Below the pieces are notes generated by a model. It was not told the DNA's origin, did no database searches, and saw only the letters and a list, made by a program, of their open reading frames with translations. The position numbers and the translations under genes are program-made. Of a DNA stretch of 64,000 nt, positions 1 to 64,000 are shown piece by piece; within the stretch, counting starts at the first letter, position 1; each line of letters starts with the position of its first letter. Origin of the DNA: Muribaculaceae bacterium (GTDB taxonomy: Bacteria > Bacteroidota > Bacteroidia > Bacteroidales > Muribaculaceae); contig JAGASI010000020.1 in assembly GCA_017621845.1 (NCBI GenBank), positions 24,149 through 88,148 of the forward strand. The letters are read 5' to 3'.

Positions 1-126
1 TTCCGCAACCAAGTTAGCCAATTTGCCCTTGATATTGCCCAAAAGGTGGTCAAGGACCAGATGGCTGATCCTAAGGCTCAGTCCAAGTTGGTCAATACCT
101 ATCTTGACGATTTAGAAAAAAAATAA
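1..126 (+). CDS. atpF: ATP synthase subunit b, C-terminal end (partial)
   Basis: The last 41 codons of a reading frame that enters from the left edge and stops at TAA 124-126. The charged, helical tail (residues such as QVSQFALDIAQKVV) fits the end of the F0 stator subunit b, which links the membrane sector to the F1 head through subunit delta. Identity rests mainly on position: atpF directly precedes atpH and atpA in Bacteroidales atp operons, and atpH starts 23 bp downstream. The N-terminal membrane anchor is outside the window, so the family cannot be confirmed from this piece alone. Confidence 0.8.
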   Translation, partial: FRNQVSQFALDIAQKVVKDQMADPKAQSKLVNTYLDDLEKK

Positions 127-149
127 ATAATTAAAAATCTTCAGCTTCA

Positions 150-695
150 ATGGATCAAGGACTCTTACCACGCCGTTATGCCAAGGCTTTTTATAAGTAT
201 GCCTTAGAGAAAGACTATGCCAAGCGAGCCTATGACTTGATGAATAATCTTGACAGCTCGTTTGATCAAAATCCTTCTATGGCTCAGGTTATCGCCAATC
301 CCTATGTCGAAGATTCCAAAAAGGTGGCGCTCCTAATCACTGCCGCCGGTGCCGATAAAGATAAGGACCTCCCATTGAACGACTTCTATAAATTGTTGGT
401 CAAAAACCATCGTCTCGATCAGATTCATGCCATAGCTCTTGACTATGCCAAACTCTATCGCAAAGCCAACAATATCTATAACGTCAACATAGAGTCGGCC
501 TCAGAACTTAACTCCGCCGATGCCGACCGTATCAAAGACATGATATATCGTCATCTGGGAGATGCCAAGGTACAATACACCTTTAAAGTGACACCCGATC
601 TTATTGGTGGTTTTGTCGTCACCATCGACTCAGAGCGTCTCGATGCCTCAGTCAGAAATGAACTCGAACAACTGCGTTTAAACCTCCTAAAGTAA
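150..695 (+). CDS. atpH: ATP synthase F1 subunit delta
   Basis: A 181-residue protein of normal delta-subunit length. It has the family's N-terminal helical opening ([16 protein letters not shown]) and the C-terminal core ending in the IGGFVV...D.S element that fits the delta/OSCP fold. It connects the top of the F1 alpha3beta3 head to the b-subunit stator stalk. It starts at an ATG 23 bp after the subunit b stop and is followed 14 bp later by atpA, so it belongs to the same transcript. No promoter is visible between the genes. Confidence 0.95.
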
Positions 696-709
696 CACTA
701 TCCAAGATA

Positions 710-2314
710 ATGATTAATCCAAGCGAGATATCTCAGGTCCTCAAAGAGGAACTTGAAAATGTTAATTCACACGTGGCCTTTGAAGAGGTAGGTAAAGTCC
801 TGAACGTCGGTGATGGCGTGGCCCACGTCTATGGCCTTGATAACGTGTGCGCCAACGAACTTGTTGCCTTTGAAAACGGTGTCAAGGGTGTGGCGCTAAA
901 CCTCGAGGAGAGCAATGTAGGTGTCATTCTTATGAATGATATTGACAAGGTCACCGAGGGTATGACTGTAAAACGTACCGGTCAAATTGCTTCAATCCCT
1001 GTTGGCAACGGTCTGTTTGGGCGTGTCATTAATGTTCTCGGCGAGCCTATTGATGGCCGTGGCCCTATTCAGGGTGACTTGCTCAGAATGCCACTTGAAC
1101 GTAAAGCCCCGGGCGTAATCTATCGTCAACCTGTAACCCAGCCGCTTCAGACCGGTATCAAGGCGGTAGATGCCATGGTGCCTATAGGTCGTGGACAGCG
1201 TGAGCTGATTATCGGTGACCGTCAGATAGGTAAGACCGCAATAGCCGTTGACACCATTATCAACCAGCGCCAAAACTATGAAGCCGGAAAGCCCGTCTAT
1301 TGTATATATGTGGCTATTGGACAGAAAGCATCGTCTGTAGCCGCTTTGGTCGAGACATTACGTCGCAACGGCGCTCTGGACTATACAGTAGTTGTTGCAG
1401 CTACAGCCTCAGACTCGGCGGCTATGAGATACTATGCCCCATTTGCCGGTGTGGCAATCGGTGAGTTTATACGTGATACCGGTCGTGATGCACTCATCGT
1501 GTATGACGACCTCTCCAAACAAGCCGTCGCCTACCGTGAGATTTCACTGATTCTTAAACGTCCTTCCGGTCGTGAGGCATATCCGGGCGATATCTTTTAT
1601 CTCCACTCTCGTCTGCTGGAGCGCGCAGCTAAAATTATTGACAACCAGAAAGTAGCCGAAAAGATGAACGACCTCCCCGAGGTGCTTAGACCTCTCGTTA
1701 AAGGTGGTGGTTCACTGACAGCACTCCCAATCATCGAGACCCAAGCCGGTGACGTATCTGCATACATTCCTACCAACGTTATCTCAATTACCGACGGTCA
1801 GATATTCCTTGAGACAGCACTGTTCAACCGTGGTATCCGTCCAGCTATCAACGTGGGTATCTCGGTATCGCGTGTAGGTGGTAATGCCCAGATTAAGTCG
1901 ATGAAAAAGGTTGCCGGTACACTGAAAATTGACCAGGCTCAATTCCGTGAGTTGGAGTCATTCACCAAGTTTGGCGGTGATATCGACCCGGTGACCGCTC
2001 GTGTTATTGACAAGGGACGTAAGAACGAACGTCTACTAATCCAACCTCAATATCAGCCCTGGGAAGTTGCCGACCAAGTAGCTGTCATATACTGTGGCGT
2101 CAACGGTCTGCTCGAAAACGTTCCTCTCGACCAAGTCGCCGAGTTTGAAAAACAATTCATCCAGCTTGTTCACGCCCAGCATCCCGAGGTGCTCGAGACT
2201 ATCAAGGCCGGCAAGCTTACCGATGAAGTCACGGATGCCCTTGCCAAGTGTGCGGCTGATGTCTCGGCTCGCTTTGCCTCGTTGGATGACTCGACTCGGG
2301 TTCTTGACAATTGA
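710..2314 (+). CDS. atpA: ATP synthase F1 subunit alpha
   Basis: A 534-residue non-catalytic nucleotide-binding subunit of the F1 head. The Walker A loop GDRQIGKTA lies at residues 169-177, followed by the VYDDLSKQA region and the ISVSRVGG motif typical of alpha subunits. Length is slightly above the usual 500-510 residues. Three copies alternate with beta subunits in the ring that makes ATP at the inner face of the cytoplasmic membrane. It sits between atpH and atpG. The atpD and atpC genes (beta, epsilon) are not downstream, matching the Bacteroidales order in which they lead the operon. Confidence 0.98.
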
Positions 2315-2390
2315 TGCCAATCAACCGGCTCCAACACCATTTTTAATACTGAATATTAGCGTCAAACAGTAGCATTTACAATAACTCACA

Positions 2391-3275
2391 ATGTCAACAC
2401 TCAGAGAACTAAAAGGCCGTATCGGATCGGTATCCTCGTCTGAAAAGATTACGGGTGCCATGAAGATGATATCGTCGGCCAAAATGCATAAGGCCGAGAA
2501 CGCCCTCAAACGTCTCGTTCCCTTTCGCTCCCAGATTAACGGTATCATAGCCAATCTTCTGGGGTCTGATGCCCAATTCTCCTCACCGTTGTTGACCGCT
2601 CGCCCTGTTCATAAGATGGCGATTGTCGTGTGGGGTAGTGACGATGGCCTCTGTGGCGCTTATAACATCAATATCGTTAAGCAACTGCTCAGATATATAG
2701 TAAATATACGTCAGACGTTGCCCGGTGATGTCGCTATAGAAATTATTGCTATCGGTCGCAAGATGTACAAGTCTTGTCGTATGCTGGTCGATGCCCAAAC
2801 TACATTGATAACACCCGAAGACATCGATTCCAAGTCTGACGGTGACAAGGTTAATACATTCCTCCGTCGACTTATCAATAAATTTATCAATGGAGATTAT
2901 GACCGCGTTGACACCATGTATATGAATTATCAGTCAGTCAGTCGTCAGCGTTTAGTGACCGAGCAATTATTGCCGATACTATTCAGCTCGTTTGAGTCAA
3001 ACAGTGATAGTCGTGCCGACCGTCCGTACATCTTTGAACCCGATCCTACAACGATATTCAACTCAGTGTTGCCGATGTTTCTGATGTCTACCGGCCAAGA
3101 AATCTTTACAGAAAACCGTGCCGCCGAGCAAGCTGCCCGCGTCATGGCTATGCAGAGCGCCAATGACAACGCTAAAAAACTCCTCGAGCAACTTCAACTT
3201 GAGTATAACAAATTACGACAACAGTCAATCACTACCGAACTGCTCGATATTGTCGGCGGTCAGGTGCGTGACTGA
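2391..3275 (+). CDS. atpG: ATP synthase F1 subunit gamma
   Basis: A 294-residue protein with the conserved N-terminal helix of gamma (LKGRIGSV..SEKITGAMKMISSAKM) and the conserved C-terminal helix (ENRAAEQAARVMAMQSA..NA..LL..L...YN..RQ..IT.EL.DIV.G). The two helices form the coiled-coil rotor shaft turning inside the alpha/beta ring. It lies 76 bp after atpA and is the last atp gene here. nuoI follows after only 48 bp without a recognisable terminator, so read-through into the nuo genes is likely. Confidence 0.97.
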   Translation: MSTLRELKGRIGSVSSSEKITGAMKMISSAKMHKAENALKRLVPFRSQINGIIANLLGSDAQFSSPLLTARPVHKMAIVVWGSDDGLCGAYNINIVKQLLRYIVNIRQTLPGDVAIEIIAIGRKMYKSCRMLVDAQTTLITPEDIDSKSDGDKVNTFLRRLINKFINGDYDRVDTMYMNYQSVSRQRLVTEQLLPILFSSFESNSDSRADRPYIFEPDPTTIFNSVLPMFLMSTGQEIFTENRAAEQAARVMAMQSANDNAKKLLEQLQLEYNKLRQQSITTELLDIVGGQVRD

Positions 3276-3323
3276 TATTAGTATAGAATATTTAAAAACC
3301 ATTATCATTATAAATACCAATCA

Positions 3324-3968
3324 ATGGGTAGTGTAAAAGAATACTTCACATCATTAGGAACAGGCATTGCAAGCCTTCTCAAAGGCATGTCAGTGACCGG
3401 TAAAGAATTTGTTACCCCTAAGATTACAGAGCGTTACCCTGAAGACCGCGACACATTCAAGTGGCCCGAGCGCTTCAGAGCACAGCTTAAATTTATCTAT
3501 GATGCCGAGGGTAATCACAAATGTATCGCCTGTGGTACATGTGAGCGCAATTGTCCAAACGGAACCATAACCATCGAAACCAAGATGGTAGACACGTTGA
3601 CCGGCAAAAAGAAAAAACTCGACAAATATTTCTATGACCTTGGTAGCTGTACATTCTGTCAGTTGTGTGTGACGTCATGTCCCACCTCGGCCATTGAGTT
3701 TGACAACGATTTTGAACAAGCCGTGTTTACACGTTCCAAACTTGTCAAACAACTCAACTATCTTCCCGAAAAAGAAGAGCCGGCACCAACTCCCGAGCAA
3801 ATCGCTGCCGCCGAGGCTGAGCGTCAAGCCAAGATTGCCGCTGCCAAGGCCAAGGCCGCCGCTCTCAAAGCCGCCAAGGAAGGTGCTGCCGGAGCTGCTC
3901 CCGCCACCGACTCAGGTAAAAATGCCACCGTGCCGGTTGAACCTAAGGAGGACAAGGCCAACGCTTGA
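3324..3968 (+). CDS. nuoI: NADH-quinone oxidoreductase subunit I (two 4Fe-4S ferredoxin)
   Basis: A 214-residue 8Fe ferredoxin-type subunit of respiratory complex I. Two CxxCxxCxxxC clusters are visible: Cys67/70/73/77 and Cys109/112/115/119. These carry electrons along the peripheral arm towards quinone. About 65 C-terminal residues form an extra tail rich in Ala, Lys and Glu, beyond the usual ~150-180 residue core. It starts at an ATG 48 bp after atpG. The usual neighbour nuoH and the earlier nuoA/B/CD genes are not upstream, an unusual arrangement noted in the findings. Confidence 0.95.
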   Translation: MGSVKEYFTSLGTGIASLLKGMSVTGKEFVTPKITERYPEDRDTFKWPERFRAQLKFIYDAEGNHKCIACGTCERNCPNGTITIETKMVDTLTGKKKKLDKYFYDLGSCTFCQLCVTSCPTSAIEFDNDFEQAVFTRSKLVKQLNYLPEKEEPAPTPEQIAAAEAERQAKIAAAKAKAAALKAAKEGAAGAAPATDSGKNATVPVEPKEDKANA

Positions 3969-4033
3969 TGACCATGTCTGGAACCAACCTTTAATCCTCA
4001 CCAACTATTGAATAATAAAAACTAATCAAATAT

Positions 4034-4546
4034 ATGGAATCAGTAGGAAGTATCATTATGTATGTGATCATCGCCCTGTCGATGATTGTATTCTCGGTAC
4101 TGGCTGTGACATCACGCAAGATTCTGCGCGCTGCCACCTACCTGCTATTTACACTATTTGCCGCCGCCGGGCTATACTTCATGCTCGACTATGAATTTCT
4201 CGGTGCCGTGCAGATAGCAGTATATGCAGGTGGTATTGTGGTGCTGTTTGTGTTTGCAATATTGCTTACGACAGCCCCTGGCCACAATTCAGAGAAACTC
4301 ACCTCCAAGTCGACCATTATCGGATTTATCGCTGCCGCTGCTATGTTGGCGGTGTGTGCCTGGGCACTTCTCACACGCTGTGAGTTGTTCGCTACCCAGC
4401 CCGATATGCCGGCACTCACCATGAACCGTCTTGGTGAAGTACTTATGGGAACCGACAAGGGCCAGTATCTGTTGCCATTTGAGGCTATCAGTGTACTGTT
4501 GCTCGCATGTATCATCGGTGGCGTTGCTATCGCCCGTAAACGTTAA
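4034..4546 (+). CDS. nuoJ: NADH-quinone oxidoreductase subunit J
   Basis: A 170-residue integral membrane protein with about five hydrophobic segments, the usual number for NuoJ. The second and third include the characteristic YEFLGAVQIAVYAGGIVVLFVFA stretch (residues about 53-80), which contains the pi-bulge helix region linked to proton coupling. It lies between nuoI and nuoK, 14 bp before nuoK, in the conserved I-J-K-L-M-N order. It acts in the membrane arm of complex I. Confidence 0.95.
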   Translation: MESVGSIIMYVIIALSMIVFSVLAVTSRKILRAATYLLFTLFAAAGLYFMLDYEFLGAVQIAVYAGGIVVLFVFAILLTTAPGHNSEKLTSKSTIIGFIAAAAMLAVCAWALLTRCELFATQPDMPALTMNRLGEVLMGTDKGQYLLPFEAISVLLLACIIGGVAIARKR

Positions 4547-4560
4547 AACTCAGTCAGAAA

Positions 4561-4872
4561 ATGGAAATTAAAGCAATCTTTTATCTACTTCCCGCTCTGG
4601 TGATGTTTTGTGCCGGCGTTTATGGCTTTATCACCCGTCGCAACATGATTGCAATGTTAATCTCTCTCGAGTTGATGCTCAATGCCGTGGATATTAACTT
4701 TGCCGTGTTTAACCGATTCTTATTCCCCGGAGCTTTAGAGGGTATGTTCTTCACCCTGTTTGCTATTGCAATCGCTGCTGCCGAGACTGCACTGGCTATC
4801 GCAATCTTAATCAACATCTTTCGCTCGGTCAAAAATATTGACGTGCGCGATCTTAACGAAATGAAATTTTAA
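4561..4872 (+). CDS. nuoK: NADH-quinone oxidoreductase subunit K
   Basis: A 103-residue protein with three membrane helices, the standard NuoK size. It carries the conserved RRNMIAMLISLELMLNAV region with a buried glutamate and the AAAETALAIAI segment with a second one; both are proton-path residues of the antiporter-like half channel. It is 14 bp after nuoJ and 5 bp before nuoL, so translation of the membrane-arm subunits is probably coupled. Confidence 0.97.
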   Translation: MEIKAIFYLLPALVMFCAGVYGFITRRNMIAMLISLELMLNAVDINFAVFNRFLFPGALEGMFFTLFAIAIAAAETALAIAILINIFRSVKNIDVRDLNEMKF

Positions 4873-4877
4873 GCGTC

Positions 4878-6827
4878 ATGGAGATTACACTTCCTTTACT
4901 TATACTGTGCATCCCCTTGTTCAACTTCCTGTTGTTGGGCATTGGAGGATACAAGATGAGCCATAAGATGGCTTGTATTATAGGTGTAGCCGGCATGGGC
5001 ATTACAGCAATACTGTCTTATACCGTGGCGCTTACCTACTTTTTCAGTGGCAACGAACTCTTTCAGACAGCTGTCGATGGAGGCGTAGAACGACTTCAAT
5101 ATGTCGTTTTCAATGTCGACTGGTTGGCCTTTACCGACCATCTGGTAATCAAGCTTGGCTTCCTGCTTGATCCTATCTCGGCGATGATGTTGGTGGTAAT
5201 CACCACTATCTCTTTCATGGTCCACCTATACAGCCGTGGTTATATGGAAGGAGAGCGTGGCTTCCAGCGTTACTATGCTTTCTTGTCGTTATTCAGCTTC
5301 TCAATGTTAGGTCTGGTTGTAGCTACCAATATATTCCAGATGTATATCTTCTGGGAGTTGGTGGGTGCATCATCATATCTGCTCATTGGTTTCTACTATC
5401 AGCGTCACTCGGCAGTGTCGGCATCCAAAAAAGCTTTCATTGTCACACGTTTTGCCGACCTGGGTTTCCTTATCGGTATCCTGATACTTTCGTTCTATAC
5501 CGACACCTTTGACTTCCAGACTCTGACCAATAATCCCGGTGCAGTACTTGCCTCGACCGGCGGCGCTACCTTTATGGGCGCTTCAGTCCTGACATGGGCT
5601 CTTGTACTCATCTATATGGGAGGTATGGGTAAATCGGCAATGATGCCGTTGCACATCTGGTTGCCTGACGCTATGGAAGGTCCCACTCCTGTATCGGCAC
5701 TTATCCATGCCGCCACGATGGTTGTCGCCGGTGTGTACCTGGTTGCCCGTATGTTCCCCATCTATATGGTAGAGGGCTCGGCCACGATGGTTGTTGCTGT
5801 CGTCGGTGCCATCACTGCTTTCTATGCCGCAATGGTCGCCTGCACCCAGGTCGATATCAAACGTGTGCTGGCTTTCTCGACAATCTCCCAGATAGCGTTC
5901 ATGATGGTGAGCCTCGGTGTTGCCTCGTTGGGTCACAGCGAAGTGTGCCACCACGGTCTCGGTTACATGGCTTCGATGTTCCACTTGTTTACCCATGCCA
6001 TGTTCAAGGCATTGTTGTTCCTCGGAGCCGGTGCTCTTATACATGCTGTACACTCCAATGATTACACCGCCATGGGTGGCCTCAGAAAGTACATGCCTAT
6101 TACCCATATCACCTTCCTGATTGGCTGTCTTGCTATTGCCGGCATACCACCCTTCTCGGGTTTCTTCTCCAAAGATGAAATTCTGTCAGCCGCATACGCC
6201 TGGAGTCCCTACATGGGCATCTGGATGACTATCGTGGCCGCCATGACAGCATTCTATATGTTCCGTCTTTACTACCTTATTTTCTGGTGGAAAGATCCCG
6301 ATTATGGACACCACACACCTCATGACCCTCCTATGACCATGGGTATTCCCTTGATATTCCTGGCCGCTGTGTCATGTGTCGCCGGTTTTATTCCTTTCGG
6401 ACATTTTGTGACTTGGGATCGCATGCCTTACGAGATACATCTCGACACCGTGATTGCAGTCTCGAGCGTTGTGATTGCTCTATTGGCTATCGGCCTCGCT
6501 ACTGTGATGTATCGTCGTGAGAACAGTATTCCCACCAAGGTCAAAAATATGTTGCCTGCTTTATGGGACTGGTGTTACCATCGTTTCTATTGGGACGAAC
6601 TTTACATGTTCATCACTCACAAAATCATCTTCAACAGTGTATGCCGCCCCATAGCCTGGTTTGACCGTCATATCATTGACGGCACCATGGATATGTTTGC
6701 GACTGTGACCAACAAGACATCCTGGGCTATACGTTCACTTCAGTCAGGCCAAATTCAGAGCTATGTCTTGATTTACCTCCTGGGCGCAATCATCCTCGGC
6801 GTCATTACCGTGATGGCTGTAATGTGA
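4878..6827 (+). CDS. nuoL: NADH-quinone oxidoreductase subunit L (proton-translocating antiporter-like)
   Basis: A 649-residue polytopic membrane protein, within the normal NuoL range. Diagnostic motifs include FWELVGASSYLLIGFYY (around residues 158-174), the KSAMMPLHIWLPDAMEGPTPVSALIHAATMVVAGVY block and GIPPFSGFFSKDEIL. The long C-terminal hydrophobic helix after about residue 550 matches the lateral helix that braces the membrane arm. It is one of three proton-pumping subunits encoded here with nuoM and nuoN. Confidence 0.98.
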   Translation: MEITLPLLILCIPLFNFLLLGIGGYKMSHKMACIIGVAGMGITAILSYTVALTYFFSGNELFQTAVDGGVERLQYVVFNVDWLAFTDHLVIKLGFLLDPISAMMLVVITTISFMVHLYSRGYMEGERGFQRYYAFLSLFSFSMLGLVVATNIFQMYIFWELVGASSYLLIGFYYQRHSAVSASKKAFIVTRFADLGFLIGILILSFYTDTFDFQTLTNNPGAVLASTGGATFMGASVLTWALVLIYMGGMGKSAMMPLHIWLPDAMEGPTPVSALIHAATMVVAGVYLVARMFPIYMVEGSATMVVAVVGAITAFYAAMVACTQVDIKRVLAFSTISQIAFMMVSLGVASLGHSEVCHHGLGYMASMFHLFTHAMFKALLFLGAGALIHAVHSNDYTAMGGLRKYMPITHITFLIGCLAIAGIPPFSGFFSKDEILSAAYAWSPYMGIWMTIVAAMTAFYMFRLYYLIFWWKDPDYGHHTPHDPPMTMGIPLIFLAAVSCVAGFIPFGHFVTWDRMPYEIHLDTVIAVSSVVIALLAIGLATVMYRRENSIPTKVKNMLPALWDWCYHRFYWDELYMFITHKIIFNSVCRPIAWFDRHIIDGTMDMFATVTNKTSWAIRSLQSGQIQSYVLIYLLGAIILGVITVMAVM

Positions 6828-6914
6828 TTGTCAACTGTCAGATTCATAAAACCTTAAATTAGATAATCACATAAGCGTAAAACCTATATCAACGTATTTT
6901 AATAGTAATAAACA

Positions 6915-8420
6915 ATGTTTGAAAATCCTTTGATATACTTTGTGGTGATACCCCTGCTGATGTTGGGAGGCCTCGCCCTGTGTAAAAATATAAAGCAGAT
7001 ACGTGCTGTGGCTGTTGCCGGCTCTGTGGCACTTATCGGTTTGTCAGTGTGGTTGCTTGTCGACTACCTGGCCAAGCGTGCCGGTGGTGCTACTGACCCC
7101 ATGCTGTATGTCGACTCTTGGATGTGGTTTGAACCACTTAATATCCATTTAGCTGTCGGTGTTGACGGTATTTCGATAGCCATGTTGCTATTGTCATCAA
7201 TCATAGTATTTGCCGGCTCGTTTGCCTCATGGCAGATTTCAGACCCCAAGGCATTCTTCCTGTGGCTGATACTTCTGTCAACCGGCGTGTTTGGCTTCTT
7301 TATCTCGATAGACTTGTTCACCATGTTCATGTTCTATGAGGTAGCGCTTATCCCCATGTACCTGTTGATTGGCGTCTGGGGCTCGGGCAACAAGAACTAC
7401 TCGGCCATGAAGTTGACGCTGATGCTCATGGGCGGCTCGGCATTCCTGATGCTCGGTCTTATAGGTATTTACTACCACTCGGCACCCGAGGGAGGTCAGC
7501 TTACCTGGAACATCCTTGACATTGTCAAGAATGATGCGATACCTCATGGATGGCAATCTTTCTTGTTCCCGATGACCTTTGTCGGCTTTGGTGTTCTTGG
7601 AGCCATGTTCCCATTCCATACATGGTCACCTGACGGTCACGCTTCAGCCCCCACCGCTGTGTCAATGCTCCACGCCGGCGTGTTGATGAAACTTGGCGGT
7701 TATGGTTGCTTCCGTGTCGCTATCTACCTCATGCCTTATGCCGCCAACGAGCTTGCCTGGATTTTCCTTGTGCTCACCGGTATCTCGGTAGTCTACGGCG
7801 CGTTCTCGGCATGTGTTCAGACCGACCTTAAATATATCAACGCCTATTCATCGGTGTCCCACTGTGGTATGGTGCTGTTTGCCATATTGATGCTTAATAC
7901 CACCGCGATGACCGGTGCTATCATGCAGATGCTTTCTCATGGTCTGATGACAGCTCTGTTCTTTGCCCTCATCGGTATGATTTATGGCCGTACCCACACA
8001 CGTGACATCCGTCTCATGGGTGGCTTGATGAAAATTATGCCTTTCCTTGCCGTATGTTATGTGATAGCCGGTATGGCATCGCTTGGTCTTCCCGGTCTCA
8101 GTGGATTTGTCGCTGAGATGACAATCTTTGTCGGCTCGTTCCAACATACCGATATGTTCCACCGTGTGTTTACCATCGCCGCCTGTGCCGCGATTGTTAT
8201 CACAGCCGTATATATCCTGCGCGTCGTTGGCAAGCTCCTGTTTGGCCCTGTTCAGGACAAGCATCACCTTGAGCTTACAGACGCTACCTGGTGGGAGCGC
8301 ACCTCGACCGTCACACTTATCATTTGTGTGGCTGCCATCGGTTGCTTCCCCAACTTCTTTAACGAATTGATAAACTTCACATTCAGCCCCGAGATCTTTA
8401 AGGTCATCGGTCTGAATTAA
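6915..8420 (+). CDS. nuoM: NADH-quinone oxidoreductase subunit M
   Basis: A 501-residue polytopic protein of the Mrp antiporter/NuoLMN family. Seen motifs are FYEVALIPMYLLIGVWG, FPFHTWSPDGHASAPTAVSMLHAGVLMKLGGYG and GLPGLSGFVAEM, the M-subunit versions of the proton channel elements. It follows nuoL after an 87-bp spacer, the largest gap in the nuo run; no -7 box or strong hairpin was seen there. It precedes nuoN by 21 bp. Confidence 0.98.
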   Translation: MFENPLIYFVVIPLLMLGGLALCKNIKQIRAVAVAGSVALIGLSVWLLVDYLAKRAGGATDPMLYVDSWMWFEPLNIHLAVGVDGISIAMLLLSSIIVFAGSFASWQISDPKAFFLWLILLSTGVFGFFISIDLFTMFMFYEVALIPMYLLIGVWGSGNKNYSAMKLTLMLMGGSAFLMLGLIGIYYHSAPEGGQLTWNILDIVKNDAIPHGWQSFLFPMTFVGFGVLGAMFPFHTWSPDGHASAPTAVSMLHAGVLMKLGGYGCFRVAIYLMPYAANELAWIFLVLTGISVVYGAFSACVQTDLKYINAYSSVSHCGMVLFAILMLNTTAMTGAIMQMLSHGLMTALFFALIGMIYGRTHTRDIRLMGGLMKIMPFLAVCYVIAGMASLGLPGLSGFVAEMTIFVGSFQHTDMFHRVFTIAACAAIVITAVYILRVVGKLLFGPVQDKHHLELTDATWWERTSTVTLIICVAAIGCFPNFFNELINFTFSPEIFKVIGLN

Positions 8421-8441
8421 TCCTTACACTATAGATAAGCA

Positions 8442-9923
8442 ATGGATTATTCTCAGTTTTTAGCAATGAAGCAAGAAATAGGACTACTTATCCTATTCTT
8501 GATAGTCTTCTTTTATGATGCCTTTGCGCCACGTAAGGTACAGAAGTATCTTCCGGGTCTCACCGCTATTCTGATGACAGTGCTGACTGTTGTCGGCTGT
8601 GTGTGGATGTTTACCGGCGAGTCATTTACATCGGCATTCAACGGCATGTATGAGACCTCGACCGTGATTGATGCAATTAAGAACATTCTTAATATCGGAG
8701 TCATTATAGTCCTCATTCAGTCAGTCAAGTGGGCCAACGGTGAGTTGATGATAATGCGCCGAGGTGAGTTTTATATGCTCTTGTTGGTGACACTGTTCGG
8801 TATGTATCTGATGATATCGGCACGTCACTTCCTGTTGTTTGTCATTGGACTCGAATCAGCCTCGCTTCCCTTGGCCGCAATGGTAGCTCTTGACAAAAAT
8901 CGTTATGAAAGTCACGAGGCCGCTGTCAAATATATCTTGACAGCCTGCTTCTCGTCGGCTGTGTTCATGATGGGACTGTCGTTTATTTATGGCCTTACCG
9001 GCTCACTTTATTTCGAGGATATATATATGTCACTTGCCGGTCAGGGATTGTCTGTCATGATGGTCTTGGCAATGGCATTTGTCCTTGCCGGTGTAGGATT
9101 TAAGCTCTCGCTTGTGCCCTTCCACTTGTGGACCGCCGATGTTTACCAAGGCGCTCCCACATCGGTGACTTCGTATCTCTCGGTAATTTCCAAGGGTGCC
9201 ACTGCTTTTGCATTACTCTGCATCCTTGTTCAGGCTTTTGGATGTGTATATTCCCAGGTGTGGGAATGGATGCTCTATGCACTGATTATACTGACTATCA
9301 CTATCGGTAACCTCTTTGCCATCCGTCAGCGCAATATGAAACGCTTCCTGGCATTCTCATCAGTGTCTCAGGCCGGATATATCATGCTTGGTATCATCGC
9401 TTGTAACACCATGGGCGCCGCCGCTATGATGTACTATATCTTTGTATACATCTTCTCCAATCTTGCCGCCTTTGGAGTCATCGGTGCTATCGAGAACGCT
9501 ACCGGACGTGTGTCAATGGACGAGTACAGCGGGCTGTCCAAGTCCAATCCTCGTCTCGCCTTCACCATGATGTTGGCAATGTTCTCATTGGCCGGTATTC
9601 CTCCGTTTGCCGGTTTCTTCTCTAAATTCTTTATATTTACCAGCGCTATCAATCAAGGTTCGATTGCTATATATGTACTCGTGTTGATTGCCTTGATTAA
9701 TACAATCATCTCGCTCTACTACTACTTGCTGGTTGTAAAAGCGATGTATATCTCGGACAAACCCGCCGTGATTGACCGCTTCAACTCGACCCCGGGAGAG
9801 CGTCTCGGTATGATTATTACTGTCGCCGGTATTATCCTTCTTGGTCTTGCAAGCCCTGTCTACAACTGGTTGCTCGAGACCACCGATATGTCGCCTATCC
9901 TAAATATGTTCATGCTTCAATAA
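8442..9923 (+). CDS. nuoN: NADH-quinone oxidoreductase subunit N
   Basis: A 493-residue antiporter-like subunit. The LVPFHLWTADVYQGAPTSV block and the AGIPPFAGFFSKFFIF block are typical of NuoN. It is the last gene of the atp-nuo transcript: the strong hairpin at 10005-10061 follows 81 bp after the stop, and the next gene is on the other strand. NuoE, F and G are absent downstream, consistent with the shorter complex I of Bacteroidota, whose electron donor is uncertain. Confidence 0.98.
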   Translation: MDYSQFLAMKQEIGLLILFLIVFFYDAFAPRKVQKYLPGLTAILMTVLTVVGCVWMFTGESFTSAFNGMYETSTVIDAIKNILNIGVIIVLIQSVKWANGELMIMRRGEFYMLLLVTLFGMYLMISARHFLLFVIGLESASLPLAAMVALDKNRYESHEAAVKYILTACFSSAVFMMGLSFIYGLTGSLYFEDIYMSLAGQGLSVMMVLAMAFVLAGVGFKLSLVPFHLWTADVYQGAPTSVTSYLSVISKGATAFALLCILVQAFGCVYSQVWEWMLYALIILTITIGNLFAIRQRNMKRFLAFSSVSQAGYIMLGIIACNTMGAAAMMYYIFVYIFSNLAAFGVIGAIENATGRVSMDEYSGLSKSNPRLAFTMMLAMFSLAGIPPFAGFFSKFFIFTSAINQGSIAIYVLVLIALINTIISLYYYLLVVKAMYISDKPAVIDRFNSTPGERLGMIITVAGIILLGLASPVYNWLLETTDMSPILNMFMLQ

Positions 9924-10004
9924 TTGAGCCGACTTATCTATAAATGATAAATCAGTTCACAACATGAACGTGCGGAATACTCTCCACCCGCCCATCATAT
10001 TTTT

Positions 10005-10061
10005 ACCACTAAGAGTAGCAATAGCCGAGGCAATGCCCCGGCTATTGTTGCTCTTAGTGGT
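10005..10061. terminator. Bidirectional intrinsic terminator between nuoN and recX
   Basis: Arms at 10005-10027 and 10039-10061 pair over 23 bp with only two G-U wobbles, around an 11-nt loop. T-rich sequence follows on the + side (after 10062) and A-rich sequence (T-rich on the minus strand) lies just before 10005. The hairpin sits between convergent genes, so it can end both nuoN and recX transcripts. Confidence 0.9.
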
Positions 10062-10067
10062 GTAATT

Positions 10068-10541
10068 TTATAACTTTATGGCGCGGGAGATAAGATCGGG
10101 CTCGTAACCGCGGGATAGAGCGTGACGGTATAACTTGACACGGTTTTCGTAGCTCAAGGGTTGGGGTAGGGCACGAGACTTGGCGATGAGGACGGCATGT
10201 AGGTTGGCCTCATATAGGTCGGGGTCAATAGTGTCGAGGGCTTGGTGGATGATGCTGGAGTTTATACCTCGGGTATACAGTGCTTGCTCGATTTTGCGCC
10301 GTCCCCAGCGCGCAAATTTGACTTTGTCGTTGACCATTGCCTTGGCATATCGGCTGTCATCGATATAGCGCGAGCTGACAAGCCGGTTGATGATATCCTC
10401 GCTGTCTTGGCCGGATATGCCCCATCGCCGAAGTTTCTCCCTGACTTCGGCTGTCGAGTGTTCGGCACGGGCGCATAAGGATTGGAGGCGGTCAAGAGCG
10501 ACCTCGGGCGTGAGTTGTTTTGTAGTTTTCATCGTTGACAT
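10068..10541 (-). CDS. recX: Regulatory protein RecX
   Basis: A 157-residue, mostly helical protein made of RecX-type three-helix repeats: ALDRLQSLCARAEHSTAEVREKL, then RLVSSRYIDDSRYAKAMVNDKV and the KFARWGRRKIEQALYTRGI element typical of the family. RecX binds RecA filaments and limits their growth. Two in-frame ATGs are possible. The one at 10532 forms an ATGA overlap with the prmC stop and may be the real start, removing three residues. It is last in the CDF-prmC-recX transcript. Confidence 0.9.
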   Translation of the reverse strand: MSTMKTTKQLTPEVALDRLQSLCARAEHSTAEVREKLRRWGISGQDSEDIINRLVSSRYIDDSRYAKAMVNDKVKFARWGRRKIEQALYTRGINSSIIHQALDTIDPDLYEANLHAVLIAKSRALPQPLSYENRVKLYRHALSRGYEPDLISRAIKL

Positions 10542-11383
10542 CGTGCAAATCGGTTACGTCCCGTAAAGTCGCGTATAATCTCGACATCTGTCCAGCCTTG
10601 AGTACTGAGCATCTTCTTGAGTTGTTCGACAAACAGTGGGTTAATCTCAAAATATAATGTTCCTCCCGGTGCAAGAGCCTCCATGGCATACTTTCCGATG
10701 GAGCGGTAAAACTCCAGAGGGTCACTGTCGGGCACAAAAAGAGCCAATGCAGGCTCATGTTCAAGAACACGTCGGTCCATATCAGAGCGCTCACATCGGG
10801 CAATATATGGCGGGTTGGACACGATGATATCGTAAGGACCTGACAGCGATGAAGGCATGTTCAAAGCATCGGCCTGTTGTATGCCAATAGTGGCATTAAG
10901 ATTAAGAGCATCGGCATTGTCACGAGCGACCGCGAGTGCATCGGGAGAGATGTCGACTGCGGTGATGTGGGGAAATCTCAGGCGGCGTGCAAGCGCCAGG
11001 GCGATACATCCACTTCCGGTACAGATGTCGAGTACCGAGAGGTCAGAGATGTTATCAGAGTTATCTACAATCATGTCAACAAGCTGGGCTGTCTCGGGAC
11101 GAGGAATAAGCACCGCGGGTGTCACCATGATTTTAAGACCGGCAAAATAGGCATATCCCAGAACATACTGCAACGGCTCACCGGCAATAACACGTTGACA
11201 GATACTGTCAATACGGCTGAGACTCTCGGGCTCAAGAGGCGTGTCGGGATTTAGTGCTATAGACAGGCGATTGCGACCGGTGACGTCGAGAATAATTTCA
11301 TCGGCCATAGCCCGGGCTTCCCGCTCGCCGACAGCCGGTGTCAGACGGTTGATTATGCTATGTCGTGTGGTGGAAATATTCAT
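10529..11383 (-). CDS. prmC: Peptide chain release factor N5-glutamine methyltransferase
   Basis: A 284-residue SAM-dependent methyltransferase of the HemK/PrmC family. The SAM loop VLDICTGSGCIALALA and the catalytic NPPY motif (in SNPPYIARCE) are both present, and the N-terminal PrmC helical domain precedes them. It methylates the glutamine of the GGQ motif in release factors RF1 and RF2. Its start overlaps the stop of the CDF exporter gene (ATGA at 11380-11383) and its end overlaps recX, so the three genes are translationally linked. Confidence 0.95.
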   Translation of the reverse strand: MNISTTRHSIINRLTPAVGEREARAMADEIILDVTGRNRLSIALNPDTPLEPESLSRIDSICQRVIAGEPLQYVLGYAYFAGLKIMVTPAVLIPRPETAQLVDMIVDNSDNISDLSVLDICTGSGCIALALARRLRFPHITAVDISPDALAVARDNADALNLNATIGIQQADALNMPSSLSGPYDIIVSNPPYIARCERSDMDRRVLEHEPALALFVPDSDPLEFYRSIGKYAMEALAPGGTLYFEINPLFVEQLKKMLSTQGWTDVEIIRDFTGRNRFARCQR

Positions 11384-12300
11384 GTGGTGATATGTTGTTT
11401 GGAAGGTTCGACATGTATGTAGATGAAGGTGTCGGGTCCTAATAGAGCGCGTATGCGTTCTTCCATTATCTTTGTGACTTCGTGGGATTGTCTGACGGTG
11501 AGGTCGCCGTCCATGTGGACATGAACGTCAACGGCTTTTTTGTTGCCGATGCGTCGGGTGCGCATGTTGTGAGGATGGCAATCAGCCATGACCTCAATGA
11601 GTGCGTCTTGTATCTCTTTCTCGACATTTTCGGGCAATGATTTCTCAGTCAATTCTTCGATGCAGGGTTTAATCAGTCGGTAGGCGGTTCTCATGATAAA
11701 GATGCTTACCACGATAGCCGCGAGAGGGTCGAGAACGCTCCATTTGGAGCCTAAGAGAATGGCTCCACCGATGCCTATTGTGGTGCCGATGGACGACAGT
11801 GCGTCGCTACGGTGATGCCATGCGTTGGCAATCACAGCCTGAGAGTCAAGCTGTCGTCCGCGCCTCGCCGTGTACCGGTATAGTATCTCTTTCACGGCAA
11901 TCGAAACCAATGCCGCAATCAATGCCAATAGTCCCGGTGACTCAATTTCGACGCCATTATACCATTGCCATACTTCTGCCGCACTTTTCCAAAGCACGCC
12001 CAATCCCACGGCAAACAATATCAAGCCGATGACAGCTGTCGCCAATGTCTCGTATTTTCCGTGGCCGAAGTCATGATCTTTATCCTGAGGCTTGGACGAG
12101 ATGTGTACAAAAAATATCACGATGATGTCAGTGGCGAGGTCAGACAATGAGTGAACCGCATCGGCAATCATGGCATCGCTACGTCCGACGATGCCGGCAA
12201 TAAACTTAAATATCACGAGTATGAGGTTGCCGATACTGCCGATGATTGTCACGCGGTATATTGAGCGGGCTCTTGCGGTCGCTTGTTGTGATAATTCCAT
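11380..12300 (-). CDS. Cation diffusion facilitator (CDF) family metal exporter
   Basis: A 306-residue protein with six membrane segments followed by a soluble C-terminal domain of about 90 residues. The metal-site residues of CDF exporters are visible: DAVHSLSDLATD in helix 2 and HHRSDALSS in helix 5 (both HxxxD/DxxxD type), plus a C-terminal V.VHVH.D element. CDF proteins export Zn2+, Fe2+, Mn2+ or related ions by proton antiport; the ion cannot be told from sequence. First gene of the exporter-prmC-recX operon, with a -7 box about 61 bp upstream. Confidence 0.9.
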   Translation of the reverse strand: MELSQQATARARSIYRVTIIGSIGNLILVIFKFIAGIVGRSDAMIADAVHSLSDLATDIIVIFFVHISSKPQDKDHDFGHGKYETLATAVIGLILFAVGLGVLWKSAAEVWQWYNGVEIESPGLLALIAALVSIAVKEILYRYTARRGRQLDSQAVIANAWHHRSDALSSIGTTIGIGGAILLGSKWSVLDPLAAIVVSIFIMRTAYRLIKPCIEELTEKSLPENVEKEIQDALIEVMADCHPHNMRTRRIGNKKAVDVHVHMDGDLTVRQSHEVTKIMEERIRALLGPDTFIYIHVEPSKQHITT

Positions 12301-12360
12301 GCTGTTTTATAGAGAGGCTGATACAAATTGCCGTAATCCCATAGTTGTAAAAATGAATGA

Positions 12361-12368
12361 CAAAAGTA
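12361..12368 (-). promoter_or_regulatory. Promoter -7 box for CDF-prmC-recX
   Basis: TACTTTTG on the minus strand fits TAnnTTTG, 61 bp before the exporter start. The nearest upstream TTTG is 23 nt away, slightly beyond the usual 19-21. Confidence 0.6.
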
Positions 12369-12401
12369 ATTAATTCCCCCCAATTTAAAAACAAATATTA
12401 T

Positions 12402-12409
12402 TACCTTTG
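12402..12409 (+). promoter_or_regulatory. Promoter -7 box for the Ser/Thr kinase gene
   Basis: TACCTTTG on the plus strand is a perfect TAnnTTTG box, 49 bp before the kinase ATG. No clear -33 TTG at the standard distance. It forms a divergent pair with the box at 12361. Confidence 0.7.
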
Positions 12410-12457
12410 TATCTATAAGCTAATCAAAAAATACAACTCAAAAATACTATCAGGTTT

Positions 12458-13924
12458 ATGACTGACGATAAAAAGAAAAACGCTCTGCCCTACGGCTATG
12501 TACTTGACTCGGGAGTGTACCGGTACACGGTGAGAAGTGTCTTGGGCATGGGTGGCTTTGGCATCACTTATTACGGCGAATTGAAGACCCGTGTGGGTAA
12601 TATCAATGTCGATGTGCCAATCGCTATCAAGGAGTTTTTCCCGGCGTCGTTGTGTGAGCGTCTCGACGGGACATCGACCATGTCTTATTCCAACCCCACC
12701 AAAGACCAGGTAGAGCGAGCCCGCAAGGACTTCATGGGCGAGGCGCGACGTCTCAACTCCCTGGCCAACAAACACCCCAATATCGTTGCTGTCAACGAGG
12801 TTTTTGAGACCAACAATACGGCCTATTACGTCATGGAATATCTCGAAGGCGTGTCTCTTGACAAGTATATCAAGGAGAACGGCCCGATGGATGAAGGGCG
12901 CATGTTAGAGGTGATGCGTCCGATAATAGACGCTGTTGCGTTCCTTCACCGCCACCGCGTGACCCACCTCGACATCAAGCCCGCCAACATCATGATAGTT
13001 GGCGGTACGGTAGACACACCCGAGCGCCCGGTGCTTATCGACTTCGGTCTGTCCAAGCACTATGACGCCGCGGGCAACGCCACCTCGACCATCAACTCCT
13101 CGGGGTTCAGCGATGGCTACGCCCCCAAGGAGCAATACCGCGGCATCACCACTTTCTCCCCCGCCTCAGACGTCTATGCCCTCGGTGCCACCATGCTCTA
13201 CTGCCTGACCGGTCAGCGCCTCCCCTCATCCCTCGACCTCAAGCCCGGAGAAGTCGCCGGAGCTATTCCGGCCGGAGTCTCTCCCGGCCTACGTCGCACC
13301 CTCGAGCGAGCCCTCGCCCTCGACAAAGAAGACCGCTACCTTGATGCCGGGGCGTTGCTGGTTGCTTTGCCGGTAGCAACGTTATCTAATAATACGCTAA
13401 TGGGTGTGCGTCCAGATGTCATTCAAGACAGAGCCGGGAATAGTAAAAAGACTAAAGATAATACTCCTTCGTTGAAAAATCCGTTTATACTTGCCCTTAT
13501 CGTATGTTCGGCAATTGCTATTTGTTTAACGGCTTGTGGTCAGCTGTTTACGATAGATGAAGGAAAATGTTGTACTGGATATAATGGTTATTATGTATTA
13601 GTATTGGGAGAGCCACATAATGATATGTTATGGGTAGTAATTTTTTTACTTTATTTGTCTCCGATTATGTCAATGTGGCTGCTACTAAAGTCAAAGACTC
13701 GCAGATATGATATTATTGGAGGTAGCTTTTTTGTCGGTTTACTATTATCTATTGTTACAATGAATTGGATAGAAGCGTTAAGTTATTACGATTATTGGTA
13801 TACTGTTGGGTCAGGCCTGAAAGGAACTGCTTTTGTTATGCTTTTAGGTATTATTATTGCTCTTACAGCATATAGTATTAAATTGAAAGATAAAAGGGAA
13901 AGATTTAAAAAAATTCAGCGGTAA
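12458..13924 (+). CDS. Membrane-anchored serine/threonine protein kinase
   Basis: A 488-residue protein. Residues 1-300 form a Hanks-type kinase: glycine loop LGMGGFG (29-35), AIKEF with the ATP lysine (Lys58), catalytic HLDIKPAN (Asp172) and DFG (195-197). It is probably active because all key residues are present. About residues 345-480 hold four hydrophobic segments, so the kinase is likely tethered to the inner membrane. Nucleotide composition changes sharply near 13380: the kinase half is GC-rich, the tail strongly AT-rich, suggesting that the tail was acquired by recombination. A stub of a second copy lies at 23347. The substrate is unknown. Confidence 0.9.
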   Translation: MTDDKKKNALPYGYVLDSGVYRYTVRSVLGMGGFGITYYGELKTRVGNINVDVPIAIKEFFPASLCERLDGTSTMSYSNPTKDQVERARKDFMGEARRLNSLANKHPNIVAVNEVFETNNTAYYVMEYLEGVSLDKYIKENGPMDEGRMLEVMRPIIDAVAFLHRHRVTHLDIKPANIMIVGGTVDTPERPVLIDFGLSKHYDAAGNATSTINSSGFSDGYAPKEQYRGITTFSPASDVYALGATMLYCLTGQRLPSSLDLKPGEVAGAIPAGVSPGLRRTLERALALDKEDRYLDAGALLVALPVATLSNNTLMGVRPDVIQDRAGNSKKTKDNTPSLKNPFILALIVCSAIAICLTACGQLFTIDEGKCCTGYNGYYVLVLGEPHNDMLWVVIFLLYLSPIMSMWLLLKSKTRRYDIIGGSFFVGLLLSIVTMNWIEALSYYDYWYTVGSGLKGTAFVMLLGIIIALTAYSIKLKDKRERFKKIQR

Positions 13925-13989
13925 TCGGTTAGATTATGAATTCTCGCTATCTTAGGTGCATGATTTTTGGAGAAATCTTTAGTGTGATG

Positions 13990-14027
13990 CGACTTAATCG
14001 ATAGAGTCGATTGATACAATTAAGTCG
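13990..14027. repeat. Inverted repeat, 9-bp arms
   Basis: CGACTTAAT (13990-13998) and ATTAAGTCG (14019-14027) pair around a 20-nt loop in the 216-bp gap after the kinase gene. It lies 15 bp before a second, longer palindrome with similar words. Confidence 0.6.
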
Positions 14028-14042
14028 TATTATGTGAATAAG

Positions 14043-14082
14043 CCGATTAAAACGATTGCCTCGATTAAATCGTTTTAATCGG
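14043..14082. repeat. Perfect 15-bp inverted repeat
   Basis: CCGATTAAAACGATT (14043-14057) and its exact complement (14068-14082) flank a 10-nt loop. There is no clean T-run, so it is only a possible terminator for the kinase gene. The words GATTAA/TTAATC recur in both palindromes. Confidence 0.75.
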
Positions 14083-14140
14083 TAATAATTAATCAGGTAA
14101 AGTGATATAAAGTAATTAGTAATCTTGAATTAAAAAAACA

Positions 14141-14896
14141 ATGGGTGTAAACATTGGTTCTACAGCAGGATATTTTTACCTTGACTCATGGGTGTTGGCA
14201 TGTGTGCTTTATCAAGGCACGGCTCGGTTCTGTTCGCGGTATTTTAATCACAGTAATGATCCGTGTGGTCGTCAGTATGACCAGATGGTACAGGCCGCAC
14301 GTTCGGTTTATGCTAACATTGCCGAGGGGTCATCTCGCCATCAGACGTCAAATGAGACAGAGATGAGGCTTGTCGATGTCGCGCGGGGGAGTGTTAATGA
14401 ACTTGCCTCGGACTTTATGAATGTTTTGGTTACAATGAATCGGTGTGCGTGGAAAAACGATGATAAAAATGCCATGGCTGTGAGAAGTATAAGACTTGAA
14501 CGGCCGGAAATCGGGTCGGATATAGTTCATGATGTTACTTCTCATCTGATTACTCAGGTCAATAAATTTCAGCTCTGGTTTGATGCCGCCGATATGTCTA
14601 TATCATGTAATGCGTTGCTATTGATATGTGGCCGTATAAATGCGATGCTTACCAAACAACTGAGCAAACGACTTGAGTTGTTTAAGCAGACAGGGGGATT
14701 TACCGAGAATATGTCTCAAGAACGTCTTACAACTTTGAAATCGTTGTCACAAGATAATTCCGCTCCAAAATGTCCCAAGTGTGGAGCAATAATGTTTAAA
14801 CGCATGGCACGAAAGGGAGTAAATGCAGGCAAGGAATTCTGGAGTTGTTCCAATTTCCGTTCTACCGGGTGCTCCGGAACAAGACCGCTGTCATAA
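14141..14896 (+). CDS. Four-helix-bundle suffix-domain protein with topoisomerase-type zinc ribbon
   Basis: A 251-residue protein. Residues about 25-200 resemble the four-helix-bundle family related to 23S rRNA intervening-sequence proteins and retroelement Avd proteins (YDQMVQAARSVYANIAEGSS... is the signature helix pair). The C-terminal ~40 residues form a C4 zinc ribbon like those at the end of topoisomerase I (CPKCGAIMFKRMARKGVNAG..FWSCS...GCSGTRPL). I recall this combination as the 'four helix bundle suffix domain' family, function unknown; nucleic-acid binding is inferred from the ribbon. No reverse transcriptase or rRNA gene is nearby. It stands alone after an AT-rich spacer with palindromes. 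Confidence 0.75.
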   Translation: MGVNIGSTAGYFYLDSWVLACVLYQGTARFCSRYFNHSNDPCGRQYDQMVQAARSVYANIAEGSSRHQTSNETEMRLVDVARGSVNELASDFMNVLVTMNRCAWKNDDKNAMAVRSIRLERPEIGSDIVHDVTSHLITQVNKFQLWFDAADMSISCNALLLICGRINAMLTKQLSKRLELFKQTGGFTENMSQERLTTLKSLSQDNSAPKCPKCGAIMFKRMARKGVNAGKEFWSCSNFRSTGCSGTRPLS

Positions 14897-14944
14897 ACAA
14901 ATGTTTTATAACAATGATTATTACACCGGTGTTCTGTCCGGAAA

Positions 14945-16348
14945 TCAGAACGAGAATTGGAAGAGGACATCGACGCGGTTGGCTGAGCCGTGCTCGTGGT
15001 TGAAGTTGACACGTCGACCTATCAGGTATTCGGCACCGACCTGGAGACGTGTAGTCATGTCCCAGAAAAAGTTGATGGCGGCATATTGGCCATATTTGTA
15101 ATCGGTGGGAGAAACGCCGTTGCGTGGCAGGTAGCGAGAATGACCCAGGGCGATGCATGAATAGATATTGTTGGTGAAGTTGTATTTGATACCACAGTTG
15201 AGGCCATAGGCCATCGGGGCATATAGTACACCGGGGTTGCCGGGGTCGCCTACGAGGTCATAGTTGCCTACCGACAAGTCATTCATACAACTCGAGTAGC
15301 CGCGACCGATGTTGGCGGCGCCATAGACGGTAATCATTCTCGCCGGGGTGAAAGCAGTGGACAGTTGAGTACCCCAGCCGATTACCGATTTGTTTTTTTG
15401 AGCAATCAGGTTGCGATAGGGCAAGGTGCGTATTATGCCTGAGAGTCTCACGTGGCTGTTATGAGCCCATTGATATTGGACAAAAGCGGCATAGTCGGGC
15501 ATCCAGTCGTTGATTGCTTTGGTGTTGACATTGTCACCGTCGGCCATTGTGTGAGGCAACTCGACCGAGGCTGCCAATTGCCAGCGATCTTTAAACGTGT
15601 GGGCATAGCGTATAAGCATTGCAGTGCCCGAGAGACGCCCGTTCTGACCGGCACCATCGATAGTGGGGACGTCGGACTGGGGGTCGCAGAAAGTAGTCGA
15701 GGCATAGCCGATAGTCCAGTCAAAGATGGTAGCATAGGCCTTCTTTAGTTTGGGCGTGACGTTATTGGCTCCTGAAAAGTCAATCTGGATGTATCCGCTG
15801 ATGTCACCGAGAGTCTTGTTGCGACCGATGACGCGTAAAAATATTGCTGTTCCCCCGGGAGTTCCTCCAACCCGGCGTTTTTGAGCCGGATCCTTAGGAA
15901 CGGGAATCATGAATGGAACAAATCCATTGACAGGCATTGCACCGTCAAAGTCAAACCATCCTCTCATTCTCACAGCTCCGCCAATACCCAAGGCCAGTTT
16001 GGCGTCACGGCTCATCATGAGAAAGTATGGCGCCAATGGGTCCTGGAAGTGTCGGAATTGGTCGACATAGAACATCTCTATGAGATGACGCAGTGAGTCG
16101 ACAGAGGCTACCGGATTTTCGCCGAAGTATACTACGCGGTGTTGGTTTTTGAGCCGCTCGGTTTTTATCTCGTCAGGTGTGAGATGGGCCAGTGAGTCCA
16201 ATGTGTCACGAGATAGTTTCTCGGTGTCAGTAAAGTCGATATTATGATTTATCGGTGAGTGGGTTGTTGAGTCAGAAGACACGGAGGCCGGGGATGAGAG
16301 GCTTGTGGCAACAATAACTGCCGACAATGTGATGTAGTGTTTAAACAT
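14945..16348 (-). CDS. DcaP-like outer membrane porin
   Basis: A 467-residue protein with a signal peptide (about residues 1-22), a short linker with some coiled-coil character, then a beta-strand-rich barrel ending in an aromatic residue (VDVLFQFSF). The segment ALGIGGAVRMRGWFDFDGAMPVNGFVPF and the central plug-like region resemble DcaP-type trimeric porins. Outer-membrane location is predicted; the solute is unknown. It follows the zinc-ribbon gene at 16402 on the same strand with a 53-bp gap, so the two may be co-transcribed. Confidence 0.75.
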   Translation of the reverse strand: MFKHYITLSAVIVATSLSSPASVSSDSTTHSPINHNIDFTDTEKLSRDTLDSLAHLTPDEIKTERLKNQHRVVYFGENPVASVDSLRHLIEMFYVDQFRHFQDPLAPYFLMMSRDAKLALGIGGAVRMRGWFDFDGAMPVNGFVPFMIPVPKDPAQKRRVGGTPGGTAIFLRVIGRNKTLGDISGYIQIDFSGANNVTPKLKKAYATIFDWTIGYASTTFCDPQSDVPTIDGAGQNGRLSGTAMLIRYAHTFKDRWQLAASVELPHTMADGDNVNTKAINDWMPDYAAFVQYQWAHNSHVRLSGIIRTLPYRNLIAQKNKSVIGWGTQLSTAFTPARMITVYGAANIGRGYSSCMNDLSVGNYDLVGDPGNPGVLYAPMAYGLNCGIKYNFTNNIYSCIALGHSRYLPRNGVSPTDYKYGQYAAINFFWDMTTRLQVGAEYLIGRRVNFNHEHGSANRVDVLFQFSF

Positions 16349-16401
16349 AGCTGTAAGGGTAATAGGTTGCTATGTTAAAAACACCTAAACGGGTGATTGG
16401 T

Positions 16402-17121
16402 TCAGTCTGTGGTCAATGGGCGCTTGTTAAGCATTTTCTCGAGGGTGTTCACCCGGGTTTCATACTCGTCGATGATATTGTCCTGGGCTTCGGTAAGACC
16501 ATATATATTGAGACCACATACCCGGCAATAATTATCATGAGCATCATTGTTGTGGCCGTTGGGACATACATAACGAGTCGTTTGGCCCAGGAGAGTGCGT
16601 GAGGTGACAATTTTCCCCACCGGGTCGGGATTACGGACAGTTGCCAGTAGATTTTTCATGTCGGCAAGATCCCGGATGTTGTATTCGGGTTGAAAAGCTG
16701 TCAGACATTCTGTAACCCATGGCAGATTATAAGTATTCTCGTCTCCAAGAATCTTAAGCAGTGACGGAGCATCAAACAGTTGGGCCTCGGCTATAACATC
16801 AATAGTAGCTTCGGGGCAGGACTCGATATCTCCATATACCACCTTGAGGGCATAGTCGCGTGGCACGCTCTTGATATAGGATATAAAGTTATCGAGCGCC
16901 GCTTGATGGTAGTCACAGCGGTCTTTGTCCTCGATCATGCGCGATACCAGATATTTACGGTATAGTCTACTGCCTATGCCGGTCATGCGGTGCTCGATGA
17001 TGTATTTCCAGTTGTCGGCCGAGGGAAAAACCTCAGGCTTGGCCAATTGGCGAGTGTAACGTTGTTTGAGGCACTCGGCTTTAAGATCATCAGCGATGAT
17101 TGAAGGTGAGGGTGTATCCAT
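16402..17121 (-). CDS. Uncharacterised protein with C-terminal zinc ribbon
   Basis: I do not recognise this 239-residue protein. It has no signal peptide or membrane segment. The first ~175 residues look helical with many acidic and aromatic residues. Near the C-terminus is a probable zinc ribbon, CPNGHNNDAHDNYCRVCG (about residues 187-204), followed by a short coiled-coil-like tail. A -7 box lies just upstream. Its only same-strand neighbour is the DcaP-like porin gene downstream, which does not explain its role. Confidence 0.75.
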   Translation of the reverse strand: MDTPSPSIIADDLKAECLKQRYTRQLAKPEVFPSADNWKYIIEHRMTGIGSRLYRKYLVSRMIEDKDRCDYHQAALDNFISYIKSVPRDYALKVVYGDIESCPEATIDVIAEAQLFDAPSLLKILGDENTYNLPWVTECLTAFQPEYNIRDLADMKNLLATVRNPDPVGKIVTSRTLLGQTTRYVCPNGHNNDAHDNYCRVCGLNIYGLTEAQDNIIDEYETRVNTLEKMLNKRPLTTD

Positions 17122-17143
17122 GGGGCGAAAAATATATTTTTTA

Positions 17144-17151
17144 CAAAATTA
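17144..17151 (-). promoter_or_regulatory. Promoter -7 box for the zinc-ribbon gene
   Basis: TAATTTTG on the minus strand fits TAnnTTTG, 23 bp before the start at 17121. Confidence 0.55.
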
Positions 17152-17299
17152 GAAAAACGTTCCCCGGCGATTATTGCTATTAAGTTAAAAAATGTTTAAG
17201 GCAAAGTAATGAGATATATTATGTGTAACTTTAACCACTCAATTTAAATATACTTACTTATTAAACCTCTAATTATAACACGTCTCAAGAGCTAATAAC

Positions 17300-19972
17300 A
17301 TGAAAGTAACGTTTAACATAAACTACCGCACAAACTGGGGCGAGAGTGTGTATCTTACCGGACAGTCGGCACGTCTTGGCTCAGGAAATCTTGATGCCGC
17401 CGTGGCTATGAAGCTTGATGGAGTTGACCACTGGAGCGCTGAGTTGGATATTCCGGCCAACAGTCGTGATTTTCAGTACAGATATATCGTCAAGCATGAA
17501 AACGGAGCCGTCAAACAAGAGTGGGGCCATCCCCATGTGTTTGTACGACCGGTATCATCAACTCCTGTCGCCATCTATGACCGTTGGCAAGACCAGCCCT
17601 GGGATAAACCATATTATTCATCGGCTATCACCGACTGTATATGTATGCGCGATAATCGTGCCGAGGGAGTCAAGCCTGCCGAAGGTCAGGTAACACTGCG
17701 TGTTACCGCCCCTATGGTCAAGGCCGACCAACAAGTTGCTGTCTGTGGATCTTCACCTATTTTGGGCGGTTGGGACCCCTCCAAGGCTCTTGTGATGAGC
17801 GATGCCACCTTCCCCGTATGGGAAATTAATTTCCCGGCCAAGGATGTCAGTGCCGGATGTGAATTCAAATTTCTCATCGTGGATAAAAAAGGTGAGGTTG
17901 TAGCTTGGGAGCTCGGCGATAACCGTGTTCTTGACGTCATACCCGTTACCGACCGGGCAACGGTCGTTGACGGACTGAGATTGCGCAACCCTCTCACTCC
18001 CTGGCGTGGCACCGGTGTCGCTATACCGGTATTCTCGGTTAGAACCGAGGATGATTTTGGCGTTGGTGATTTCTACTCGCTCAAGAAAATCATCGACTGG
18101 GCCGCTCTCACCGGTCAGAATTTTGTACAAATTCTACCCATCAACGATACCACAATGACCGGCACGTGGACCGACTCTTACCCTTATAATGCCAACTCCA
18201 CATTTGCGCTCCACCCCATGTATGTGCGTCTCGAAGCTGTAGGGGAACTCAAGGATGAGGCCCGTCGCAACTACTATGCCTCGCTCGCCAAGGAACTGAA
18301 CGCTCTCAAGGAAGTCGACTATGAGCGTGTCAACCAAGGCAAGACCGAGTATATGCATGAGATTTTTGCCCAAGATGGTGCCAAGACATTGTCTTCAGCG
18401 CCTTTCAAGGCATTTATAAAAGCCAATGCGTCATGGCTGCCCAATTATGCAGCGTTCTGCGTACTACGTGACAAGTTCGGTACTCCCGACTTTAATCTCT
18501 GGGGCGAGTATAAGGACTTCACCCCCGAGACAGTCGCCAAGGTCACTGCCGAGCATCCCGATGAGATGAACTTTGTCTACTTTGTACAATATCACCTTGA
18601 CCGTCAGATGCGTCATGTGCGAGACTATGCCCATTCGGTAGGAGTTGCCATCAAGGGTGATATCCCTATCGGTATCTCGCGCACGAGCGTTGATGCCTGG
18701 ACCGATACCCGCCTGTTCAACATGGACTGTCAGGCCGGTGCACCACCCGATGACTTCTCGGTGCTGGGTCAGAACTGGGGCTTCCCGACCTATAACTGGG
18801 AAGAGATGAACAAGGACGGCTTCAAATGGTGGCGTGCACGCTTCTCCAAGATGTCGGAATACTTTGACGCCTACCGTATCGATCACGTCTTGGGCTTCTT
18901 CAGAATATGGCAAATCCCCATGGATGCCGTTCATGGCCTCTTGGGCGTATTCAACCCCGCGCTTCCCTACACTCCCGACGAGTTGAGATACAACTATGAC
19001 TTCTGGTTGGATGTAGACCTCCAGACCACTCCCTATATCATGGACTGGTTCTTGGGAGACTTCTTTGGAGAGTATGTCGATGAGGCGCGCGAGCGATTCC
19101 TAGTCGATGCCGGCTATGGTCGCTATCGTCTCAAAGATGAGTTCAATACCCAGCGCAAGGTCGCCGATTACTTTGCAACTCTTGAGAAAGATGCTCACAA
19201 TGACAAACTCTGTGGTGCTCTCCTGGGACTCATCGATCAGGTCCTCTTTATTGAAGATTCTGTCGAGAAAGGTAAATACCATCCGCGCATCTCGGCTCAG
19301 TTTACCTATACCTATCGTTCGTTGAATGACTATGAGCGCTGGTGCTATGACCGACTGTACAATGACTTCTTCTATCATCGTCACAATGACTTCTGGTATG
19401 GCAAGGCAATGTGGAAGCTGCCACCGTTGATTCAGGCTACCGATATGTTGACATGTGCCGAGGACCTTGGTATGATACCCGACTGTGTGCCGGCTGTGAT
19501 GAGCGCTCTCGAGATTCTTTCTCTCGAGATACAGCGTATGCCTAAAGACCCGCGTGTCGAGTTTGGTGACACATGGCATTATCCCTACTACTCGGTATGT
19601 ACCACTTCGACCCACGACATGGGCGGTATAAGACTGTGGTGGGAGCAGGACCACGATAAAGCTCAGCACTATTACAACAATGTTCTTCATGAGGGTGGTG
19701 CAGCTCCTTTCTTTGCCGAGCCTTGGATATGTGATAAGATTGTCGACATGCACCTCAAGTCGCCCTCGATGCTGTGTATCCTCCCCTTGCAGGATTACCT
19801 CTCGACCGACGGGGCGTTGCGTCGTCGTGACCCCAACGAGGAAGTCATCAATGTTCCCGCCAATCCGCGTCACTACTGGCGCTATCGTATGCACCTGACC
19901 ATGGAGCAACTACTGGCTGCCACCGAGTTCAACGACAACTTGCGCGACAAGATCCACGCCGCCGGCCGTTGA
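17300..19972 (+). CDS. malQ: 4-alpha-glucanotransferase with N-terminal starch-binding domains
   Basis: An 890-residue GH77 enzyme. Residues about 1-105 and 125-230 are two CBM20-like starch-binding modules (VTFNINYRTNWGESVYLTG and the VAVCGSSPILGGWDPSKALVM type). The rest is the amylomaltase barrel, with DAYRIDHVLGFFRIW (nucleophile Asp about 528) and CAEDLG (acid/base Glu about 721). This layout is the DPE2-like form common in Bacteroidales, which moves glucan units between maltodextrins and branched glucans. No signal peptide is present, so it acts in the cytoplasm. A hairpin terminator follows. Confidence 0.95.
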   Translation: MKVTFNINYRTNWGESVYLTGQSARLGSGNLDAAVAMKLDGVDHWSAELDIPANSRDFQYRYIVKHENGAVKQEWGHPHVFVRPVSSTPVAIYDRWQDQPWDKPYYSSAITDCICMRDNRAEGVKPAEGQVTLRVTAPMVKADQQVAVCGSSPILGGWDPSKALVMSDATFPVWEINFPAKDVSAGCEFKFLIVDKKGEVVAWELGDNRVLDVIPVTDRATVVDGLRLRNPLTPWRGTGVAIPVFSVRTEDDFGVGDFYSLKKIIDWAALTGQNFVQILPINDTTMTGTWTDSYPYNANSTFALHPMYVRLEAVGELKDEARRNYYASLAKELNALKEVDYERVNQGKTEYMHEIFAQDGAKTLSSAPFKAFIKANASWLPNYAAFCVLRDKFGTPDFNLWGEYKDFTPETVAKVTAEHPDEMNFVYFVQYHLDRQMRHVRDYAHSVGVAIKGDIPIGISRTSVDAWTDTRLFNMDCQAGAPPDDFSVLGQNWGFPTYNWEEMNKDGFKWWRARFSKMSEYFDAYRIDHVLGFFRIWQIPMDAVHGLLGVFNPALPYTPDELRYNYDFWLDVDLQTTPYIMDWFLGDFFGEYVDEARERFLVDAGYGRYRLKDEFNTQRKVADYFATLEKDAHNDKLCGALLGLIDQVLFIEDSVEKGKYHPRISAQFTYTYRSLNDYERWCYDRLYNDFFYHRHNDFWYGKAMWKLPPLIQATDMLTCAEDLGMIPDCVPAVMSALEILSLEIQRMPKDPRVEFGDTWHYPYYSVCTTSTHDMGGIRLWWEQDHDKAQHYYNNVLHEGGAAPFFAEPWICDKIVDMHLKSPSMLCILPLQDYLSTDGALRRRDPNEEVINVPANPRHYWRYRMHLTMEQLLAATEFNDNLRDKIHAAGR

Positions 19973-19994
19973 TACCGACTTTTGATAAATCACC

Positions 19995-20034
19995 AATCGG
20001 TCAATATCCCTAAACCCGGGTATTGACCGATTTT
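19995..20034 (+). terminator. Intrinsic terminator after malQ
   Basis: Arms 19995-20010 and 20016-20030 (AATCGGTCAATA.. / ..TATTGACCGATT) form a stem of about 15 bp with one bulge, then TTTTATATT. Confidence 0.8.
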
Positions 20035-20208
20035 ATATTGACAGATACAAGGTCGGCCTACAGTAGCGGTTGGCGTATCTCCTGAACTAATACCAATTGT
20101 AAGCATGGGAGGTTAACAAGACTCTTTTACACGATGACCTGTGGCCTGGGTCGTGGCGGATGCAATGCTGATTTTGAAATATGGGCTTGTTTTATTGAGA
20201 TGCTGATG
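20035..20208. other. Intergenic spacer, nothing recognised
   Basis: Between the malQ terminator and the SPFH gene promoter I see no open frame with family character, no RNA motif and no strong hairpin. Confidence 0.5.
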
Positions 20209-20240
20209 TTGGTGTGCTATTGGAAATTATATTATCTTTG
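20209..20240 (+). promoter_or_regulatory. Promoter for the SPFH-protein gene
   Basis: TTG at 20209-20211, 21-nt spacer, TATCTTTG at 20233-20240. The predicted transcript begins after 20240, which rules out upstream in-frame starts and supports the ATG at 20271. Confidence 0.8.
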
Positions 20241-20270
20241 CAATGTGTAACTATAAAATCAGTAAGTATT

Positions 20271-21167
20271 ATGACTGAGACTGAGAAAAATAAACATGAA
20301 TATGCCTTCAAGGGCATGTGTTTCAATGGATTTGTAGGTATAGTGCTGATATTGGCGTTTATAGGATTGGCGGCAATGATGTTTGTAGAAGATGATGACG
20401 CGTTCCATGTTACGTTGGGAGGCTTGTTTATCTTCTTGGCGGTATTCATGATGCCGGGCTTTGCGATGCTTGAGCCTAACGAGTCGTTGGTGACATTGTT
20501 CTTCGGCAAGTATACAGGTACTATACGTCGCACCGGTTTCTTCTGGTTCATACCTCTGTACACCAAACGTAAGGTGTCGCTGAGAGTTCGCAATCTTGAC
20601 ATCGAGCCTATCAAGGTGAATGACCGCACGGGCAATCCTGTCCTTATCGGCATGGTGCTGGTATGGAAAGTCGAGGATACATATCGTGCGGTATTTGATA
20701 TTGATAGTTTTGGGGGTAATTATTCGGCGGCCTATAATAATTTTGTGTCGATTCAGGCCGACGCCGCGTTGCGAGAGGTGGCAGGTCGCTATGCATACGA
20801 CTCGGACAAAGAGAGTGAGTTGACATTGCGTTCGGGTGGTGATGCTATTAATGATATGCTCGAGCAAAAGATTAATGACCGTCTTGCCATCGCTGGTATC
20901 ACTGTCGTGGAGGCCCGTATCAACTATTTGGCCTACGCACCCGAGATAGCCGCCGTGATGTTGCGCCGACAGCAGGCCGCTGCTATTATCTCGGCCCGCG
21001 AGAAAATTGTTGAGGGCGCTGTGTCAATGGTAGATATGGCCCTGCGTCGTCTCGAACAAGACCATGTGGTTGAACTCAAGGACTCGGACAAGAGTGCTAT
21101 TGTCGGCAATCTGCTGATGGTGCTGTGCTCTGATGACTCGGCACGACCTGTTATTCCGGCCAAGTAA
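20271..21167 (+). CDS. SPFH/band-7 domain membrane protein
   Basis: A 298-residue protein. Two hydrophobic segments near the N-terminus (about residues 15-65) are followed by an SPFH domain with LEPNESLVTLFFGKYTGTIRRTGFFWF and the DRTGNPVLIGMVLVWKVEDTYRAVFDID region. SPFH proteins form large membrane-bound oligomers or cages linked to membrane domains and proteases. The frame is open upstream, but the promoter at 20209-20240 places the start at this ATG. The helicase gene follows after 23 bp on the same strand, so the two are probably co-transcribed, with no obvious functional link. Confidence 0.85.
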   Translation: MTETEKNKHEYAFKGMCFNGFVGIVLILAFIGLAAMMFVEDDDAFHVTLGGLFIFLAVFMMPGFAMLEPNESLVTLFFGKYTGTIRRTGFFWFIPLYTKRKVSLRVRNLDIEPIKVNDRTGNPVLIGMVLVWKVEDTYRAVFDIDSFGGNYSAAYNNFVSIQADAALREVAGRYAYDSDKESELTLRSGGDAINDMLEQKINDRLAIAGITVVEARINYLAYAPEIAAVMLRRQQAAAIISAREKIVEGAVSMVDMALRRLEQDHVVELKDSDKSAIVGNLLMVLCSDDSARPVIPAK

Positions 21168-21190
21168 AACAGTTTATAACTACAAAATTG

Positions 21191-23311
21191 ATGACCCGGG
21201 AGACCAATAAAGAGACCGAGCTGGCCCGTCAGCTGATAGAAAATACAGGAGTCAATGTATTTCTAACGGGGCGTGCCGGCACGGGTAAGACGACATTCCT
21301 CAAACAGCTGTGCGCTTCATCCAACAAGCGCATGGTTGTGTTGGCGCCTACCGGTATCGCGGCCATCAATGCCGGCGGAATGACGATACACTCGTTTTTT
21401 CAGTTGCCGTTCTCGCCATATGTCCCCGGTACGGTTATTCAATCGTCAGGACGTCGATATGATCGATTTGCTAAAGAAAAGCGTCGGTTGATACGCACGC
21501 TCGACATGATAGTCATTGACGAAATTTCGATGGTGCGTGCCGATTTGTTGGATGCCGTGGATGCGTCGTTGCGTCGCCATCGCAATCCCCGTTTGCCCTT
21601 TGGCGGAGTGCAGTTATTGTTGATAGGAGACCTCGGCCAGCTCGCGCCGGTGGTGAAACCTGACGAATGGAAATTGTTGTCGCCTCATTATGACACGCCA
21701 TATTTCTTCTCGTCATTGGCCTTGAAAGAGGCCGGCTATCAGATGGTGGAACTTACCCATGTCTACCGCCAGCGTGACAGTCATTTTCTGGAATTGTTGA
21801 ACCGCGTGCGCTCCAATACAGCCGACACCGGTACGCTTGTAGAGCTTAACCGCCGCTATATTCCAGACTTCGAGCCTGATGACGCTGAGGGATATGTGAG
21901 GCTCACCACCCACAATGACCGCGCGCGTGCTATTAACCGTGAGCGCCTTGATGCTCTCATAACACCTGAGGTGACATATGATGCTATTGTCAAGGGCGAC
22001 TTCCCCGAATCATCTTTCCCGGCTGATGAATACTTGACGCTCAAGGAGGGGGCGCGCGTGATGTTTCTGCGCAACGATAGCACTATAGGCTACTTTAACG
22101 GCATGTTGGGACGTATAGTGAGCCTTAATGATAACAATATAGAGGTCATGCCCGACGGAGGTACCGAGACCTTGACGGTAGAGCCGGTGGTGTGGGAAAA
22201 TACCAAGTATTCTCTCGACCGCAAGTCGGGAAATATAGTCGAGAATGTTATCGGTACTTTTGCCCAGTATCCGCTGAGGACGGCATGGGCTATCACAATA
22301 CATAAGAGCCAGGGGCTGACCTTTGAACGGGCCATCATCAACGCCTCGTCATCATTTGCCCACGGACAAACATACGTTGCGCTCAGCCGTTGCCGCACAC
22401 TCGAGGGCCTCGTGCTGGATGCTCCGCTCACAGCCCGGGCCATAATCAGCGATGTCAATGTGGTGAATTATGTCAACGGCCAACGTGCTGCAACCATAAC
22501 CGAGGACACCGTGACAGCGCTTACACGGGCCTACGGGCTACATTTGTTGGACCTGATGTTAGGATTTGAGGACCTGAGGCGGGTATTTGATATGTTGAGG
22601 AGGATTGTCGACGAATATATGTCGCGGACATTCCCTCGGCTGGCCGGACGTTACGCGATAGCCGACAAGTTGCTGGCCGACGATATGGAAAAGGTTGCAA
22701 CGACTTTTTCGGCCTTATATCACTCCCAAGGAGGAGTCAGCGACTCTCTTGCCGAGCGTATCAAGGGAGCCTGCGGCTATTTCGGCGAAAAAGTCGAAAG
22801 CTTTGTGGCCTTGCTCAGAGATACACCCGAAGAGACAGACAACAAGGACGTTACACATCGCTTGCTCGACGCCTTGGACGCCGTGAAGGAGTATGTTAAT
22901 ATCAAGCGCTATCTGTTTAAGACATTTGCTGTAGAGGATTTTGACAGCCGGAGATACCAAGAGGTGTATGCGCGTGCTTTATTGGCAATAGACAATCCCG
23001 CGGCCGCCAAAAAGAAGGCGTCATCCAAGGGCAATACTTCGTCTCGTCGCAAACCCACCGACAAGGTGCCTGATGATGTCGTAAATCCCGCGCTTTACCT
23101 GCGGCTGGTGGCATGGCGCCGTGAATTGGCGACCCAGTTGTCTGTGCCGGCCTATGTCATCATCTCCAACCGCTCGATTGTTGAGATCTCCAATAGAATG
23201 CCACTGACGATGAGTGAACTTAAGAAAATTCCCGGCATCGGAGATGTCAAGGCCCGCAATTATGGCACCAAAATACTGCAATTGGTGATCAATGGAGATG
23301 AAAACGATTAA
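21191..23311 (+). CDS. Pif1/RecD-like superfamily 1 helicase with C-terminal HRDC domain
   Basis: A 706-residue protein. Residues 1-420 form the helicase core: Walker A GRAGTGKTTFL, APTGIAA, Walker B IDEISMV, GDLGQLAPVV, and the C-terminal AITIHKSQGLTFERAIIN / YVALSRCR motifs of the Pif1/RecD group. The last ~80 residues form an HRDC domain with a helix-hairpin-helix-like KIPGIGDVKARNYG. Predicted role is 5'-3' DNA unwinding in replication or repair. ATG at 21191 is chosen over a TTG three bases upstream. It follows the SPFH gene by 23 bp. Confidence 0.9.
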   Translation: MTRETNKETELARQLIENTGVNVFLTGRAGTGKTTFLKQLCASSNKRMVVLAPTGIAAINAGGMTIHSFFQLPFSPYVPGTVIQSSGRRYDRFAKEKRRLIRTLDMIVIDEISMVRADLLDAVDASLRRHRNPRLPFGGVQLLLIGDLGQLAPVVKPDEWKLLSPHYDTPYFFSSLALKEAGYQMVELTHVYRQRDSHFLELLNRVRSNTADTGTLVELNRRYIPDFEPDDAEGYVRLTTHNDRARAINRERLDALITPEVTYDAIVKGDFPESSFPADEYLTLKEGARVMFLRNDSTIGYFNGMLGRIVSLNDNNIEVMPDGGTETLTVEPVVWENTKYSLDRKSGNIVENVIGTFAQYPLRTAWAITIHKSQGLTFERAIINASSSFAHGQTYVALSRCRTLEGLVLDAPLTARAIISDVNVVNYVNGQRAATITEDTVTALTRAYGLHLLDLMLGFEDLRRVFDMLRRIVDEYMSRTFPRLAGRYAIADKLLADDMEKVATTFSALYHSQGGVSDSLAERIKGACGYFGEKVESFVALLRDTPEETDNKDVTHRLLDALDAVKEYVNIKRYLFKTFAVEDFDSRRYQEVYARALLAIDNPAAAKKKASSKGNTSSRRKPTDKVPDDVVNPALYLRLVAWRRELATQLSVPAYVIISNRSIVEISNRMPLTMSELKKIPGIGDVKARNYGTKILQLVINGDEND

Positions 23312-23346
23312 CTCAGCTATAATTTAATAAAATCTTAATATCATAT

Positions 23347-23397
23347 ATGACTGACGATAATAAGAAAAACGCGCTACCCATTAGTAGCCGGTGGTGA
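23347..23397 (+). pseudogene. Orphan N-terminal stub of a Ser/Thr kinase gene
   Basis: A 16-codon frame whose first 11 residues (MTDDNKKNALP) match the start of the kinase at 12458 (MTDDKKKNALP). The 33 bases differ at three positions, two of them synonymous. Similarity ends at 23379, and after five unrelated codons a TGA follows. It looks like what remains of a second kinase copy whose body was deleted or replaced. The breakpoint lies about 25 bp from the end of the phosphatase gene. Confidence 0.7.
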
Positions 23398-23402
23398 GCG
23401 GT

Positions 23403-23927
23403 TTAGCTCAGGCGGTTGTAGAGGGTTTCACAGCCTTGCTCGAGGAGGTCGAGGACGAGTTCAAAGCCTTCGGCGCCTTCGTAGTAGGGGTCGGGGACGG
23501 CGTAGTAGTGGCGTGAGTCAAGGAACGTCGCCATGGGGACAACCTTGGCCGTGTCTTCGAGGGTGGGGGCCATGCGGCGGAGGTTGCTCACGTTGTTGTC
23601 GTCCATGCCTATAATCAGGTCGTAGTTGTCAAAGTCGCTTGTCCTGACCTGGCGGCACACGTGGCGGAAGTCATAGCCTCGGCGACGGCCGTGGGCGCGC
23701 ATACGCTCGTCGGGGAGGTCCCCCACGTGCCAGCCACCGGTAGCCGCTGAGTCTATTTCCCAGCGCGTCTCGGCTCCGTGTCGCTCAACCACGGCGTGCA
23801 TGATGCCGTCGGCCGCCGGTGACCGGCATATATTGCCCAGGCATACAAACAATACTCTTATCTTGTCACTGTTTCTCAGCGAGTCAAGCAATTCGCCGAG
23901 TTTCTTGTTATTGGAGGTAGTGGTCAT
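23403..23927 (-). CDS. Low-molecular-weight protein tyrosine phosphatase
   Basis: A 174-residue protein. The P-loop CLGNICRS spans Cys29 to Ser36, with Cys29 as nucleophile and Arg35 binding phosphate. The general-acid loop is PDPYYEG near residue 145. The N-terminal ~20 residues are an extension beyond the family's usual start (IRVLFVCLGN), but the ATG at 23927 is the only good one. In other bacteria such enzymes dephosphorylate tyrosine kinases of capsule systems; no such kinase is nearby. It has its own -7 box about 65 bp upstream. Confidence 0.92.
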   Translation of the reverse strand: MTTTSNNKKLGELLDSLRNSDKIRVLFVCLGNICRSPAADGIMHAVVERHGAETRWEIDSAATGGWHVGDLPDERMRAHGRRRGYDFRHVCRQVRTSDFDNYDLIIGMDDNNVSNLRRMAPTLEDTAKVVPMATFLDSRHYYAVPDPYYEGAEGFELVLDLLEQGCETLYNRLS

Positions 23928-23991
23928 TTTTTTTAGGGAGTGTTAAATATCTTTGGCGCCGTTAGATGTGAGGACGCGCTTGTGATTACAA

Positions 23992-23999
23992 CAAAGGTA
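23992..23999 (-). promoter_or_regulatory. Promoter -7 box for the LMW phosphatase gene
   Basis: TACCTTTG on the minus strand, directly after the RNase P RNA terminator and 65 bp before the gene. The -33 region is T-rich but lacks a clear TTG. Confidence 0.65.
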
Positions 24000-24024
24000 G
24001 TGAAAATATGTTGATTGTAAAATG

Positions 24025-24056
24025 ACGACACCGTGAGCGGGAACTCGCGGTGTCGT
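24025..24056 (-). terminator. Terminator of the RNase P RNA gene
   Basis: ACGACACCG (minus strand 24056-24048) pairs with CGGTGTCGT (24033-24025) through a 14-nt loop, followed by a short T-rich stretch (CATTTTAC). It lies just past the 3' end of rnpB. Confidence 0.65.
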
Positions 24057-24063
24057 TATATAA

Positions 24064-24453
24064 GCAGGGCCGGGTATAAGCCGGGTTATGTAGTGAAGCC
24101 GGTTTCGAGCGTGAGCTGACCTGTCTGTCACTTCTCGTCATTTATCTACGGGCGCGTGTCACCACGGTCCTTTAGCAGTCTACCCCCCGACAATGGGCGA
24201 GCCACCCTTAAATGCCGGTATACTTGACCTTGCAACCCATAAGACGTGCGGCGCGCTATGTTGCCATAACGCCCGGTGAGCTCTTACCTCACCTTTTCAC
24301 CCTTACCGACCTCGTGATGAAGCCGGCGGTTGTTTTCTGTCACGCTACTCTGCCCTCACGGACAGCTTGCCGTTAACAAGTATGGCGCTCTGTGTTGCCC
24401 GGACTTTCCTCTTGTCCCTCATGCGTGGACAAGCGACGAGACCCCGGCCCTGA
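24064..24453 (-). ncRNA. rnpB: RNase P RNA (bacterial type A)
   Basis: On the minus strand the conserved landmarks appear in order: GAGGAAAGTCCGGGC near the 5' end, GACAGAAA, the GTAAGGGTGAAAAGGTG block, AGACTGCT, the GATAAATGACGAG region and a 3' AACCCGGCTTATA. The two ends close helix P1 (CAGGGCCGGG at 24452-24443 with CCCGGCCCTG at 24074-24065). Length is about 390 nt. It is the catalytic RNA that matures tRNA 5' ends. Its 5' end starts only about 5 bases after the lpxA stop codon, and no clear independent promoter was found. Confidence 0.95.
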
Positions 24454-24458
24454 TAGAA

Positions 24459-25235
24459 TTAGATATATCCTTTGATGATGCCTCGCTTGGAGTTGCGCAC
24501 AAACATGATGATCTCGTCACGCTCGGGAGTGGCGGGGAGCTCGGCTTCGATACGTGCCACGGCGTCCGATACGTTCAACCCCGATAGATATAGATATCTA
24601 TAGATATCCTGGATGTCGCGTATGGTCTCGGAGGGGAAGTTGCGGCGGCGCAGGCCGATGGAGTTGATGCCGGTATATGAGATAGGCTCACGTGCGGCCT
24701 TGACATAGGGGGGGACGTCTTTGTTTATCAATGCACCACCTTGTACCATGATGTGACTGCCGAGGTGACAGAACTGGTGAACGAGTGTGCCACCACCAAC
24801 GATGGCCCAGTCATCGACCTGAACCTCTCCTGCGAGTTGGGTCGCATTGGCAAGGATTACGTTGTTGCCGACGATACAGTCATGGGCTACGTGGCAGTAG
24901 GCCATAATCAGGCAGTTGCTACCAATAACTGTTCGGCCCTTGGCGGCAGTGCCACGGTTGACAGTGACAAATTCACGTATGGTGGTGTTGTCGCCGATGA
25001 TGGCAGTCGTGTCTTCGCCTTTGAATTTGAGGTCTTGGGGTATGGCACCAATTACGGCCCCGGGGAAGATAGTAACGTTGCGGCCGATGCGGGTTCCCTC
25101 AAGGATTGTAACGTTGCTGCCTATGCGTGTCCCTTCGCCGATTTCGACATTCTGGTCGATGGTGACAAAAGGGTCGATAACAACACTCGGGGCAATCTTG
25201 GCGGCCGGGTGAATGTATGCTAATGGTTGTTTCAT
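24459..25235 (-). CDS. lpxA: UDP-N-acetylglucosamine O-acyltransferase
   Basis: A 258-residue left-handed beta-helix enzyme built of hexapeptide repeats (IHPAAKIAPSVVIDPFVTID..., IGEGTRIGSNVTI...). The GDNTTIREFVTVNRGT and the MAYCHVAHDC segment with the catalytic histidine are typical of LpxA. It adds the first acyl chain in lipid A synthesis in the cytoplasm. Third gene of lpxD-lpxC/fabZ-lpxA, 66 bp after lpxC-fabZ. Its stop abuts rnpB. Confidence 0.97.
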   Translation of the reverse strand: MKQPLAYIHPAAKIAPSVVIDPFVTIDQNVEIGEGTRIGSNVTILEGTRIGRNVTIFPGAVIGAIPQDLKFKGEDTTAIIGDNTTIREFVTVNRGTAAKGRTVIGSNCLIMAYCHVAHDCIVGNNVILANATQLAGEVQVDDWAIVGGGTLVHQFCHLGSHIMVQGGALINKDVPPYVKAAREPISYTGINSIGLRRRNFPSETIRDIQDIYRYLYLSGLNVSDAVARIEAELPATPERDEIIMFVRNSKRGIIKGYI

Positions 25236-25301
25236 ACTTTTGAATGTTTGCTGATAAGTTGTGGAGCAGTGAATATTTAAGTGAAAAAGAATGATGCGAT
25301 G

Positions 25302-26684
25302 TTATTTATTCTTGACAATCTGGGCCATGAACTCACACTCGGTGACGAGCTTCTCGCCAACAAAAGCACGTCCTTTCATTACGGCACATCCGCGGCGCAG
25401 TTCGGTCATGAATGACACGTGGAATAGTATAGTATCGCCGGGGACTACTTTCTGGCGGAATTTGACATTGTCAATCTTCATGAAGTATGTAGAGTAACGC
25501 TCGGGGTCATCGACAGTAGAGAGTACCAGCAGGCCACCGGTCTGGGCCATTGCTTCGACTTGGAGAACGCCGGGCATGACAGGTTCTTGGGGGAAGTGCC
25601 CCTGGAAGAAAGGCTCGTTGGCGGTGACATTCTTCACGCCCACGATATAGTTCTCGCTCTTGTCGATAATCTTGTCGATGAGCAGGAAAGGATAACGGTG
25701 GGGGAGCATACGACGAATGTCATTATTGTCCCAGATGGGGGCTATGTTTGGATTGTATACGGGGGCGATGACATCCATGCGTTTTACGTCGCGACGCAGT
25801 AGTTTGGTCAGCTTGGAATTGATTGAGTGACCTGGGCGTGTGGCCAGGATACGGCCTTTGAGGGGACGGCCTATGAGGGCGATGTCACCGATGATGTCAA
25901 GGAGTTTGTGACGTGCGGGTTCATTGTCATGTACAAGAGGGGTCTCATTGATAAAGCCATATTCTGAGACGTGTTTATGAGGCACGCCCATGAGGTCGGC
26001 GATATGGTCGAGTTGTTCCTGGCTCAGTGGAGAGTCATATATGACCACGGCATTGTTGAGGTCACCACCCTTGATGAGATTGGCTTTAAGTAGTTGCTCG
26101 ATTTCTCGGACAAATACAAATGTGCGGCTTGAGGCAATCTCGTCTTTAAAGTCGGCGATATGGTCGAGTGTGGCATACTGGTTGGCAAGGATGGGGGAGT
26201 CGTAGTTGATTTTGACATCGAGGGTGAACTCGTCATCGGGAAGGACAACGATATGGGCGCCGGTTTCCTCGTCCTTAACTTCGATTTTATGTCTTACGAC
26301 AAAGTATTCTTTTTCGGCGGACTGTTCCTGAAGTCCCACGCGTTCAATCTCTTGGGCATATACCATGGCGCTACCCTCGAGGATAGGCATCTCGGGAGCG
26401 TTCACCTCGATAAGGACATTGTCGATGCCGGCGGCGTAAAGTGCAGCCATGGCGTGTTCGATAGTGCTGATGGTTACCGGTCCGTTACCAATGACTGTAC
26501 CACGGTTGGTGGCAATGACATTCTCGGCTACAGCATCGATAACAGGGGCATCATCAAGATCGATGCGTTTAAATTTGTATCCATGGTTGTCGGGAGCCGG
26601 AAGAAATGTGGCTTTGATTTCGATGCCTGTATGCAGGCCTTTACCGGTGACTTCAAATGAGTCCTTGAGTGTAAGTTGCTTCAT
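25302..26684 (-). CDS. lpxC/fabZ: Fused UDP-3-O-acyl-GlcNAc deacetylase / beta-hydroxyacyl-ACP dehydratase
   Basis: A 460-residue bifunctional protein. Residues 1-305 are LpxC, the committed zinc deacetylase of lipid A synthesis, with [10 protein letters not shown], the [14 protein letters not shown] block and [10 protein letters not shown] carrying the zinc and catalytic residues. Residues about 315-460 are FabZ, with [34 protein letters not shown] and its His/Glu pair. The fusion is common in Bacteroidota and Chlorobi. It joins control of the lipid A and fatty acid branches that compete for hydroxyacyl-ACP. It lies between lpxD and lpxA. Confidence 0.97.
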
Positions 26685-26734
26685 GTCTATATGAGATGTT
26701 ATTTTATTAAGCGAGGGTAATGAATTGGTTATGT

Positions 26735-27760
26735 TTAGTGTTTGATTTCCTTTTTGAGTTGGTCAACGTCGTCAAACAGTGAGCGCAGACGACGCATGCA
26801 GGCTGTCTGTCTGAGGAAGTCTGAAGATTTGATTGCGGGATATCCCATGAGAGTGACGCCGTCGGGGACGTTGTTGGGTACGCCCGACTGTGCACCGATT
26901 GTAACTCGGTCGCCAACGGTGATATGTCCTGCAAATCCGACCTGTCCTGCAAATACACAGTTGCTGCCAATCTTGGTGGATCCGGCGACGCCTGTCTGAG
27001 CGGCAAATACGTTGTCGTGACCGAGTTGGACGTTATGTGCAATCTGGATGAGGTTGTCAAGCTTGGTACCGTGGCCTATATGTGTGGCACCCATTGTGGC
27101 TCGGTCAATGGTGGTGTTGGCTCCAATCTCCACGTCGTCTTCAATCTCGACGATACCCATCTGGGGTATCTTGTTATAAGAGCCGTCGGCGGTGGGTGCA
27201 AATCCAAATCCATCGGCACCAATGACGGCACCGCTGTGCAGGATGCATCTGTTGCCGATTTTACAGCCATCATAAACCTTGACCCCCGAGTAGAGTATTG
27301 AGCCGGCACCAATCTTGACGCCTCGACCTACATAGCAGTGGGGATAAATCTTGGCGCCTTCCTCGAGCACGGCTCCATCGCCGATATAGGCAAAGGCCCC
27401 GACGTACACGTCCTTGCCGAGGGTCGCCGTTGGTGAGACATAGCAGGGTTGCTCTATACCCGAGGGGGCCTGTGCCATCATGCGCTGAGCGATGGTCATC
27501 AATTCAGACACGGCTTCGTATGGGTTGGCAACGCGTATGAGTGTGGCGCTGATAGGATGTTCGGCAACAAAATCGTTTGAGACCAATACTACCGATGAGT
27601 GTGTTTGATAGATGTAATGGGTGTACTTGGGGTTGGCCAGAAATGAAATGGCTCCGGGATGCCCTTCCTCAATTTTGGCAAATGTGCTGACGGTGGCTTG
27701 AGGATTTCCATCGACGGTTCCGTTGATGAGCTGGGCTATGGTTGTGGCTGTAAATTCCAT
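26735..27760 (-). CDS. lpxD: UDP-3-O-acylglucosamine N-acyltransferase
   Basis: A 341-residue hexapeptide-repeat acyltransferase. The N-terminal ~100 residues form the LpxD uridine-binding domain, then a beta-helix with GADGFGFAP and [33 protein letters not shown], which carries the catalytic histidine. It adds the second hydroxyacyl chain in lipid A synthesis. First gene of the lipid A operon, with a likely promoter about 130 bp upstream. Confidence 0.97.
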
Positions 27761-27889
27761 TATGGGGTGAGTTATGTGTCAGACTGTAAAGTCGTTACGA
27801 TGATATCTGCCGGGCCTTAATGACGTGGAGTATGTCTGAGTGATTTTAGGTTTTTAGACATATATACCGACCGATGTCATTTCAGTGTG

Positions 27890-27897
27890 CAAAGATG
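27890..27897 (-). promoter_or_regulatory. Probable promoter -7 box of the lipid A operon
   Basis: CATCTTTG on the minus strand deviates at one position from TAnnTTTG. A TTG lies 21 nt upstream. It would give a 5' leader of about 125 nt before lpxD. Confidence 0.5.
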
Positions 27898-27995
27898 AGA
27901 AAAAAAACTCAAATTGCCCAATTTTAGCCTCTAAAAGCGACTTGTCACAGGCTGTTTTGTGTTAACAATTGGTGTGAAGTACCGGTATAATGGTA

Positions 27996-28442
27996 TCAAT
28001 CATCGTCAAGGTTGTCATCATCGTCATCCCAATCGAGGTAGAAGTCGTTTTCAAAGGCTTCTTGGGTGAATTTTGATAATTCACGTCCTTCACGTTTGGT
28101 AGGGCGTCCCAGTCCTTTGCGACGGTCGACAAATCCCGAGATGCGTATGACATCGAGCATGTCATATTGAGATTGGGGTGTGAGGTTTTCGAGATATTCG
28201 GGGACGAGCTTGGCGCCGAGACGATTTTCGGTGAGGGCTTTGACTTTAAATGTATAGGTGATGGGCGGTTTGCGCACGTTGACTATGTCACCGACTTTGA
28301 CCATTCTTGATGGCTTGGCTATGACCTCCGGGTCACGACCTATAGACACGCGGCCTTTCTTGCAGGCATCGGTAGCGAGTGTGCGGGTCTTGAAGATCCT
28401 CATGGCCCATATCCACTTGTCAATTCTTACTTCGGTCTTCAT
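27996..28442 (-). CDS. S4-domain RNA-binding protein, HslR family
   Basis: A 148-residue basic protein. The N-terminal S4 domain is clear: [30 protein letters not shown], then [23 protein letters not shown]. The tail becomes acidic (…[12 protein letters not shown]). The HslR/Hsp15 group binds stalled 50S subunits that still carry nascent chain-tRNA. Its start overlaps the pth stop by ATGA, and Pth releases peptidyl-tRNA, so the pair may act together in ribosome rescue; that link is an inference. Confidence 0.88.
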
Positions 28443-29002
28443 TTGTTATTGTATTTGCACATGGCATTTTGTATGCCGGCGAGGACCAATTCTTTGATGG
28501 CATCAATGGCTACAGCTATGCGCTCTTTCAATACTTCACGTTGTTCGGGAGGAAAGTTGCCAAGGACATAGTCTATCTGACAACCACGCGGGAAGTCGTT
28601 GCCGATGCCGAATTTCAGACGGGCATAGGCTTGGGTGCCGAGCATCTGGGCGATGTTTTTGAGCCCGTTATGTCCGGCGTCGCTACCCGAGGGTTTGATG
28701 CGTATGGCGCCAAGAGGGAGTGATATGTCGTCGACGATAATAAGAATGTTTTCCAACTCGATGCCTTCTTTTTCTTTCCAGTATCTCACGGCATTGCCGC
28801 TGAGGTTCATATAAGTCGAGGGCTTGAGCAGGATAAGTTGTTTGTTCTTAAGTCGGGTATGGGCGATGTCGCCATAACGGGCGGTTTCAAAAGAAATATT
28901 GGACGCCTCGGCCAAGGCATCCAATATTTTAAAACCTATGTTGTGCCGGGTATTACGATATTCATCGCCTATGTTACCCAACCCAACTATAAGATATTTC
29001 AT
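28439..29002 (-). CDS. pth: Peptidyl-tRNA hydrolase
   Basis: A 187-residue enzyme with the Pth motifs: [21 protein letters not shown] (catalytic His about residue 20), [10 protein letters not shown], and [18 protein letters not shown]. It cleaves the ester bond of peptidyl-tRNAs that drop off ribosomes. It lies 23 bp after rplY and overlaps hslR by four bases, in a translation-related operon driven by the promoter before rplY. Confidence 0.97.
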
Positions 29003-29025
29003 GTAATAATTGTCTTAAATTCCAA

Positions 29026-29676
29026 TTACTTAGCGGCAGCTTGAGCGGCACCACGGGCGGCACGTGTGAGCTGAACGGCACATACGACAGCGTTCTTGGC
29101 GTTAACGAGTTCAAGGCCTTCAAAGTGAATGTCGGCGACTTGCATTGTTTTGCCGAGGCCGAGGTTGTCAACGTTGATGACGAGACGCTCGGGAACGTTG
29201 GTATATATGGCGCGCACTTTAAGTTTCTTCATAGACAAGGAGAGTTTACCACCGGCTTTAACACCTTCGGCGTGGCCTTCAAGTTTAACGGGAACTTCGA
29301 TAACAACGGGCTTGGTGTCGTTGACTTCAAGGAAGTCGAGGTGAAGGATGGTGTCTTTGACGGGGTCAAACTGGATGTCTTTGAGAACAGCCATTGTCTT
29401 GTGGCCGTTGAACTCAAGCTCTACGGCATAGATATCGGGGGTGTAGACGAGTTTGCGAACAGCATCCTGGGTGACTACGAGGTCGGTGGTGATGAGGCCT
29501 TTGTTGTTGCCAATCTCGACAACTTTTTGACCGGCTTCGAGCTTACCGTTGAAGGGGAGTTCAACGATTGCGCCACCATTAAGTACTACGGGGATTTTAC
29601 CCTCGGCGCGCAGGGCTTTGGTTGCTTTCTTACCGAGGTCAACGCGGGGCTCGGCTACGAGTTGAAAAGTTTTCAT
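29026..29676 (-). CDS. rplY: 50S ribosomal protein L25 (CTC form)
   Basis: A 216-residue protein of the longer general-stress L25/CTC type. The N-terminal L25 5S-rRNA-binding domain (LVAEPRVDLGKKATKALRAEGKIPVVLNGG) is followed by the TL5-like beta domain, ending in an Ala/Arg-rich tail. First gene of rplY-pth-hslR. A near-perfect promoter lies about 86 bp upstream, giving a structured leader. Confidence 0.93.
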   Translation of the reverse strand: MKTFQLVAEPRVDLGKKATKALRAEGKIPVVLNGGAIVELPFNGKLEAGQKVVEIGNNKGLITTDLVVTQDAVRKLVYTPDIYAVELEFNGHKTMAVLKDIQFDPVKDTILHLDFLEVNDTKPVVIEVPVKLEGHAEGVKAGGKLSLSMKKLKVRAIYTNVPERLVINVDNLGLGKTMQVADIHFEGLELVNAKNAVVCAVQLTRAARGAAQAAAK

Positions 29677-29761
29677 TGTGTTGTAAAAATTGTAAAATGT
29701 TGTGTTACTAAAAATTAGATGCTTCCTAATTTCCCATCACACGGGATGCTAAAAAGCACCG

Positions 29762-29793
29762 CAAAGGTACAATTTTTTATTTATACTGCCAAA
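29762..29793 (-). promoter_or_regulatory. Promoter of rplY-pth-hslR
   Basis: TTTG (29793-29790), exactly 20 nt, then TACCTTTG (29769-29762), a perfect Bacteroidota promoter. The roughly 80-nt leader contains a short TCCC/GGGA hairpin. Confidence 0.9.
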
Positions 29794-29910
29794 TATAATA
29801 GTCATATCACGCGTGAATGACGATAAGTGTGGTGTAAAGCGTTAGGAATAAGTCATATAGGCGTATATATCGTTGTGCACCGGTGTTTTCCCCGAGTCAA
29901 ATATGAGCTT

Positions 29911-30354
29911 TTATAGTTTAAAGGTTATTGGAAGTATGTAGGTCGCACGAACGATACGTCCTTCCATTTTGCCGGGAGACCAACGTGGCATTTTTTTTAC
30001 CACGCGGATTGCCTCGGCATCAAGAGCGGGATGTACACCGCGAACAACTTTGATGTTACTCAGACTACCGTCTTTCTCTACGATGAATTGGAGAGTAACT
30101 TTACCGGTTATTTTTTCTTCAGCAGCAGAAGGTGGATAAACAATATTCCGGGCTATCCAGGAATATAATGCCGCGTCTCCACCGGGAAATGTAGGTTTTA
30201 GCTCAACGGGTCCATATATGTTAGAATGTTCTGTCTGTTTATCCGGCACGGGGTTGCTTGTTGTCTGCGCCGCTACCGGCATGGTGGCGAGCATAAAGGT
30301 AGGTAGTCCCAATATTAGTGCCGTGACAGATAGGGCGAGTAATAGATGTCTCAT
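29911..30354 (-). CDS. Secreted TonB C-terminal domain protein
   Basis: A 147-residue protein with a hydrophobic N-terminus (about residues 1-30) ending in an Ala-rich site that reads as a signal peptide. The rest is a TonB C-terminal domain: FPGGDAALYSWIARNIVYPPSA, GKVTLQFIVEKDGSLSNIKVVRGVHPALDAEAIRVVKKMPRWSPG. The long proline-rich linker of energy-transducing TonB is missing, so a periplasmic structural or regulatory role is as likely as energising transport. No ExbB/D genes are near. It lies 47 bp after the HNH gene on the same strand. Confidence 0.85.
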   Translation of the reverse strand: MRHLLLALSVTALILGLPTFMLATMPVAAQTTSNPVPDKQTEHSNIYGPVELKPTFPGGDAALYSWIARNIVYPPSAAEEKITGKVTLQFIVEKDGSLSNIKVVRGVHPALDAEAIRVVKKMPRWSPGKMEGRIVRATYILPITFKL

Positions 30355-30401
30355 AGTATAAAAAAGTATGGGGTGATTATTAGGTTAAACTATACATGAG
30401 T

Positions 30402-31052
30402 TTATATGTTTGTAAGAACTTTTCGGATTGCTGTGGGGAATTCTCCGACTGATTCCAGTATCACGTCTTCGGACAAAATGCCGTTGGCATACATCGGGGC
30501 ATAGTTCTGTGCGACCATTGTCATTACCTGGTAGCGATGCCTCACTAATGAGTCTTCGTTCAGGTTGAACAGTCTTATTGTTGCTCTACCACGACTCTTG
30601 TCTCCTTTTTCTTCATCCAGGGATATATATTCGCCGGTCATGAGGTCTATATCGAGAAAGTCTTCAGGGTTATCGCGGTCGGGCTTTAATAATAGTGTGT
30701 AATCACCGGTGTTCTTGTTGTAATCGGCTTCGGTCATATTGCTGTCTTTATAGCATGCGCCGTAAGGGTCCGCTCTCTTGTTTGTTTTTCGCCATGCTAC
30801 AAATATATTGTCATAACTAAATATGAGGTTTGGATTTAGACTTTGTTTTACATAGTGGTCTATATGCACACTGTTTTTGTCCGGGTTGGGAAGACGCAGT
30901 TCGGTATAAGCACACATCCGGCCTTGTATTACCCATAAATGTCGGGTTAAGTCGGGTTTGACCGGGGATACATCATTCCAACTGTCCGGTCGGTGCTTTT
31001 TAAGGAAATCAATATAAAAATCAGGTGCTTCTCCTTTTGATATTTTATGCAT
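30402..31052 (-). CDS. HNH nuclease-like protein, PtuB-type partner (Septu-like)
   Basis: A 216-residue protein downstream of and overlapping an AAA ATPase gene by 8 bases. Residues 45-92 keep the outline of the PtuB/TIGR02646 HNH domain: RMCAYTE, VHIDHYVKQSLNP, FSYDNIFVAW and TNK. The usual zinc CxxC pairs are incomplete (Cys47-x-x-Thr50; no Cys pair before Asn91-Lys92), while His63, His66 and Asn91 remain. In Septu anti-phage systems the HNH partner cuts DNA when released by the ATPase. The pairing is convincing; the exact family assignment is from memory. Confidence 0.75.
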   Translation of the reverse strand: MHKISKGEAPDFYIDFLKKHRPDSWNDVSPVKPDLTRHLWVIQGRMCAYTELRLPNPDKNSVHIDHYVKQSLNPNLIFSYDNIFVAWRKTNKRADPYGACYKDSNMTEADYNKNTGDYTLLLKPDRDNPEDFLDIDLMTGEYISLDEEKGDKSRGRATIRLFNLNEDSLVRHRYQVMTMVAQNYAPMYANGILSEDVILESVGEFPTAIRKVLTNI

Positions 31053-32097
31053 TTTTACGCTCCTGTCTCGTTATATCCATTCTTATCATCACCAAATCGG
31101 CATCAGAAAATCCGATAATATTCTCCAACGGCTCCATCACTTCCCGGGCTTCTTCAAGTCGGCCATCCCTTACCAGTTCACGTAAATGTTCCAGTTTTTT
31201 TAATATCTCGGGGTCACGTTGTCCCTTGACATGCTGTATTGAAGCGAGCACGTCGGCAACAGTCCATCCGTAGGGCCCTTCCTCGACATAATCGGCATGA
31301 GTGTTGCCCTCGGAATCCCTTGTAAGTACGCGCAATTCCTCGCTCTTGGCCGACCCTATAATCTGTGGGCTATGTGTAGCTATAATGACTTGACAATCTT
31401 CTTCATTGAGTTCCACTACACGGCGAATCAACCCAAGGAAATGGCTTTGCCATGCCGGATGCAATGAGTCTTCAGGCTCGTCAAACATCACCAAGGCGCC
31501 CTTTACTTTTTCAAGGAATAGCGGAAGCACTTTGGCAATGAGTTTACGTTCTCCCGATGATAGTGATTCCGGCCCGAATGTGTTCCCATCGCTATTTTCA
31601 AACAGCACCTTCTTGTCTCTGGTAATGCGGTGAAATTTAACGGCCATTCCGAGTTGACCGAATATTTCATCAAAGACTCGTTTGATATTATTATAGGCAT
31701 CATTGGCGGCAAGACCGTCATCATAAACGACCTTGTCTACGTATGCCAAAAGAGCTTGCGATAAATCCAAGGCCACCTTGTCGGGCGATTGCTCGGCTGT
31801 AAAATAAATAACTTTATTAACATTGCAAACACCACCGTTGTGGAATAGTTTTTGATCACTAAATGTACAACGTTGAATTACGTCATTGCGCTCGACATCA
31901 ATAAATCCATTGGCCGGCCCTAAAAAAGGCTTGGTCACTATGGTTTTAAGGAAATTAAGCAATGTTGTTTTGCCCGAGCCGTTCACACCGGCTATTACAG
32001 TTATGGCGAGAGGCTTCGGAGACTCTGGAGGTGTAAATCTTACATCAAGGTTTTTGAGTCCCTGATAATTATCTAAATGTAGCGCTTGTATTTTCAT
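31045..32097 (-). CDS. AAA/SMC-like ATPase, PtuA-type (Septu-like defence)
   Basis: A 350-residue ABC-type ATPase of the OLD/PtuA kind. Walker A GVNGSGKTT is at residues 37-45, the ABC signature LSSGERKLIA and Walker B LVMFDEPEDSLHP follow, then the IIATHSPQIIG switch. The frame is open 12 codons further upstream, but the promoter at 32103-32134 overlaps that region, so the start is ATG 32097. This gives an almost leaderless mRNA. With the overlapping HNH gene it forms a two-gene module like Septu type I; a retron partner (reverse transcriptase) was not seen. Confidence 0.82.
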   Translation of the reverse strand: MKIQALHLDNYQGLKNLDVRFTPPESPKPLAITVIAGVNGSGKTTLLNFLKTIVTKPFLGPANGFIDVERNDVIQRCTFSDQKLFHNGGVCNVNKVIYFTAEQSPDKVALDLSQALLAYVDKVVYDDGLAANDAYNNIKRVFDEIFGQLGMAVKFHRITRDKKVLFENSDGNTFGPESLSSGERKLIAKVLPLFLEKVKGALVMFDEPEDSLHPAWQSHFLGLIRRVVELNEEDCQVIIATHSPQIIGSAKSEELRVLTRDSEGNTHADYVEEGPYGWTVADVLASIQHVKGQRDPEILKKLEHLRELVRDGRLEEAREVMEPLENIIGFSDADLVMIRMDITRQERKNA

Positions 32098-32102
32098 AAT
32101 CA

Positions 32103-32134
32103 CAAATGTATAAAAATATCTGATACTACGCAAA
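32103..32134 (-). promoter_or_regulatory. Promoter of the ATPase-HNH defence pair
   Basis: TTTG (32134-32131), exactly 20 nt, TACATTTG (32110-32103). The ATG lies 5 nt after the -7 box, so transcription would start at or within a few bases of the start codon. Confidence 0.85.
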
Positions 32135-32194
32135 TTAGATTTTCACAACGTGAGGAGCTCTTATGAAATCGAGAAGCTGATATGTGGATGTGAA

Positions 32195-33406
32195 TTATTT
32201 GTCGAGGTCGGTGAAGAAAGTGGGAATGTTGGCGATGAAGACGTCGGGGGTGTCGAGCAACGGGCGGTTGGCGATGAGGTCGGCGAGTTTAATAAGGCCT
32301 ACAACATAGTTTACGCCGGTTGATGAGTATCGCTCGCTGATACTTTCAAATGGTAATAGCGATGGAATGTCGGTGTCTTTAAACCTTACATATACCTTGA
32401 GTGGCAGGTCGGTGGTGTAGGCAGGACGGCCACGGTAGCCCATTTTTTTGTATTCATAGCGATAGCCGTGGAGACGTGCCATGACGTCGGAGAGTATCGA
32501 TGAGGCTGTGGGGAGAGAACCGGCGCCCTTGCCGAACATGAACTGGCGGTCATAGCACTCGCCACGTATCACAACACCGTTGTACTCGTCATCAACGCTA
32601 TAGATGTATTTGGAGCGCGTGACAAATTCGGGCATAACGAACATTGTGAACTTGTCGTCCCCGATTTTGGCAACCTGGGCCACGAGTTTGATTTTGACGC
32701 GTTTTTCGCGTGCATAGTTTATGTCATAGTCGTTGATGTGGGATATGCCGTAGGTGAATATTTCTTCCGGAGCGACATATACACCGAGTGCATGAACGGT
32801 GATGATGATGAGCTTGAACAGCGAGTCATATCCATCGATGTCAAACGATGGGTCGGCTTCGGCAAATCCTAATTGCTGGGCGCGTTTAAGAGCCGAGTCA
32901 TAGCTCTCGTCATGGTCAAACACCTGTGAGAGAATATAGTTGGACGAGCCGTTGAGAATACCCTTGACTTCGAGCAACAGATCGTTGTCATAGTATTCCT
33001 CGAGGTTGCGGATAACGGGTATTGAGCCACATGACGAGGCGTCATACAGCAGGGCGGTGTCATAGCGCCGTTGCAGGTCTATCAACTCGGGGAGATGGCG
33101 TGCTATCATAGCCTTACTGCCCGAAACAACGGGTATGCCAGCTCTCAGCGCCCGGGTTACTATACGATACGAAGCCTCGGCATCGCTGATGACCTCGACG
33201 ATAAGGTTTATACGTGGGTCGTTGAAGATGTCATCGGGATTTGATGTGAGTAGTGTCGGGTCAAGGTCGATCGATCGGGGTTTGTTAATGTCCCTGACAC
33301 AGATACGCTTGATTTCGGCATGGGCGTTACGTGCCTTGCCTATGATTTTTACTATTCCGGAACCAACTGTCCCTAATCCGAATAGTCCAATATTTATTGT
33401 TGCCAT
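32195..33406 (-). CDS. hom: Homoserine dehydrogenase
   Basis: A 403-residue enzyme. The NAD(P) loop LGTVGSGIV lies near the N-terminus. The catalytic domain shows VSGSKAMIA, the KGILNGSSNYIL motif, the Glu-Asp active-site segment GFAEADPSFDIDGYDSLFKL. It reduces aspartate semialdehyde to homoserine, the branch point to Met and Thr. The C-terminal ~60 residues lack a clear ACT domain, so threonine feedback is uncertain. Its start overlaps the metX stop by 13 bases; it is the last gene of metY-metX-hom. Confidence 0.93.
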   Translation of the reverse strand: MATINIGLFGLGTVGSGIVKIIGKARNAHAEIKRICVRDINKPRSIDLDPTLLTSNPDDIFNDPRINLIVEVISDAEASYRIVTRALRAGIPVVSGSKAMIARHLPELIDLQRRYDTALLYDASSCGSIPVIRNLEEYYDNDLLLEVKGILNGSSNYILSQVFDHDESYDSALKRAQQLGFAEADPSFDIDGYDSLFKLIIITVHALGVYVAPEEIFTYGISHINDYDINYAREKRVKIKLVAQVAKIGDDKFTMFVMPEFVTRSKYIYSVDDEYNGVVIRGECYDRQFMFGKGAGSLPTASSILSDVMARLHGYRYEYKKMGYRGRPAYTTDLPLKVYVRFKDTDIPSLLPFESISERYSSTGVNYVVGLIKLADLIANRPLLDTPDVFIANIPTFFTDLDK

Positions 33407-34425
33407 AAGAAATTGTAAAGTATAGAGTTAAGTTGGTCATACTCGACCAGAAAGCCATCATGACCCAGAGGCGAGTCAATATGGTGATAAATGGCGCCGG
33501 GTATACGAGCCGTAAGAGCTTTCATCTCAGCGACGGTAAAAATAATATCGGTAGTGATACCAACGACAACCGTGGGCATGGACAAGCATGCAAGGGCGTT
33601 GTCGAGACCGCCACGTCCGCGACCAACATCGTGAGTGTCAAATGTGTCGAGAATGGTCACGTAAGAGTAGGCGTCGAAGCGTCTAACCAGTTTGTCGCCC
33701 TGATGTTGCTGGTATGTACAGGCGCGGTGGACAGCAGGGATGGTGTCATTGTCACAATGCGGGTCCTGCTGTGAGATGTTATATCCCTCGGGGCCGCGAT
33801 AGGTGAGCATACCTATTGCACGGGCGGCGGCGAGTCCACGGGCAGCGGCATCGGCATGGTGTTCGCCCCAAGTGCTGTCAGCCTTGATAGCCATGCGTTG
33901 GGTCTCATCGACAGCTATCGCCCAGGGAGAGGCTTTGGCATCCGTTGCGACCAAAACCAGGCGGTCAAATCTATGTGGCTCCTGTACGGCCCATTCCAAG
34001 GCTTGGAAACCGCCAACCGAACTGCCTACCAAAGCATAGATGCGGCCGATGCCGAGATGGTCGGCCAACAGTCGGTGGGCATGGACAACATCCCGCATCG
34101 TCAAGCGCGGGAAGGTGTCATACCACGGTTCTCCGGAAGCAGGATTTATAGACATCGGTCCGGTGGTGCCATAACAAGAGCCGAGGATATTGGCACACAC
34201 CACAAACGCTTTGGCCGGGTCGAGGAAGCGGCCCGCCTCAATGGTATGTGGCCACCAGTCGCTGACATCGCTGTTGGCCGTCAGCGCATGGGCTACCCAT
34301 ACACAGTTGTCCCGCCCGGAGGTGAGTGTTCCCCACGTGTGGTAAGCGATGTCGAGTGACGGGAGTATGCGTCCACTCTCCAATTCAAATGGGTGGGGGT
34401 AATGATAAACCTTTAGTTGTGACAT
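33394..34425 (-). CDS. metX: Homoserine O-acetyltransferase
   Basis: A 343-residue alpha/beta-hydrolase of the MetX family. It shows the oxyanion motif NILGSCYGTTGP, the nucleophile elbow VGSSVGGFQALEWA (Ser136) and the C-terminal GHDGFL histidine. It activates homoserine to O-acetylhomoserine (a succinyl donor is possible; the family does not fix this). It lies between metY (34-bp gap) and hom (13-bp overlap) in a compact methionine operon governed by the attenuator at 35775-35935. Confidence 0.95.
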   Translation of the reverse strand: MSQLKVYHYPHPFELESGRILPSLDIAYHTWGTLTSGRDNCVWVAHALTANSDVSDWWPHTIEAGRFLDPAKAFVVCANILGSCYGTTGPMSINPASGEPWYDTFPRLTMRDVVHAHRLLADHLGIGRIYALVGSSVGGFQALEWAVQEPHRFDRLVLVATDAKASPWAIAVDETQRMAIKADSTWGEHHADAAARGLAAARAIGMLTYRGPEGYNISQQDPHCDNDTIPAVHRACTYQQHQGDKLVRRFDAYSYVTILDTFDTHDVGRGRGGLDNALACLSMPTVVVGITTDIIFTVAEMKALTARIPGAIYHHIDSPLGHDGFLVEYDQLNSILYNFLWQQ

Positions 34426-34459
34426 CCTAAAAGAGTAATCAGGTTAAAGAAATGGTTGC

Positions 34460-35758
34460 TTACTGTTTTTTTACACCATGGGTTTTTACAGCTTGTTCAA
34501 AGTCGGCGATAATGTCCTCGACATCTTCGAGGCCGAGCGATATACGCAGAAGGGTGGGTGTAACGCCGGCTTGTTTCATATCGCTGTCGCTGAGCTGTTT
34601 GTGGGTTGTTGAAGCGGGGTGTGTCACTACTGATATTGAGTCTCCTATCATAGTCATGTGTGCAAATAATTGCAGAGCTTCAACTACATGTGCGGTGGTA
34701 TTTACATCTCCGTTAAGTTCAACATTGAGCACCGCCGAACCTCCATGCTTAAAGTATTTCTGAGCCAGGGCGTGAGAGGGATGGTCTTCAAATCCCACAT
34801 AGCTGACTGTCTTGACGTATGGCGACTCTCTCAGGTATTGAGCAAAACGGCGTGTTGACTCTACCTGATGTCTGACTCGCAATGAAAGCGTTTCCAAGCC
34901 TAAGAGCATAAGGTAGCTGTCAAAAGCTGAGGGACATGGACCGAGGTCACGCAGGACGTCAACGCGGCACTTGGCGATGAAAGCGGCAGGGCCGAATGTT
35001 TGCCACATATTGAGCCCATGATAGCTCTCGTCGGGACCGTCAATGTCGGGATAGCGCCCGTTGCTCCAATCAAAGCGGCCGCTGTCAACTATAATGCCAC
35101 CCATGGCTGTGCCGTGGCCGTTAATCCATTTGGTAGCCGAGTCGACAATGATGTCGGCTCCCCAGTCAAATGGGTTGCACAGGTAGCCGCCGGCGCCGAA
35201 GGTGTTGTCGATAACCAGTGGTGTGCCATGACGGTGTGCAACATCGGCCAAAGCCTCGATATCTACGACATGACAGGTAGGATTGCCCATGCTCTCGGCA
35301 AATACCAGACGAGTGTCTTTGTCGATGAGTTTTTCAAAGTCGGCCGGGTCGGTGCTCGCGGCAATTCTGACCTCGATGCCGAGACGGTCGAGAGTGTGGC
35401 GGTATTGGTTGTAGGTGCCACCATAGAGCAGAGGCGAAGCCACGATATTCTGACCCTTGGAGGTGAGGTTGAGGACAGTTACCATGATGGCCGACATGCC
35501 CGAGGCAAGCGCCAGCGCGCCAATGCCGCCATAGAGAGCGGCCACGCGCTCCTCATAGGCTGTGTTGGTGGGATTCTGCAGGCGGGTGTATATGTTGCCC
35601 GGCTCGCTTAGCTCAAACAGATTGGCTGCATATTCACAGTCTTTAAAACGGTAAGCGGCGGTGGGATAAATAGCTATGCCGCGTGAGCCGGTAGGCTCCT
35701 GGTGATTGAGACCGGCATGGATCTGTCGTGTCTGAAAACCTAAGTTTTTATAGTCCAT
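34460..35758 (-). CDS. metY: O-acetylhomoserine sulfhydrylase
   Basis: A 432-residue PLP enzyme of the Cys/Met metabolism family. Seen are the N-terminal FQTRQIHAGLN, the VIDNTFGAGGYLCNPFDWGADI region and the PLP lysine in DSATKWINGHG. The length and GA-type insertions fit the sulfide-using MetY rather than cystathionine synthases. It makes homocysteine from O-acetylhomoserine and sulfide. ATG at 35758 lies 17 nt after the U-run of the leader terminator, so its transcription is the direct target of the attenuator. Confidence 0.95.
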   Translation of the reverse strand: MDYKNLGFQTRQIHAGLNHQEPTGSRGIAIYPTAAYRFKDCEYAANLFELSEPGNIYTRLQNPTNTAYEERVAALYGGIGALALASGMSAIMVTVLNLTSKGQNIVASPLLYGGTYNQYRHTLDRLGIEVRIAASTDPADFEKLIDKDTRLVFAESMGNPTCHVVDIEALADVAHRHGTPLVIDNTFGAGGYLCNPFDWGADIIVDSATKWINGHGTAMGGIIVDSGRFDWSNGRYPDIDGPDESYHGLNMWQTFGPAAFIAKCRVDVLRDLGPCPSAFDSYLMLLGLETLSLRVRHQVESTRRFAQYLRESPYVKTVSYVGFEDHPSHALAQKYFKHGGSAVLNVELNGDVNTTAHVVEALQLFAHMTMIGDSISVVTHPASTTHKQLSDSDMKQAGVTPTLLRISLGLEDVEDIIADFEQAVKTHGVKKQ

Positions 35759-35774
35759 AATAATATTTATTATT

Positions 35775-35814
35775 AAAAAAATCCGGTCTGACGGGTTGGT
35801 GTCGGACCGGATTT
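35775..35814 (-). terminator. Leader terminator (attenuator) before metY
   Basis: On the minus strand a 14-bp stem (35814-35801 with 35792-35779, one G-U pair) closes an 8-nt loop ACCAACCC and is followed by a run of seven T (35781-35775). It sits between the Met-rich leader ORF and metY, oriented to stop metY-metX-hom transcription. Its 5' arm plus loop can instead pair with 35849-35863. Confidence 0.93.
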
Positions 35815-35863
35815 AGTTATCTGTAGATATATTGCTCTAATTTTAACTCCGATCCGACAACCC
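35793..35863 (-). promoter_or_regulatory. metY leader: Antiterminator structure of the met leader
   Basis: GGGUU (35863-35859) pairs with AACCC (35797-35793) in the terminator loop, and GUCGGAUCGG (35858-35849) pairs with CCGGUCCGAC (35810-35801), the terminator 5' arm. That is 15 pairs with one G-U and a 3-nt bulge. This structure and the terminator exclude each other. The 5' half lies in the last codons of the leader ORF, ending 3 nt before its final sense codon, where a ribosome at the stop codon would cover it. Confidence 0.85.
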
Positions 35864-35935
35864 ACGCATCACCATCATCATATCCATAGACATGATGTAC
35901 ATAGACATAGACATTGATGACATGATGCTGAGCAT
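35843..35935 (-). CDS. Methionine-rich leader peptide of the metY-metX-hom operon
   Basis: A 30-codon ATG-to-TAA frame with 11 Met codons: residues 1, 5, 8, 10, 12, 15, 17, 19, 20, 21 and 23, including a Met-Met-Met-Val-Met run; eight of the others are Ser. It begins 17 nt after the acyl-CoA dehydrogenase stop and ends 28 nt before the terminator. Proposed action: when charged Met-tRNA is scarce, ribosomes stall in the Met codons, leave 35849-35863 free, and the antiterminator forms. When Met is ample they reach the stop, mask that arm, and the terminator forms. The composition and placement make chance unlikely. No Shine-Dalgarno is evident, as usual in Bacteroidota. Confidence 0.88.
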   Translation of the reverse strand: MLSIMSSMSMSMYIMSMDMMMVMRGLSDRS

Positions 35936-35952
35936 AATCAGAGGTTGAGTTT

Positions 35953-37662
35953 TTAGGCTTGTTTATATAAATCGAGTTGATCAATATTGAAGTTGGCGAT
36001 GAAGTCGGCATGTTTGGCAACCTCGGCTTGGCCCATCTTGTTATAGACTTGGGCTGAGCGAGTGAAAGCCTCGTTACGCTGGGCGTCAAGCAGGAGCAGG
36101 TAGCCCATAACGATGTTGCCGGCCATCTCGACGAGACGACGTGCCATGAAGTCGGTATAAGTCTGGTCGTTGACGGCAAGGACAGTCTCGACAGCTTTTT
36201 GATACTGTTCGGTCATGGCGACAAGATTGGATTTGACATCGGCGAGTTCGGGGCGAACTTCGACTGTCTGCTCGACATAACCATTAATCAGGGTCATGTA
36301 TGTGCCGGTGGTGACGTGGCGTATGGCTGCTACAACCTGGAGCTGGGTTGTGCCCTCATATATTGAGGTAATGCGAGCATCGCGGTAGATGCGCTCACAG
36401 GCATAGTCTTTCATGAAGCCCGATCCACCGTGTACCTGGATGCAGTCATAAGCATTCTGGTTGCAGTATTCGCTGGTGAGGCCTTTGGCGAGAGGGGTGA
36501 GAGCATCGGCGAGTTTCTTGTAGAGTTTCATCTCTTTGCGCTCGTCACCGCTCAGAGAGCGTTCTTTGGCGATGTCCTCGTATGCTTTGTATAAGTCAAC
36601 ATAGCGAGCTGTCTCGTAAAGGAGAGTACGGGAAGCATCAAGCTTGGTCTTCATGACGGTAATCATTTCGGCCACAGCGGGGAATTCGATGATGGCCTTG
36701 CCAAACTGACGGCGCTCACGAGCATATTGGAGAGCTTCACGATAGGCAATCTCGCTTACGCCTACCGATTGGGCAGCGATGCCAAGACGAGCACCGTTCA
36801 TCAGGGCCATCACATATTTGATAAGGCCCATGCGGGTGTCGCCACATAGCTCGGCGGGGGCGTTCTTGTATGTGAGCTCACATGTGGGTGAGCCTTTGAT
36901 ACCCATCTTGTTCTCGATTCGGCGTACATTGACTCCACCGTTACGCTTGTCATAGATGAACATTGACAGGCCACGTCCGTCGGTAGTGCCTTCCTCTGAG
37001 CGAGCCAATACCAGGTGAATGTCGCTGTCACCGTTGGTGATGAAGCGTTTAACTCCGTTGAGAACCCATGTGCCGTCCTCTTTCTTGGTGGCTTTGAGCA
37101 TCACAGCCTGGAGGTCTGAGCCAGCATCGGGCTCGGTGAGGTCCATAGACATGGTCTCACCTTCACACACGCGAGGAATATATTTCTGTTTCTGTTCTTC
37201 AGAGCCAAACTCATAGAGGGTTTCGGCACAGTCTTGGAGTCCCCAGAGGTTTTCAAAACCGGTATCGGCGCGAGAGACGATGTCGGCGGCCATGATGTAT
37301 GGGGTGATGGGGAAGTTGAGACCACCAAGACGACGGGGCATGGACATGCCCATGAGGCCGGCTTTACGGCAGGCGTCAAGGTTGACTTGTGTGCCTGAGG
37401 CGTATGTCACGCGACCGTTGGCGACAGAGGGGCCTTCATGATCGACGCCCTCGGCGTTGGGTGCTATTGTGTTGGCGCATATATCACCTACAATATCCAG
37501 TACCTTGTCATAGTTATCCATTGCATCGTCAAAGTCGACGGGTGCATAGTCAAACTTCTCGGCATCGGTATAGTTACGTTCTTTGAGTTCGACAATTTTG
37601 CGCATCATCGGGTGGGTCAGATGGTGCTTGAGATCAGGATTGTCTGTATAGAAATTAGCCAT
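35953..37662 (-). CDS. Acyl-CoA dehydrogenase
   Basis: A 569-residue flavoenzyme, longer than the ~380-residue core by an N-terminal extension and a C-terminal helical domain of about 110 residues. Family motifs include TMSMDLTEPDAGSDLQAVMLKA, GSPTCELTY, YARERRQFGKAI and VHGGSGFMKDYACERIYRDARITSIYEGTTQLQ with the catalytic-base region. It probably oxidises an acyl-CoA and passes electrons to the ETF encoded upstream. The substrate is unknown. It is the third gene after etfB-etfA (33-bp gap) and is followed at once by the met leader. Confidence 0.93.
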   Translation of the reverse strand: MANFYTDNPDLKHHLTHPMMRKIVELKERNYTDAEKFDYAPVDFDDAMDNYDKVLDIVGDICANTIAPNAEGVDHEGPSVANGRVTYASGTQVNLDACRKAGLMGMSMPRRLGGLNFPITPYIMAADIVSRADTGFENLWGLQDCAETLYEFGSEEQKQKYIPRVCEGETMSMDLTEPDAGSDLQAVMLKATKKEDGTWVLNGVKRFITNGDSDIHLVLARSEEGTTDGRGLSMFIYDKRNGGVNVRRIENKMGIKGSPTCELTYKNAPAELCGDTRMGLIKYVMALMNGARLGIAAQSVGVSEIAYREALQYARERRQFGKAIIEFPAVAEMITVMKTKLDASRTLLYETARYVDLYKAYEDIAKERSLSGDERKEMKLYKKLADALTPLAKGLTSEYCNQNAYDCIQVHGGSGFMKDYACERIYRDARITSIYEGTTQLQVVAAIRHVTTGTYMTLINGYVEQTVEVRPELADVKSNLVAMTEQYQKAVETVLAVNDQTYTDFMARRLVEMAGNIVMGYLLLLDAQRNEAFTRSAQVYNKMGQAEVAKHADFIANFNIDQLDLYKQA

Positions 37663-37695
37663 ATACTTATATATAATGAGTAATCTGATTAAAGA

Positions 37696-38730
37696 TTACT
37701 TGGAATTCTTTTTATAATATTTGATAAGCTTGGGAACGACTTCCTCCATGTCGCCGGTGATTACATAGTCGGCAATCTTGTTGATTGGGGCATTGGGGTC
37801 GTTGTTGATGGAGATGATGATTGAGCTGTCCTGCATGCCGGCTATGTGCTGAATCTGACCAGAGATACCACAGGCGATGTATAATTTGGGACGTACAGTA
37901 ACACCTGTTTGGCCAATCTGTCGGGCGTGCTCGGTAAATCCGGCATCGACGGCGGCACGTGAGGCGCCTACCTCGCCGTTGAGGGTGCGGGCAAGCTCGT
38001 GTAGTAGCTCAAAGTTTTCTTTAGAGCCTACGCCATATCCACCGGCAACGATGATGGGCGAATTCTTGATGTTAATCTTGGATTTCTCGATATGGCGGTC
38101 GATAATTTCGACTACAAAGTCGGTATCGGCGACATATTTTTTGGCGTCAAGTTTGATGGCCTGTCCTTTATGGTTGGCGTCATATATTTCTTTTTTCATG
38201 ACACCCTCGCGCACGGTTGCCATCTGGGGACGACATTCGGGGTTGACGATGGTGGCGACGATGTTACCGCCAAAAGCAGGACGTATCTGGTACAACAGGT
38301 CGGTGTAGTCCTTGCCGGTCTTGACATCAGTGTGGTTGCCGATTTCAAGAGCAGTGCAGTCGGCGGTAAGACCGCTGTGCAGGCATGAAGATACGCGTGG
38401 ACCGAGGTCTCGTCCAATACATGTAGCTCCCATGAGGCATATCTGCGGCTTGATTTCCTTGAACAGGTTGATCAGTACAGCGGCATGGGGATTGGAGGTG
38501 TAGGGATATAGGCGTTTGTCTTCGACTTTATATACGGTGTCTGCGCCATAGGGGTATAATTGTTTCTCAATACCATCGAGTTTGTCACCGATGACCACTG
38601 CCTCGAGCTTGACGCCGAGTTTATTGGCCAGGACACGACCTTTGGTGAGAAGTTCGAGGCTGACGTCGGCAACGCGGCCTTCGTCATACTCACAGTAAAC
38701 TATCAGGTTGTTTTGTTCGTTATTTGCCAT
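37696..38730 (-). CDS. etfA: Electron transfer flavoprotein subunit alpha
   Basis: A 344-residue protein. The N-terminal domain is the ETF fold; the C-terminal FAD domain shows IVAGGYGVGS, GASRAAVDAGF, RQIGQTGVTVRPKLYIACGISGQIQHIAGM and the closing INNDPNAPINKIADY motif. With EtfB it carries electrons between the acyl-CoA dehydrogenase and the quinone or ferredoxin/NAD pools. An extra electron-bifurcating role is possible but cannot be told from sequence. It starts 31 bp after etfB. Confidence 0.97.
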   Translation of the reverse strand: MANNEQNNLIVYCEYDEGRVADVSLELLTKGRVLANKLGVKLEAVVIGDKLDGIEKQLYPYGADTVYKVEDKRLYPYTSNPHAAVLINLFKEIKPQICLMGATCIGRDLGPRVSSCLHSGLTADCTALEIGNHTDVKTGKDYTDLLYQIRPAFGGNIVATIVNPECRPQMATVREGVMKKEIYDANHKGQAIKLDAKKYVADTDFVVEIIDRHIEKSKINIKNSPIIVAGGYGVGSKENFELLHELARTLNGEVGASRAAVDAGFTEHARQIGQTGVTVRPKLYIACGISGQIQHIAGMQDSSIIISINNDPNAPINKIADYVITGDMEEVVPKLIKYYKKNSK

Positions 38731-38761
38731 AATAATATTATGTATGAAGGTCGGTTAGAGA

Positions 38762-39637
38762 TTAGCCGATAGTGTGGTTAGTGATAAGTTCTTTGATGAG
38801 GTCTTCAATCTGGCCGTCATTCTTGCCGTCGAGACAGAGGTTTTCTTTGGCGGTGAATACGACGTTTTCGACGTTTTTAACCTTGGTGGGCGATCCGGCG
38901 AGGCCAATTTGCTCGGGATCAGCCTCGACAAAGGCAGCCCCCCATTCTTTAAGTTGGAGGTAGGGACGTTTGTCAACGTATTGCTGGGCCTCGGGAGAGA
39001 GTGCGGCTTTTTCGCTGGGCGATACAGCATGTTTGAACTTCATGAGGCGTTTGGCATTACGTGGGCGGCACTCAGCGGCCGAACCGTTGACAGTTACCAC
39101 ACAGGGTAGGGGAGCTTTGACGGTCTCGACACCGTTCTCGAGGCGACGTTTTACAACGACATGGCCATCTTTGAGCTCGAGTATCTCTTCGGCGTATGTT
39201 ACTTGGGGGATGTTGAGTTTCTCGGCAATCTGAGGACCTACCTGGGCGGTGTCGCCATCAATAGCCTGACGGCCACCGAGGATGATATCATAGTTGCCGA
39301 TTTTTTTTACGGCCTGGGCCAAAGAGTAGGATGTAGCCAGGGTGTCGGCACCACCGAGAACACGGTCGGTAAGTACGATGCCGGTATCAGCACCACGGAA
39401 GATGGCCTCACGGATAACTTCTGCAGCGCGAGGCAAACCCATGGTGAGTATGGTGACTGTCGAGCCGGGGTTGGCGTCTTTAAGTCTGAGGGCCTGTTCG
39501 AGGGCGTTGAGGTCTTCGGGGTTGAAGATGGCGGGAAGCGCGGCACGGTTGATGGTGCCGTCGGCTTTCATGGCATCTTTGCCCACGTTGCGGGTGTCGG
39601 GTACCTGCTTGGCGAGCACAATGATGTTTAAGCTCAT
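38762..39637 (-). CDS. etfB: Electron transfer flavoprotein subunit beta
   Basis: A 291-residue ETF beta subunit with VLAKQVPDT near the N-terminus, NPEDLNALEQALRLKD, the DIILGGRQAIDGDTAQVGPQIAEKL block and VKRRLENGVETV. It binds AMP (or a second FAD in bifurcating types) and pairs with EtfA. ATG at 39637 is preferred over a TTG two codons upstream. It is the first gene of etfB-etfA-acyl-CoA dehydrogenase, with a good promoter about 92 bp upstream. Confidence 0.96.
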   Translation of the reverse strand: MSLNIIVLAKQVPDTRNVGKDAMKADGTINRAALPAIFNPEDLNALEQALRLKDANPGSTVTILTMGLPRAAEVIREAIFRGADTGIVLTDRVLGGADTLATSYSLAQAVKKIGNYDIILGGRQAIDGDTAQVGPQIAEKLNIPQVTYAEEILELKDGHVVVKRRLENGVETVKAPLPCVVTVNGSAAECRPRNAKRLMKFKHAVSPSEKAALSPEAQQYVDKRPYLQLKEWGAAFVEADPEQIGLAGSPTKVKNVENVVFTAKENLCLDGKNDGQIEDLIKELITNHTIG

Positions 39638-39728
39638 ATTCAAAAATTATAGTTTTTAATGATTAGTTGTCTGATTATAAGTATGATAAAGCGCAGTCGC
39701 CAATGGCGATAGCACGTTTACACGCGTG

Positions 39729-39759
39729 CAAAGGTACTAAATATCTGTTACACTGACAA
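39729..39759 (-). promoter_or_regulatory. Promoter of etfB-etfA-acyl-CoA dehydrogenase
   Basis: TTG (39759-39757), 20 nt, TACCTTTG (39736-39729). The ~90-nt leader contains a small hairpin around 39696-39710 (TCGCCAATGGCGA). Transcripts from here could run through the met leader as well. Confidence 0.85.
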
Positions 39760-39906
39760 CAATCCCGCCCTTTTCTTTAATTTAACATGTTGTCAATAAA
39801 CAATAGACTTGTCTATGTCATCTGTATTTCTCTAAAAAAAAGCTAAAAAAATGGTGTTGATGAGTGAATATCAGTGAGAGAGGGGTGTTATCTCAATAAA
39901 AAGTAG
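39760..39906. other. Divergent intergenic region, nothing further recognised
   Basis: AT-rich spacer between the etf promoter and the glycogen synthase promoter. No ORF, RNA or strong repeat was seen. Confidence 0.5.
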
Positions 39907-39914
39907 TAACTTTG
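39907..39914 (+). promoter_or_regulatory. Promoter -7 box for the glycogen synthase gene
   Basis: TAACTTTG, 34 bp before the ATG at 39949. No clear -33 TTG at the usual spacing. Confidence 0.65.
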
Positions 39915-39948
39915 CACAATCTTATGTGTCAAAAATAATATCATCACG

Positions 39949-40758
39949 ATGGATATAACAAGAGCCTTATTTATCTCCCAAGAAATCACTCCTTATTTAC
40001 CGGCCGACACTCTGTCGACTCTCAACCGTGACCTGCCTCAGGGCGTACAAGAAAATGGTATCGAAGTGCGTACCTTTATGCCTAAATACGGTTGTATCAA
40101 CGAGCGTCGTAACCAATTGCACGAGGTAATCAGGCTTTCGGGGCTAAATATCGCTATTGATGACAGTGATCATCCATTGATTATAAAGGTCGCCACGCTT
40201 CAGCCATCGCGTATGCAGGTGTACTTTATAGATAGTGACGACTACTTTGAGCGTCATTCATCCAAGGAGCTTGAAATTGTCGGCAATCCGGCCGAAAATG
40301 ACGAGCGACTGATATTCTTCACGCGTGGTGTTATCGAGACTGTGAAAAAATTGCGTTGGATTCCATCGGTGATACATTGCACCGGTTGGATGTCAGCGCT
40401 GACACCGTTATATCTCAAAAAGATATATGCCAACGATCCCACACTTAAAGATGTAAAAATCGTGTATTCGTTGTTTGACACCCCGATGGTTGAACCGCTT
40501 GGTGAGCGTACTGTCGAGAAACTCAAGCTTGACAATATCAATGTCAAGGATATCCCGACTCTCACCGGAATAGAACGCCCGACAGACAAGGAACTTCATC
40601 AGTTGGCTATACAATATGCCGATGCTCTCATACAGGCTTCGCCGGATGTTGACCCCGAGCTTATCAAAATGGCCCGAGACACAGGTAAGCCATTTATGGC
40701 CTATCCCGGTGAAGATGATTATGTAAATAAATATCTCGACTTTTACCGTTCACTCTGA
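39949..40758 (+). CDS. Glycogen/starch synthase, GT5 N-terminal domain only
   Basis: A 269-residue protein matching the N-terminal half of bacterial glycogen synthase: LFISQEITPYLPADTLSTLNRDLPQGVQENGIEVRTFMPKYG, FFTRGVIE, and IHCTGWMSALTPLYLK. The usual C-terminal GT-B half, which holds much of the nucleotide-sugar site, is missing; the frame stops cleanly at 40758. Bacteroidales carry such short forms, so this is probably not damage. Activity as a lone enzyme is doubtful. The K-x-G-G loop is replaced by an altered N-terminal sequence. The DUF4270 gene follows at 49 bp. Confidence 0.8.
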   Translation: MDITRALFISQEITPYLPADTLSTLNRDLPQGVQENGIEVRTFMPKYGCINERRNQLHEVIRLSGLNIAIDDSDHPLIIKVATLQPSRMQVYFIDSDDYFERHSSKELEIVGNPAENDERLIFFTRGVIETVKKLRWIPSVIHCTGWMSALTPLYLKKIYANDPTLKDVKIVYSLFDTPMVEPLGERTVEKLKLDNINVKDIPTLTGIERPTDKELHQLAIQYADALIQASPDVDPELIKMARDTGKPFMAYPGEDDYVNKYLDFYRSL

Positions 40759-40807
40759 TTGATATACAGTACTATAAGAACACGCCACAACATATATACA
40801 CTTGACA

Positions 40808-42187
40808 ATGAAATCAGTTTTCAAAATATATGCACTCGTCGCGCTGCTGGGGCTTAACGTCACGGCGTGTGACGACCAGATGTCTACAGGCTCATCGTTG
40901 GTCGAAGACGAGGTGCAGGTTATTGTAGATACGACGTTTACCACTACAGGCTACTCGATAAGTGGACAACCGGTACTTTCTCGTACAATCACCGGTATAC
41001 TCGGTCGTATCGAAGCTCCCGATTACGGCAATCTCACAAGTGATTTTGTGACTCAATTCATGCCGTCTATAGCTCTTGACACCGTTGGAGTCAATGCCGG
41101 TCGCATCGATGCAGTCAAGCTTGTCATGAGATATGAGATAGGAGGCTTTACTGGCGACTCCCTTGCCCCCATGGGACTCGAGGTATATCGTCTCAACAAA
41201 CAATTGCCATCACCCATCTATTCCGACTTCGATCCCTCGGGCTATTATGACGTAACACCCATAGCATCTAAAGTCTATACAGCCTCGGAAGCAGCTCTGA
41301 CAGACTCATTATTGAAACTCAAATACCGGGAAATCAAAGTTGACCTACCCATTGCTCTCGGTCGCGAGCTCTATGACAAATATATCCAAGACCCGGCCGC
41401 ATATTCCGAGCCCGAGTCATTTGCCAAGATTTTCCCGGGGCTATACTTAAAGAACTCCTATGGCAGTGGCCGTATAACGCGTCTGGTCAAGACTACCATC
41501 GACTTTGACTACCACTCGGTGACACCAATTGATGGTACCGACCGCGACACCACCATTTATAAGACAAGTTCATATTTTGCCGTTACTCCCGAGATTATTG
41601 CCAATAATAACATCAATATGTCTATATCCAAGGATATCAGGGATAGTATAGCCAAAGGACAGACTATAGTAATGGCACCGGCAGGACTTGATGTAGAGAT
41701 GACATTCCCCGCCCGTGAGCTCCTTGATACATACAATGCCAAGATTAAGGGGGGGCTCGGTGTCATCAACACCCTTACATATACTATCCCGGCCAAGGTC
41801 ATCGAAAATAAATACAACATTGCGCCACCGCCTTTCTTGCTGATGGTGCTGAAAAAAGACCGCGACAAATTCTTTGCCGAAAACAAGCTTACTGATGAAA
41901 TCACATCATTCTATGCTACATATAACGAGACATCGGGACAATATTACTTTGGCTCAATGCTTAAGTATATACAGCAGCTCCAGGAAAAAGGAGAAATCAC
42001 AGACGAGGATGTGACCTTTGTCATAACGCCTGTGCTCGTTTCTCTCGAGATGTCGGACAACTACTATGACCAGACGACCTACGTCACGTCAATCACGCCC
42101 TATGTAGCCAAGCCAGTCATGGTTAATCTCGAGGTAGCCAAAGCCAAGATAAACTTTGTATACAGTTCCCAGAAGTTATCCAACTGA
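40808..42187 (+). CDS. DUF4270 family lipoprotein
   Basis: A 459-residue protein with a lipoprotein signal peptide (hydrophobic residues 6-18, lipobox VTAC with Cys at about residue 21). The rest matches the outline of DUF4270 surface lipoproteins seen after glycogen synthase genes in Bacteroidales: paired beta segments, an STGSSLVEDEV start and a C-terminal VTSITPYVAKPVMVNLEVAKAKINF. Function unknown; outer-membrane anchoring is inferred. ATG at 40808 is chosen over a TTG two codons upstream. It is probably co-transcribed with the GT5 gene. Confidence 0.85.
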   Translation: MKSVFKIYALVALLGLNVTACDDQMSTGSSLVEDEVQVIVDTTFTTTGYSISGQPVLSRTITGILGRIEAPDYGNLTSDFVTQFMPSIALDTVGVNAGRIDAVKLVMRYEIGGFTGDSLAPMGLEVYRLNKQLPSPIYSDFDPSGYYDVTPIASKVYTASEAALTDSLLKLKYREIKVDLPIALGRELYDKYIQDPAAYSEPESFAKIFPGLYLKNSYGSGRITRLVKTTIDFDYHSVTPIDGTDRDTTIYKTSSYFAVTPEIIANNNINMSISKDIRDSIAKGQTIVMAPAGLDVEMTFPARELLDTYNAKIKGGLGVINTLTYTIPAKVIENKYNIAPPPFLLMVLKKDRDKFFAENKLTDEITSFYATYNETSGQYYFGSMLKYIQQLQEKGEITDEDVTFVITPVLVSLEMSDNYYDQTTYVTSITPYVAKPVMVNLEVAKAKINFVYSSQKLSN

Positions 42188-42347
42188 AAAATAGGCCGAC
42201 CTATCCTCTCATCAGAATACTTTTCGAGATGGTTATAAGGCACCAGCTTCGCTATACATTCACCCCATCGAGTAATGATTTAGTCCCGGTGGACAATCAA
42301 GATTGTTAAGAACAGGCCAATATAGTCCATGTAATAAAAAAAATTAT

Positions 42348-42355
42348 TACCTTTG
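42348..42355 (+). promoter_or_regulatory. Promoter -7 box for tRNA-Thr
   Basis: TACCTTTG, 43 bp before the tRNA 5' end. -33 element not clear. Confidence 0.7.
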
Positions 42356-42397
42356 CACCAACAACGACTTCCATAGGTTTCCCAACATAATAATTAA

Positions 42398-42470
42398 GCC
42401 GCAATAGCTCAGTTGGTAGAGTATCTCATTCGTAACGAGACGGTCGTGGGTTCGAGTCCCACTCGCGGCT
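42398..42470 (+). tRNA. tRNA-Thr (anticodon CGT)
   Basis: A 73-nt cloverleaf. The acceptor GCCGCAA pairs with TCGCGGC with one A-C mismatch. The anticodon arm has loop TTCGTAA (anticodon CGT, reading ACG), with an A-C pair next to the loop. The T arm is GTGGG-TTCGAGT-CCCAC. CCA is not encoded, consistent with the CCA enzyme gene at 52216. A strong terminator follows. Confidence 0.95.
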
Positions 42471-42479
42471 CATATTAAA

Positions 42480-42524
42480 GGGGGCTGACTAATTCATTAG
42501 AAGTTAGTCAGCCCCCCCTTTTTT
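42480..42524 (+). terminator. Terminator of tRNA-Thr
   Basis: GGGGGCTGACTAA (42480-42492) pairs perfectly with TTAGTCAGCCCCC (42504-42516), then a C/T tract ending in six T. Confidence 0.92.
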
Positions 42525-42555
42525 GGTCAGTTTCTGTTGGCTATATATAGGCACG

Positions 42556-42582
42556 AAAAAAGGCAGGCCTGAGAGGCCTGCC
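42556..42582 (-). terminator. Terminator of trxA
   Basis: On the minus strand GGCAGGCCT (42582-42574) pairs with AGGCCTGCC (42570-42562) over a 3-nt loop, then TTTTTT (42561-42556). Confidence 0.9.
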
Positions 42583-42612
42583 GGATGGGGATGTATGTGG
42601 GAGAGGGGATGG

Positions 42613-42936
42613 TTAGAGGGCGAGGAGGGCTTCGATTTTTTCGACGATTTTGTCGCGTGACTGAGAGCCGGCGAGGCGCAGGTCGGTACGTTTGCCGTTC
42701 TTGAAGAAGAGGATGGTGGGGAGTGACATTACTTTGTTGTCTGATGCAAAGTCGTTTTCTTCATCGAGGTTGTATTTGCCGATGACTACGCGTCCGTCAT
42801 ATTCTTGGGCGAGGGCGTCGATGGTGGGTGACATAGCGCGGCAGGGGCCACACCAGGTGGCCCAGAAGTCTACAACAACTGGTTGGCCGGTAGCGATAAC
42901 TTCTTTGATGTTTGAGTCGGTTAATTCTAATGCCAT
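42613..42936 (-). CDS. trxA: Thioredoxin
   Basis: A 107-residue classic thioredoxin. The redox site WCGPC lies at residues 28-32 (Cys29, Cys32) in VVDFWATWCGPCRAM, and the cis-proline loop is MSLPTILFFKNG. It has no signal peptide, so it works in the cytoplasm as a general disulfide reductase. It lies about 95 bp downstream of dnaE on the same strand and has its own terminator. Confidence 0.97.
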   Translation of the reverse strand: MALELTDSNIKEVIATGQPVVVDFWATWCGPCRAMSPTIDALAQEYDGRVVIGKYNLDEENDFASDNKVMSLPTILFFKNGKRTDLRLAGSQSRDKIVEKIEALLAL

Positions 42937-43031
42937 AATGGTATTTTTATGTTATAAGTTGAGTTAAAATTGATAGAAATTCATTTATGATAGTCTGACT
43001 TAGCTGATATGTATATATAGGTTTATATCAG

Positions 43032-46000
43032 TTAATGTTGGATTTCAAATTGTATCTCGAGGTCTTTGAGTGTCTCGAGTAGGGAGCGAGAGATATTTAT
43101 GCGCCGTGATGATGAGAGTTTAATGGTGCGGTTTATGTCATGGTCTGTTATTTTGAAGTCGAGATTAGAACCGGGTTGACCTTTGGTTGTCAGATAGTCT
43201 TCCATGATTTTTGACAGAGCCTCGTTGGCGTGAGCGTCATCAATTGATATGGTGATGCCCTTGATAAGGGAGCCTTTGACAGACTCCAGTAGCTGGATGT
43301 TGACCACGTCAAAGCTGAGTTCAGAGGAATTGAAGCGACGGCGGTATCGGCATTTGACGAGGATAGGTGTGCCGGGCACGCCGTATCCGCCAAAGTCGAT
43401 GAGCTGTTGACCAAAGAGTCTCAGTTCAGTTGTTCCGGTGTAGTCCTCGAGTTTGAGGATGCCGAATTGTCCGCCTTTGCGCGTTGGTCGGGTTTCGTAG
43501 CTTACTACCATACCTCCGAATGTCACCTCGAGGTCTTCAGCCGGGGTGATGTCGACAAGGTCTTTGATTGATGATTTTGTGCCATAGGTCAGTTCCATGT
43601 AGAATGGGTCGAGGGGATGGGCCGAGAGGTACATCCCGACAAGCTCGCGTTCTTTGTCGAGCCTAACCATATCGGGCCATTGAGGAGCGGGCTTGATGGT
43701 CGGGCGAGCCGCGGCATTAAGATCAAATCCGCTGTTCATGTCGTCAAACGAGAATAGAGATGCCGATTGTTCTTGTTTGTTAACTTGATAGCGTGCACCA
43801 TAGCGTATGAGTAATTCAGAAAGGGTCTCGGTGCCTTTGGGACAGTTGGTGTAGTCTTCGCGGCGCACTTCAGAAAAGCAGTCGAGAGCACCGGCATGTG
43901 CCAGGTTCTCGAGTGTGCGGCGGTTCATGGCTCCGGTCGGAATACGTTCTACAAAGTCATAGATGTCTTTAAATGGTTGATTTCCACGGGCTTTGATGAT
44001 TTCGCGCACAGCGTTTTCGCCCACTCCTTTGATTGCTGAAAGTCCGAAGCGTATGTCACCCTTGGAGTTGACGCCAAATTTATCAAATGACTCGTTGACA
44101 TCAGGTCCGAGGACGCGGATTTTCATACTCTTACATTCGTCCATAAATCCGCTGAGCTTGGCAATATCGTTGAGGTTGCGTGATAGGACGGCAGCCATGT
44201 ATTCCGATGGATAGTTGGCCTTGAGATATGCGGTCTGGAAGGCAACCCATGAGTAGCAAGTGGCGTGAGACTTGTTGAAGGCGTATGAGGCAAATTTTTC
44301 CCAGTCGGCCCAGATTTTTTCGAGTGTCTTGGGGTTGTGACCGTTGGCTTGTCCACCGGCCATGAATTTGCCTTTGAGGTGGTTCATCTTGTCGATGAGT
44401 TTTTTACCCATGGCTTTACGTAGGGTGTCACACTCGCCGCGTGTGAAGTTGGCCAACAGACGGGACAATAACATCACTTGCTCCTGATAGACGGTGACGC
44501 CGTATGTATCCTTAAGGTATACTTCCATCTCGGGTATGTCGTATACGATTGGCTCGATGCCATGTTTGCGTTTGATGAAGTCGGGAATGTAGTCCATAGG
44601 CCCGGGTCGGTATAGGGCGTTCATCGCGATGAGATCCTCAAATGTCGATGGTTGTAGCTCGCGCAGGTATTTCTGCATGCCGGCCGACTCAAATTGGAAT
44701 GTGCCGATAGTGCGTCCTTCGCTGTATAGTTTATATGTGGCGGGATCGTCGATTGGTATTTTTTCGAGGTCGAGGTCAATGCCTCGGGTGAGTTTGATGT
44801 TAGAGACTGCTTCCTTGAGTATGGACAGGGTTTTGAGTCCGAGAAAGTCCATTTTTATGAGCCCGGTCTCCTCGATTACACGACCCTCGTATTGGGTGAC
44901 CAATAGTTTTCCCTCTTGTTTATCGGTAGCGGTTGATACCGGCACCCAGTCGGTAATGTCATCACGGCAGATGATTACGCCACAGGCGTGAACGCCGGTA
45001 TTGCGCACATTACCTTCGAGAGCCTTGGCGTATGTCAAGGTCTCGCGTATCAGAGGGTTAGGAGATGAAAGTTCAGGTGCAAACTCGGGAACATGCTCAT
45101 AGCAATTTTTGAGTGTGGTCTTGAGCTCTTTTCCGTTTACTTCAGGCATGCGACCGGGGATGAGTTTTGCCAAACGGTTGCTTTCGGGCAATGGAAGCTG
45201 TTCGACTCGTGCCACGTCCTTGATGGCTGATTTGGCAGCCATGGTGCCATAGGTGATGATATGTGCCACTTTTTCCGCACCATATTTCTCGGTAACGTAA
45301 CGTAAGACATCGGCACGTCCGTCATCGTCAAAGTCGATGTCTATATCGGGTAAAGATATACGGTCGGGGTTGAGGAATCGTTCAAACAGTAGGTCATACT
45401 TTATGGGGTCTATCTGGGTGATGCCCAGGCAATAGGCGACGCATGAGCCGGCCGCCGAACCACGCCCCGGGCCGACACTTACGCCGAGTTGTTGACGCGC
45501 GGCGTTGATAAAGTCCTGGACGATGAGGAAGTATCCGGGGAAGCCCATGGTTTTCATGATATGAAGCTCAAATTTGATGCGCTCAGCCAGTTCGGGAGTC
45601 AATGGTGAGCCGTAACGTCGCTCGGCTCCCTCATAGGCAAGTTTTTTGAGATAGTCGGCCTCAAATTTAATGCGGTACAATTTGTCATATCCGCCCAGTT
45701 TCTTAATCTTTTTCTCGGCATCTTCCTGAGACATTACAACGTTGCCGTTCTCATCGCGTGTGAATTCGTCAAAGAGGTCCTGCTCGGTGATGCGTGAGCG
45801 GTATTCTTCTTCAGTGCCGAATGATGCAGGTATTTCGTAGAACGGCATGATGGGGGCGTGATCGATGTTGTATGTCTCAACTTTATCAAGAATTTCAAGT
45901 GTGTTGGTCATGGCTTCCGGGATGTCTGAGAAAATGTCGTTCATCTCGGCGGTGGTTTTCATCCATTCTTGCTTGGAGTAAAGCATGCGCCCCTCATCGG

Positions 46001-46742
46001 TAATATATTTATTGGTTGACAGACATATCAAACGGTCATGGGCCTCGGAGTCGTCCTCATTGACAAAGTGGACGTCATTGGTACAGATTAGTTTTATGTC
46101 GTGTTTGCGAGCCAGTTCAATGAGCATTGGCTCAATTTCCATCTGGCGTTGGTATGTCTCGTGGTTGGCTCGAGGTTTGGTGGCCTTATGTCGCTGTAGT
46201 TCTATATAGTAGTCATCGCCCATGAGGTTTTTCCACCATAGGACGCGCTTCTCGGCTTCGGCATAATTTCCGGCCATAAGCAACTTGGGGATTTCGCCAC
46301 CGAGACATGCCGAGCAGATGATCAACCCTTCGTGGTATTTCTCGATTTCGACTTTGTCGGTGCGGGGATGGTGATAGAAGCCTTCGGTCCAGGCTTTGGA
46401 CACGAGTTTGACGAGGTTGTGGTATCCTTTCTCGTTTTTGGCCAATACTACCAGGTGTCGTCCTTTGTCATCCTTGTCTCCACGGTCGGTGAGACGGTTG
46501 TTGGCGACATACATCTCACATCCGAAAATGGGCTTGAAAGGTTGTTGGCCTTCATCAAGCTTGGAATTCTTTTTGTTGACATAGTTAAAAAACTCCTTGA
46601 TGCCGAACATGTTACCATGGTCGGTAATGGCGATGCCGGGCATGCCGTCGGCAATGGCTTTGTCGACCAGAGCGTTGATAGAAGCCTGACCGTCAAGCAG
46701 AGAGTATTGGGTGTGGACGTGTAGATGTACAAATTTTTCCAT
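43032..46742 (-). CDS. dnaE: DNA polymerase III subunit alpha
   Basis: A 1236-residue replicative polymerase of the DnaE1 type. The N-terminal PHP domain begins HLHVHTQYSLLDG. The C-family palm has GPGRGSAAGSCVAYCLGITQIDP and the catalytic aspartates in LPDIDIDFDDDGR; YQEQVM and RRTLENLAHAGALD (tandem HhH) follow. A C-terminal OB domain is present (EVTFGGMVVSYETRPTRKGGQFG). The final ~90 residues fit the tau-binding region. A strong promoter is 41 bp upstream. Confidence 0.98.
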   Translation of the reverse strand: MEKFVHLHVHTQYSLLDGQASINALVDKAIADGMPGIAITDHGNMFGIKEFFNYVNKKNSKLDEGQQPFKPIFGCEMYVANNRLTDRGDKDDKGRHLVVLAKNEKGYHNLVKLVSKAWTEGFYHHPRTDKVEIEKYHEGLIICSACLGGEIPKLLMAGNYAEAEKRVLWWKNLMGDDYYIELQRHKATKPRANHETYQRQMEIEPMLIELARKHDIKLICTNDVHFVNEDDSEAHDRLICLSTNKYITDEGRMLYSKQEWMKTTAEMNDIFSDIPEAMTNTLEILDKVETYNIDHAPIMPFYEIPASFGTEEEYRSRITEQDLFDEFTRDENGNVVMSQEDAEKKIKKLGGYDKLYRIKFEADYLKKLAYEGAERRYGSPLTPELAERIKFELHIMKTMGFPGYFLIVQDFINAARQQLGVSVGPGRGSAAGSCVAYCLGITQIDPIKYDLLFERFLNPDRISLPDIDIDFDDDGRADVLRYVTEKYGAEKVAHIITYGTMAAKSAIKDVARVEQLPLPESNRLAKLIPGRMPEVNGKELKTTLKNCYEHVPEFAPELSSPNPLIRETLTYAKALEGNVRNTGVHACGVIICRDDITDWVPVSTATDKQEGKLLVTQYEGRVIEETGLIKMDFLGLKTLSILKEAVSNIKLTRGIDLDLEKIPIDDPATYKLYSEGRTIGTFQFESAGMQKYLRELQPSTFEDLIAMNALYRPGPMDYIPDFIKRKHGIEPIVYDIPEMEVYLKDTYGVTVYQEQVMLLSRLLANFTRGECDTLRKAMGKKLIDKMNHLKGKFMAGGQANGHNPKTLEKIWADWEKFASYAFNKSHATCYSWVAFQTAYLKANYPSEYMAAVLSRNLNDIAKLSGFMDECKSMKIRVLGPDVNESFDKFGVNSKGDIRFGLSAIKGVGENAVREIIKARGNQPFKDIYDFVERIPTGAMNRRTLENLAHAGALDCFSEVRREDYTNCPKGTETLSELLIRYGARYQVNKQEQSASLFSFDDMNSGFDLNAAARPTIKPAPQWPDMVRLDKERELVGMYLSAHPLDPFYMELTYGTKSSIKDLVDITPAEDLEVTFGGMVVSYETRPTRKGGQFGILKLEDYTGTTELRLFGQQLIDFGGYGVPGTPILVKCRYRRRFNSSELSFDVVNIQLLESVKGSLIKGITISIDDAHANEALSKIMEDYLTTKGQPGSNLDFKITDHDINRTIKLSSSRRINISRSLLETLKDLEIQFEIQH

Positions 46743-46782
46743 AGCGAGATGTCCGGTCGTTTAATATTACCGGTCGCGTGTG

Positions 46783-46813
46783 CAAAGATAAGAAAAACCA
46801 TGAGCCGAGCAAA
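46783..46813 (-). promoter_or_regulatory. Promoter of dnaE
   Basis: TTTG (46813-46810), 19 nt, TATCTTTG (46790-46783), 41 bp before the dnaE ATG. Confidence 0.85.
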
Positions 46814-46835
46814 ATTAAGATTTCTTAAAAATACT

Positions 46836-46859
46836 CTCCGACGTGTACTCCGACGTGTA
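46836..46859. repeat. Tandem 12-bp direct repeat
   Basis: CTCCGACGTGTA occurs twice head to tail (46836-46847, 46848-46859) in the dnaE/glycosidase intergenic region. The rest of the 180-bp spacer holds nothing recognised. Confidence 0.6.
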
Positions 46860-46993
46860 CCGTCCCATCCCATTTGCCCCATCATGTTGCCCGAGGTGTC
46901 ATACTATCCCGGTACAGGAAGTACAAAAAACCAGCTTTGTGCGACAATGTTAGCCAAGCAGCGGCATAAAATCTGTGAGTTGTCTCTAAATAT

Positions 46994-47024
46994 TTTGTTG
47001 AGTGGTATAAATGTTATAACTTTG
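46994..47024 (+). promoter_or_regulatory. Promoter of the phosphodiester glycosidase gene
   Basis: TTTG (46994-46997), 19 nt, TAACTTTG (47017-47024), 33 bp before the ATG. Confidence 0.85.
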
Positions 47025-47056
47025 TTGTTAATCCAAACCTTAAACAACAAATCCTC

Positions 47057-49513
47057 ATGAGACTAACTTTACCCTTAATGCTTATCGCCTCAATGGCGGT
47101 ATCATGGCAGTCAACCTCAGGTAAAAACATTTATGTTAACTCCCAAGAATATGAGGTTGACACGTTGACCTTTAAACACAGTATTGGTCCGGGCACGACT
47201 TATGCCCGTTATCGTGTTCCGATGAGACCAATGGATATATTTGTTCTTGAAGTGGATATTTCCAACCCCTACATTCACATGGAGACCTGGAACGGAGGCG
47301 ATGCCGCCTTGGGAGGGGAATGTCCGACGTCGGTTTTCGCGCGTAAGGATGCTCCCGGACGGCGCAGTGTCGCGGCGCACAACGGTGATTTCTACACAAC
47401 GGGCTATGGAGAGGCCGGTATGTCGCGTATGGGTCTGTACTCGGCCGGTGAATGTATTTTCAATGCCACCGGAAACCCGCTGTTGGTTATGTCAGGTGAT
47501 AACGTGCCGATGATTGATTATGTGAATTTCAATGCTACGGTACGGCGTGCCGACGGTGTAGAGACACGTTTGCATACTGTCAACCAGCTACGTCTTGAGT
47601 GGGAACCCGCGACACATGCCAATCAGTTGTCGTTATATACGCCGGCTTTTGGAAAGTCGATGAACAGCTCGTCTACCGGTGGCAAGCTCGCTTATCTTGC
47701 ACCTGATGGTGGAGCTGTTTCATTTCCGCTTAATAAGGATATTGTCATGGTTGTCGAGAAAGTGGTTGACAATCCCGGGCAGGCCGAGATACCTGAAAAC
47801 GGTGCTGTATTGCATGGCCTCGGGTCATCGTCCGATTATCTCGCCGCTCTCGTGCCGGGTCAAAAAATAACTCTTCATTTATCGTCATCTATGCCTAACT
47901 ATGCTGACATCACCTCATTCCGTGAGGCTATCGGAGGTAGCGGGCATATCATCCTTAAGGACGGACAGCTTACCAATATAGGTGATCCTTCTTTACACCC
48001 ACGCACATTTATGGGTATATCCCAAGACCGTAAAACCTTATATTCGGTAGTTGTAGACGGTCGCTCATCGGCATCAGCCGGCATAGACCTCGACGATGAA
48101 GGCCGTGTATTACAGTGGCTCGGTGCCTGGGATGGCATCAACCTCGATGGCGGAGGCTCATCGTGTGTCGTCGTAGACGGTACTCAGATGAACCATCCTT
48201 CGGATGGCGCCGAACGTGCCGTGGGCAATGGGGTGATATTCTATTCTACTGCTCCCGATGATGACGCTATTGCAAGTATAGCCTTTGAGCCACGAGCTTT
48301 CCGTGTCCCCGTGTTGGCTAAATTCCGCCCTGCCGTTTATGCTTATAATCAATATGGGCTGTTGATTTCCCACGACCTCGATAATGTTACCCTGAGCTGT
48401 GATCCCGAGGTGGGAACAATCAATGAACGTGGCGAATTTGTGGCCTCGGGTAAAGTATGCGCCGGCAAGATCTATGCCGAATATCCCGGTGGATTTAAAA
48501 CCGAGCAGACTGTGATGACAGTCAGCAGTAGCTACTCGCTCGACTATGACACATATATTATAAATAATCGTCGTGAGTGGCCACTGCGCATGAGTGCACC
48601 CCTCGGACGCTTCACCTATGACATAGACCCTGCGGTCATCCCATGGACCGGTGCCGATAGCGATATTGCCATATATAACAACGGATATGTGCGAGGTGGA
48701 GCTCTCAATGGCACTACAACACTTACCGGCACTACTGATAACTTTGATGGAGTCGTGAATCTTATCAACCAATCTGTTGACGGCTCATCTTATCCCTTTG
48801 CCACAACCGATGAGATTGCCTCCTGGTCTATTAAACAGACCGGTGGCTCGGGTACCAAACTCGTCCCTCTCGGAACTGATGGATGGAAAATCAATTACAC
48901 CGGTACAGGAACTGCCCGTGGAGCCGGCATTACGATTACCTCAAAGGATAAATTTAAGACCTTTGGCATACCTAAAGCAATTTCTATCGAGTTAAATCCC
49001 GGCAATGCTCCTGTCACCGGATTAAATCTCGCATATATCAATGGACATGGCGGCCGTGGCACTTTTCATATCTTTAAAGACACGACTCTCACGGCTGATA
49101 AAACCATCGTGGTGACTGCTCCCTTTGATAAAATTGCCGACCATAACGACAATACTTATTATCCTCTGACATTCTCAAGCCTTAAATTTGCTATGGGCTC
49201 CTCAACAAAGGACCAAGAATTTGAAATCAAAGTGTTGAGCGCCCGGTATATTTATGATGACTCAGAAGGTGTTACATTCCCCGGAGCTGATAACATAGAC
49301 GATAACATACTCCCTGTAAATATCAGTAACGGTATCCTTTCTGTCGATTGCCCTCAAACGGGTACTCTTGTCATATATGACATGACCGGCCGTATCTGTT
49401 CGACTGATTCAATTGATGTCCCTATGTCCAAGACCCTTAATCTCACTCATCTTGCACCAGGCGTCTATTTTATTCAACTCAATAATCTTACAAATAAATT
49501 CCTCGTCCGTTGA
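47057..49513 (+). CDS. Secreted phosphodiester glycosidase (NAGPA domain) with T9SS sorting tail
   Basis: An 818-residue protein. A signal peptide (about residues 1-22) is followed by a NAGPA-type phosphodiester glycosidase domain (about 40-395): AHNGDFYTTGYGEAGM, GGSGHIILKDGQL, HPRTFMGISQDRKTLYSVVVDGR and WDGINLDGGGSSCVVVDG. A beta-rich region follows, then a C-terminal ~75-residue type A sorting domain of the type IX secretion system (LVIYDMTGRI ... LAPGVYFIQL..KFLVR). So it is probably displayed on or released from the cell surface. The family removes GlcNAc or related sugars linked through phosphodiesters; the substrate here is unknown. Confidence 0.88.
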   Translation: MRLTLPLMLIASMAVSWQSTSGKNIYVNSQEYEVDTLTFKHSIGPGTTYARYRVPMRPMDIFVLEVDISNPYIHMETWNGGDAALGGECPTSVFARKDAPGRRSVAAHNGDFYTTGYGEAGMSRMGLYSAGECIFNATGNPLLVMSGDNVPMIDYVNFNATVRRADGVETRLHTVNQLRLEWEPATHANQLSLYTPAFGKSMNSSSTGGKLAYLAPDGGAVSFPLNKDIVMVVEKVVDNPGQAEIPENGAVLHGLGSSSDYLAALVPGQKITLHLSSSMPNYADITSFREAIGGSGHIILKDGQLTNIGDPSLHPRTFMGISQDRKTLYSVVVDGRSSASAGIDLDDEGRVLQWLGAWDGINLDGGGSSCVVVDGTQMNHPSDGAERAVGNGVIFYSTAPDDDAIASIAFEPRAFRVPVLAKFRPAVYAYNQYGLLISHDLDNVTLSCDPEVGTINERGEFVASGKVCAGKIYAEYPGGFKTEQTVMTVSSSYSLDYDTYIINNRREWPLRMSAPLGRFTYDIDPAVIPWTGADSDIAIYNNGYVRGGALNGTTTLTGTTDNFDGVVNLINQSVDGSSYPFATTDEIASWSIKQTGGSGTKLVPLGTDGWKINYTGTGTARGAGITITSKDKFKTFGIPKAISIELNPGNAPVTGLNLAYINGHGGRGTFHIFKDTTLTADKTIVVTAPFDKIADHNDNTYYPLTFSSLKFAMGSSTKDQEFEIKVLSARYIYDDSEGVTFPGADNIDDNILPVNISNGILSVDCPQTGTLVIYDMTGRICSTDSIDVPMSKTLNLTHLAPGVYFIQLNNLTNKFLVR

Positions 49514-49609
49514 CCGTATCATCCTGATATTATCATAAGACACCGGTATATTGGTAACGCGATGAACTTTTCTATGATAGAGAGTTCATCGCGTTGTTGT
49601 GATGATAGG

Positions 49610-49756
49610 GTAGCCGGTGATGTTGATGTCAATGAGCAAAACACACAGGCCACATGTTTCTATATTGACAAGGGCTTTAGAATAATCGGTCGATTCTCTG
49701 TTGACAGCGAGGGGAAACCATATCCATTACTGCATCTACAATATTATGCTGAATGA
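49610..49756 (+). pseudogene. Remnant of a GNAT acetyltransferase C-terminus
   Basis: Translation gives DVNEQNTQATCFYIDKGF followed by RIIGRFSVDSEGKPYPLLHLQY and then a stop. This matches the last beta-strands of GNAT N-acetyltransferases (VNEQN..A..FY...GF...GR...D..G.PYPLL.L). The N-terminal ~100 residues, including the acetyl-CoA loop, are missing. The frame upstream is open for only about 16 unrelated codons. It is a decayed fragment, not a working enzyme. Confidence 0.65.
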
Positions 49757-49973
49757 AAATTAATTATAATTGGATTCTCTTTATCGGTCAGAAATTGGCG
49801 GCCTAAAATCTTGATTTCTCAGAAAACTAATAGAATTAAATAAAACGAACAGGCTTTAAAAATTGCCAAAAAACGATTTGGAATTTCTATTTGCCCAACT
49901 AATCAGTACATTGTAAATTTTGTAATTGTCTTATAGCTTAATAGATATGGTTCTTAACGGAAGATAAGATGTA
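49757..49973. other. AT-rich intergenic region, nothing recognised
   Basis: About 215 bp of AT-rich sequence between the GNAT remnant and the propeller-protein stop. No ORF of note, RNA or clear terminator was seen. Confidence 0.5.
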
Positions 49974-51266
49974 TCATCGAGGTGTAGACTCGAGGGAGAT
50001 GGCACGGTTGGTGAGGTTGGAGAGGCGTTGACGAGCGGCCGAGATGGTGTTTTCACCGCGAATAATCTGGTCGCGTACTGAGTGGTCTCCTGACGCCCAT
50101 TGTTGGCGCAATGTGTCGAGATCGTTTTGTATATTCTCGAGGTCGGCACGGGCATCAAGGGCCTGTTGCATTGTGTCGCGTGCCATGGGGTTAATGAAGT
50201 CACTCAGGTGGTGGTAAGTTGTATGGTGTGCCGGAATGTATAATTCAAAGTATTCAGAGTCGTTGTCCTCATTTTCTAAGTTAGCGTGGGCCGGACTCGA
50301 GGTTTTCAAGGCTCGATATTTAGGATAGTCAAAGTTTTCGGGCCATGTGGCTTGGATGTTGCGGATCATGGCAAAAGCTGTGAGAGTATCCTCATCAAGT
50401 GAACTGTCGCGGTTGATACGTGTCTCGTTGGGGATAAACGTGTAGGTCACGGGCAGGTTGTCTTCAGAACGCTCTGAGGTGAATTGGGCAAGTCCGGTCG
50501 TGGGGTCAATACAATACATATAGTCGTCGGCCGGTGAATTATAAGGCATGCCTATATTGGTTGGTGCCGAGAATTGGGCTCCGGCTCCAGAGCGTACTGA
50601 TCGGTAGATGTCATATCCACCGAGTGATGAATTGTCATTTTTGGCTGAAAAATAAAGGGTCAAGCCATCATCAGCAAGAAATGGGGTTGTCATGTCGATA
50701 AAGCCGACGTTCTCTTGGCCTTGAAAAACTTGACGTGGATTGTCCAGCGAGCCGTCAAGCAGAAAACCTGCTTCATAAAGGGTGCGGCCACCGTTCTTGT
50801 CGGGTCCGGTCCAGAATATTTCACGACTGCCGGCGGGAATATGAGCTGTGGATAATGAGTCGTGAACAATGTCTGTGCGGTTGATAAACCATTGAGGTCC
50901 ATATAATGCTCCGGCTTCGATGTCGATGTTTATCGGCAGAGAGCTACTGTCAAATGCTCGTGAGTCGAGCGTGTCGGCACTGATGATAGTGACGGCCTCG
51001 ACACGCTCAAGCATATTGGTCATTGACAGATGACGCGTGACGAGTTGTTCATATAGAGGGATGGCTGTCTGTCTGGACCGCGAGATAGAAGAGTCCCACT
51101 CGTCAAGCAGTTCTTCGGCCAATGTCAGATTATATTGATCCAGCGCTTCTATAACACGCTCGGCCAACGCCTGTTGGTTTAAGGATGTTTTCTTGCGTGT
51201 TGGAGCAGCTTGTAGCGACATGAGTGTAAGAGCTAAGCTCAGGGTGATTATCAATGACTTTTTCAT
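49974..51266 (-). CDS. Secreted beta-propeller (TolB/WD40-like) protein
   Basis: A 430-residue protein with a signal peptide (MKKSLIITLSLALTLMSLQA). The centre has TolB/PD40-type propeller blades: REIFWTGPDKNGGRTLYEAGF, TPFLADDGLTLYFSAKNDNSSLGGYDIYRS and NSPADDYMYCIDPTTGLAQFTSER. The last ~80 residues are a predicted coiled coil. Such proteins are usually periplasmic or outer-membrane associated; I do not recognise a specific function. The ATG at 51266 overlaps the queE stop (ATGA); a longer frame upstream lies within queE. Confidence 0.8.
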   Translation of the reverse strand: MKKSLIITLSLALTLMSLQAAPTRKKTSLNQQALAERVIEALDQYNLTLAEELLDEWDSSISRSRQTAIPLYEQLVTRHLSMTNMLERVEAVTIISADTLDSRAFDSSSLPINIDIEAGALYGPQWFINRTDIVHDSLSTAHIPAGSREIFWTGPDKNGGRTLYEAGFLLDGSLDNPRQVFQGQENVGFIDMTTPFLADDGLTLYFSAKNDNSSLGGYDIYRSVRSGAGAQFSAPTNIGMPYNSPADDYMYCIDPTTGLAQFTSERSEDNLPVTYTFIPNETRINRDSSLDEDTLTAFAMIRNIQATWPENFDYPKYRALKTSSPAHANLENEDNDSEYFELYIPAHHTTYHHLSDFINPMARDTMQQALDARADLENIQNDLDTLRQQWASGDHSVRDQIIRGENTISAARQRLSNLTNRAISLESTPR

Positions 51267-51829
51267 CTTATGTCTAAAAGTTTGTGAGTCTGTAGAGATA
51301 GGCGCCAATGGGGATGAAGGAGAATATATTGGACGGTTTGGGGTATATTTAGCCCTGACATTGGCTGAAGAAAACAATTGGCGGTGGCAAAGGCTTGACG
51401 AATGTTTTCAACATCTTCACCTTGGAATACTACTTTCAATTCATTGACGCGATCGATATTCCAAGGCCTGTCTTTGGGTGAACATGTTACCCAATCAATC
51501 TGATCAGGGACAGGAAGAGAACCATTGGTTTCAATCTGGAGGTAGTATCCAACATTTTTGAGTAGTCCAATTAGTTGGTTGTCAATTTGTAACGTTGGTT
51601 CTCCGCCGGTGAGGACAATGTGTCGTGCCGGGTATTGACGTACCTCGGCAAGGATTTCTTCGGCAGTCATGGGCTTATGGGCATGAAAGTCTGTGTCACA
51701 GAAAGGGCATGCTCTGTTGCATCCACTAAAGCGTATAAATACAGCCGGGGTGCCGGTATGGTAACCTTCGCCTTGGAGTGAATAGAATATTTCGTTAATT
51801 TGATATATTTTGGGAGTGGCTTCAGTCAT
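51263..51829 (-). CDS. queE: 7-carboxy-7-deazaguanine synthase
   Basis: A 188-residue radical SAM enzyme. The cluster motif is Cys37-x3-Cys41-x2-Cys44 (in SGCNRACPFCDTDF), preceded by EIFYSLQGEGYHTGTPAVFIR, with the later GGEPTLQ and ETNGS motifs. It makes carboxy-deazaguanine in queuosine synthesis from the product of QueD. The start at 51829 matches homologues; upstream codons overlap queD. It follows queD by 13 bp. Confidence 0.95.
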   Translation of the reverse strand: MTEATPKIYQINEIFYSLQGEGYHTGTPAVFIRFSGCNRACPFCDTDFHAHKPMTAEEILAEVRQYPARHIVLTGGEPTLQIDNQLIGLLKNVGYYLQIETNGSLPVPDQIDWVTCSPKDRPWNIDRVNELKVVFQGEDVENIRQAFATANCFLQPMSGLNIPQTVQYILLHPHWRLSLQTHKLLDIR

Positions 51830-51842
51830 AAAGTGGAGGACA

Positions 51843-52175
51843 TTAATCAATTTGATATGAAGCAGTATTTCCTTCACTCTCACGCACGTCTACACGCCAG
51901 CAGTTGGGAACGTTGTCACATATCCACTTGGCAAGGTTTTCGGCAGTGGGATTAACATCAATCACGTCGTTGATGCAAGCATGGTCGAGACGGTCCATGA
52001 CAGTGTGCTTGATATGAGTAAAATCGGTAACCATGCCATTGGCGTTAAGCTGGGAAGCACGGCAATGTACGGTAATAATCCAGTTATGGCCGTGCATTGA
52101 TGTGCATTTGCTCTCATAGTCAAGGTTGAGTCTATGGGCGGCTGATATTTCGATTTGTTTGGTAACGTAATACAT
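51843..52175 (-). CDS. queD: 6-carboxytetrahydropterin synthase
   Basis: A 110-residue PTPS-family enzyme. His14 (SAAHRL), His28 and His30 (MHGHNW) are the zinc ligands and Cys24 is the catalytic cysteine. It converts dihydroneopterin triphosphate to carboxytetrahydropterin, the step before QueE. Start 52175 is chosen because upstream codons lie between the genes and do not match the family. queC and queF are not in this window. Confidence 0.96.
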   Translation of the reverse strand: MYYVTKQIEISAAHRLNLDYESKCTSMHGHNWIITVHCRASQLNANGMVTDFTHIKHTVMDRLDHACINDVIDVNPTAENLAKWICDNVPNCWRVDVRESEGNTASYQID

Positions 52176-52215
52176 TTTATATGGTTTATATGTTGGGAGA
52201 TGGGTTATGTAATGT

Positions 52216-53667
52216 TTAGGGTTCTGAATCATGAGCCGGAAGGCGTTGAGGGTCGCCTTTCAGACCAATCGAGGCTCCAAACTCCAGGAGAAAGTCGATG
52301 GCTGCTTGTCTGGAAGGTTGGATGAGGCAGTCGCGTGAAACTTGGGTGAGATTTTTCATTAATAAACCAACTTCACGCCCCTGAGGAAGATTAAACATTG
52401 CCATTATGTCATGACCATTGAGTGCAGGGCGGAATGCGCGCTCGGCATCAAGCAGGTTGATGGTCTTGAATTTTTCTTCAACGAGGTCAAAGTTGTCGAG
52501 AAATCGTTGTTTTTTGGCAATATTTTTGGAAGTGATGTCGGCTCGGGCGAGTATCATCAGGTCGGCAAGGTCTTGTTCGGCGTAATTGATAAGTCGTCTG
52601 ACAGCGCTATCAGTGACCTCGTCCTCGACCAATGCTATAGGGCGCATGTGCAACTCGACGAGTTTGGCAACCTTTTTCATTTCTTGTCCCATAGGGAGAG
52701 TCAGGCGTGAGAAAATTCGTGGGACCATCTTTGAGCCGATAAAATTGTGGTTATGGAACGTCCACCCAATCTTGTCCACCCATCGTTTGGTGACAGGCTT
52801 GGCGATATCGTGAAGTAGAGCGGCCCATCGGACCCATATATCGTCGGTGGCTCGAGAGACGTTGTCGAGAACCTCAAGAGTGTGGTAGAAGTTGTCTTTA
52901 TGACCGCGTCCATGTATAATCTCAATGCCACTCATGGCGGCAAGTTCGGGAAGAATGAGGCGTAGCAGGCCCGACTTCAACAGCAGGTCCCAGCCGATTG
53001 AAGGTCGAGGCGAGGCCATGATTTTCTGTAGCTCGTCTTTGATGCGCTCGCGGGTTATAATTTCTATGCGTGATGCATTACGCGAGATGGCGTCAAAGGT
53101 CTCTGGCGCAATTTTAAAGTCGAGTTGAGTGGCAAATCTGACAGCGCGCATCATTCTCAGTGGGTCATCGGAGAATGTGATATCGGGGTCGAGAGGAGTG
53201 CGTATCGTCCGAGCTTTGAGGTCAGCGATTCCGTTGTAGTTGTCAATAAGTTCGCCAAATGAGTCATGGTTGATGCTTAGAGCCATGGCGTTGATTGTAA
53301 AGTCGCGACGGGCGATGTCTTCTTCGAGCGTGCCGTCCTCAACGATGGGATTGCGCGAGTCGCGATGATATGATTCGCGACGTGCTCCTACAAATTCGAG
53401 TTCGAGATCGCGACGGCACACCTGGGCTGTGCCATAATTGCGATAGACATTCACTCGTGTGCCATGTCCGAGTCTTTTGCCAACGGCCCTGGCAAGCTCT
53501 ATTCCCGAGCCAACGGTTACAAAGTCGATGTCTTTGCTGTGACGTTTCAGCATAAGGTCGCGCACATAGCCACCCACGACATAACACTCCCTGCCGATAG
53601 TGTCAGCTACCGAGCCTACTTGTTTAAAGATCGGATTGTCAATAAGAAATGAATAATTGTCGGGCAT
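52216..53667 (-). CDS. cca: CCA-adding tRNA nucleotidyltransferase / poly(A) polymerase family with HD domain
   Basis: A 483-residue protein. The class II nucleotidyltransferase head is YVVGGYVRDLMLKRHSKDIDFV (metal aspartates in KDIDF) and RRDFTINAMALS. A C-terminal HD phosphohydrolase domain follows, with LLHDIAKPVTKRW and NHNFIGSKM. It adds or repairs the 3' CCA of tRNAs, needed here because neither tRNA gene encodes CCA. It lies 37 bp after the M24 peptidase gene in a long minus-strand run. Confidence 0.93.
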   Translation of the reverse strand: MPDNYSFLIDNPIFKQVGSVADTIGRECYVVGGYVRDLMLKRHSKDIDFVTVGSGIELARAVGKRLGHGTRVNVYRNYGTAQVCRRDLELEFVGARRESYHRDSRNPIVEDGTLEEDIARRDFTINAMALSINHDSFGELIDNYNGIADLKARTIRTPLDPDITFSDDPLRMMRAVRFATQLDFKIAPETFDAISRNASRIEIITRERIKDELQKIMASPRPSIGWDLLLKSGLLRLILPELAAMSGIEIIHGRGHKDNFYHTLEVLDNVSRATDDIWVRWAALLHDIAKPVTKRWVDKIGWTFHNHNFIGSKMVPRIFSRLTLPMGQEMKKVAKLVELHMRPIALVEDEVTDSAVRRLINYAEQDLADLMILARADITSKNIAKKQRFLDNFDLVEEKFKTINLLDAERAFRPALNGHDIMAMFNLPQGREVGLLMKNLTQVSRDCLIQPSRQAAIDFLLEFGASIGLKGDPQRLPAHDSEP

Positions 53668-53704
53668 TGTTATATCTTGGAGTTGCGGTAGGTTAAAAAT
53701 GTTC

Positions 53705-54931
53705 TCAGGCCCATTGGTTATCTCCGAGGATACCTATAGACTCCGGGGCATTGGTGACACATTGCATGGGGCCGTTGTCTTGCACGATATAAGTGTTCTC
53801 GATGCCGACAGCTCCCACGTGAGGAATTACAAATTTAGGTTCGAGGGCTATGACATTGCCGGCTTGAAGTATATTTTTGGAACGTGGAGCGATTACCGGC
53901 AATTCGTTAATTACGATGCCTACGCCGTGACCTACAAATCCGGCATGTTGGCGATGCCCCATGAAGTAGTGCTCGAGTTTGTGGTCGGTTGCGATAGCTA
54001 CAGCGCGTTCATACAGGTCTTTAGCTGCAATTCCGGGACGTCCCATGTCGGCAAGTTCGCGGCATATCTCGCGAGATACTTCATGGGCGCGCAGTGCTTC
54101 GTCGGGCAAGTCTCCGACAGTGAATGTGCGTGTCATATCGGTCATGTAGCCGGTATAATTGCCGTTGACGTCAATCATGACTGCCAACCCTGGACGCAGT
54201 ATAGTGCCGTCGGCTCCTACCGGAAGGGATGGCGATGCTCCGGCGCCACCCATTGCGAAGTCGTAGGGTGAGGGAGAGTCGGCATTATCGCCGGCGAGTA
54301 TGTTGCCCATGTGTAGCTCCATGTCGGGACCTGACACGCGGAAGAGTCCGAGACATCCTTCAAGTCGTGAAGTGCGTTCAATCTCTATTTGTAGCTCGAT
54401 GTCGGTCATGCCTTCGCGATAAAGATGAGGTATCTGGCAATATACATGTTCGTGGCTAATTCCTGATTGACGTATCAACGATTGTTCATAAGGAGTCTTG
54501 GTGGCGCGGGCAATATTTAGGACGCCATCGGCGTTACCCCAGGTCTTAAGCCTCAATGCTGTCGCTTGGCGTTGTATGTGGTTGTAAGAGATTTCATCAA
54601 GTTCGAGGCCTACATTGCCAAGAACTGAGGGTGTGACTCCCAAGGTGTTCATGCAGTCAAGTATCTGCTCGGGTTTGCGCAGGTATATAACATCTTCCCC
54701 TTTAAGCTGAGCAGGACGTTTTACCATCCACAGTATGCGACGTAACTGTTTGATATATATTGCAAATCCACAGAATACGCGACCGCTCAAGTAATATGTG
54801 TTGGTTGCTGAGCACACCACCAGAGAGTCGAGCCCCGATGCTGTCATGGCCGCGTCTATATGGCCGAGGCGACGGGACAGTTCCTCGTCGCTCAATAGTA
54901 GTAGTCGATCAGATGTTTTGATATGATCCAT
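53705..54931 (-). CDS. M24 family metallopeptidase (Xaa-Pro aminopeptidase-like)
   Basis: A 408-residue protein with the creatinase/prolidase N-terminal domain (about 1-160) and the pita-bread catalytic domain. Metal ligands are seen in MIDVNGNYTGYMTDMTRTF (two Asp), GFVGHGVGI (His), ALEPKFV (Glu) and GIENTY (Glu). Predicted cytoplasmic aminopeptidase acting on X-Pro peptides. It lies between the HAD phosphatase gene (36-bp gap) and cca. Confidence 0.9.
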   Translation of the reverse strand: MDHIKTSDRLLLLSDEELSRRLGHIDAAMTASGLDSLVVCSATNTYYLSGRVFCGFAIYIKQLRRILWMVKRPAQLKGEDVIYLRKPEQILDCMNTLGVTPSVLGNVGLELDEISYNHIQRQATALRLKTWGNADGVLNIARATKTPYEQSLIRQSGISHEHVYCQIPHLYREGMTDIELQIEIERTSRLEGCLGLFRVSGPDMELHMGNILAGDNADSPSPYDFAMGGAGASPSLPVGADGTILRPGLAVMIDVNGNYTGYMTDMTRTFTVGDLPDEALRAHEVSREICRELADMGRPGIAAKDLYERAVAIATDHKLEHYFMGHRQHAGFVGHGVGIVINELPVIAPRSKNILQAGNVIALEPKFVIPHVGAVGIENTYIVQDNGPMQCVTNAPESIGILGDNQWA

Positions 54932-54967
54932 TTTAAAGATGTTTTTAAGTTAGTTGGCCGGAGGAAT

Positions 54968-55600
54968 TCACTTGAGGGTGATGATGTCCTCCAAATCTTT
55001 AAAACGTTTGAGTGTGAAGTCGGGTTTATCGACATGCCCAAATCCATAGGAGGCAAAAATCATACCAACACCGGCTTTACGTGCGGCATTGGCATCGCCT
55101 TGAGTATCACCGACATAATAGGGCGATTTAAGTTGGTGGCGATTGATAAGCAATTTGATGTTATCGGTCTTGTCCAATCCTGTGCCTCCATGGCTGAGAG
55201 CTTCGGTGAAATAAGGTCTCAGACCGGTATAGTCAAGGAAGTTCTCCAACCCGTGAGAACCACAGTTGCTGACCATGAATAACCGACGGCCGCGTGCAAT
55301 TTTAGAGATTGTCGTGGTGACATCGGGATATAGTCGGCCTCCGAGTATGGGCATCATTGTCCGTTCGTTATTGTCGAGAAGTTTCAAGAAGGTATCCTTA
55401 TCTTGTACGTCATCACACAGGTTCTTGACGATGTCCTCGAGGTGCATGCCCATATACTTCATGAGCGTGTCGCAAGTCACCGGGTGATGTGGAATGTTCA
55501 GCCGGTCAAATGTGGTGTTCCAGATAGTACAATATGAGTCTACGGCATTCCAGAGAGTGCCGTCCATGTCAAATATCAGGCTGTCACAATCTAACTTCAT
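54968..55600 (-). CDS. HAD family hydrolase, phosphoglycolate phosphatase-like
   Basis: A 210-residue HAD hydrolase. Motif I is FDMDGTLWNAVD, motif II VSNCGSHG and motif IV YYVGDTQGDANAARKAG. A helical cap lies between I and II (about 15-85), as in phosphoglycolate and beta-phosphoglucomutase enzymes. The Trp after DGTL is unusual for Gph itself, so the substrate is left open. It lies in the minus-strand run between gldH and the M24 gene. Confidence 0.88.
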   Translation of the reverse strand: MKLDCDSLIFDMDGTLWNAVDSYCTIWNTTFDRLNIPHHPVTCDTLMKYMGMHLEDIVKNLCDDVQDKDTFLKLLDNNERTMMPILGGRLYPDVTTTISKIARGRRLFMVSNCGSHGLENFLDYTGLRPYFTEALSHGGTGLDKTDNIKLLINRHQLKSPYYVGDTQGDANAARKAGVGMIFASYGFGHVDKPDFTLKRFKDLEDIITLK

Positions 55601-55662
55601 AACTCAACTCGGTTATAAATTTAAGTTTATAGGAGTCGTGAGATTTGTCCGACCTCACCTCG

Positions 55663-56253
55663 TTAATTCAAGACAGTGAGTCCAATCTTAAAAATCTCGG
55701 GGACGGCTTCAACCCTCATGATGTGTTTGAGCGTCAGTTCGCTCCCACCATTGATTTTATAGCGTGTGGCGACGGTGTCGCTGAATTGGTAGTCAACGCC
55801 TGTGCCATGCCCTTTCCAACGCCCATAATCGTCAGCAATCACGATATTGAAGGTGTCGGCAACTATGGTGTCACCGCTGGGATAGCGGGCCTGAAGCCAA
55901 AGGTTGGCATAGGGATAGGCATCGGAGTGACATATGGTGATGGCCAGGGATGTGGTTCCTTGGGCCGGAGTATGTGGCTTGGATGCGGTATGGTCATTGA
56001 CAGTTGTTGTATCTTGTAAGGTTGTCGTGTCGTCAATGGCCAATGTCTTGTCAATAACGGTTAACTTCTCGTTTAGTGGAATTTTGAATGTGAGTTCTTG
56101 TCCATAGGCCCATCCCTCGGGGTTAATCTCAATATATTGTCCGGGATCTTTGTTGATGTCGGTGCATGACCATAGTAGTGGTAATAGCATCAATATTATT
56201 ACCGACAGGAATATGTTGAGAGGTGTAAGGTGTATGTCAGGATTTATTCTCAT
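55663..56253 (-). CDS. gldH: Gliding motility lipoprotein GldH
   Basis: A 196-residue lipoprotein: hydrophobic segment then lipobox LLWSC with Cys at about residue 29. GldH-like features follow: an INPEGWAYGQELTFKIPL strand pair and a C-terminal DYGRWKGHGTGVDY...KHIMRVE. A Thr-rich insert of about 45 residues lies in the middle. GldH belongs to the gliding/type IX secretion gene set of Bacteroidota and is kept in non-motile members. ATG 56253 lies inside the last codons of the PSP1 gene (17-base overlap). Confidence 0.85.
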   Translation of the reverse strand: MRINPDIHLTPLNIFLSVIILMLLPLLWSCTDINKDPGQYIEINPEGWAYGQELTFKIPLNEKLTVIDKTLAIDDTTTLQDTTTVNDHTASKPHTPAQGTTSLAITICHSDAYPYANLWLQARYPSGDTIVADTFNIVIADDYGRWKGHGTGVDYQFSDTVATRYKINGGSELTLKHIMRVEAVPEIFKIGLTVLN

Positions 56254-57613
56254 TGTTGGGCTGAGACGGTTTGGGACGGTGGCTTTCATTATTAACACGG
56301 CCACGTCCGCGATTGGATCGGTTGTTGGGGTCCTTGGCTTGGGAGTCTCGGTTGTCCGGTCGCTCTTTGGGTTGTTTGTCTGATTGGGGATTTTTGTTCT
56401 GGCTTTTTGTCTGAGAGTCTTTGTCACGACTTCTCGATGACTTTTTCCTCTTTTTCTTTTTGTCAAATCGGGTGAGTTCATCTTGGTCCAGAAGATCATT
56501 GTATGCTTTGGACCGTTCGGCTTCGGCGGCATCATCTTCACGAAGCAGAGTCAGTGGTTTCTCACCGGCTTTGTTCATGGCAATTATTTCAAACACGCGC
56601 TCAGGGTCGAGAGTAACGAGGTTTACGGCCAAAGTCTTATCGGTCGAGTAGGTAATCTCGCGTTTGAAGTAATCGGTTTTGAAGTGATAGTATGTGGCGT
56701 CGGCGGTCTCGAGTCGTATGTTTTTAGGAGGTAACTTCTTGGAGGCCTCGACATAAGCGTCTACCTCAAAGTTGAGGCAACACTTGAGTTTGGCACACTG
56801 TCCGGCCAGTTTCTGGGGGTTGAGCGAGATGTCCTGGAAGCGGGCGGCACTGGTAACCACTGAGACAAAGTTGGTCATCCAACTCGAGCAACATAACGGA
56901 CGTCCGCAGGGGCCTATGCCGCCAATGCGGCCGGCTTCTTGGCGGGCACCGATTTGTTTCATTTCAATCCTTACCTTAAATGTCTCGGCAAGGACTTTGA
57001 TAAGTTGACGGAAGTCGACACGTTCATCGGCAATATAATAGAAAATGGCTTTGTTGCCATCGCCTTGATACTCGACGTCACCGATTTTCATGTTGAGGTT
57101 GAGCGACGCCGCGATTTTGCGGGCTCTGATCATGGTGTCGTTTTCGCGAGCCTTGGCTTCCTCATATTTTTCGAGATCAGAGGGCTTGGCCTTACGGAAT
57201 ATACGTTTAACCTCAGCATTGGGTTTGATGTTGGCCTTGCGTATCTGGAGTCGAACAAGAGCACCGGTCAGAGTCACGCATCCTATATCATGTCCCGGAT
57301 GGGCCTCGACAGCAACCATGTCGCCAATCTTCAGGGGAATATTGGTGGAGTTTTTGTAAAAATCCTTACGTGTGTTTTTAAATTGTACCTCGACCATGTC
57401 ATCATCGGCATATCCGCCGGGGATGTCATTGAGGTAGTTGAAGCAGTGAAGTTTGCCACGAGGTATGTCAGAAGTGTGAATGTAAGGATTGTTGGTAGCC
57501 GTGTCGTTGTCCCGGGTGTCATTGCCGTCAGAAGTCGAGTCGGATGAGACGTTGTCTGTCTGAGGCTCGACATTCTCGCGGTTTTTATTGTTGTCTTGGG
57601 GATTGGAATACAT
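56237..57613 (-). CDS. PSP1 domain protein, RicT/YaaT-like
   Basis: A 458-residue protein. The central PSP1 domain (about 60-330) has the conserved cysteine set GPCGRPLCCSSW and GQCAKLKCCLNFE, which in B. subtilis RicT helps bind an Fe-S cluster. The last ~90 residues are disordered and basic, rich in K, R, S, N and Q with an RGRGR element, suggesting RNA contact. RicT is part of the Y-complex that steers RNase Y in Bacillus, and here the gene starts 10 bp after rny. Start: ATG 57613; a TTG seven codons upstream overlaps rny. Confidence 0.9.
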   Translation of the reverse strand: MYSNPQDNNKNRENVEPQTDNVSSDSTSDGNDTRDNDTATNNPYIHTSDIPRGKLHCFNYLNDIPGGYADDDMVEVQFKNTRKDFYKNSTNIPLKIGDMVAVEAHPGHDIGCVTLTGALVRLQIRKANIKPNAEVKRIFRKAKPSDLEKYEEAKARENDTMIRARKIAASLNLNMKIGDVEYQGDGNKAIFYYIADERVDFRQLIKVLAETFKVRIEMKQIGARQEAGRIGGIGPCGRPLCCSSWMTNFVSVVTSAARFQDISLNPQKLAGQCAKLKCCLNFEVDAYVEASKKLPPKNIRLETADATYYHFKTDYFKREITYSTDKTLAVNLVTLDPERVFEIIAMNKAGEKPLTLLREDDAAEAERSKAYNDLLDQDELTRFDKKKKRKKSSRSRDKDSQTKSQNKNPQSDKQPKERPDNRDSQAKDPNNRSNRGRGRVNNESHRPKPSQPNNENKS

Positions 57614-57623
57614 GGCAGGAGTT

Positions 57624-59165
57624 TTATTTTGCAAAACTTACAGAGCGGGTCTCGCGTATGACAGTGATTTTGACTTGTCCGGGATATGTCATCTCGTCTT
57701 GGATGCGACGAGCTATCTCGGCCGACAGTTTTTCGGTCTCGATATCATCAATCTTGTCGGCTCCAACTATTACTCGTAGCTCGCGTCCGGCTTGTATGGC
57801 ATAAGTCTTGATTACACCGGGATATGACAGGGCGAGTTGTTCGAGGTCCTTAAGACGTTTGATATATGCTTCTACAATTTCGCGACGTGCACCTGGACGA
57901 GCGCCGGAGATTGCATCACAGACCTGTACTATCGGTGCTAATAGCGAGGTCTGTTCAATCTCGTCATGGTGGGCACCGATGGCGTTGCATATCTCGGGTT
58001 TTTCTTTATATTTCTCGGCGAGTTTCATGCCTAATAGAGCGTGTGGCAGTTCGGGCTCTTCGTCGGGTACTTTACCGATGTCGTGCAGTAGACCGGCGCG
58101 ACGTGCTTTCTTGGGATTAAGGCCAAGTTCGGCAGCCATGATAGCACACAGATTGGCAGTCTCGCGAGAGTGTTGCAGGAGGTTCTGTCCATAAGATGAA
58201 CGGTATTTCATTTTGCCCACCATACGTATCAGGTCGGGGTGAAGCCCGTGAATACCAAGGTCAATGGCTGTGCGTTTACCGGTCTCGATTATTTCGTCCT
58301 CGACTTGTTTCCTGACTTTTGTGACGACTTCTTCTATGCGTGCCGGGTGGATGCGGCCGTCAGATACAAGCTGGTGTAGAGCGAGGCGTGCAATTTCTCG
58401 TCTGACTGGGTCAAATCCCGAGAGGACAATGGCCTCGGGAGTATCGTCAACGATAATTTCGATGCCGGTTGCAGCTTCAAGAGCGCGTATGTTGCGACCT
58501 TCGCGACCGATGATGCGACCTTTGATTTCATCTGAGTCGATATGGAATACCGATACTGAGTTTTCGATAGCAGTCTCGGTGGCTGTGCGTTGGATTGTCT
58601 GGACGATGATACGTTTGGCTTCCTTGTTGGCTGTCATTTTGGCCTCGTCCATGATGTCGTTGATATAGGATGCGGCTGCAGTCTGAGCCTCGTCTTTAAG
58701 TGATTGTATGAGTTTTTCCTTGGCTTCCTCAGAGGTAAGGCCCGAGATGTGCTCGAGTGTCTGTCTTACCGAGGCGGTCATTGTGTCGAGTTGGGCTTGC
58801 TTGGCCTCTACGGCTTGGAATTGGTCGTTGAGTTTGTTGCGTGAGGCTTCAATTTCATTGCGTGCACGTTGGTTTTCACTCTGTTGTTGGTTGAGTTGAA
58901 GCTCGCGTTGTTTTTGTTTGGCTTCGACAGATTGCACTTTGGACAGGCGCAGGGTGGCTTGTTTCTCGGCGTCTGATGTAATCTTGAGTGCTTGTTCTCT
59001 ACCTTGAAGTTCTTTGTTTTTCTTGATGTCTTCGGCTTCGCGCTCGGCATCTTCGATAATTAACTTGGCTCTTGAGCGTGCCATGGAGCGTTGTACCAGG
59101 AGGGTGACAACGGCGGCGGCCACGGCGGCCAATACTGCTATTGATATTGTAGTTACTGTATCCAT
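57624..59165 (-). CDS. rny: Ribonuclease Y
   Basis: A 513-residue membrane-anchored endoribonuclease. It has an N-terminal membrane helix (residues about 5-25), a long coiled coil to about 190, a KH domain ([31 protein letters not shown]) and an HD domain ([13 protein letters not shown] ... [13 protein letters not shown]). RNase Y starts mRNA decay at the inner membrane. The PSP1/RicT-like gene follows 10 bp later. A structured 230-bp region lies upstream. Confidence 0.97.
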
Positions 59166-59240
59166 GATTTTGAAATATTAATCGTGATAAAATAGATATG
59201 TAAGGTAATTAAGAGTTATAAAATAATAGATGTGGTTAAT

Positions 59241-59297
59241 AAAAAAAGCACTCGGCGAGACTCAATGGCGGGAATGTGGCATGAGTCTCGTGAGTGC
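59241..59297 (-). terminator. Strong terminator between zapA and rny
   Basis: On the minus strand GCACTCACGAGACTCA (59297-59282) pairs with TGAGTCTCGCCGAGTGC (59264-59248) apart from one small mismatch, followed by seven T (59247-59241). It would end the zapA transcript or a small RNA before rny. Confidence 0.85.
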
Positions 59298-59395
59298 GGG
59301 GGTTAAAATACAGTTTGGTACCGGTCTGTATTTGATATCTTACTGTGGTGTTTTACCGTGTTTGTTTGTTCGGATAGAGTAGGGGCAGCGGTATA
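59298..59395 (-). ncRNA. Possible small RNA or structured 3' UTR after zapA
   Basis: The 98 nt between the zapA stop and the terminator contain a hairpin, AAATACAG...CTGTATTT (minus strand 59333-59306), and no ORF. With the terminator this makes a ~150-nt structured unit. 6S RNA lies beside zapA in many bacteria, but I could not build the 6S open-bubble fold here, and no promoter box was seen. It may simply be an UTR. Confidence 0.3.
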
Positions 59396-59725
59396 TTATT
59401 GGGCATCATCTGACCTGTGCGAGTAAACGTTTGGGTCGTTTGTCAGGGCGAGCAGACGGTCGAGCTCGGCTTCAAACGTGTCTACAATGCCTTGTCGTTG
59501 TGCCACGGTGTGGCTGAGTTGATAGTAAAGCTTGGCAAACTGGAACGCGACCATCGCGAGAACTTCCTTGGAGGTCTTATTCTCAAATTCATGACGCCAT
59601 GTCGACCATACTTTGTTGACGTTATACTCGGCTTCGCGCACGACTTCCTCGGCCTGAGGGTTGATTGTCATGCTGATGGGTGTAACATCGGCTATCTTGA
59701 TAGATATTTTTTGTTGTTCCTTCAT
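59396..59725 (-). CDS. zapA: Cell division protein ZapA
   Basis: A 109-residue protein with the ZapA start (ISIKIADVTPISMTINPQAEEVVREAEYNVNKVW) and C-terminal helix for dimer/tetramer coiled coils (MVAFQFAKLYYQLSH..). It promotes bundling of FtsZ filaments. It lies 80 bp after a small coiled-coil gene on the same strand, which in Bacteroidota often accompanies zapA. Confidence 0.88.
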   Translation of the reverse strand: MKEQQKISIKIADVTPISMTINPQAEEVVREAEYNVNKVWSTWRHEFENKTSKEVLAMVAFQFAKLYYQLSHTVAQRQGIVDTFEAELDRLLALTNDPNVYSHRSDDAQ

Positions 59726-59805
59726 TTATTACAAACAATGGTAAAGCATCATCTCGGTGGTCTTAATATCCTGATGCCAATATTATGTAACAGGCAATAA
59801 TGGGG

Positions 59806-60099
59806 TTAAGACTGGATGTCAGCAATACAGCGGTCAATATCCCGCACTAAACCTGAAATCATGGCACGAGTCTTATCCAACGAGTCGCGGTCCGGGGCAA
59901 TGGTTGACGCCAAGGTCATATACTCAAGTTCAAGCTTGAGCTTCTCGACTGTTTTGGTTTGTGCCTCAAGAAGAGCTTCCAATTCAGTTATACGAGCCAA
60001 AGCCTTGTCTCGCTGATCGACAACACTTTTGTAACGGTCGGTCAGAAATCGAGACTTCTCGGCGATGCGCCTCAGTGATAGTTCTAAGTCTGATGCCAT
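59806..60099 (-). CDS. Small coiled-coil protein upstream of zapA
   Basis: A 97-residue, highly charged helical protein; residues about 8-65 form a heptad coiled coil (LSLRRIAEKSRFLTDRYKSV..). It starts at ATG 60099, since the -7 box at 60115 lies inside the longer open frame. The neighbour is zapA. By analogy with ZapB-type partners it may take part in division, but this is inferred from context only. Confidence 0.8.
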   Translation of the reverse strand: MASDLELSLRRIAEKSRFLTDRYKSVVDQRDKALARITELEALLEAQTKTVEKLKLELEYMTLASTIAPDRDSLDKTRAMISGLVRDIDRCIADIQS

Positions 60100-60114
60100 T
60101 TTTCCAAATTTTGA

Positions 60115-60122
60115 CAAAAGTA
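60115..60122 (-). promoter_or_regulatory. Promoter -7 box for the coiled-coil gene and zapA
   Basis: TACTTTTG on the minus strand with TTG 21 nt upstream, 16 bp before ATG 60099. Confidence 0.75.
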
Positions 60123-60356
60123 ATGATTTTTTTTGACACTCCCCAATATTCAGACGATATTTTTCACGGCGCAGATTAAACAAGCAAGTAAACAAGTAAA
60201 CAAGCAAGTGTAGGTATTGTTGAATGATGGTTGATTTTTTAAAATAAAAAGTGAGATACAAGTTACTATATCACATATTTAAGACTGTTATAACCTGTCC
60301 AAACAGAGCTAAACGGGAGCTAAACTGTGATTTTTGAAAAAAAACTTAAAAAAAAC

Positions 60357-60387
60357 TTGCATCTAATAAAATTAGACTTTATATTTG
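60357..60387 (+). promoter_or_regulatory. Promoter of the HU gene
   Basis: TTG (60357-60359), 20 nt, TATATTTG (60380-60387). It rules out the upstream in-frame ATG at 60385, which overlaps the -7 box. Confidence 0.88.
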
Positions 60388-60432
60388 CACAAATTAATCA
60401 ATTATCCAACCCAATTTAATTCCCAAAGACCA

Positions 60433-60705
60433 ATGAACAAGTCAGAACTCGTTTCAGCTATTGCTGAAAAATCAGGCCTTACTAAAGTTGAAGCCAAGGC
60501 CGCCCTTGATGCTACAGTACAAGCTATCACCGACGCTCTCCGTGAGGGTGAGAAAGTCGCTCTCGTAGGTTTCGGTACTTTCTCTGTTACTGAAAAAGGT
60601 GCTCGTAAAGGTATCAACCCGCGCACCAAAGAAACAATTGAAATCCCCGCTCGTAAAGCCGTTAAATTCAAGCAAGGTGCCGAGTTGGCCGAAAATGTGA
60701 AATAA
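60433..60705 (+). CDS. HU family DNA-binding protein
   Basis: A 90-residue histone-like protein: MNKSELVSAIAEKSGLTKVEAKAALDA, then GFGTFSVTEKGARKGINPRTKETIEIPARKAVKFKQG. The RKGINPRT arm contains the proline that intercalates into the minor groove. It forms dimers that bend and compact DNA. ATG 60433 fits HU proteins and the promoter position. A terminator follows. Confidence 0.97.
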   Translation: MNKSELVSAIAEKSGLTKVEAKAALDATVQAITDALREGEKVALVGFGTFSVTEKGARKGINPRTKETIEIPARKAVKFKQGAELAENVK

Positions 60706-60739
60706 GCCCTATCCATAGATATCGCTTAAAACTTCTATT

Positions 60740-60777
60740 ATCCTCCACGCCTATGTTGGCGTTGGAGGATTTTTTTC
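60740..60777 (+). terminator. Terminator of the HU gene
   Basis: ATCCTCCACGCC (60740-60751) pairs with GGCGTTGGAGGAT (60758-60770) with one bulged T, then a run of T to 60776. Confidence 0.92.
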
Positions 60778-60808
60778 TTGTCTTTACTTCAAAATTTAAT
60801 TAACTTTG
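60778..60808 (+). promoter_or_regulatory. Promoter of the small repeat-protein gene
   Basis: TTG (60778-60780), 20 nt, TAACTTTG (60801-60808). Leader of about 60 nt before ATG 60875. Confidence 0.85.
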
Positions 60809-60874
60809 GGACGTCTAATTCGCTCAAGATACATCAAATACTAAGATTTTTAAATAACTAATTACAATAATATT

Positions 60875-61231
60875 ATGAAAATCAGGTTACTCATTTCGGC
60901 TATTATTTTATCCATTACATCGGTCTTCGCTTTTCCGGCCGGTGATGATTATAATGCACGAGAAGTCCGGCGATATACACGGGAAGCAGAATACTATCAG
61001 CGTCAAGCCGACAGCTACCGACGTGATGCAGCCTACTACCTCAAGCAAGCTGAGAGTTATCAACGAGATGCCGCATACTACACCAAACGAGGTGACACCA
61101 ATCGCGCCCGCGACTATTCGCGACGCGCCGGCCACGCCATGGATAATTACAACGACCGACTAAAACGTGCTGCTAAAGCCGACGAAAAAGCCGCCGACTA
61201 TCTCAAGCGTGCCGCTGACCGGCTTAAATGA
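60875..61231 (+). CDS. Small secreted helical repeat protein
   Basis: A 118-residue protein with a signal peptide cut near VFAFPAG. The mature part is highly charged and carries a 14-residue repeat: AEYYQRQADSYRRD, AAYYLKQAESYQRD, AAYYTKRGDTNRAR, then Lys/Ala-rich helices. Predicted to be a periplasmic or surface helical protein. I do not recognise the family. It stands alone with its own promoter, between the HU and amylase genes. Confidence 0.8.
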   Translation: MKIRLLISAIILSITSVFAFPAGDDYNAREVRRYTREAEYYQRQADSYRRDAAYYLKQAESYQRDAAYYTKRGDTNRARDYSRRAGHAMDNYNDRLKRAAKADEKAADYLKRAADRLK

Positions 61232-61400
61232 AAACTGAAAAAATACACTATATTGACTTCACGTTGACAAGTAAAAGTTTATCAAGAGACTGATACATAC
61301 AATATGGAAACATAACCCAATCAAGTGTAATAGCCTGTTAAATCAATCACGTCAAATATTCTTATTACATATAATATAAACCAACTTCTAAACGATTAAC

Positions 61401-62879
61401 ATGAAACAACTGATTAAAAGCCTATGCGCGCTGACACTTACCCTTTGTGGAAGTCAGCAATTTACCTCGGCGGCTGAGGCCACCCGAGTCAACCATCCCG
61501 ACTGGAGTCGCGATGCCATCATCTATGAAGTAAATACTCGTCAATATACCCCAGAAGGTACATTTGACGCCTTTTCGGCCCACTTGCCTCGCCTTAAAGA
61601 ACTTGGTGTAGACATATTGTGGTTCATGCCTATCCATCCAATCTCAGAGCTAAATCGCAAGGGAGAACTCGGTAGCTACTATGCCGTCAAGGACTACACA
61701 GGTGTCAATCCCGAGTTTGGAAACCTGAACTCATTTAAAAATGTGGTCAAAAAAGCCCATGACCTCGGAATGAAAGTCATCATAGACTGGGTCCCCAACC
61801 ACACCGGATGTGACAATGCCTGGGTCAAAGACCATCCCGATTGGTATGCACGCAATGACAAAGGCGAGATGTATGGCCCATTTGACTGGACAGATGTCTA
61901 TCAACTCGACTACTCCAATAAGAAAATGCGTCGAGGCATGATTGATGCATTGAAATTCTGGATTACAGAAGTTGGCATCGATGGCTTCCGCTGTGATGTC
62001 GCCGGACGCGTACCAGTTGACTTCTGGGACCAAGCTCGTCGTGAACTCGAGAAAGCTACCGGCAAAGGAAACCTCTTCATGTTGGCCGAGGCTACCGAGT
62101 CCGAACTCCTTGATAACGCCTTTGATATGGATTATAACTGGCCCATGAAAGACCTGCAGAACGCTATCTCCACCACTCAGCGTGCCAACTGGCGCATCAA
62201 CCCACAAACCGGCAAATTGGATACGGCCTCTGTCCAAACGCCCAAATATGCTGCCGACATCCCGACCCTGGTTCATGAACAAGCCAAGACATATCCTGCC
62301 GGCTCTTACCTCATGAATATGGTGACCAATCATGACCTCAACTCCTGGGAGTGGACCGAACAACAGCGTTACAACCAATATCTCCCTGCCATGACCGTGC
62401 TCACCTATATGTTGCCGGGTATGCCACTGATTTACACCGGTCAAGAAATAAATATGAACCGAGCTCTCGAGTTCTTTGTCAAAGACACCCCCGTGTTCCA
62501 GGCCCCCGTCAAGGCCATCGACGGAACATCCGGCAGTACACTTAAAGTTCTCAATACCCTCAAACACAACTACCGTCACCTTGACGCCGGACAAAACAAC
62601 ATCCTGTTTGTACCCACATCCGACAAGACCCAACTCATCATAGCCCGCGAACTCCCTGACAGTGACGAGATTGTAGTCGCAGCACTCAACCTCGGACCTA
62701 ACGCAATGGACATATCTCAATTCACGACTCTGGCCGTTGCTCCCAAAGGGTACGATGCGCCAACCGTTCTGAAATTTGGTACCGAAGGTGTCTACACCAC
62801 TGTTGACAATGCAGGACTCCTCCCCTCGGGCCAAGCTGCCGTCATGATTATTCCCAAAGCAATGCCATTGAACAATTGA
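61401..62879 (+). CDS. Secreted alpha-amylase family enzyme (GH13)
   Basis: A 492-residue GH13 enzyme with a signal peptide (residues 1-25). Catalytic regions: VIIDWVPNHTG, GFRCDVAG (nucleophile Asp199), LAEATE (acid/base Glu230) and VTNHDLNSW (Asp312). The usual HD/transition-state pattern is kept, with N-H-D. Predicted periplasmic or outer-membrane-exposed alpha-glucan hydrolase, whose products could feed the cytoplasmic MalQ at 17300. No SusC/D pair is in the window. No clear TAnnTTTG box was seen in its 169-bp upstream gap. Confidence 0.93.
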   Translation: MKQLIKSLCALTLTLCGSQQFTSAAEATRVNHPDWSRDAIIYEVNTRQYTPEGTFDAFSAHLPRLKELGVDILWFMPIHPISELNRKGELGSYYAVKDYTGVNPEFGNLNSFKNVVKKAHDLGMKVIIDWVPNHTGCDNAWVKDHPDWYARNDKGEMYGPFDWTDVYQLDYSNKKMRRGMIDALKFWITEVGIDGFRCDVAGRVPVDFWDQARRELEKATGKGNLFMLAEATESELLDNAFDMDYNWPMKDLQNAISTTQRANWRINPQTGKLDTASVQTPKYAADIPTLVHEQAKTYPAGSYLMNMVTNHDLNSWEWTEQQRYNQYLPAMTVLTYMLPGMPLIYTGQEINMNRALEFFVKDTPVFQAPVKAIDGTSGSTLKVLNTLKHNYRHLDAGQNNILFVPTSDKTQLIIARELPDSDEIVVAALNLGPNAMDISQFTTLAVAPKGYDAPTVLKFGTEGVYTTVDNAGLLPSGQAAVMIIPKAMPLNN

Positions 62880-62897
62880 CATCATGCTTATAAAAAC

Positions 62898-62949
62898 TTC
62901 ACCCTGATGTAAAGAGACACACAGAAAAATCCCATTACATCAGGGTGAA
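62898..62949. terminator. Long hairpin after the amylase gene
   Basis: TTCACCCTGATGTAA (62898-62912) pairs perfectly with 62935-62949 around a 22-nt loop. No clean T-run follows on the + strand, so efficiency is uncertain. Confidence 0.6.
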
Positions 62950-62955
62950 AAATTA

Positions 62956-62987
62956 TTTGCACAATAAAAAAAATACCCCTACCTTTG
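62956..62987 (+). promoter_or_regulatory. Promoter of tRNA-Ser
   Basis: TTTG (62956-62959), exactly 20 nt, TACCTTTG (62980-62987), 24 bp before the tRNA. Confidence 0.9.
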
Positions 62988-63010
62988 CACAACTCGAAAA
63001 CATAAACCAA

Positions 63011-63097
63011 GGAAAGATGCCGGAGTGGTCGATCGGGGCGGTCTCGAAAACCGTTGTACCCTTGCGGGTACCCAGGGTTCGAATCCCTGTCTTTCCG
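63011..63097 (+). tRNA. tRNA-Ser (anticodon CGA)
   Basis: An 87-nt class II tRNA. The acceptor GGAAAGA pairs with TCTTTCC, discriminator G. The anticodon loop is CTCGAAA (anticodon CGA, reading TCG), a long variable arm (about 63054-63072, TGTACCCTTGCGGGTACC) is present, and the T arm CAGGG-TTCGAAT-CCCTG is intact. CCA is not encoded. Confidence 0.95.
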
Positions 63098-63132
63098 CGA
63101 CCCTCGGTACTGAATAAGTGCCGGAAACGCCT

Positions 63133-63167
63133 AAAGCCTCAGACTATCAATTAGTTCTGAGGCTTTT
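63133..63167 (+). terminator. Terminator of tRNA-Ser
   Basis: AAGCCTCAGA (63134-63143) pairs with TCTGAGGCTT (63156-63165) over a 12-nt loop, with T's following. Confidence 0.88.
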
Positions 63168-63278
63168 CTATATGCTTGCAATCAGCCCCTTTGCTGACCC
63201 CGTTTTAGGTGCAAAGTTTAGAAAGTCGATATAGGAAGAATGGGATGTCTGTAACGCCGTGTGGAAAAGGCGCGGCTG

Positions 63279-63372
63279 TTTGACCCTCTCGGGCACGCGG
63301 GATTTGACCTTGTGGGAAAAATCGGTTTGACCCTGTAAAAGTACTGGCAGAGGAGGGTCAATTTTATTGACC
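63279..63372. repeat. Cluster of TTGACC motifs (possible operator or iterons)
   Basis: TTTGACC occurs at 63279-63285, 63303-63309 and 63326-63332 (spacing 24 and 23 bp). An inverted pair GGTCAA/TTGACC follows at 63356-63361 and 63367-63372 with a 5-bp spacer. Five copies in 94 bp lie upstream of an excisionase-like HTH gene. Confidence 0.6.
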
Positions 63373-63504
63373 ACAGATGACAACTACTTCGGTTGCGTGA
63401 CCACCTATGTCAACAACGTGCTCGAACAGCACTTCTGCGATTGCAAGGAAGCAATCGACAAATATCTGGAAATGAATGACCCCGTCAAGAAAATGCGTCA
63501 ATGA
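63331..63504 (+). pseudogene. Gene remnant of probable mobile-element origin
   Basis: An open frame without a suitable ATG near its start that ends at TGA 63502-63504. Its protein-like part runs from DDNYFGCVTTYVNNVLEQHF to the C-terminal EMNDPVKKMRQ, which reads like the real end of a gene. I do not recognise the family. The 5' part is missing or replaced by the TTGACC repeat region. The composition is more GC-rich than the tRNA flank. Confidence 0.45.
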
Positions 63505-63535
63505 TGACTATCGGAGTAGCCAAGGCGTGCCGGGA

Positions 63536-63814
63536 ATGACAATGGTCATGATTCCGCAGGAGCAGTGGCAATCGCTCAACAACAAACTCGACCGCCTTGC
63601 AGAGATGATCGAAAACCGCAACGCTACTGACCGCAACGCCGAGTGGCTGGAATCCGAAGCCGCCCGAAAACTGCTCGGCATCTCGCCCAAGACATGGCAG
63701 AACTACCGCGACCAGCGCGTCATCCCCTTCTCCCAGATCGGCCGCAAAATCTACGTCAACCGAGCCGACCTCGACACCTTCCTCCACCGCCACCGCATCG
63801 GCGAGGTGAAATGA
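63536..63814 (+). CDS. Helix-turn-helix DNA-binding protein (excisionase/MerR-like)
   Basis: A 92-residue protein. The C-terminal half is a winged HTH of the HTH_17/excisionase type: ESEAARKLLGISPKTWQNYRDQRVIPFSQIGRKIYVNRADLDTFL. The N-terminal half is a short coiled-coil segment (LNNKLDRLAEMIENRN). Such proteins are typical of Bacteroides conjugative and mobilisable elements, where they act as excision factors or local regulators. Start 63536 is preferred; an earlier in-frame ATG at 63476 overlaps the remnant. High GC and Arg/Pro codon use differ from the flank, suggesting transfer. Confidence 0.8.
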   Translation: MTMVMIPQEQWQSLNNKLDRLAEMIENRNATDRNAEWLESEAARKLLGISPKTWQNYRDQRVIPFSQIGRKIYVNRADLDTFLHRHRIGEVK

Positions 63815-63960
63815 GCCTAAATTTTGATGGCCAGGGTGTTTAACCCAAATGACAATCGGTCACGGCTCTTTCATTTAAAATTTAAATAAGCGCATAATAC
63901 CCTTACCCGATTCATTTCGAGTCAGGTAAATCTTTATGAGCTGTATGTTAGTTATTTATC
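63815..63960. other. Intergenic region, nothing recognised
   Basis: Composition returns to AT-rich after about 63850. No ORF or RNA was recognised. Confidence 0.45.
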
Positions 63961-63993
63961 TTTGGTTTGAAAGATAAAAATTCATTATTTTTG
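63961..63993 (+). promoter_or_regulatory. Promoter reading out of the right edge
   Basis: TTTG (63961-63964), 21 nt, TATTTTTG (63986-63993). The gene it serves is beyond the window. Confidence 0.65.
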
Positions 63994-64000
63994 TGATAAA

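What the first reader, a model, noticed from the sequence alone, without database searches (positions are those of the whole stretch)
35775..35935. Methionine-sensing leader-peptide attenuator before metY-metX-hom
Seen: a 30-codon minus-strand ORF (35935-35843) with 11 Met codons; an intrinsic terminator (35814-35775, 14-bp stem, seven T) 17 nt before the metY ATG; and a mutually exclusive 15-bp antiterminator, in which 35863-35849 (last codons of the leader) pairs with 35810-35801 and 35797-35793. The geometry is that of classical amino-acid attenuation: stalling at early Met codons leaves the 5' arm free, so transcription reads through; reaching the TAA masks that arm, so the terminator forms. 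The genes behind it make homocysteine, the Met precursor. Methionine genes in other phyla usually use SAM riboswitches, T-boxes or MetJ; I know of no described Met leader-peptide attenuator in Bacteroidota.
Basis: partly seen in the sequence, partly recalled or inferred. Interest (0 to 1): 0.93.

Follow-up and report, generated by a model that had tools for sequence, protein, structure and literature searches.

The report
Methionine-sensing leader-peptide transcription switch
Just ahead of the methionine-making genes of a gut bacterium lies a tiny reading frame packed with methionine codons, followed by two alternative RNA hairpins; the arrangement is conserved in relatives and is predicted to let the cell switch these genes on when methionine runs short.

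Summary
In detail: a 30-codon leader with 11 Met codons, an intrinsic terminator 16 nt before metY, and an exclusive antiterminator whose 5' arm is the end of the leader (correction: the terminator stem has 13 pairs and a C.A mismatch).

Of 43 family genomes with a close MetY, 30 (window included) carry the element, 1 a variant, 10 none, 2 lie at contig ends. Terminator and antiterminator covary. ATG triplets fall 229/7/4 by frame; the last Met codon lies exactly 17 nt before the antiterminator core in 26 of 30. Folding with a ribosome mask gives antiterminator pairing of 0.08 at the stop codon, 0.70 at Met codons. Two genomes without that metY carry the leader before metX.

It reaches beyond the family: of 110 metY loci of the phylum, 25 have Met/Cys-rich leaders (antisense 0); 24 of 33 leader units have a nearby terminator (random points 40 of 452). 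Five loci hold two units in series; ten have leader, SAM-I riboswitch, metY in that order.

Best reading: classical ribosome-mediated attenuation sensing Met, for which I found no description in Bacteroidota. Translation, stalling and the response to Met are untested.

The parts
35843..35935 (-). leader ORF, 30 codons plus TAA, 11 Met codons
   Evidence: read directly; most Met-rich of 614 short ORFs in the window
35867..35935 (-). stretch that holds the Met codons; the last one (35869-35867) is 8 codons before the stop
   Evidence: Met at -14, -10 and -8 in 27 of 30 leaders each
35849..35863 (-). A arm: 5' arm of the antiterminator, last codons of the leader
   Evidence: pairing read; duplex energy; covariation
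35793..35810 (-). 3' arm of the antiterminator (35810-35801 and 35797-35793, bulge 35800-35798); shares 35810-35801 with the terminator's 5' arm
35775..35814 (-). intrinsic terminator: 5' arm 35814-35801, loop 35800-35793, 3' arm 35792-35779, T run 35781-35775
   Evidence: covariation
35860..35933 (-). predicted hairpin of early with late Met codons in the window; the window lacks the protector hairpin seen in relatives
   Evidence: minimum-energy fold; alignment row
34460..35758 (-). metY, O-acetylhomoserine sulfhydrylase
   Evidence: TIGR01326 558 bits over cut-off 495
33394..34425 (-). metX-like, homoserine O-acetyltransferase
   Evidence: best match TIGR01392, 343 bits, under that model's cut-off of 500
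32195..33406 (-). hom, homoserine dehydrogenase
   Evidence: NF004976 304 bits over cut-off 205; PF00742
35953..37662 (-). acyl-CoA dehydrogenase gene ending 17 nt before the leader ATG (neighbour, not part of the switch)

Best explanation
The element has the anatomy of a classical ribosome-mediated transcription attenuator ahead of metY-metX-hom, and it most likely senses methionine through the Met codons of its leader peptide. Predicted working: when charged Met-tRNA is scarce the ribosome stalls in the Met cluster; its footprint leaves the last codons of the leader (A arm) free, these pair with the terminator's 5' arm before the 3' arm is made, and RNA polymerase reads on into metY. When Met is plentiful the ribosome reaches the stop codon, covers the A arm, and the terminator forms 16 nt before metY. 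Shown here: the ORF, the two exclusive structures, their covariation in relatives, the frame and spacing of the Met codons, and the computed effect of a ribosome mask. Inferred: that the leader is translated, that stalling follows Met-tRNA charging, and that termination changes.
For: 30 of 43 family genomes with a close MetY carry it, the window included. Covariation scores against 500 shuffles: terminator 0.464 vs 0.200 (0/500), antiterminator 0.315 vs 0.157 (0/500). Own tail pairs with own terminator arm: -16.1 vs -12.7 kcal/mol, 0 of 20000 permutations; synonymous tails -9.5. ATG by frame 229/7/4; 17-nt spacing in 26 of 30. Masked folding 0.08 at stop vs 0.70 at Met codons. Leader stands before metX in two genomes without the close metY. 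Phylum: 25 of 110 loci sense, 0 antisense; C+M the most sense-biased of 190 residue pairs; 24 of 33 units with a terminator 10-50 nt after the stop, matched arms -11.2 vs -7.7 kcal/mol, 0 of 20000.
Against: 10 of the 43 genomes have no leader. Only 26 of 30 terminators pass my strict scan; L111, L112, L131 and L134 do not. At equilibrium of the full transcript, 20 of 30 leaders keep the terminator at 0.5 or more at each Met codon, so timing must decide; in the window itself a stall at the last Met codon also leaves the terminator at 0.90. Without a ribosome the partial transcript favours the antiterminator (0.70), so low basal expression without translation is not predicted. The protector hairpin is weaker evidence (doubly changed pairs 2, reached by 339/500 shuffles) and is missing from the window. 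The window's leader lacks the promoter box of its relatives. Shuffles do not remove shared ancestry. No expression data.
Confidence: 0.9

Rival explanations
1. Arrest peptide: the nascent Met-rich peptide itself senses Met or S-adenosylmethionine in the ribosome and stalls, feeding the same hairpin switch.
For: Met positions -14, -10 and -8 are kept in 27 of 30 each, Cys at -9 in 13 and -7 in 15; the tail resembles RxxxSRV in many leaders.
Against: The tail is lost in L004, L119 and L136 while the RNA arm is kept; N-terminal parts vary freely; phylum leaders share little beyond Met/Cys runs.
Confidence: 0.04
2. The clustered AUGs act as alternative start sites, so that the element senses initiation (fMet-tRNA) instead of elongator Met-tRNA.
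For: 229 of 240 ATG triplets are in the leader frame, which would also suit starts in one frame; Shine-Dalgarno sites are little used in Bacteroidota (recalled).
Against: Cys codons are co-enriched (0.051 vs 0.014 in the family; C+M top pair in the phylum), which initiation does not explain; the spacing from the last Met codon to the arm is fixed.
Confidence: 0.03
3. RNA-only switch (unknown riboswitch or protein site); the reading frame is incidental.
For: Three conserved, covarying or partly covarying hairpins.
Against: Frame bias of ATG 229/7/4; Met/Cys leaders with different arm sequences but the same geometry across the phylum; no Rfam match.
Confidence: 0.02
4. Chance: low-complexity ATG repeats next to an ordinary terminator.
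For: The window leader holds ATGTCT repeats and its Met codons can pair with one another.
Against: Conservation and covariation in 30 genomes; 25 sense vs 0 antisense of 110; 7 of 1044 control strands.
Confidence: 0.01

Closest known systems
Classical amino-acid attenuators of Proteobacteria (trp, his, leu, thr, ilv leaders; recalled)
   Same: Short ORF rich in the codon of the end product, exclusive antiterminator and terminator, ribosome position as the switch, biosynthetic operon downstream.
   Different: The codon is Met (often with Cys in relatives); Bacteroidota; in the phylum found two in series and in series with a SAM-I riboswitch.
Streptomyces lividans metL before metNIQ (PMC8079986, passages)
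   Same: A proposed leader with Met and Cys codons before a methionine gene cluster.
   Different: Actinobacteria, transport genes, leaderless transcript, no typical Rho-independent terminator reported; one species.
Cys-codon leader peptides of Mycobacterium cys operons (PMC1262725, passages)
   Same: Sulfur amino-acid codons in a short upstream ORF.
   Different: Cys only, no conserved terminator hairpins found; the paper reports no element before methionine operons in Actinobacteria.
SAM-I riboswitch (RF00162)
   Same: Controls the same kind of gene; sits in series with the leader in ten held loci.
   Different: Senses SAM directly without translation; none found in the window or its genome.
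Leader-like sORFs reported in Bacteroides thetaiotaomicron (PMC7366714) and Flavobacterium psychrophilum (PMC9723704) (passages)
   Same: Suggest that leader-peptide attenuation exists in Bacteroidota.
   Different: The passages seen name no methionine leader; supplements were not read.

Membership tests
Ribosome-mediated (classical) transcription attenuator | short upstream ORF rich in codons of the pathway's end product | tested here: met
   11 of 30 Met in the window; Met 0.217 in 30 leaders vs 0.025 background
Ribosome-mediated (classical) transcription attenuator | intrinsic terminator between the ORF and the first gene | tested here: met
   window and 26 of 30 by strict scan; covariation 0/500
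Ribosome-mediated (classical) transcription attenuator | exclusive antiterminator whose 5' arm a ribosome at the stop codon covers and a ribosome at the sensing codons leaves free | tested here: met
   0.08 at stop vs 0.70 at Met codons, in silico
Ribosome-mediated (classical) transcription attenuator | protector (1:2) hairpin giving termination without translation | tested here: inconclusive
   hairpin 85% paired in relatives, weak covariation on some measures; missing in the window; unmasked partial transcript favours antiterminator
Ribosome-mediated (classical) transcription attenuator | downstream genes make the sensed amino acid | tested here: met
   metY, metX-like, hom: homocysteine branch
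Ribosome-mediated (classical) transcription attenuator | leader is translated and read-through follows amino-acid supply | not testable with these tools
   needs ribosome profiling, reporters or term-seq
SAM-I riboswitch | match to RF00162 | tested here: not met
   none in the window at gathering score, none in the own genome at E 0.001 (genome 95.8% complete)
T-box | match to an Rfam T-box model | tested here: not met
   scan of all 4227 Rfam families finds only RNase P and two tRNAs in the window

The most novel reading that the evidence does not exclude
Bacteroidota and Ignavibacteria use an undescribed, phylum-wide class of Met/Cys-codon leader-peptide attenuators on homocysteine synthesis. 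Lineages wire it as a single sensor (Muribaculaceae), as two leader-terminator units in series, or in series with a SAM-I riboswitch, so that one operon reads charged Met-tRNA, perhaps charged Cys-tRNA, and SAM one after another.
Probability: 0.75. Interest if true: 0.85.

Novelty: new variant of a known kind. Interest (0 to 1): 0.8.

Why it matters
Described RNA controls of methionine genes are chiefly SAM riboswitches and T-boxes (recalled). A Met leader attenuator conserved across a major gut phylum would fill the Met place in the classical set of amino-acid attenuators, explain how genomes such as the window's, with no SAM-I riboswitch found, control homocysteine synthesis, and supply natural two-signal circuits (leader then SAM-I on one transcript, or two leaders in series) in which tRNA charging and SAM can be separated experimentally. 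It would also test how closely translation follows transcription in a phylum that starts translation largely without Shine-Dalgarno sites (recalled).

Tried and rejected
Rfam: no match at the leader itself in the window or the relatives scanned. RNA model R1 in 247 family genomes: the 22 best hits (E 1.9e-6 or better) are 21 before metY and 1 before metX (G032); L175 (E 2.2e-4) is also a leader before metX (G071). Eight other hits that I looked at, L174 (E 1.5e-4), L176-L181 (E 6e-4 to 5e-3) and L182 of the own genome (E 0.12), look like ordinary terminators or out-of-frame ATG runs, none before a recognisable methionine gene; seven weaker hits and ten were not looked at. In 198 genomes of the order only the window, G022 and three borderline hits appear; those three (L331-L333) are ordinary terminators. 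The family-specific form therefore looks confined to the family, as far as this strict filter sees.

MetX in the family: of 12 held loci from genomes without the close metY whose metX start could be read, 2 (G032, G071) have the leader, 9 none, and G130 only a weak GTG ORF; 2 more (G007, G035) could not be read, and 20 weaker metX matches were not fetched. Distant metY homologues (L010-L030, about 44% identity) showed no such leader with terminator in the upstream sequence printed. Equilibrium folding of the full transcript was a poor test for relatives; folding up to the terminator loop was added and both are reported. In one search the A windows of L115, L116 and L125 are misplaced, because a Met codon lies in or after the tail; they were kept. 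L119 is cut by its contig edge just before the leader. A blastn search of the plasmid collection found nothing. Chance, riboswitch, arrest-peptide and start-site readings are among the rivals.

Full report
What is in the window. On the minus strand, 17 nt after the end of an acyl-CoA dehydrogenase gene, lies a 30-codon ORF (35935-35843) with 11 Met codons. It is the most Met-rich of 614 ATG ORFs of 15-80 aa in the window (0.37; next 0.25). A hairpin begins 28 nt after its stop (35814-35779), with seven T, then 16 nt to the ATG of metY. The antiterminator is as described. The genes behind are metY, a metX-like gene and hom. No Rfam family matches the site, and no SAM-I riboswitch was found in the genome, which is 95.8% complete.

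Conservation in the family. The family is Muribaculaceae by inference: G104, which one search places in the window's family, carries the same leader as the named record L031, a Muribaculaceae bacterium. Of 397 family genomes searched with an alignment of seven close MetY, 43 have a match at E 1e-160 or better. Of these, 30 (window included) have a Met-rich leader ORF followed by the hairpins, 1 (L144) has a variant ending MRMCR, 10 have none (L008, L135, L141, L142, L145-L150), and 2 lie at contig ends (L139, L151). In the 30 leaders 199 of 918 residues after the start are Met (0.217; 0.025 in six window proteins) and 0.051 are Cys (0.014).

Codon-level constraint. ATG triplets in the 30 leaders fall 229/7/4 by frame, starts included. 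Met stands 14, 10 and 8 codons before the stop in 27 of 30 each; Cys stands at -9 in 13 and at -7 in 15. From the last Met codon of the cluster to the CCGG core of the antiterminator arm is exactly 17 nt in 26 of 30. With a footprint of about 14 nt from the A-site codon (assumed), a ribosome waiting there just clears the arm.

Covariation. On the alignment of 30 leaders (A2), against 500 column shuffles, the terminator scores 0.464 (shuffled 0.200, 0/500) with 8 of 10 pairs doubly changed, and the antiterminator 0.315 (0.157, 0/500) with 7 of 10. A protector hairpin, which holds the antiterminator arm against the codons before it, scores 0.248 (0.179, 2/500), but its 2 doubly changed pairs of 7 are reached by 339 of 500 shuffles, and the window lacks it. 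The score and the share of cells paired fall in all three when the partners are slid by 1-3 columns. The shuffles do not remove shared ancestry. Each leader's tail pairs with its own terminator arm better than with those of others (-16.1 against -12.7 kcal/mol; 0 of 20000 permutations), and random synonymous codons give -9.5. In L004, L119 and L136 the stop codon comes before the arm and the peptide tail is lost, but the arm remains: the RNA is what is kept. My strict scan finds the terminator in 26 of 30; in L111, L112, L131 and L134 a hairpin is visible by eye but does not pass.

Ribosome model. Folding the transcript up to the terminator loop, with the footprint forbidden to pair, gives mean antiterminator pairing of 0.08 for a ribosome at the stop codon and 0.70 at Met codons (mean of medians; Met codons at -6 or further from the stop). 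All 30 leaders have a Met codon that reaches 0.3; one reaches 0.3 at the stop. The window's complete transcript switches even at equilibrium: terminator 0.90 at the stop, 0.00-0.23 at nine Met codons, but 0.90 at the last one. Against the reading: in 20 of 30 leaders the complete transcript keeps the terminator at 0.5 or more at each Met codon, so timing must decide; and without a ribosome the partial transcript favours the antiterminator (0.70), so termination without translation is not predicted.

Genes that carry it. Model R1 found 36 of 247 family genomes at E 0.01. Of the 22 best hits, 21 lie before metY (20 in genomes, and G174, whose metY runs to the end of the locus) and one, in G032 (E 2e-11), directly before metX; G071 (E 2.2e-4) also has the leader before metX. 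Both genomes lack the close metY. The other hits that I looked at seem to be chance. A TAnnTTTG box, printed as the sigma-A consensus of flavobacteria in PMC9723704, lies within 120 nt before the leader in 25 of 30 (mononucleotide shuffles mean 1.8, at most 7). The window lacks it and is probably read through from the operon in front.

Beyond the family. Of 198 phylum genomes, 157 have MetY at E 1e-100. I took 110 upstream regions: 80 that I chose to spread over families (a few genomes twice) and the 30 best-scoring. A short ORF with at least five Met+Cys in ten residues, two of them Met, occurs in 25 of 110 on the sense strand and 0 of 110 on the antisense strand. With each residue present at least once, C+M is the most sense-biased of 190 residue pairs (29 against 0; next K+M, 17 against 1), and control flank strands of 600 nt give 7 of 1044. 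With three named loci added (chosen because they had leaders), 24 of 33 leader units have a terminator starting 10-50 nt after the stop, in fact at 19-35 nt; random points in the same regions give 40 of 452. In these 24, tails match their own terminators (-11.2 against -7.7 kcal/mol, 0 of 20000 permutations), and masking gives 0.08 at the stop against 0.72 at Met/Cys codons. Arm sequences differ between loci (GCCGG, GAAGGG, CCAAAAG, GGAGTGG) while the geometry stays.

Combinations. Five survey loci hold two leader units in series (L207, L209, L231, L258, L292); L207 carries the same leaders as the named Melioribacter record L036. In ten loci the order is leader, SAM-I riboswitch, metY (L041, L078, L260, L264, L273, L278, L280, L291, L294, L297); in L278 the hairpin after the leader is far (73 nt) and its antiterminator weak. 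In L226, L228, L230, L240, L075 and L052 a Met/Cys ORF follows SAM-I, and in L233 it overlaps it; the first four and L233 have no terminator in the range (L228 has one at 44 nt), so they may be another kind. L105, a Prevotellaceae genome, has the simple form.

Literature. Searches of the open PubMed Central library listed no paper that describes a Met leader attenuator in Bacteroidota. The nearest is Streptomyces lividans metL before metNIQ, with Met and Cys codons but no typical terminator (PMC8079986, passages). PMC1262725 reports Cys leaders and no methionine element in Actinobacteria (passages). PMC7366714 and PMC9723704 mention leader-like sORFs or attenuation in Bacteroidota, without methionine in the passages seen. 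PMC2965389 and PMC4833913 do not report it in the passages seen. Subscription papers and supplements were not searched.

Verdict. The finding is real and its interpretation is well supported. It is ribosome-mediated attenuation in nearly all features that sequence can show, with methionine as the likely sensed amino acid, in a phylum where I found none described; the serial forms make it a new variant. Translation, stalling and the response to Met are inferred.

Noticed in passing
L207 (same leaders as Melioribacter record L036), L209, L258, L292, L231, upstream of metY: Two Met/Cys leader units, each with its own terminator, stand in series before metY.
   Followed up: partly
L041, L078, L260, L264, L273, L278, L280, L291, L294, L297, upstream of metY: A Met/Cys leader and hairpin stand before a SAM-I riboswitch (RF00162) and then metY, a possible two-signal control.
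   Followed up: partly
L033, L034, L144, upstream of metY: A variant leader ends MRMCR with its stop codon inside the hairpin GTGCC-NTTA/NCTA-GGCAC and has no clear terminator; seen in two Rikenellaceae/Alistipes genomes and one genome of the window's family.
   Followed up: no
L226, L228, L230, L240, L052, L075, upstream of metY: A Met/Cys-rich short ORF follows a SAM-I riboswitch without a good terminator; possibly another kind of control.
   Followed up: no
L013:851-1318 (minus strand): Next to a distant metY homologue (44% identity) in a genome of the window's genus stands a divergent Lrp/AsnC-type regulator gene, a possible other control of homocysteine synthesis.
   Followed up: partly
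window 35935-39643 (minus strand): The leader starts 17 nt after the last of three genes in a row that look like electron-transfer flavoprotein (by eye) and acyl-CoA dehydrogenase genes; the switch may sit inside a longer transcript.
   Followed up: no
L009 (G024:C10:34871-35683): The close metY there matches only from residue 155 on and is listed with one internal TGA; no leader was found before it.
   Followed up: no
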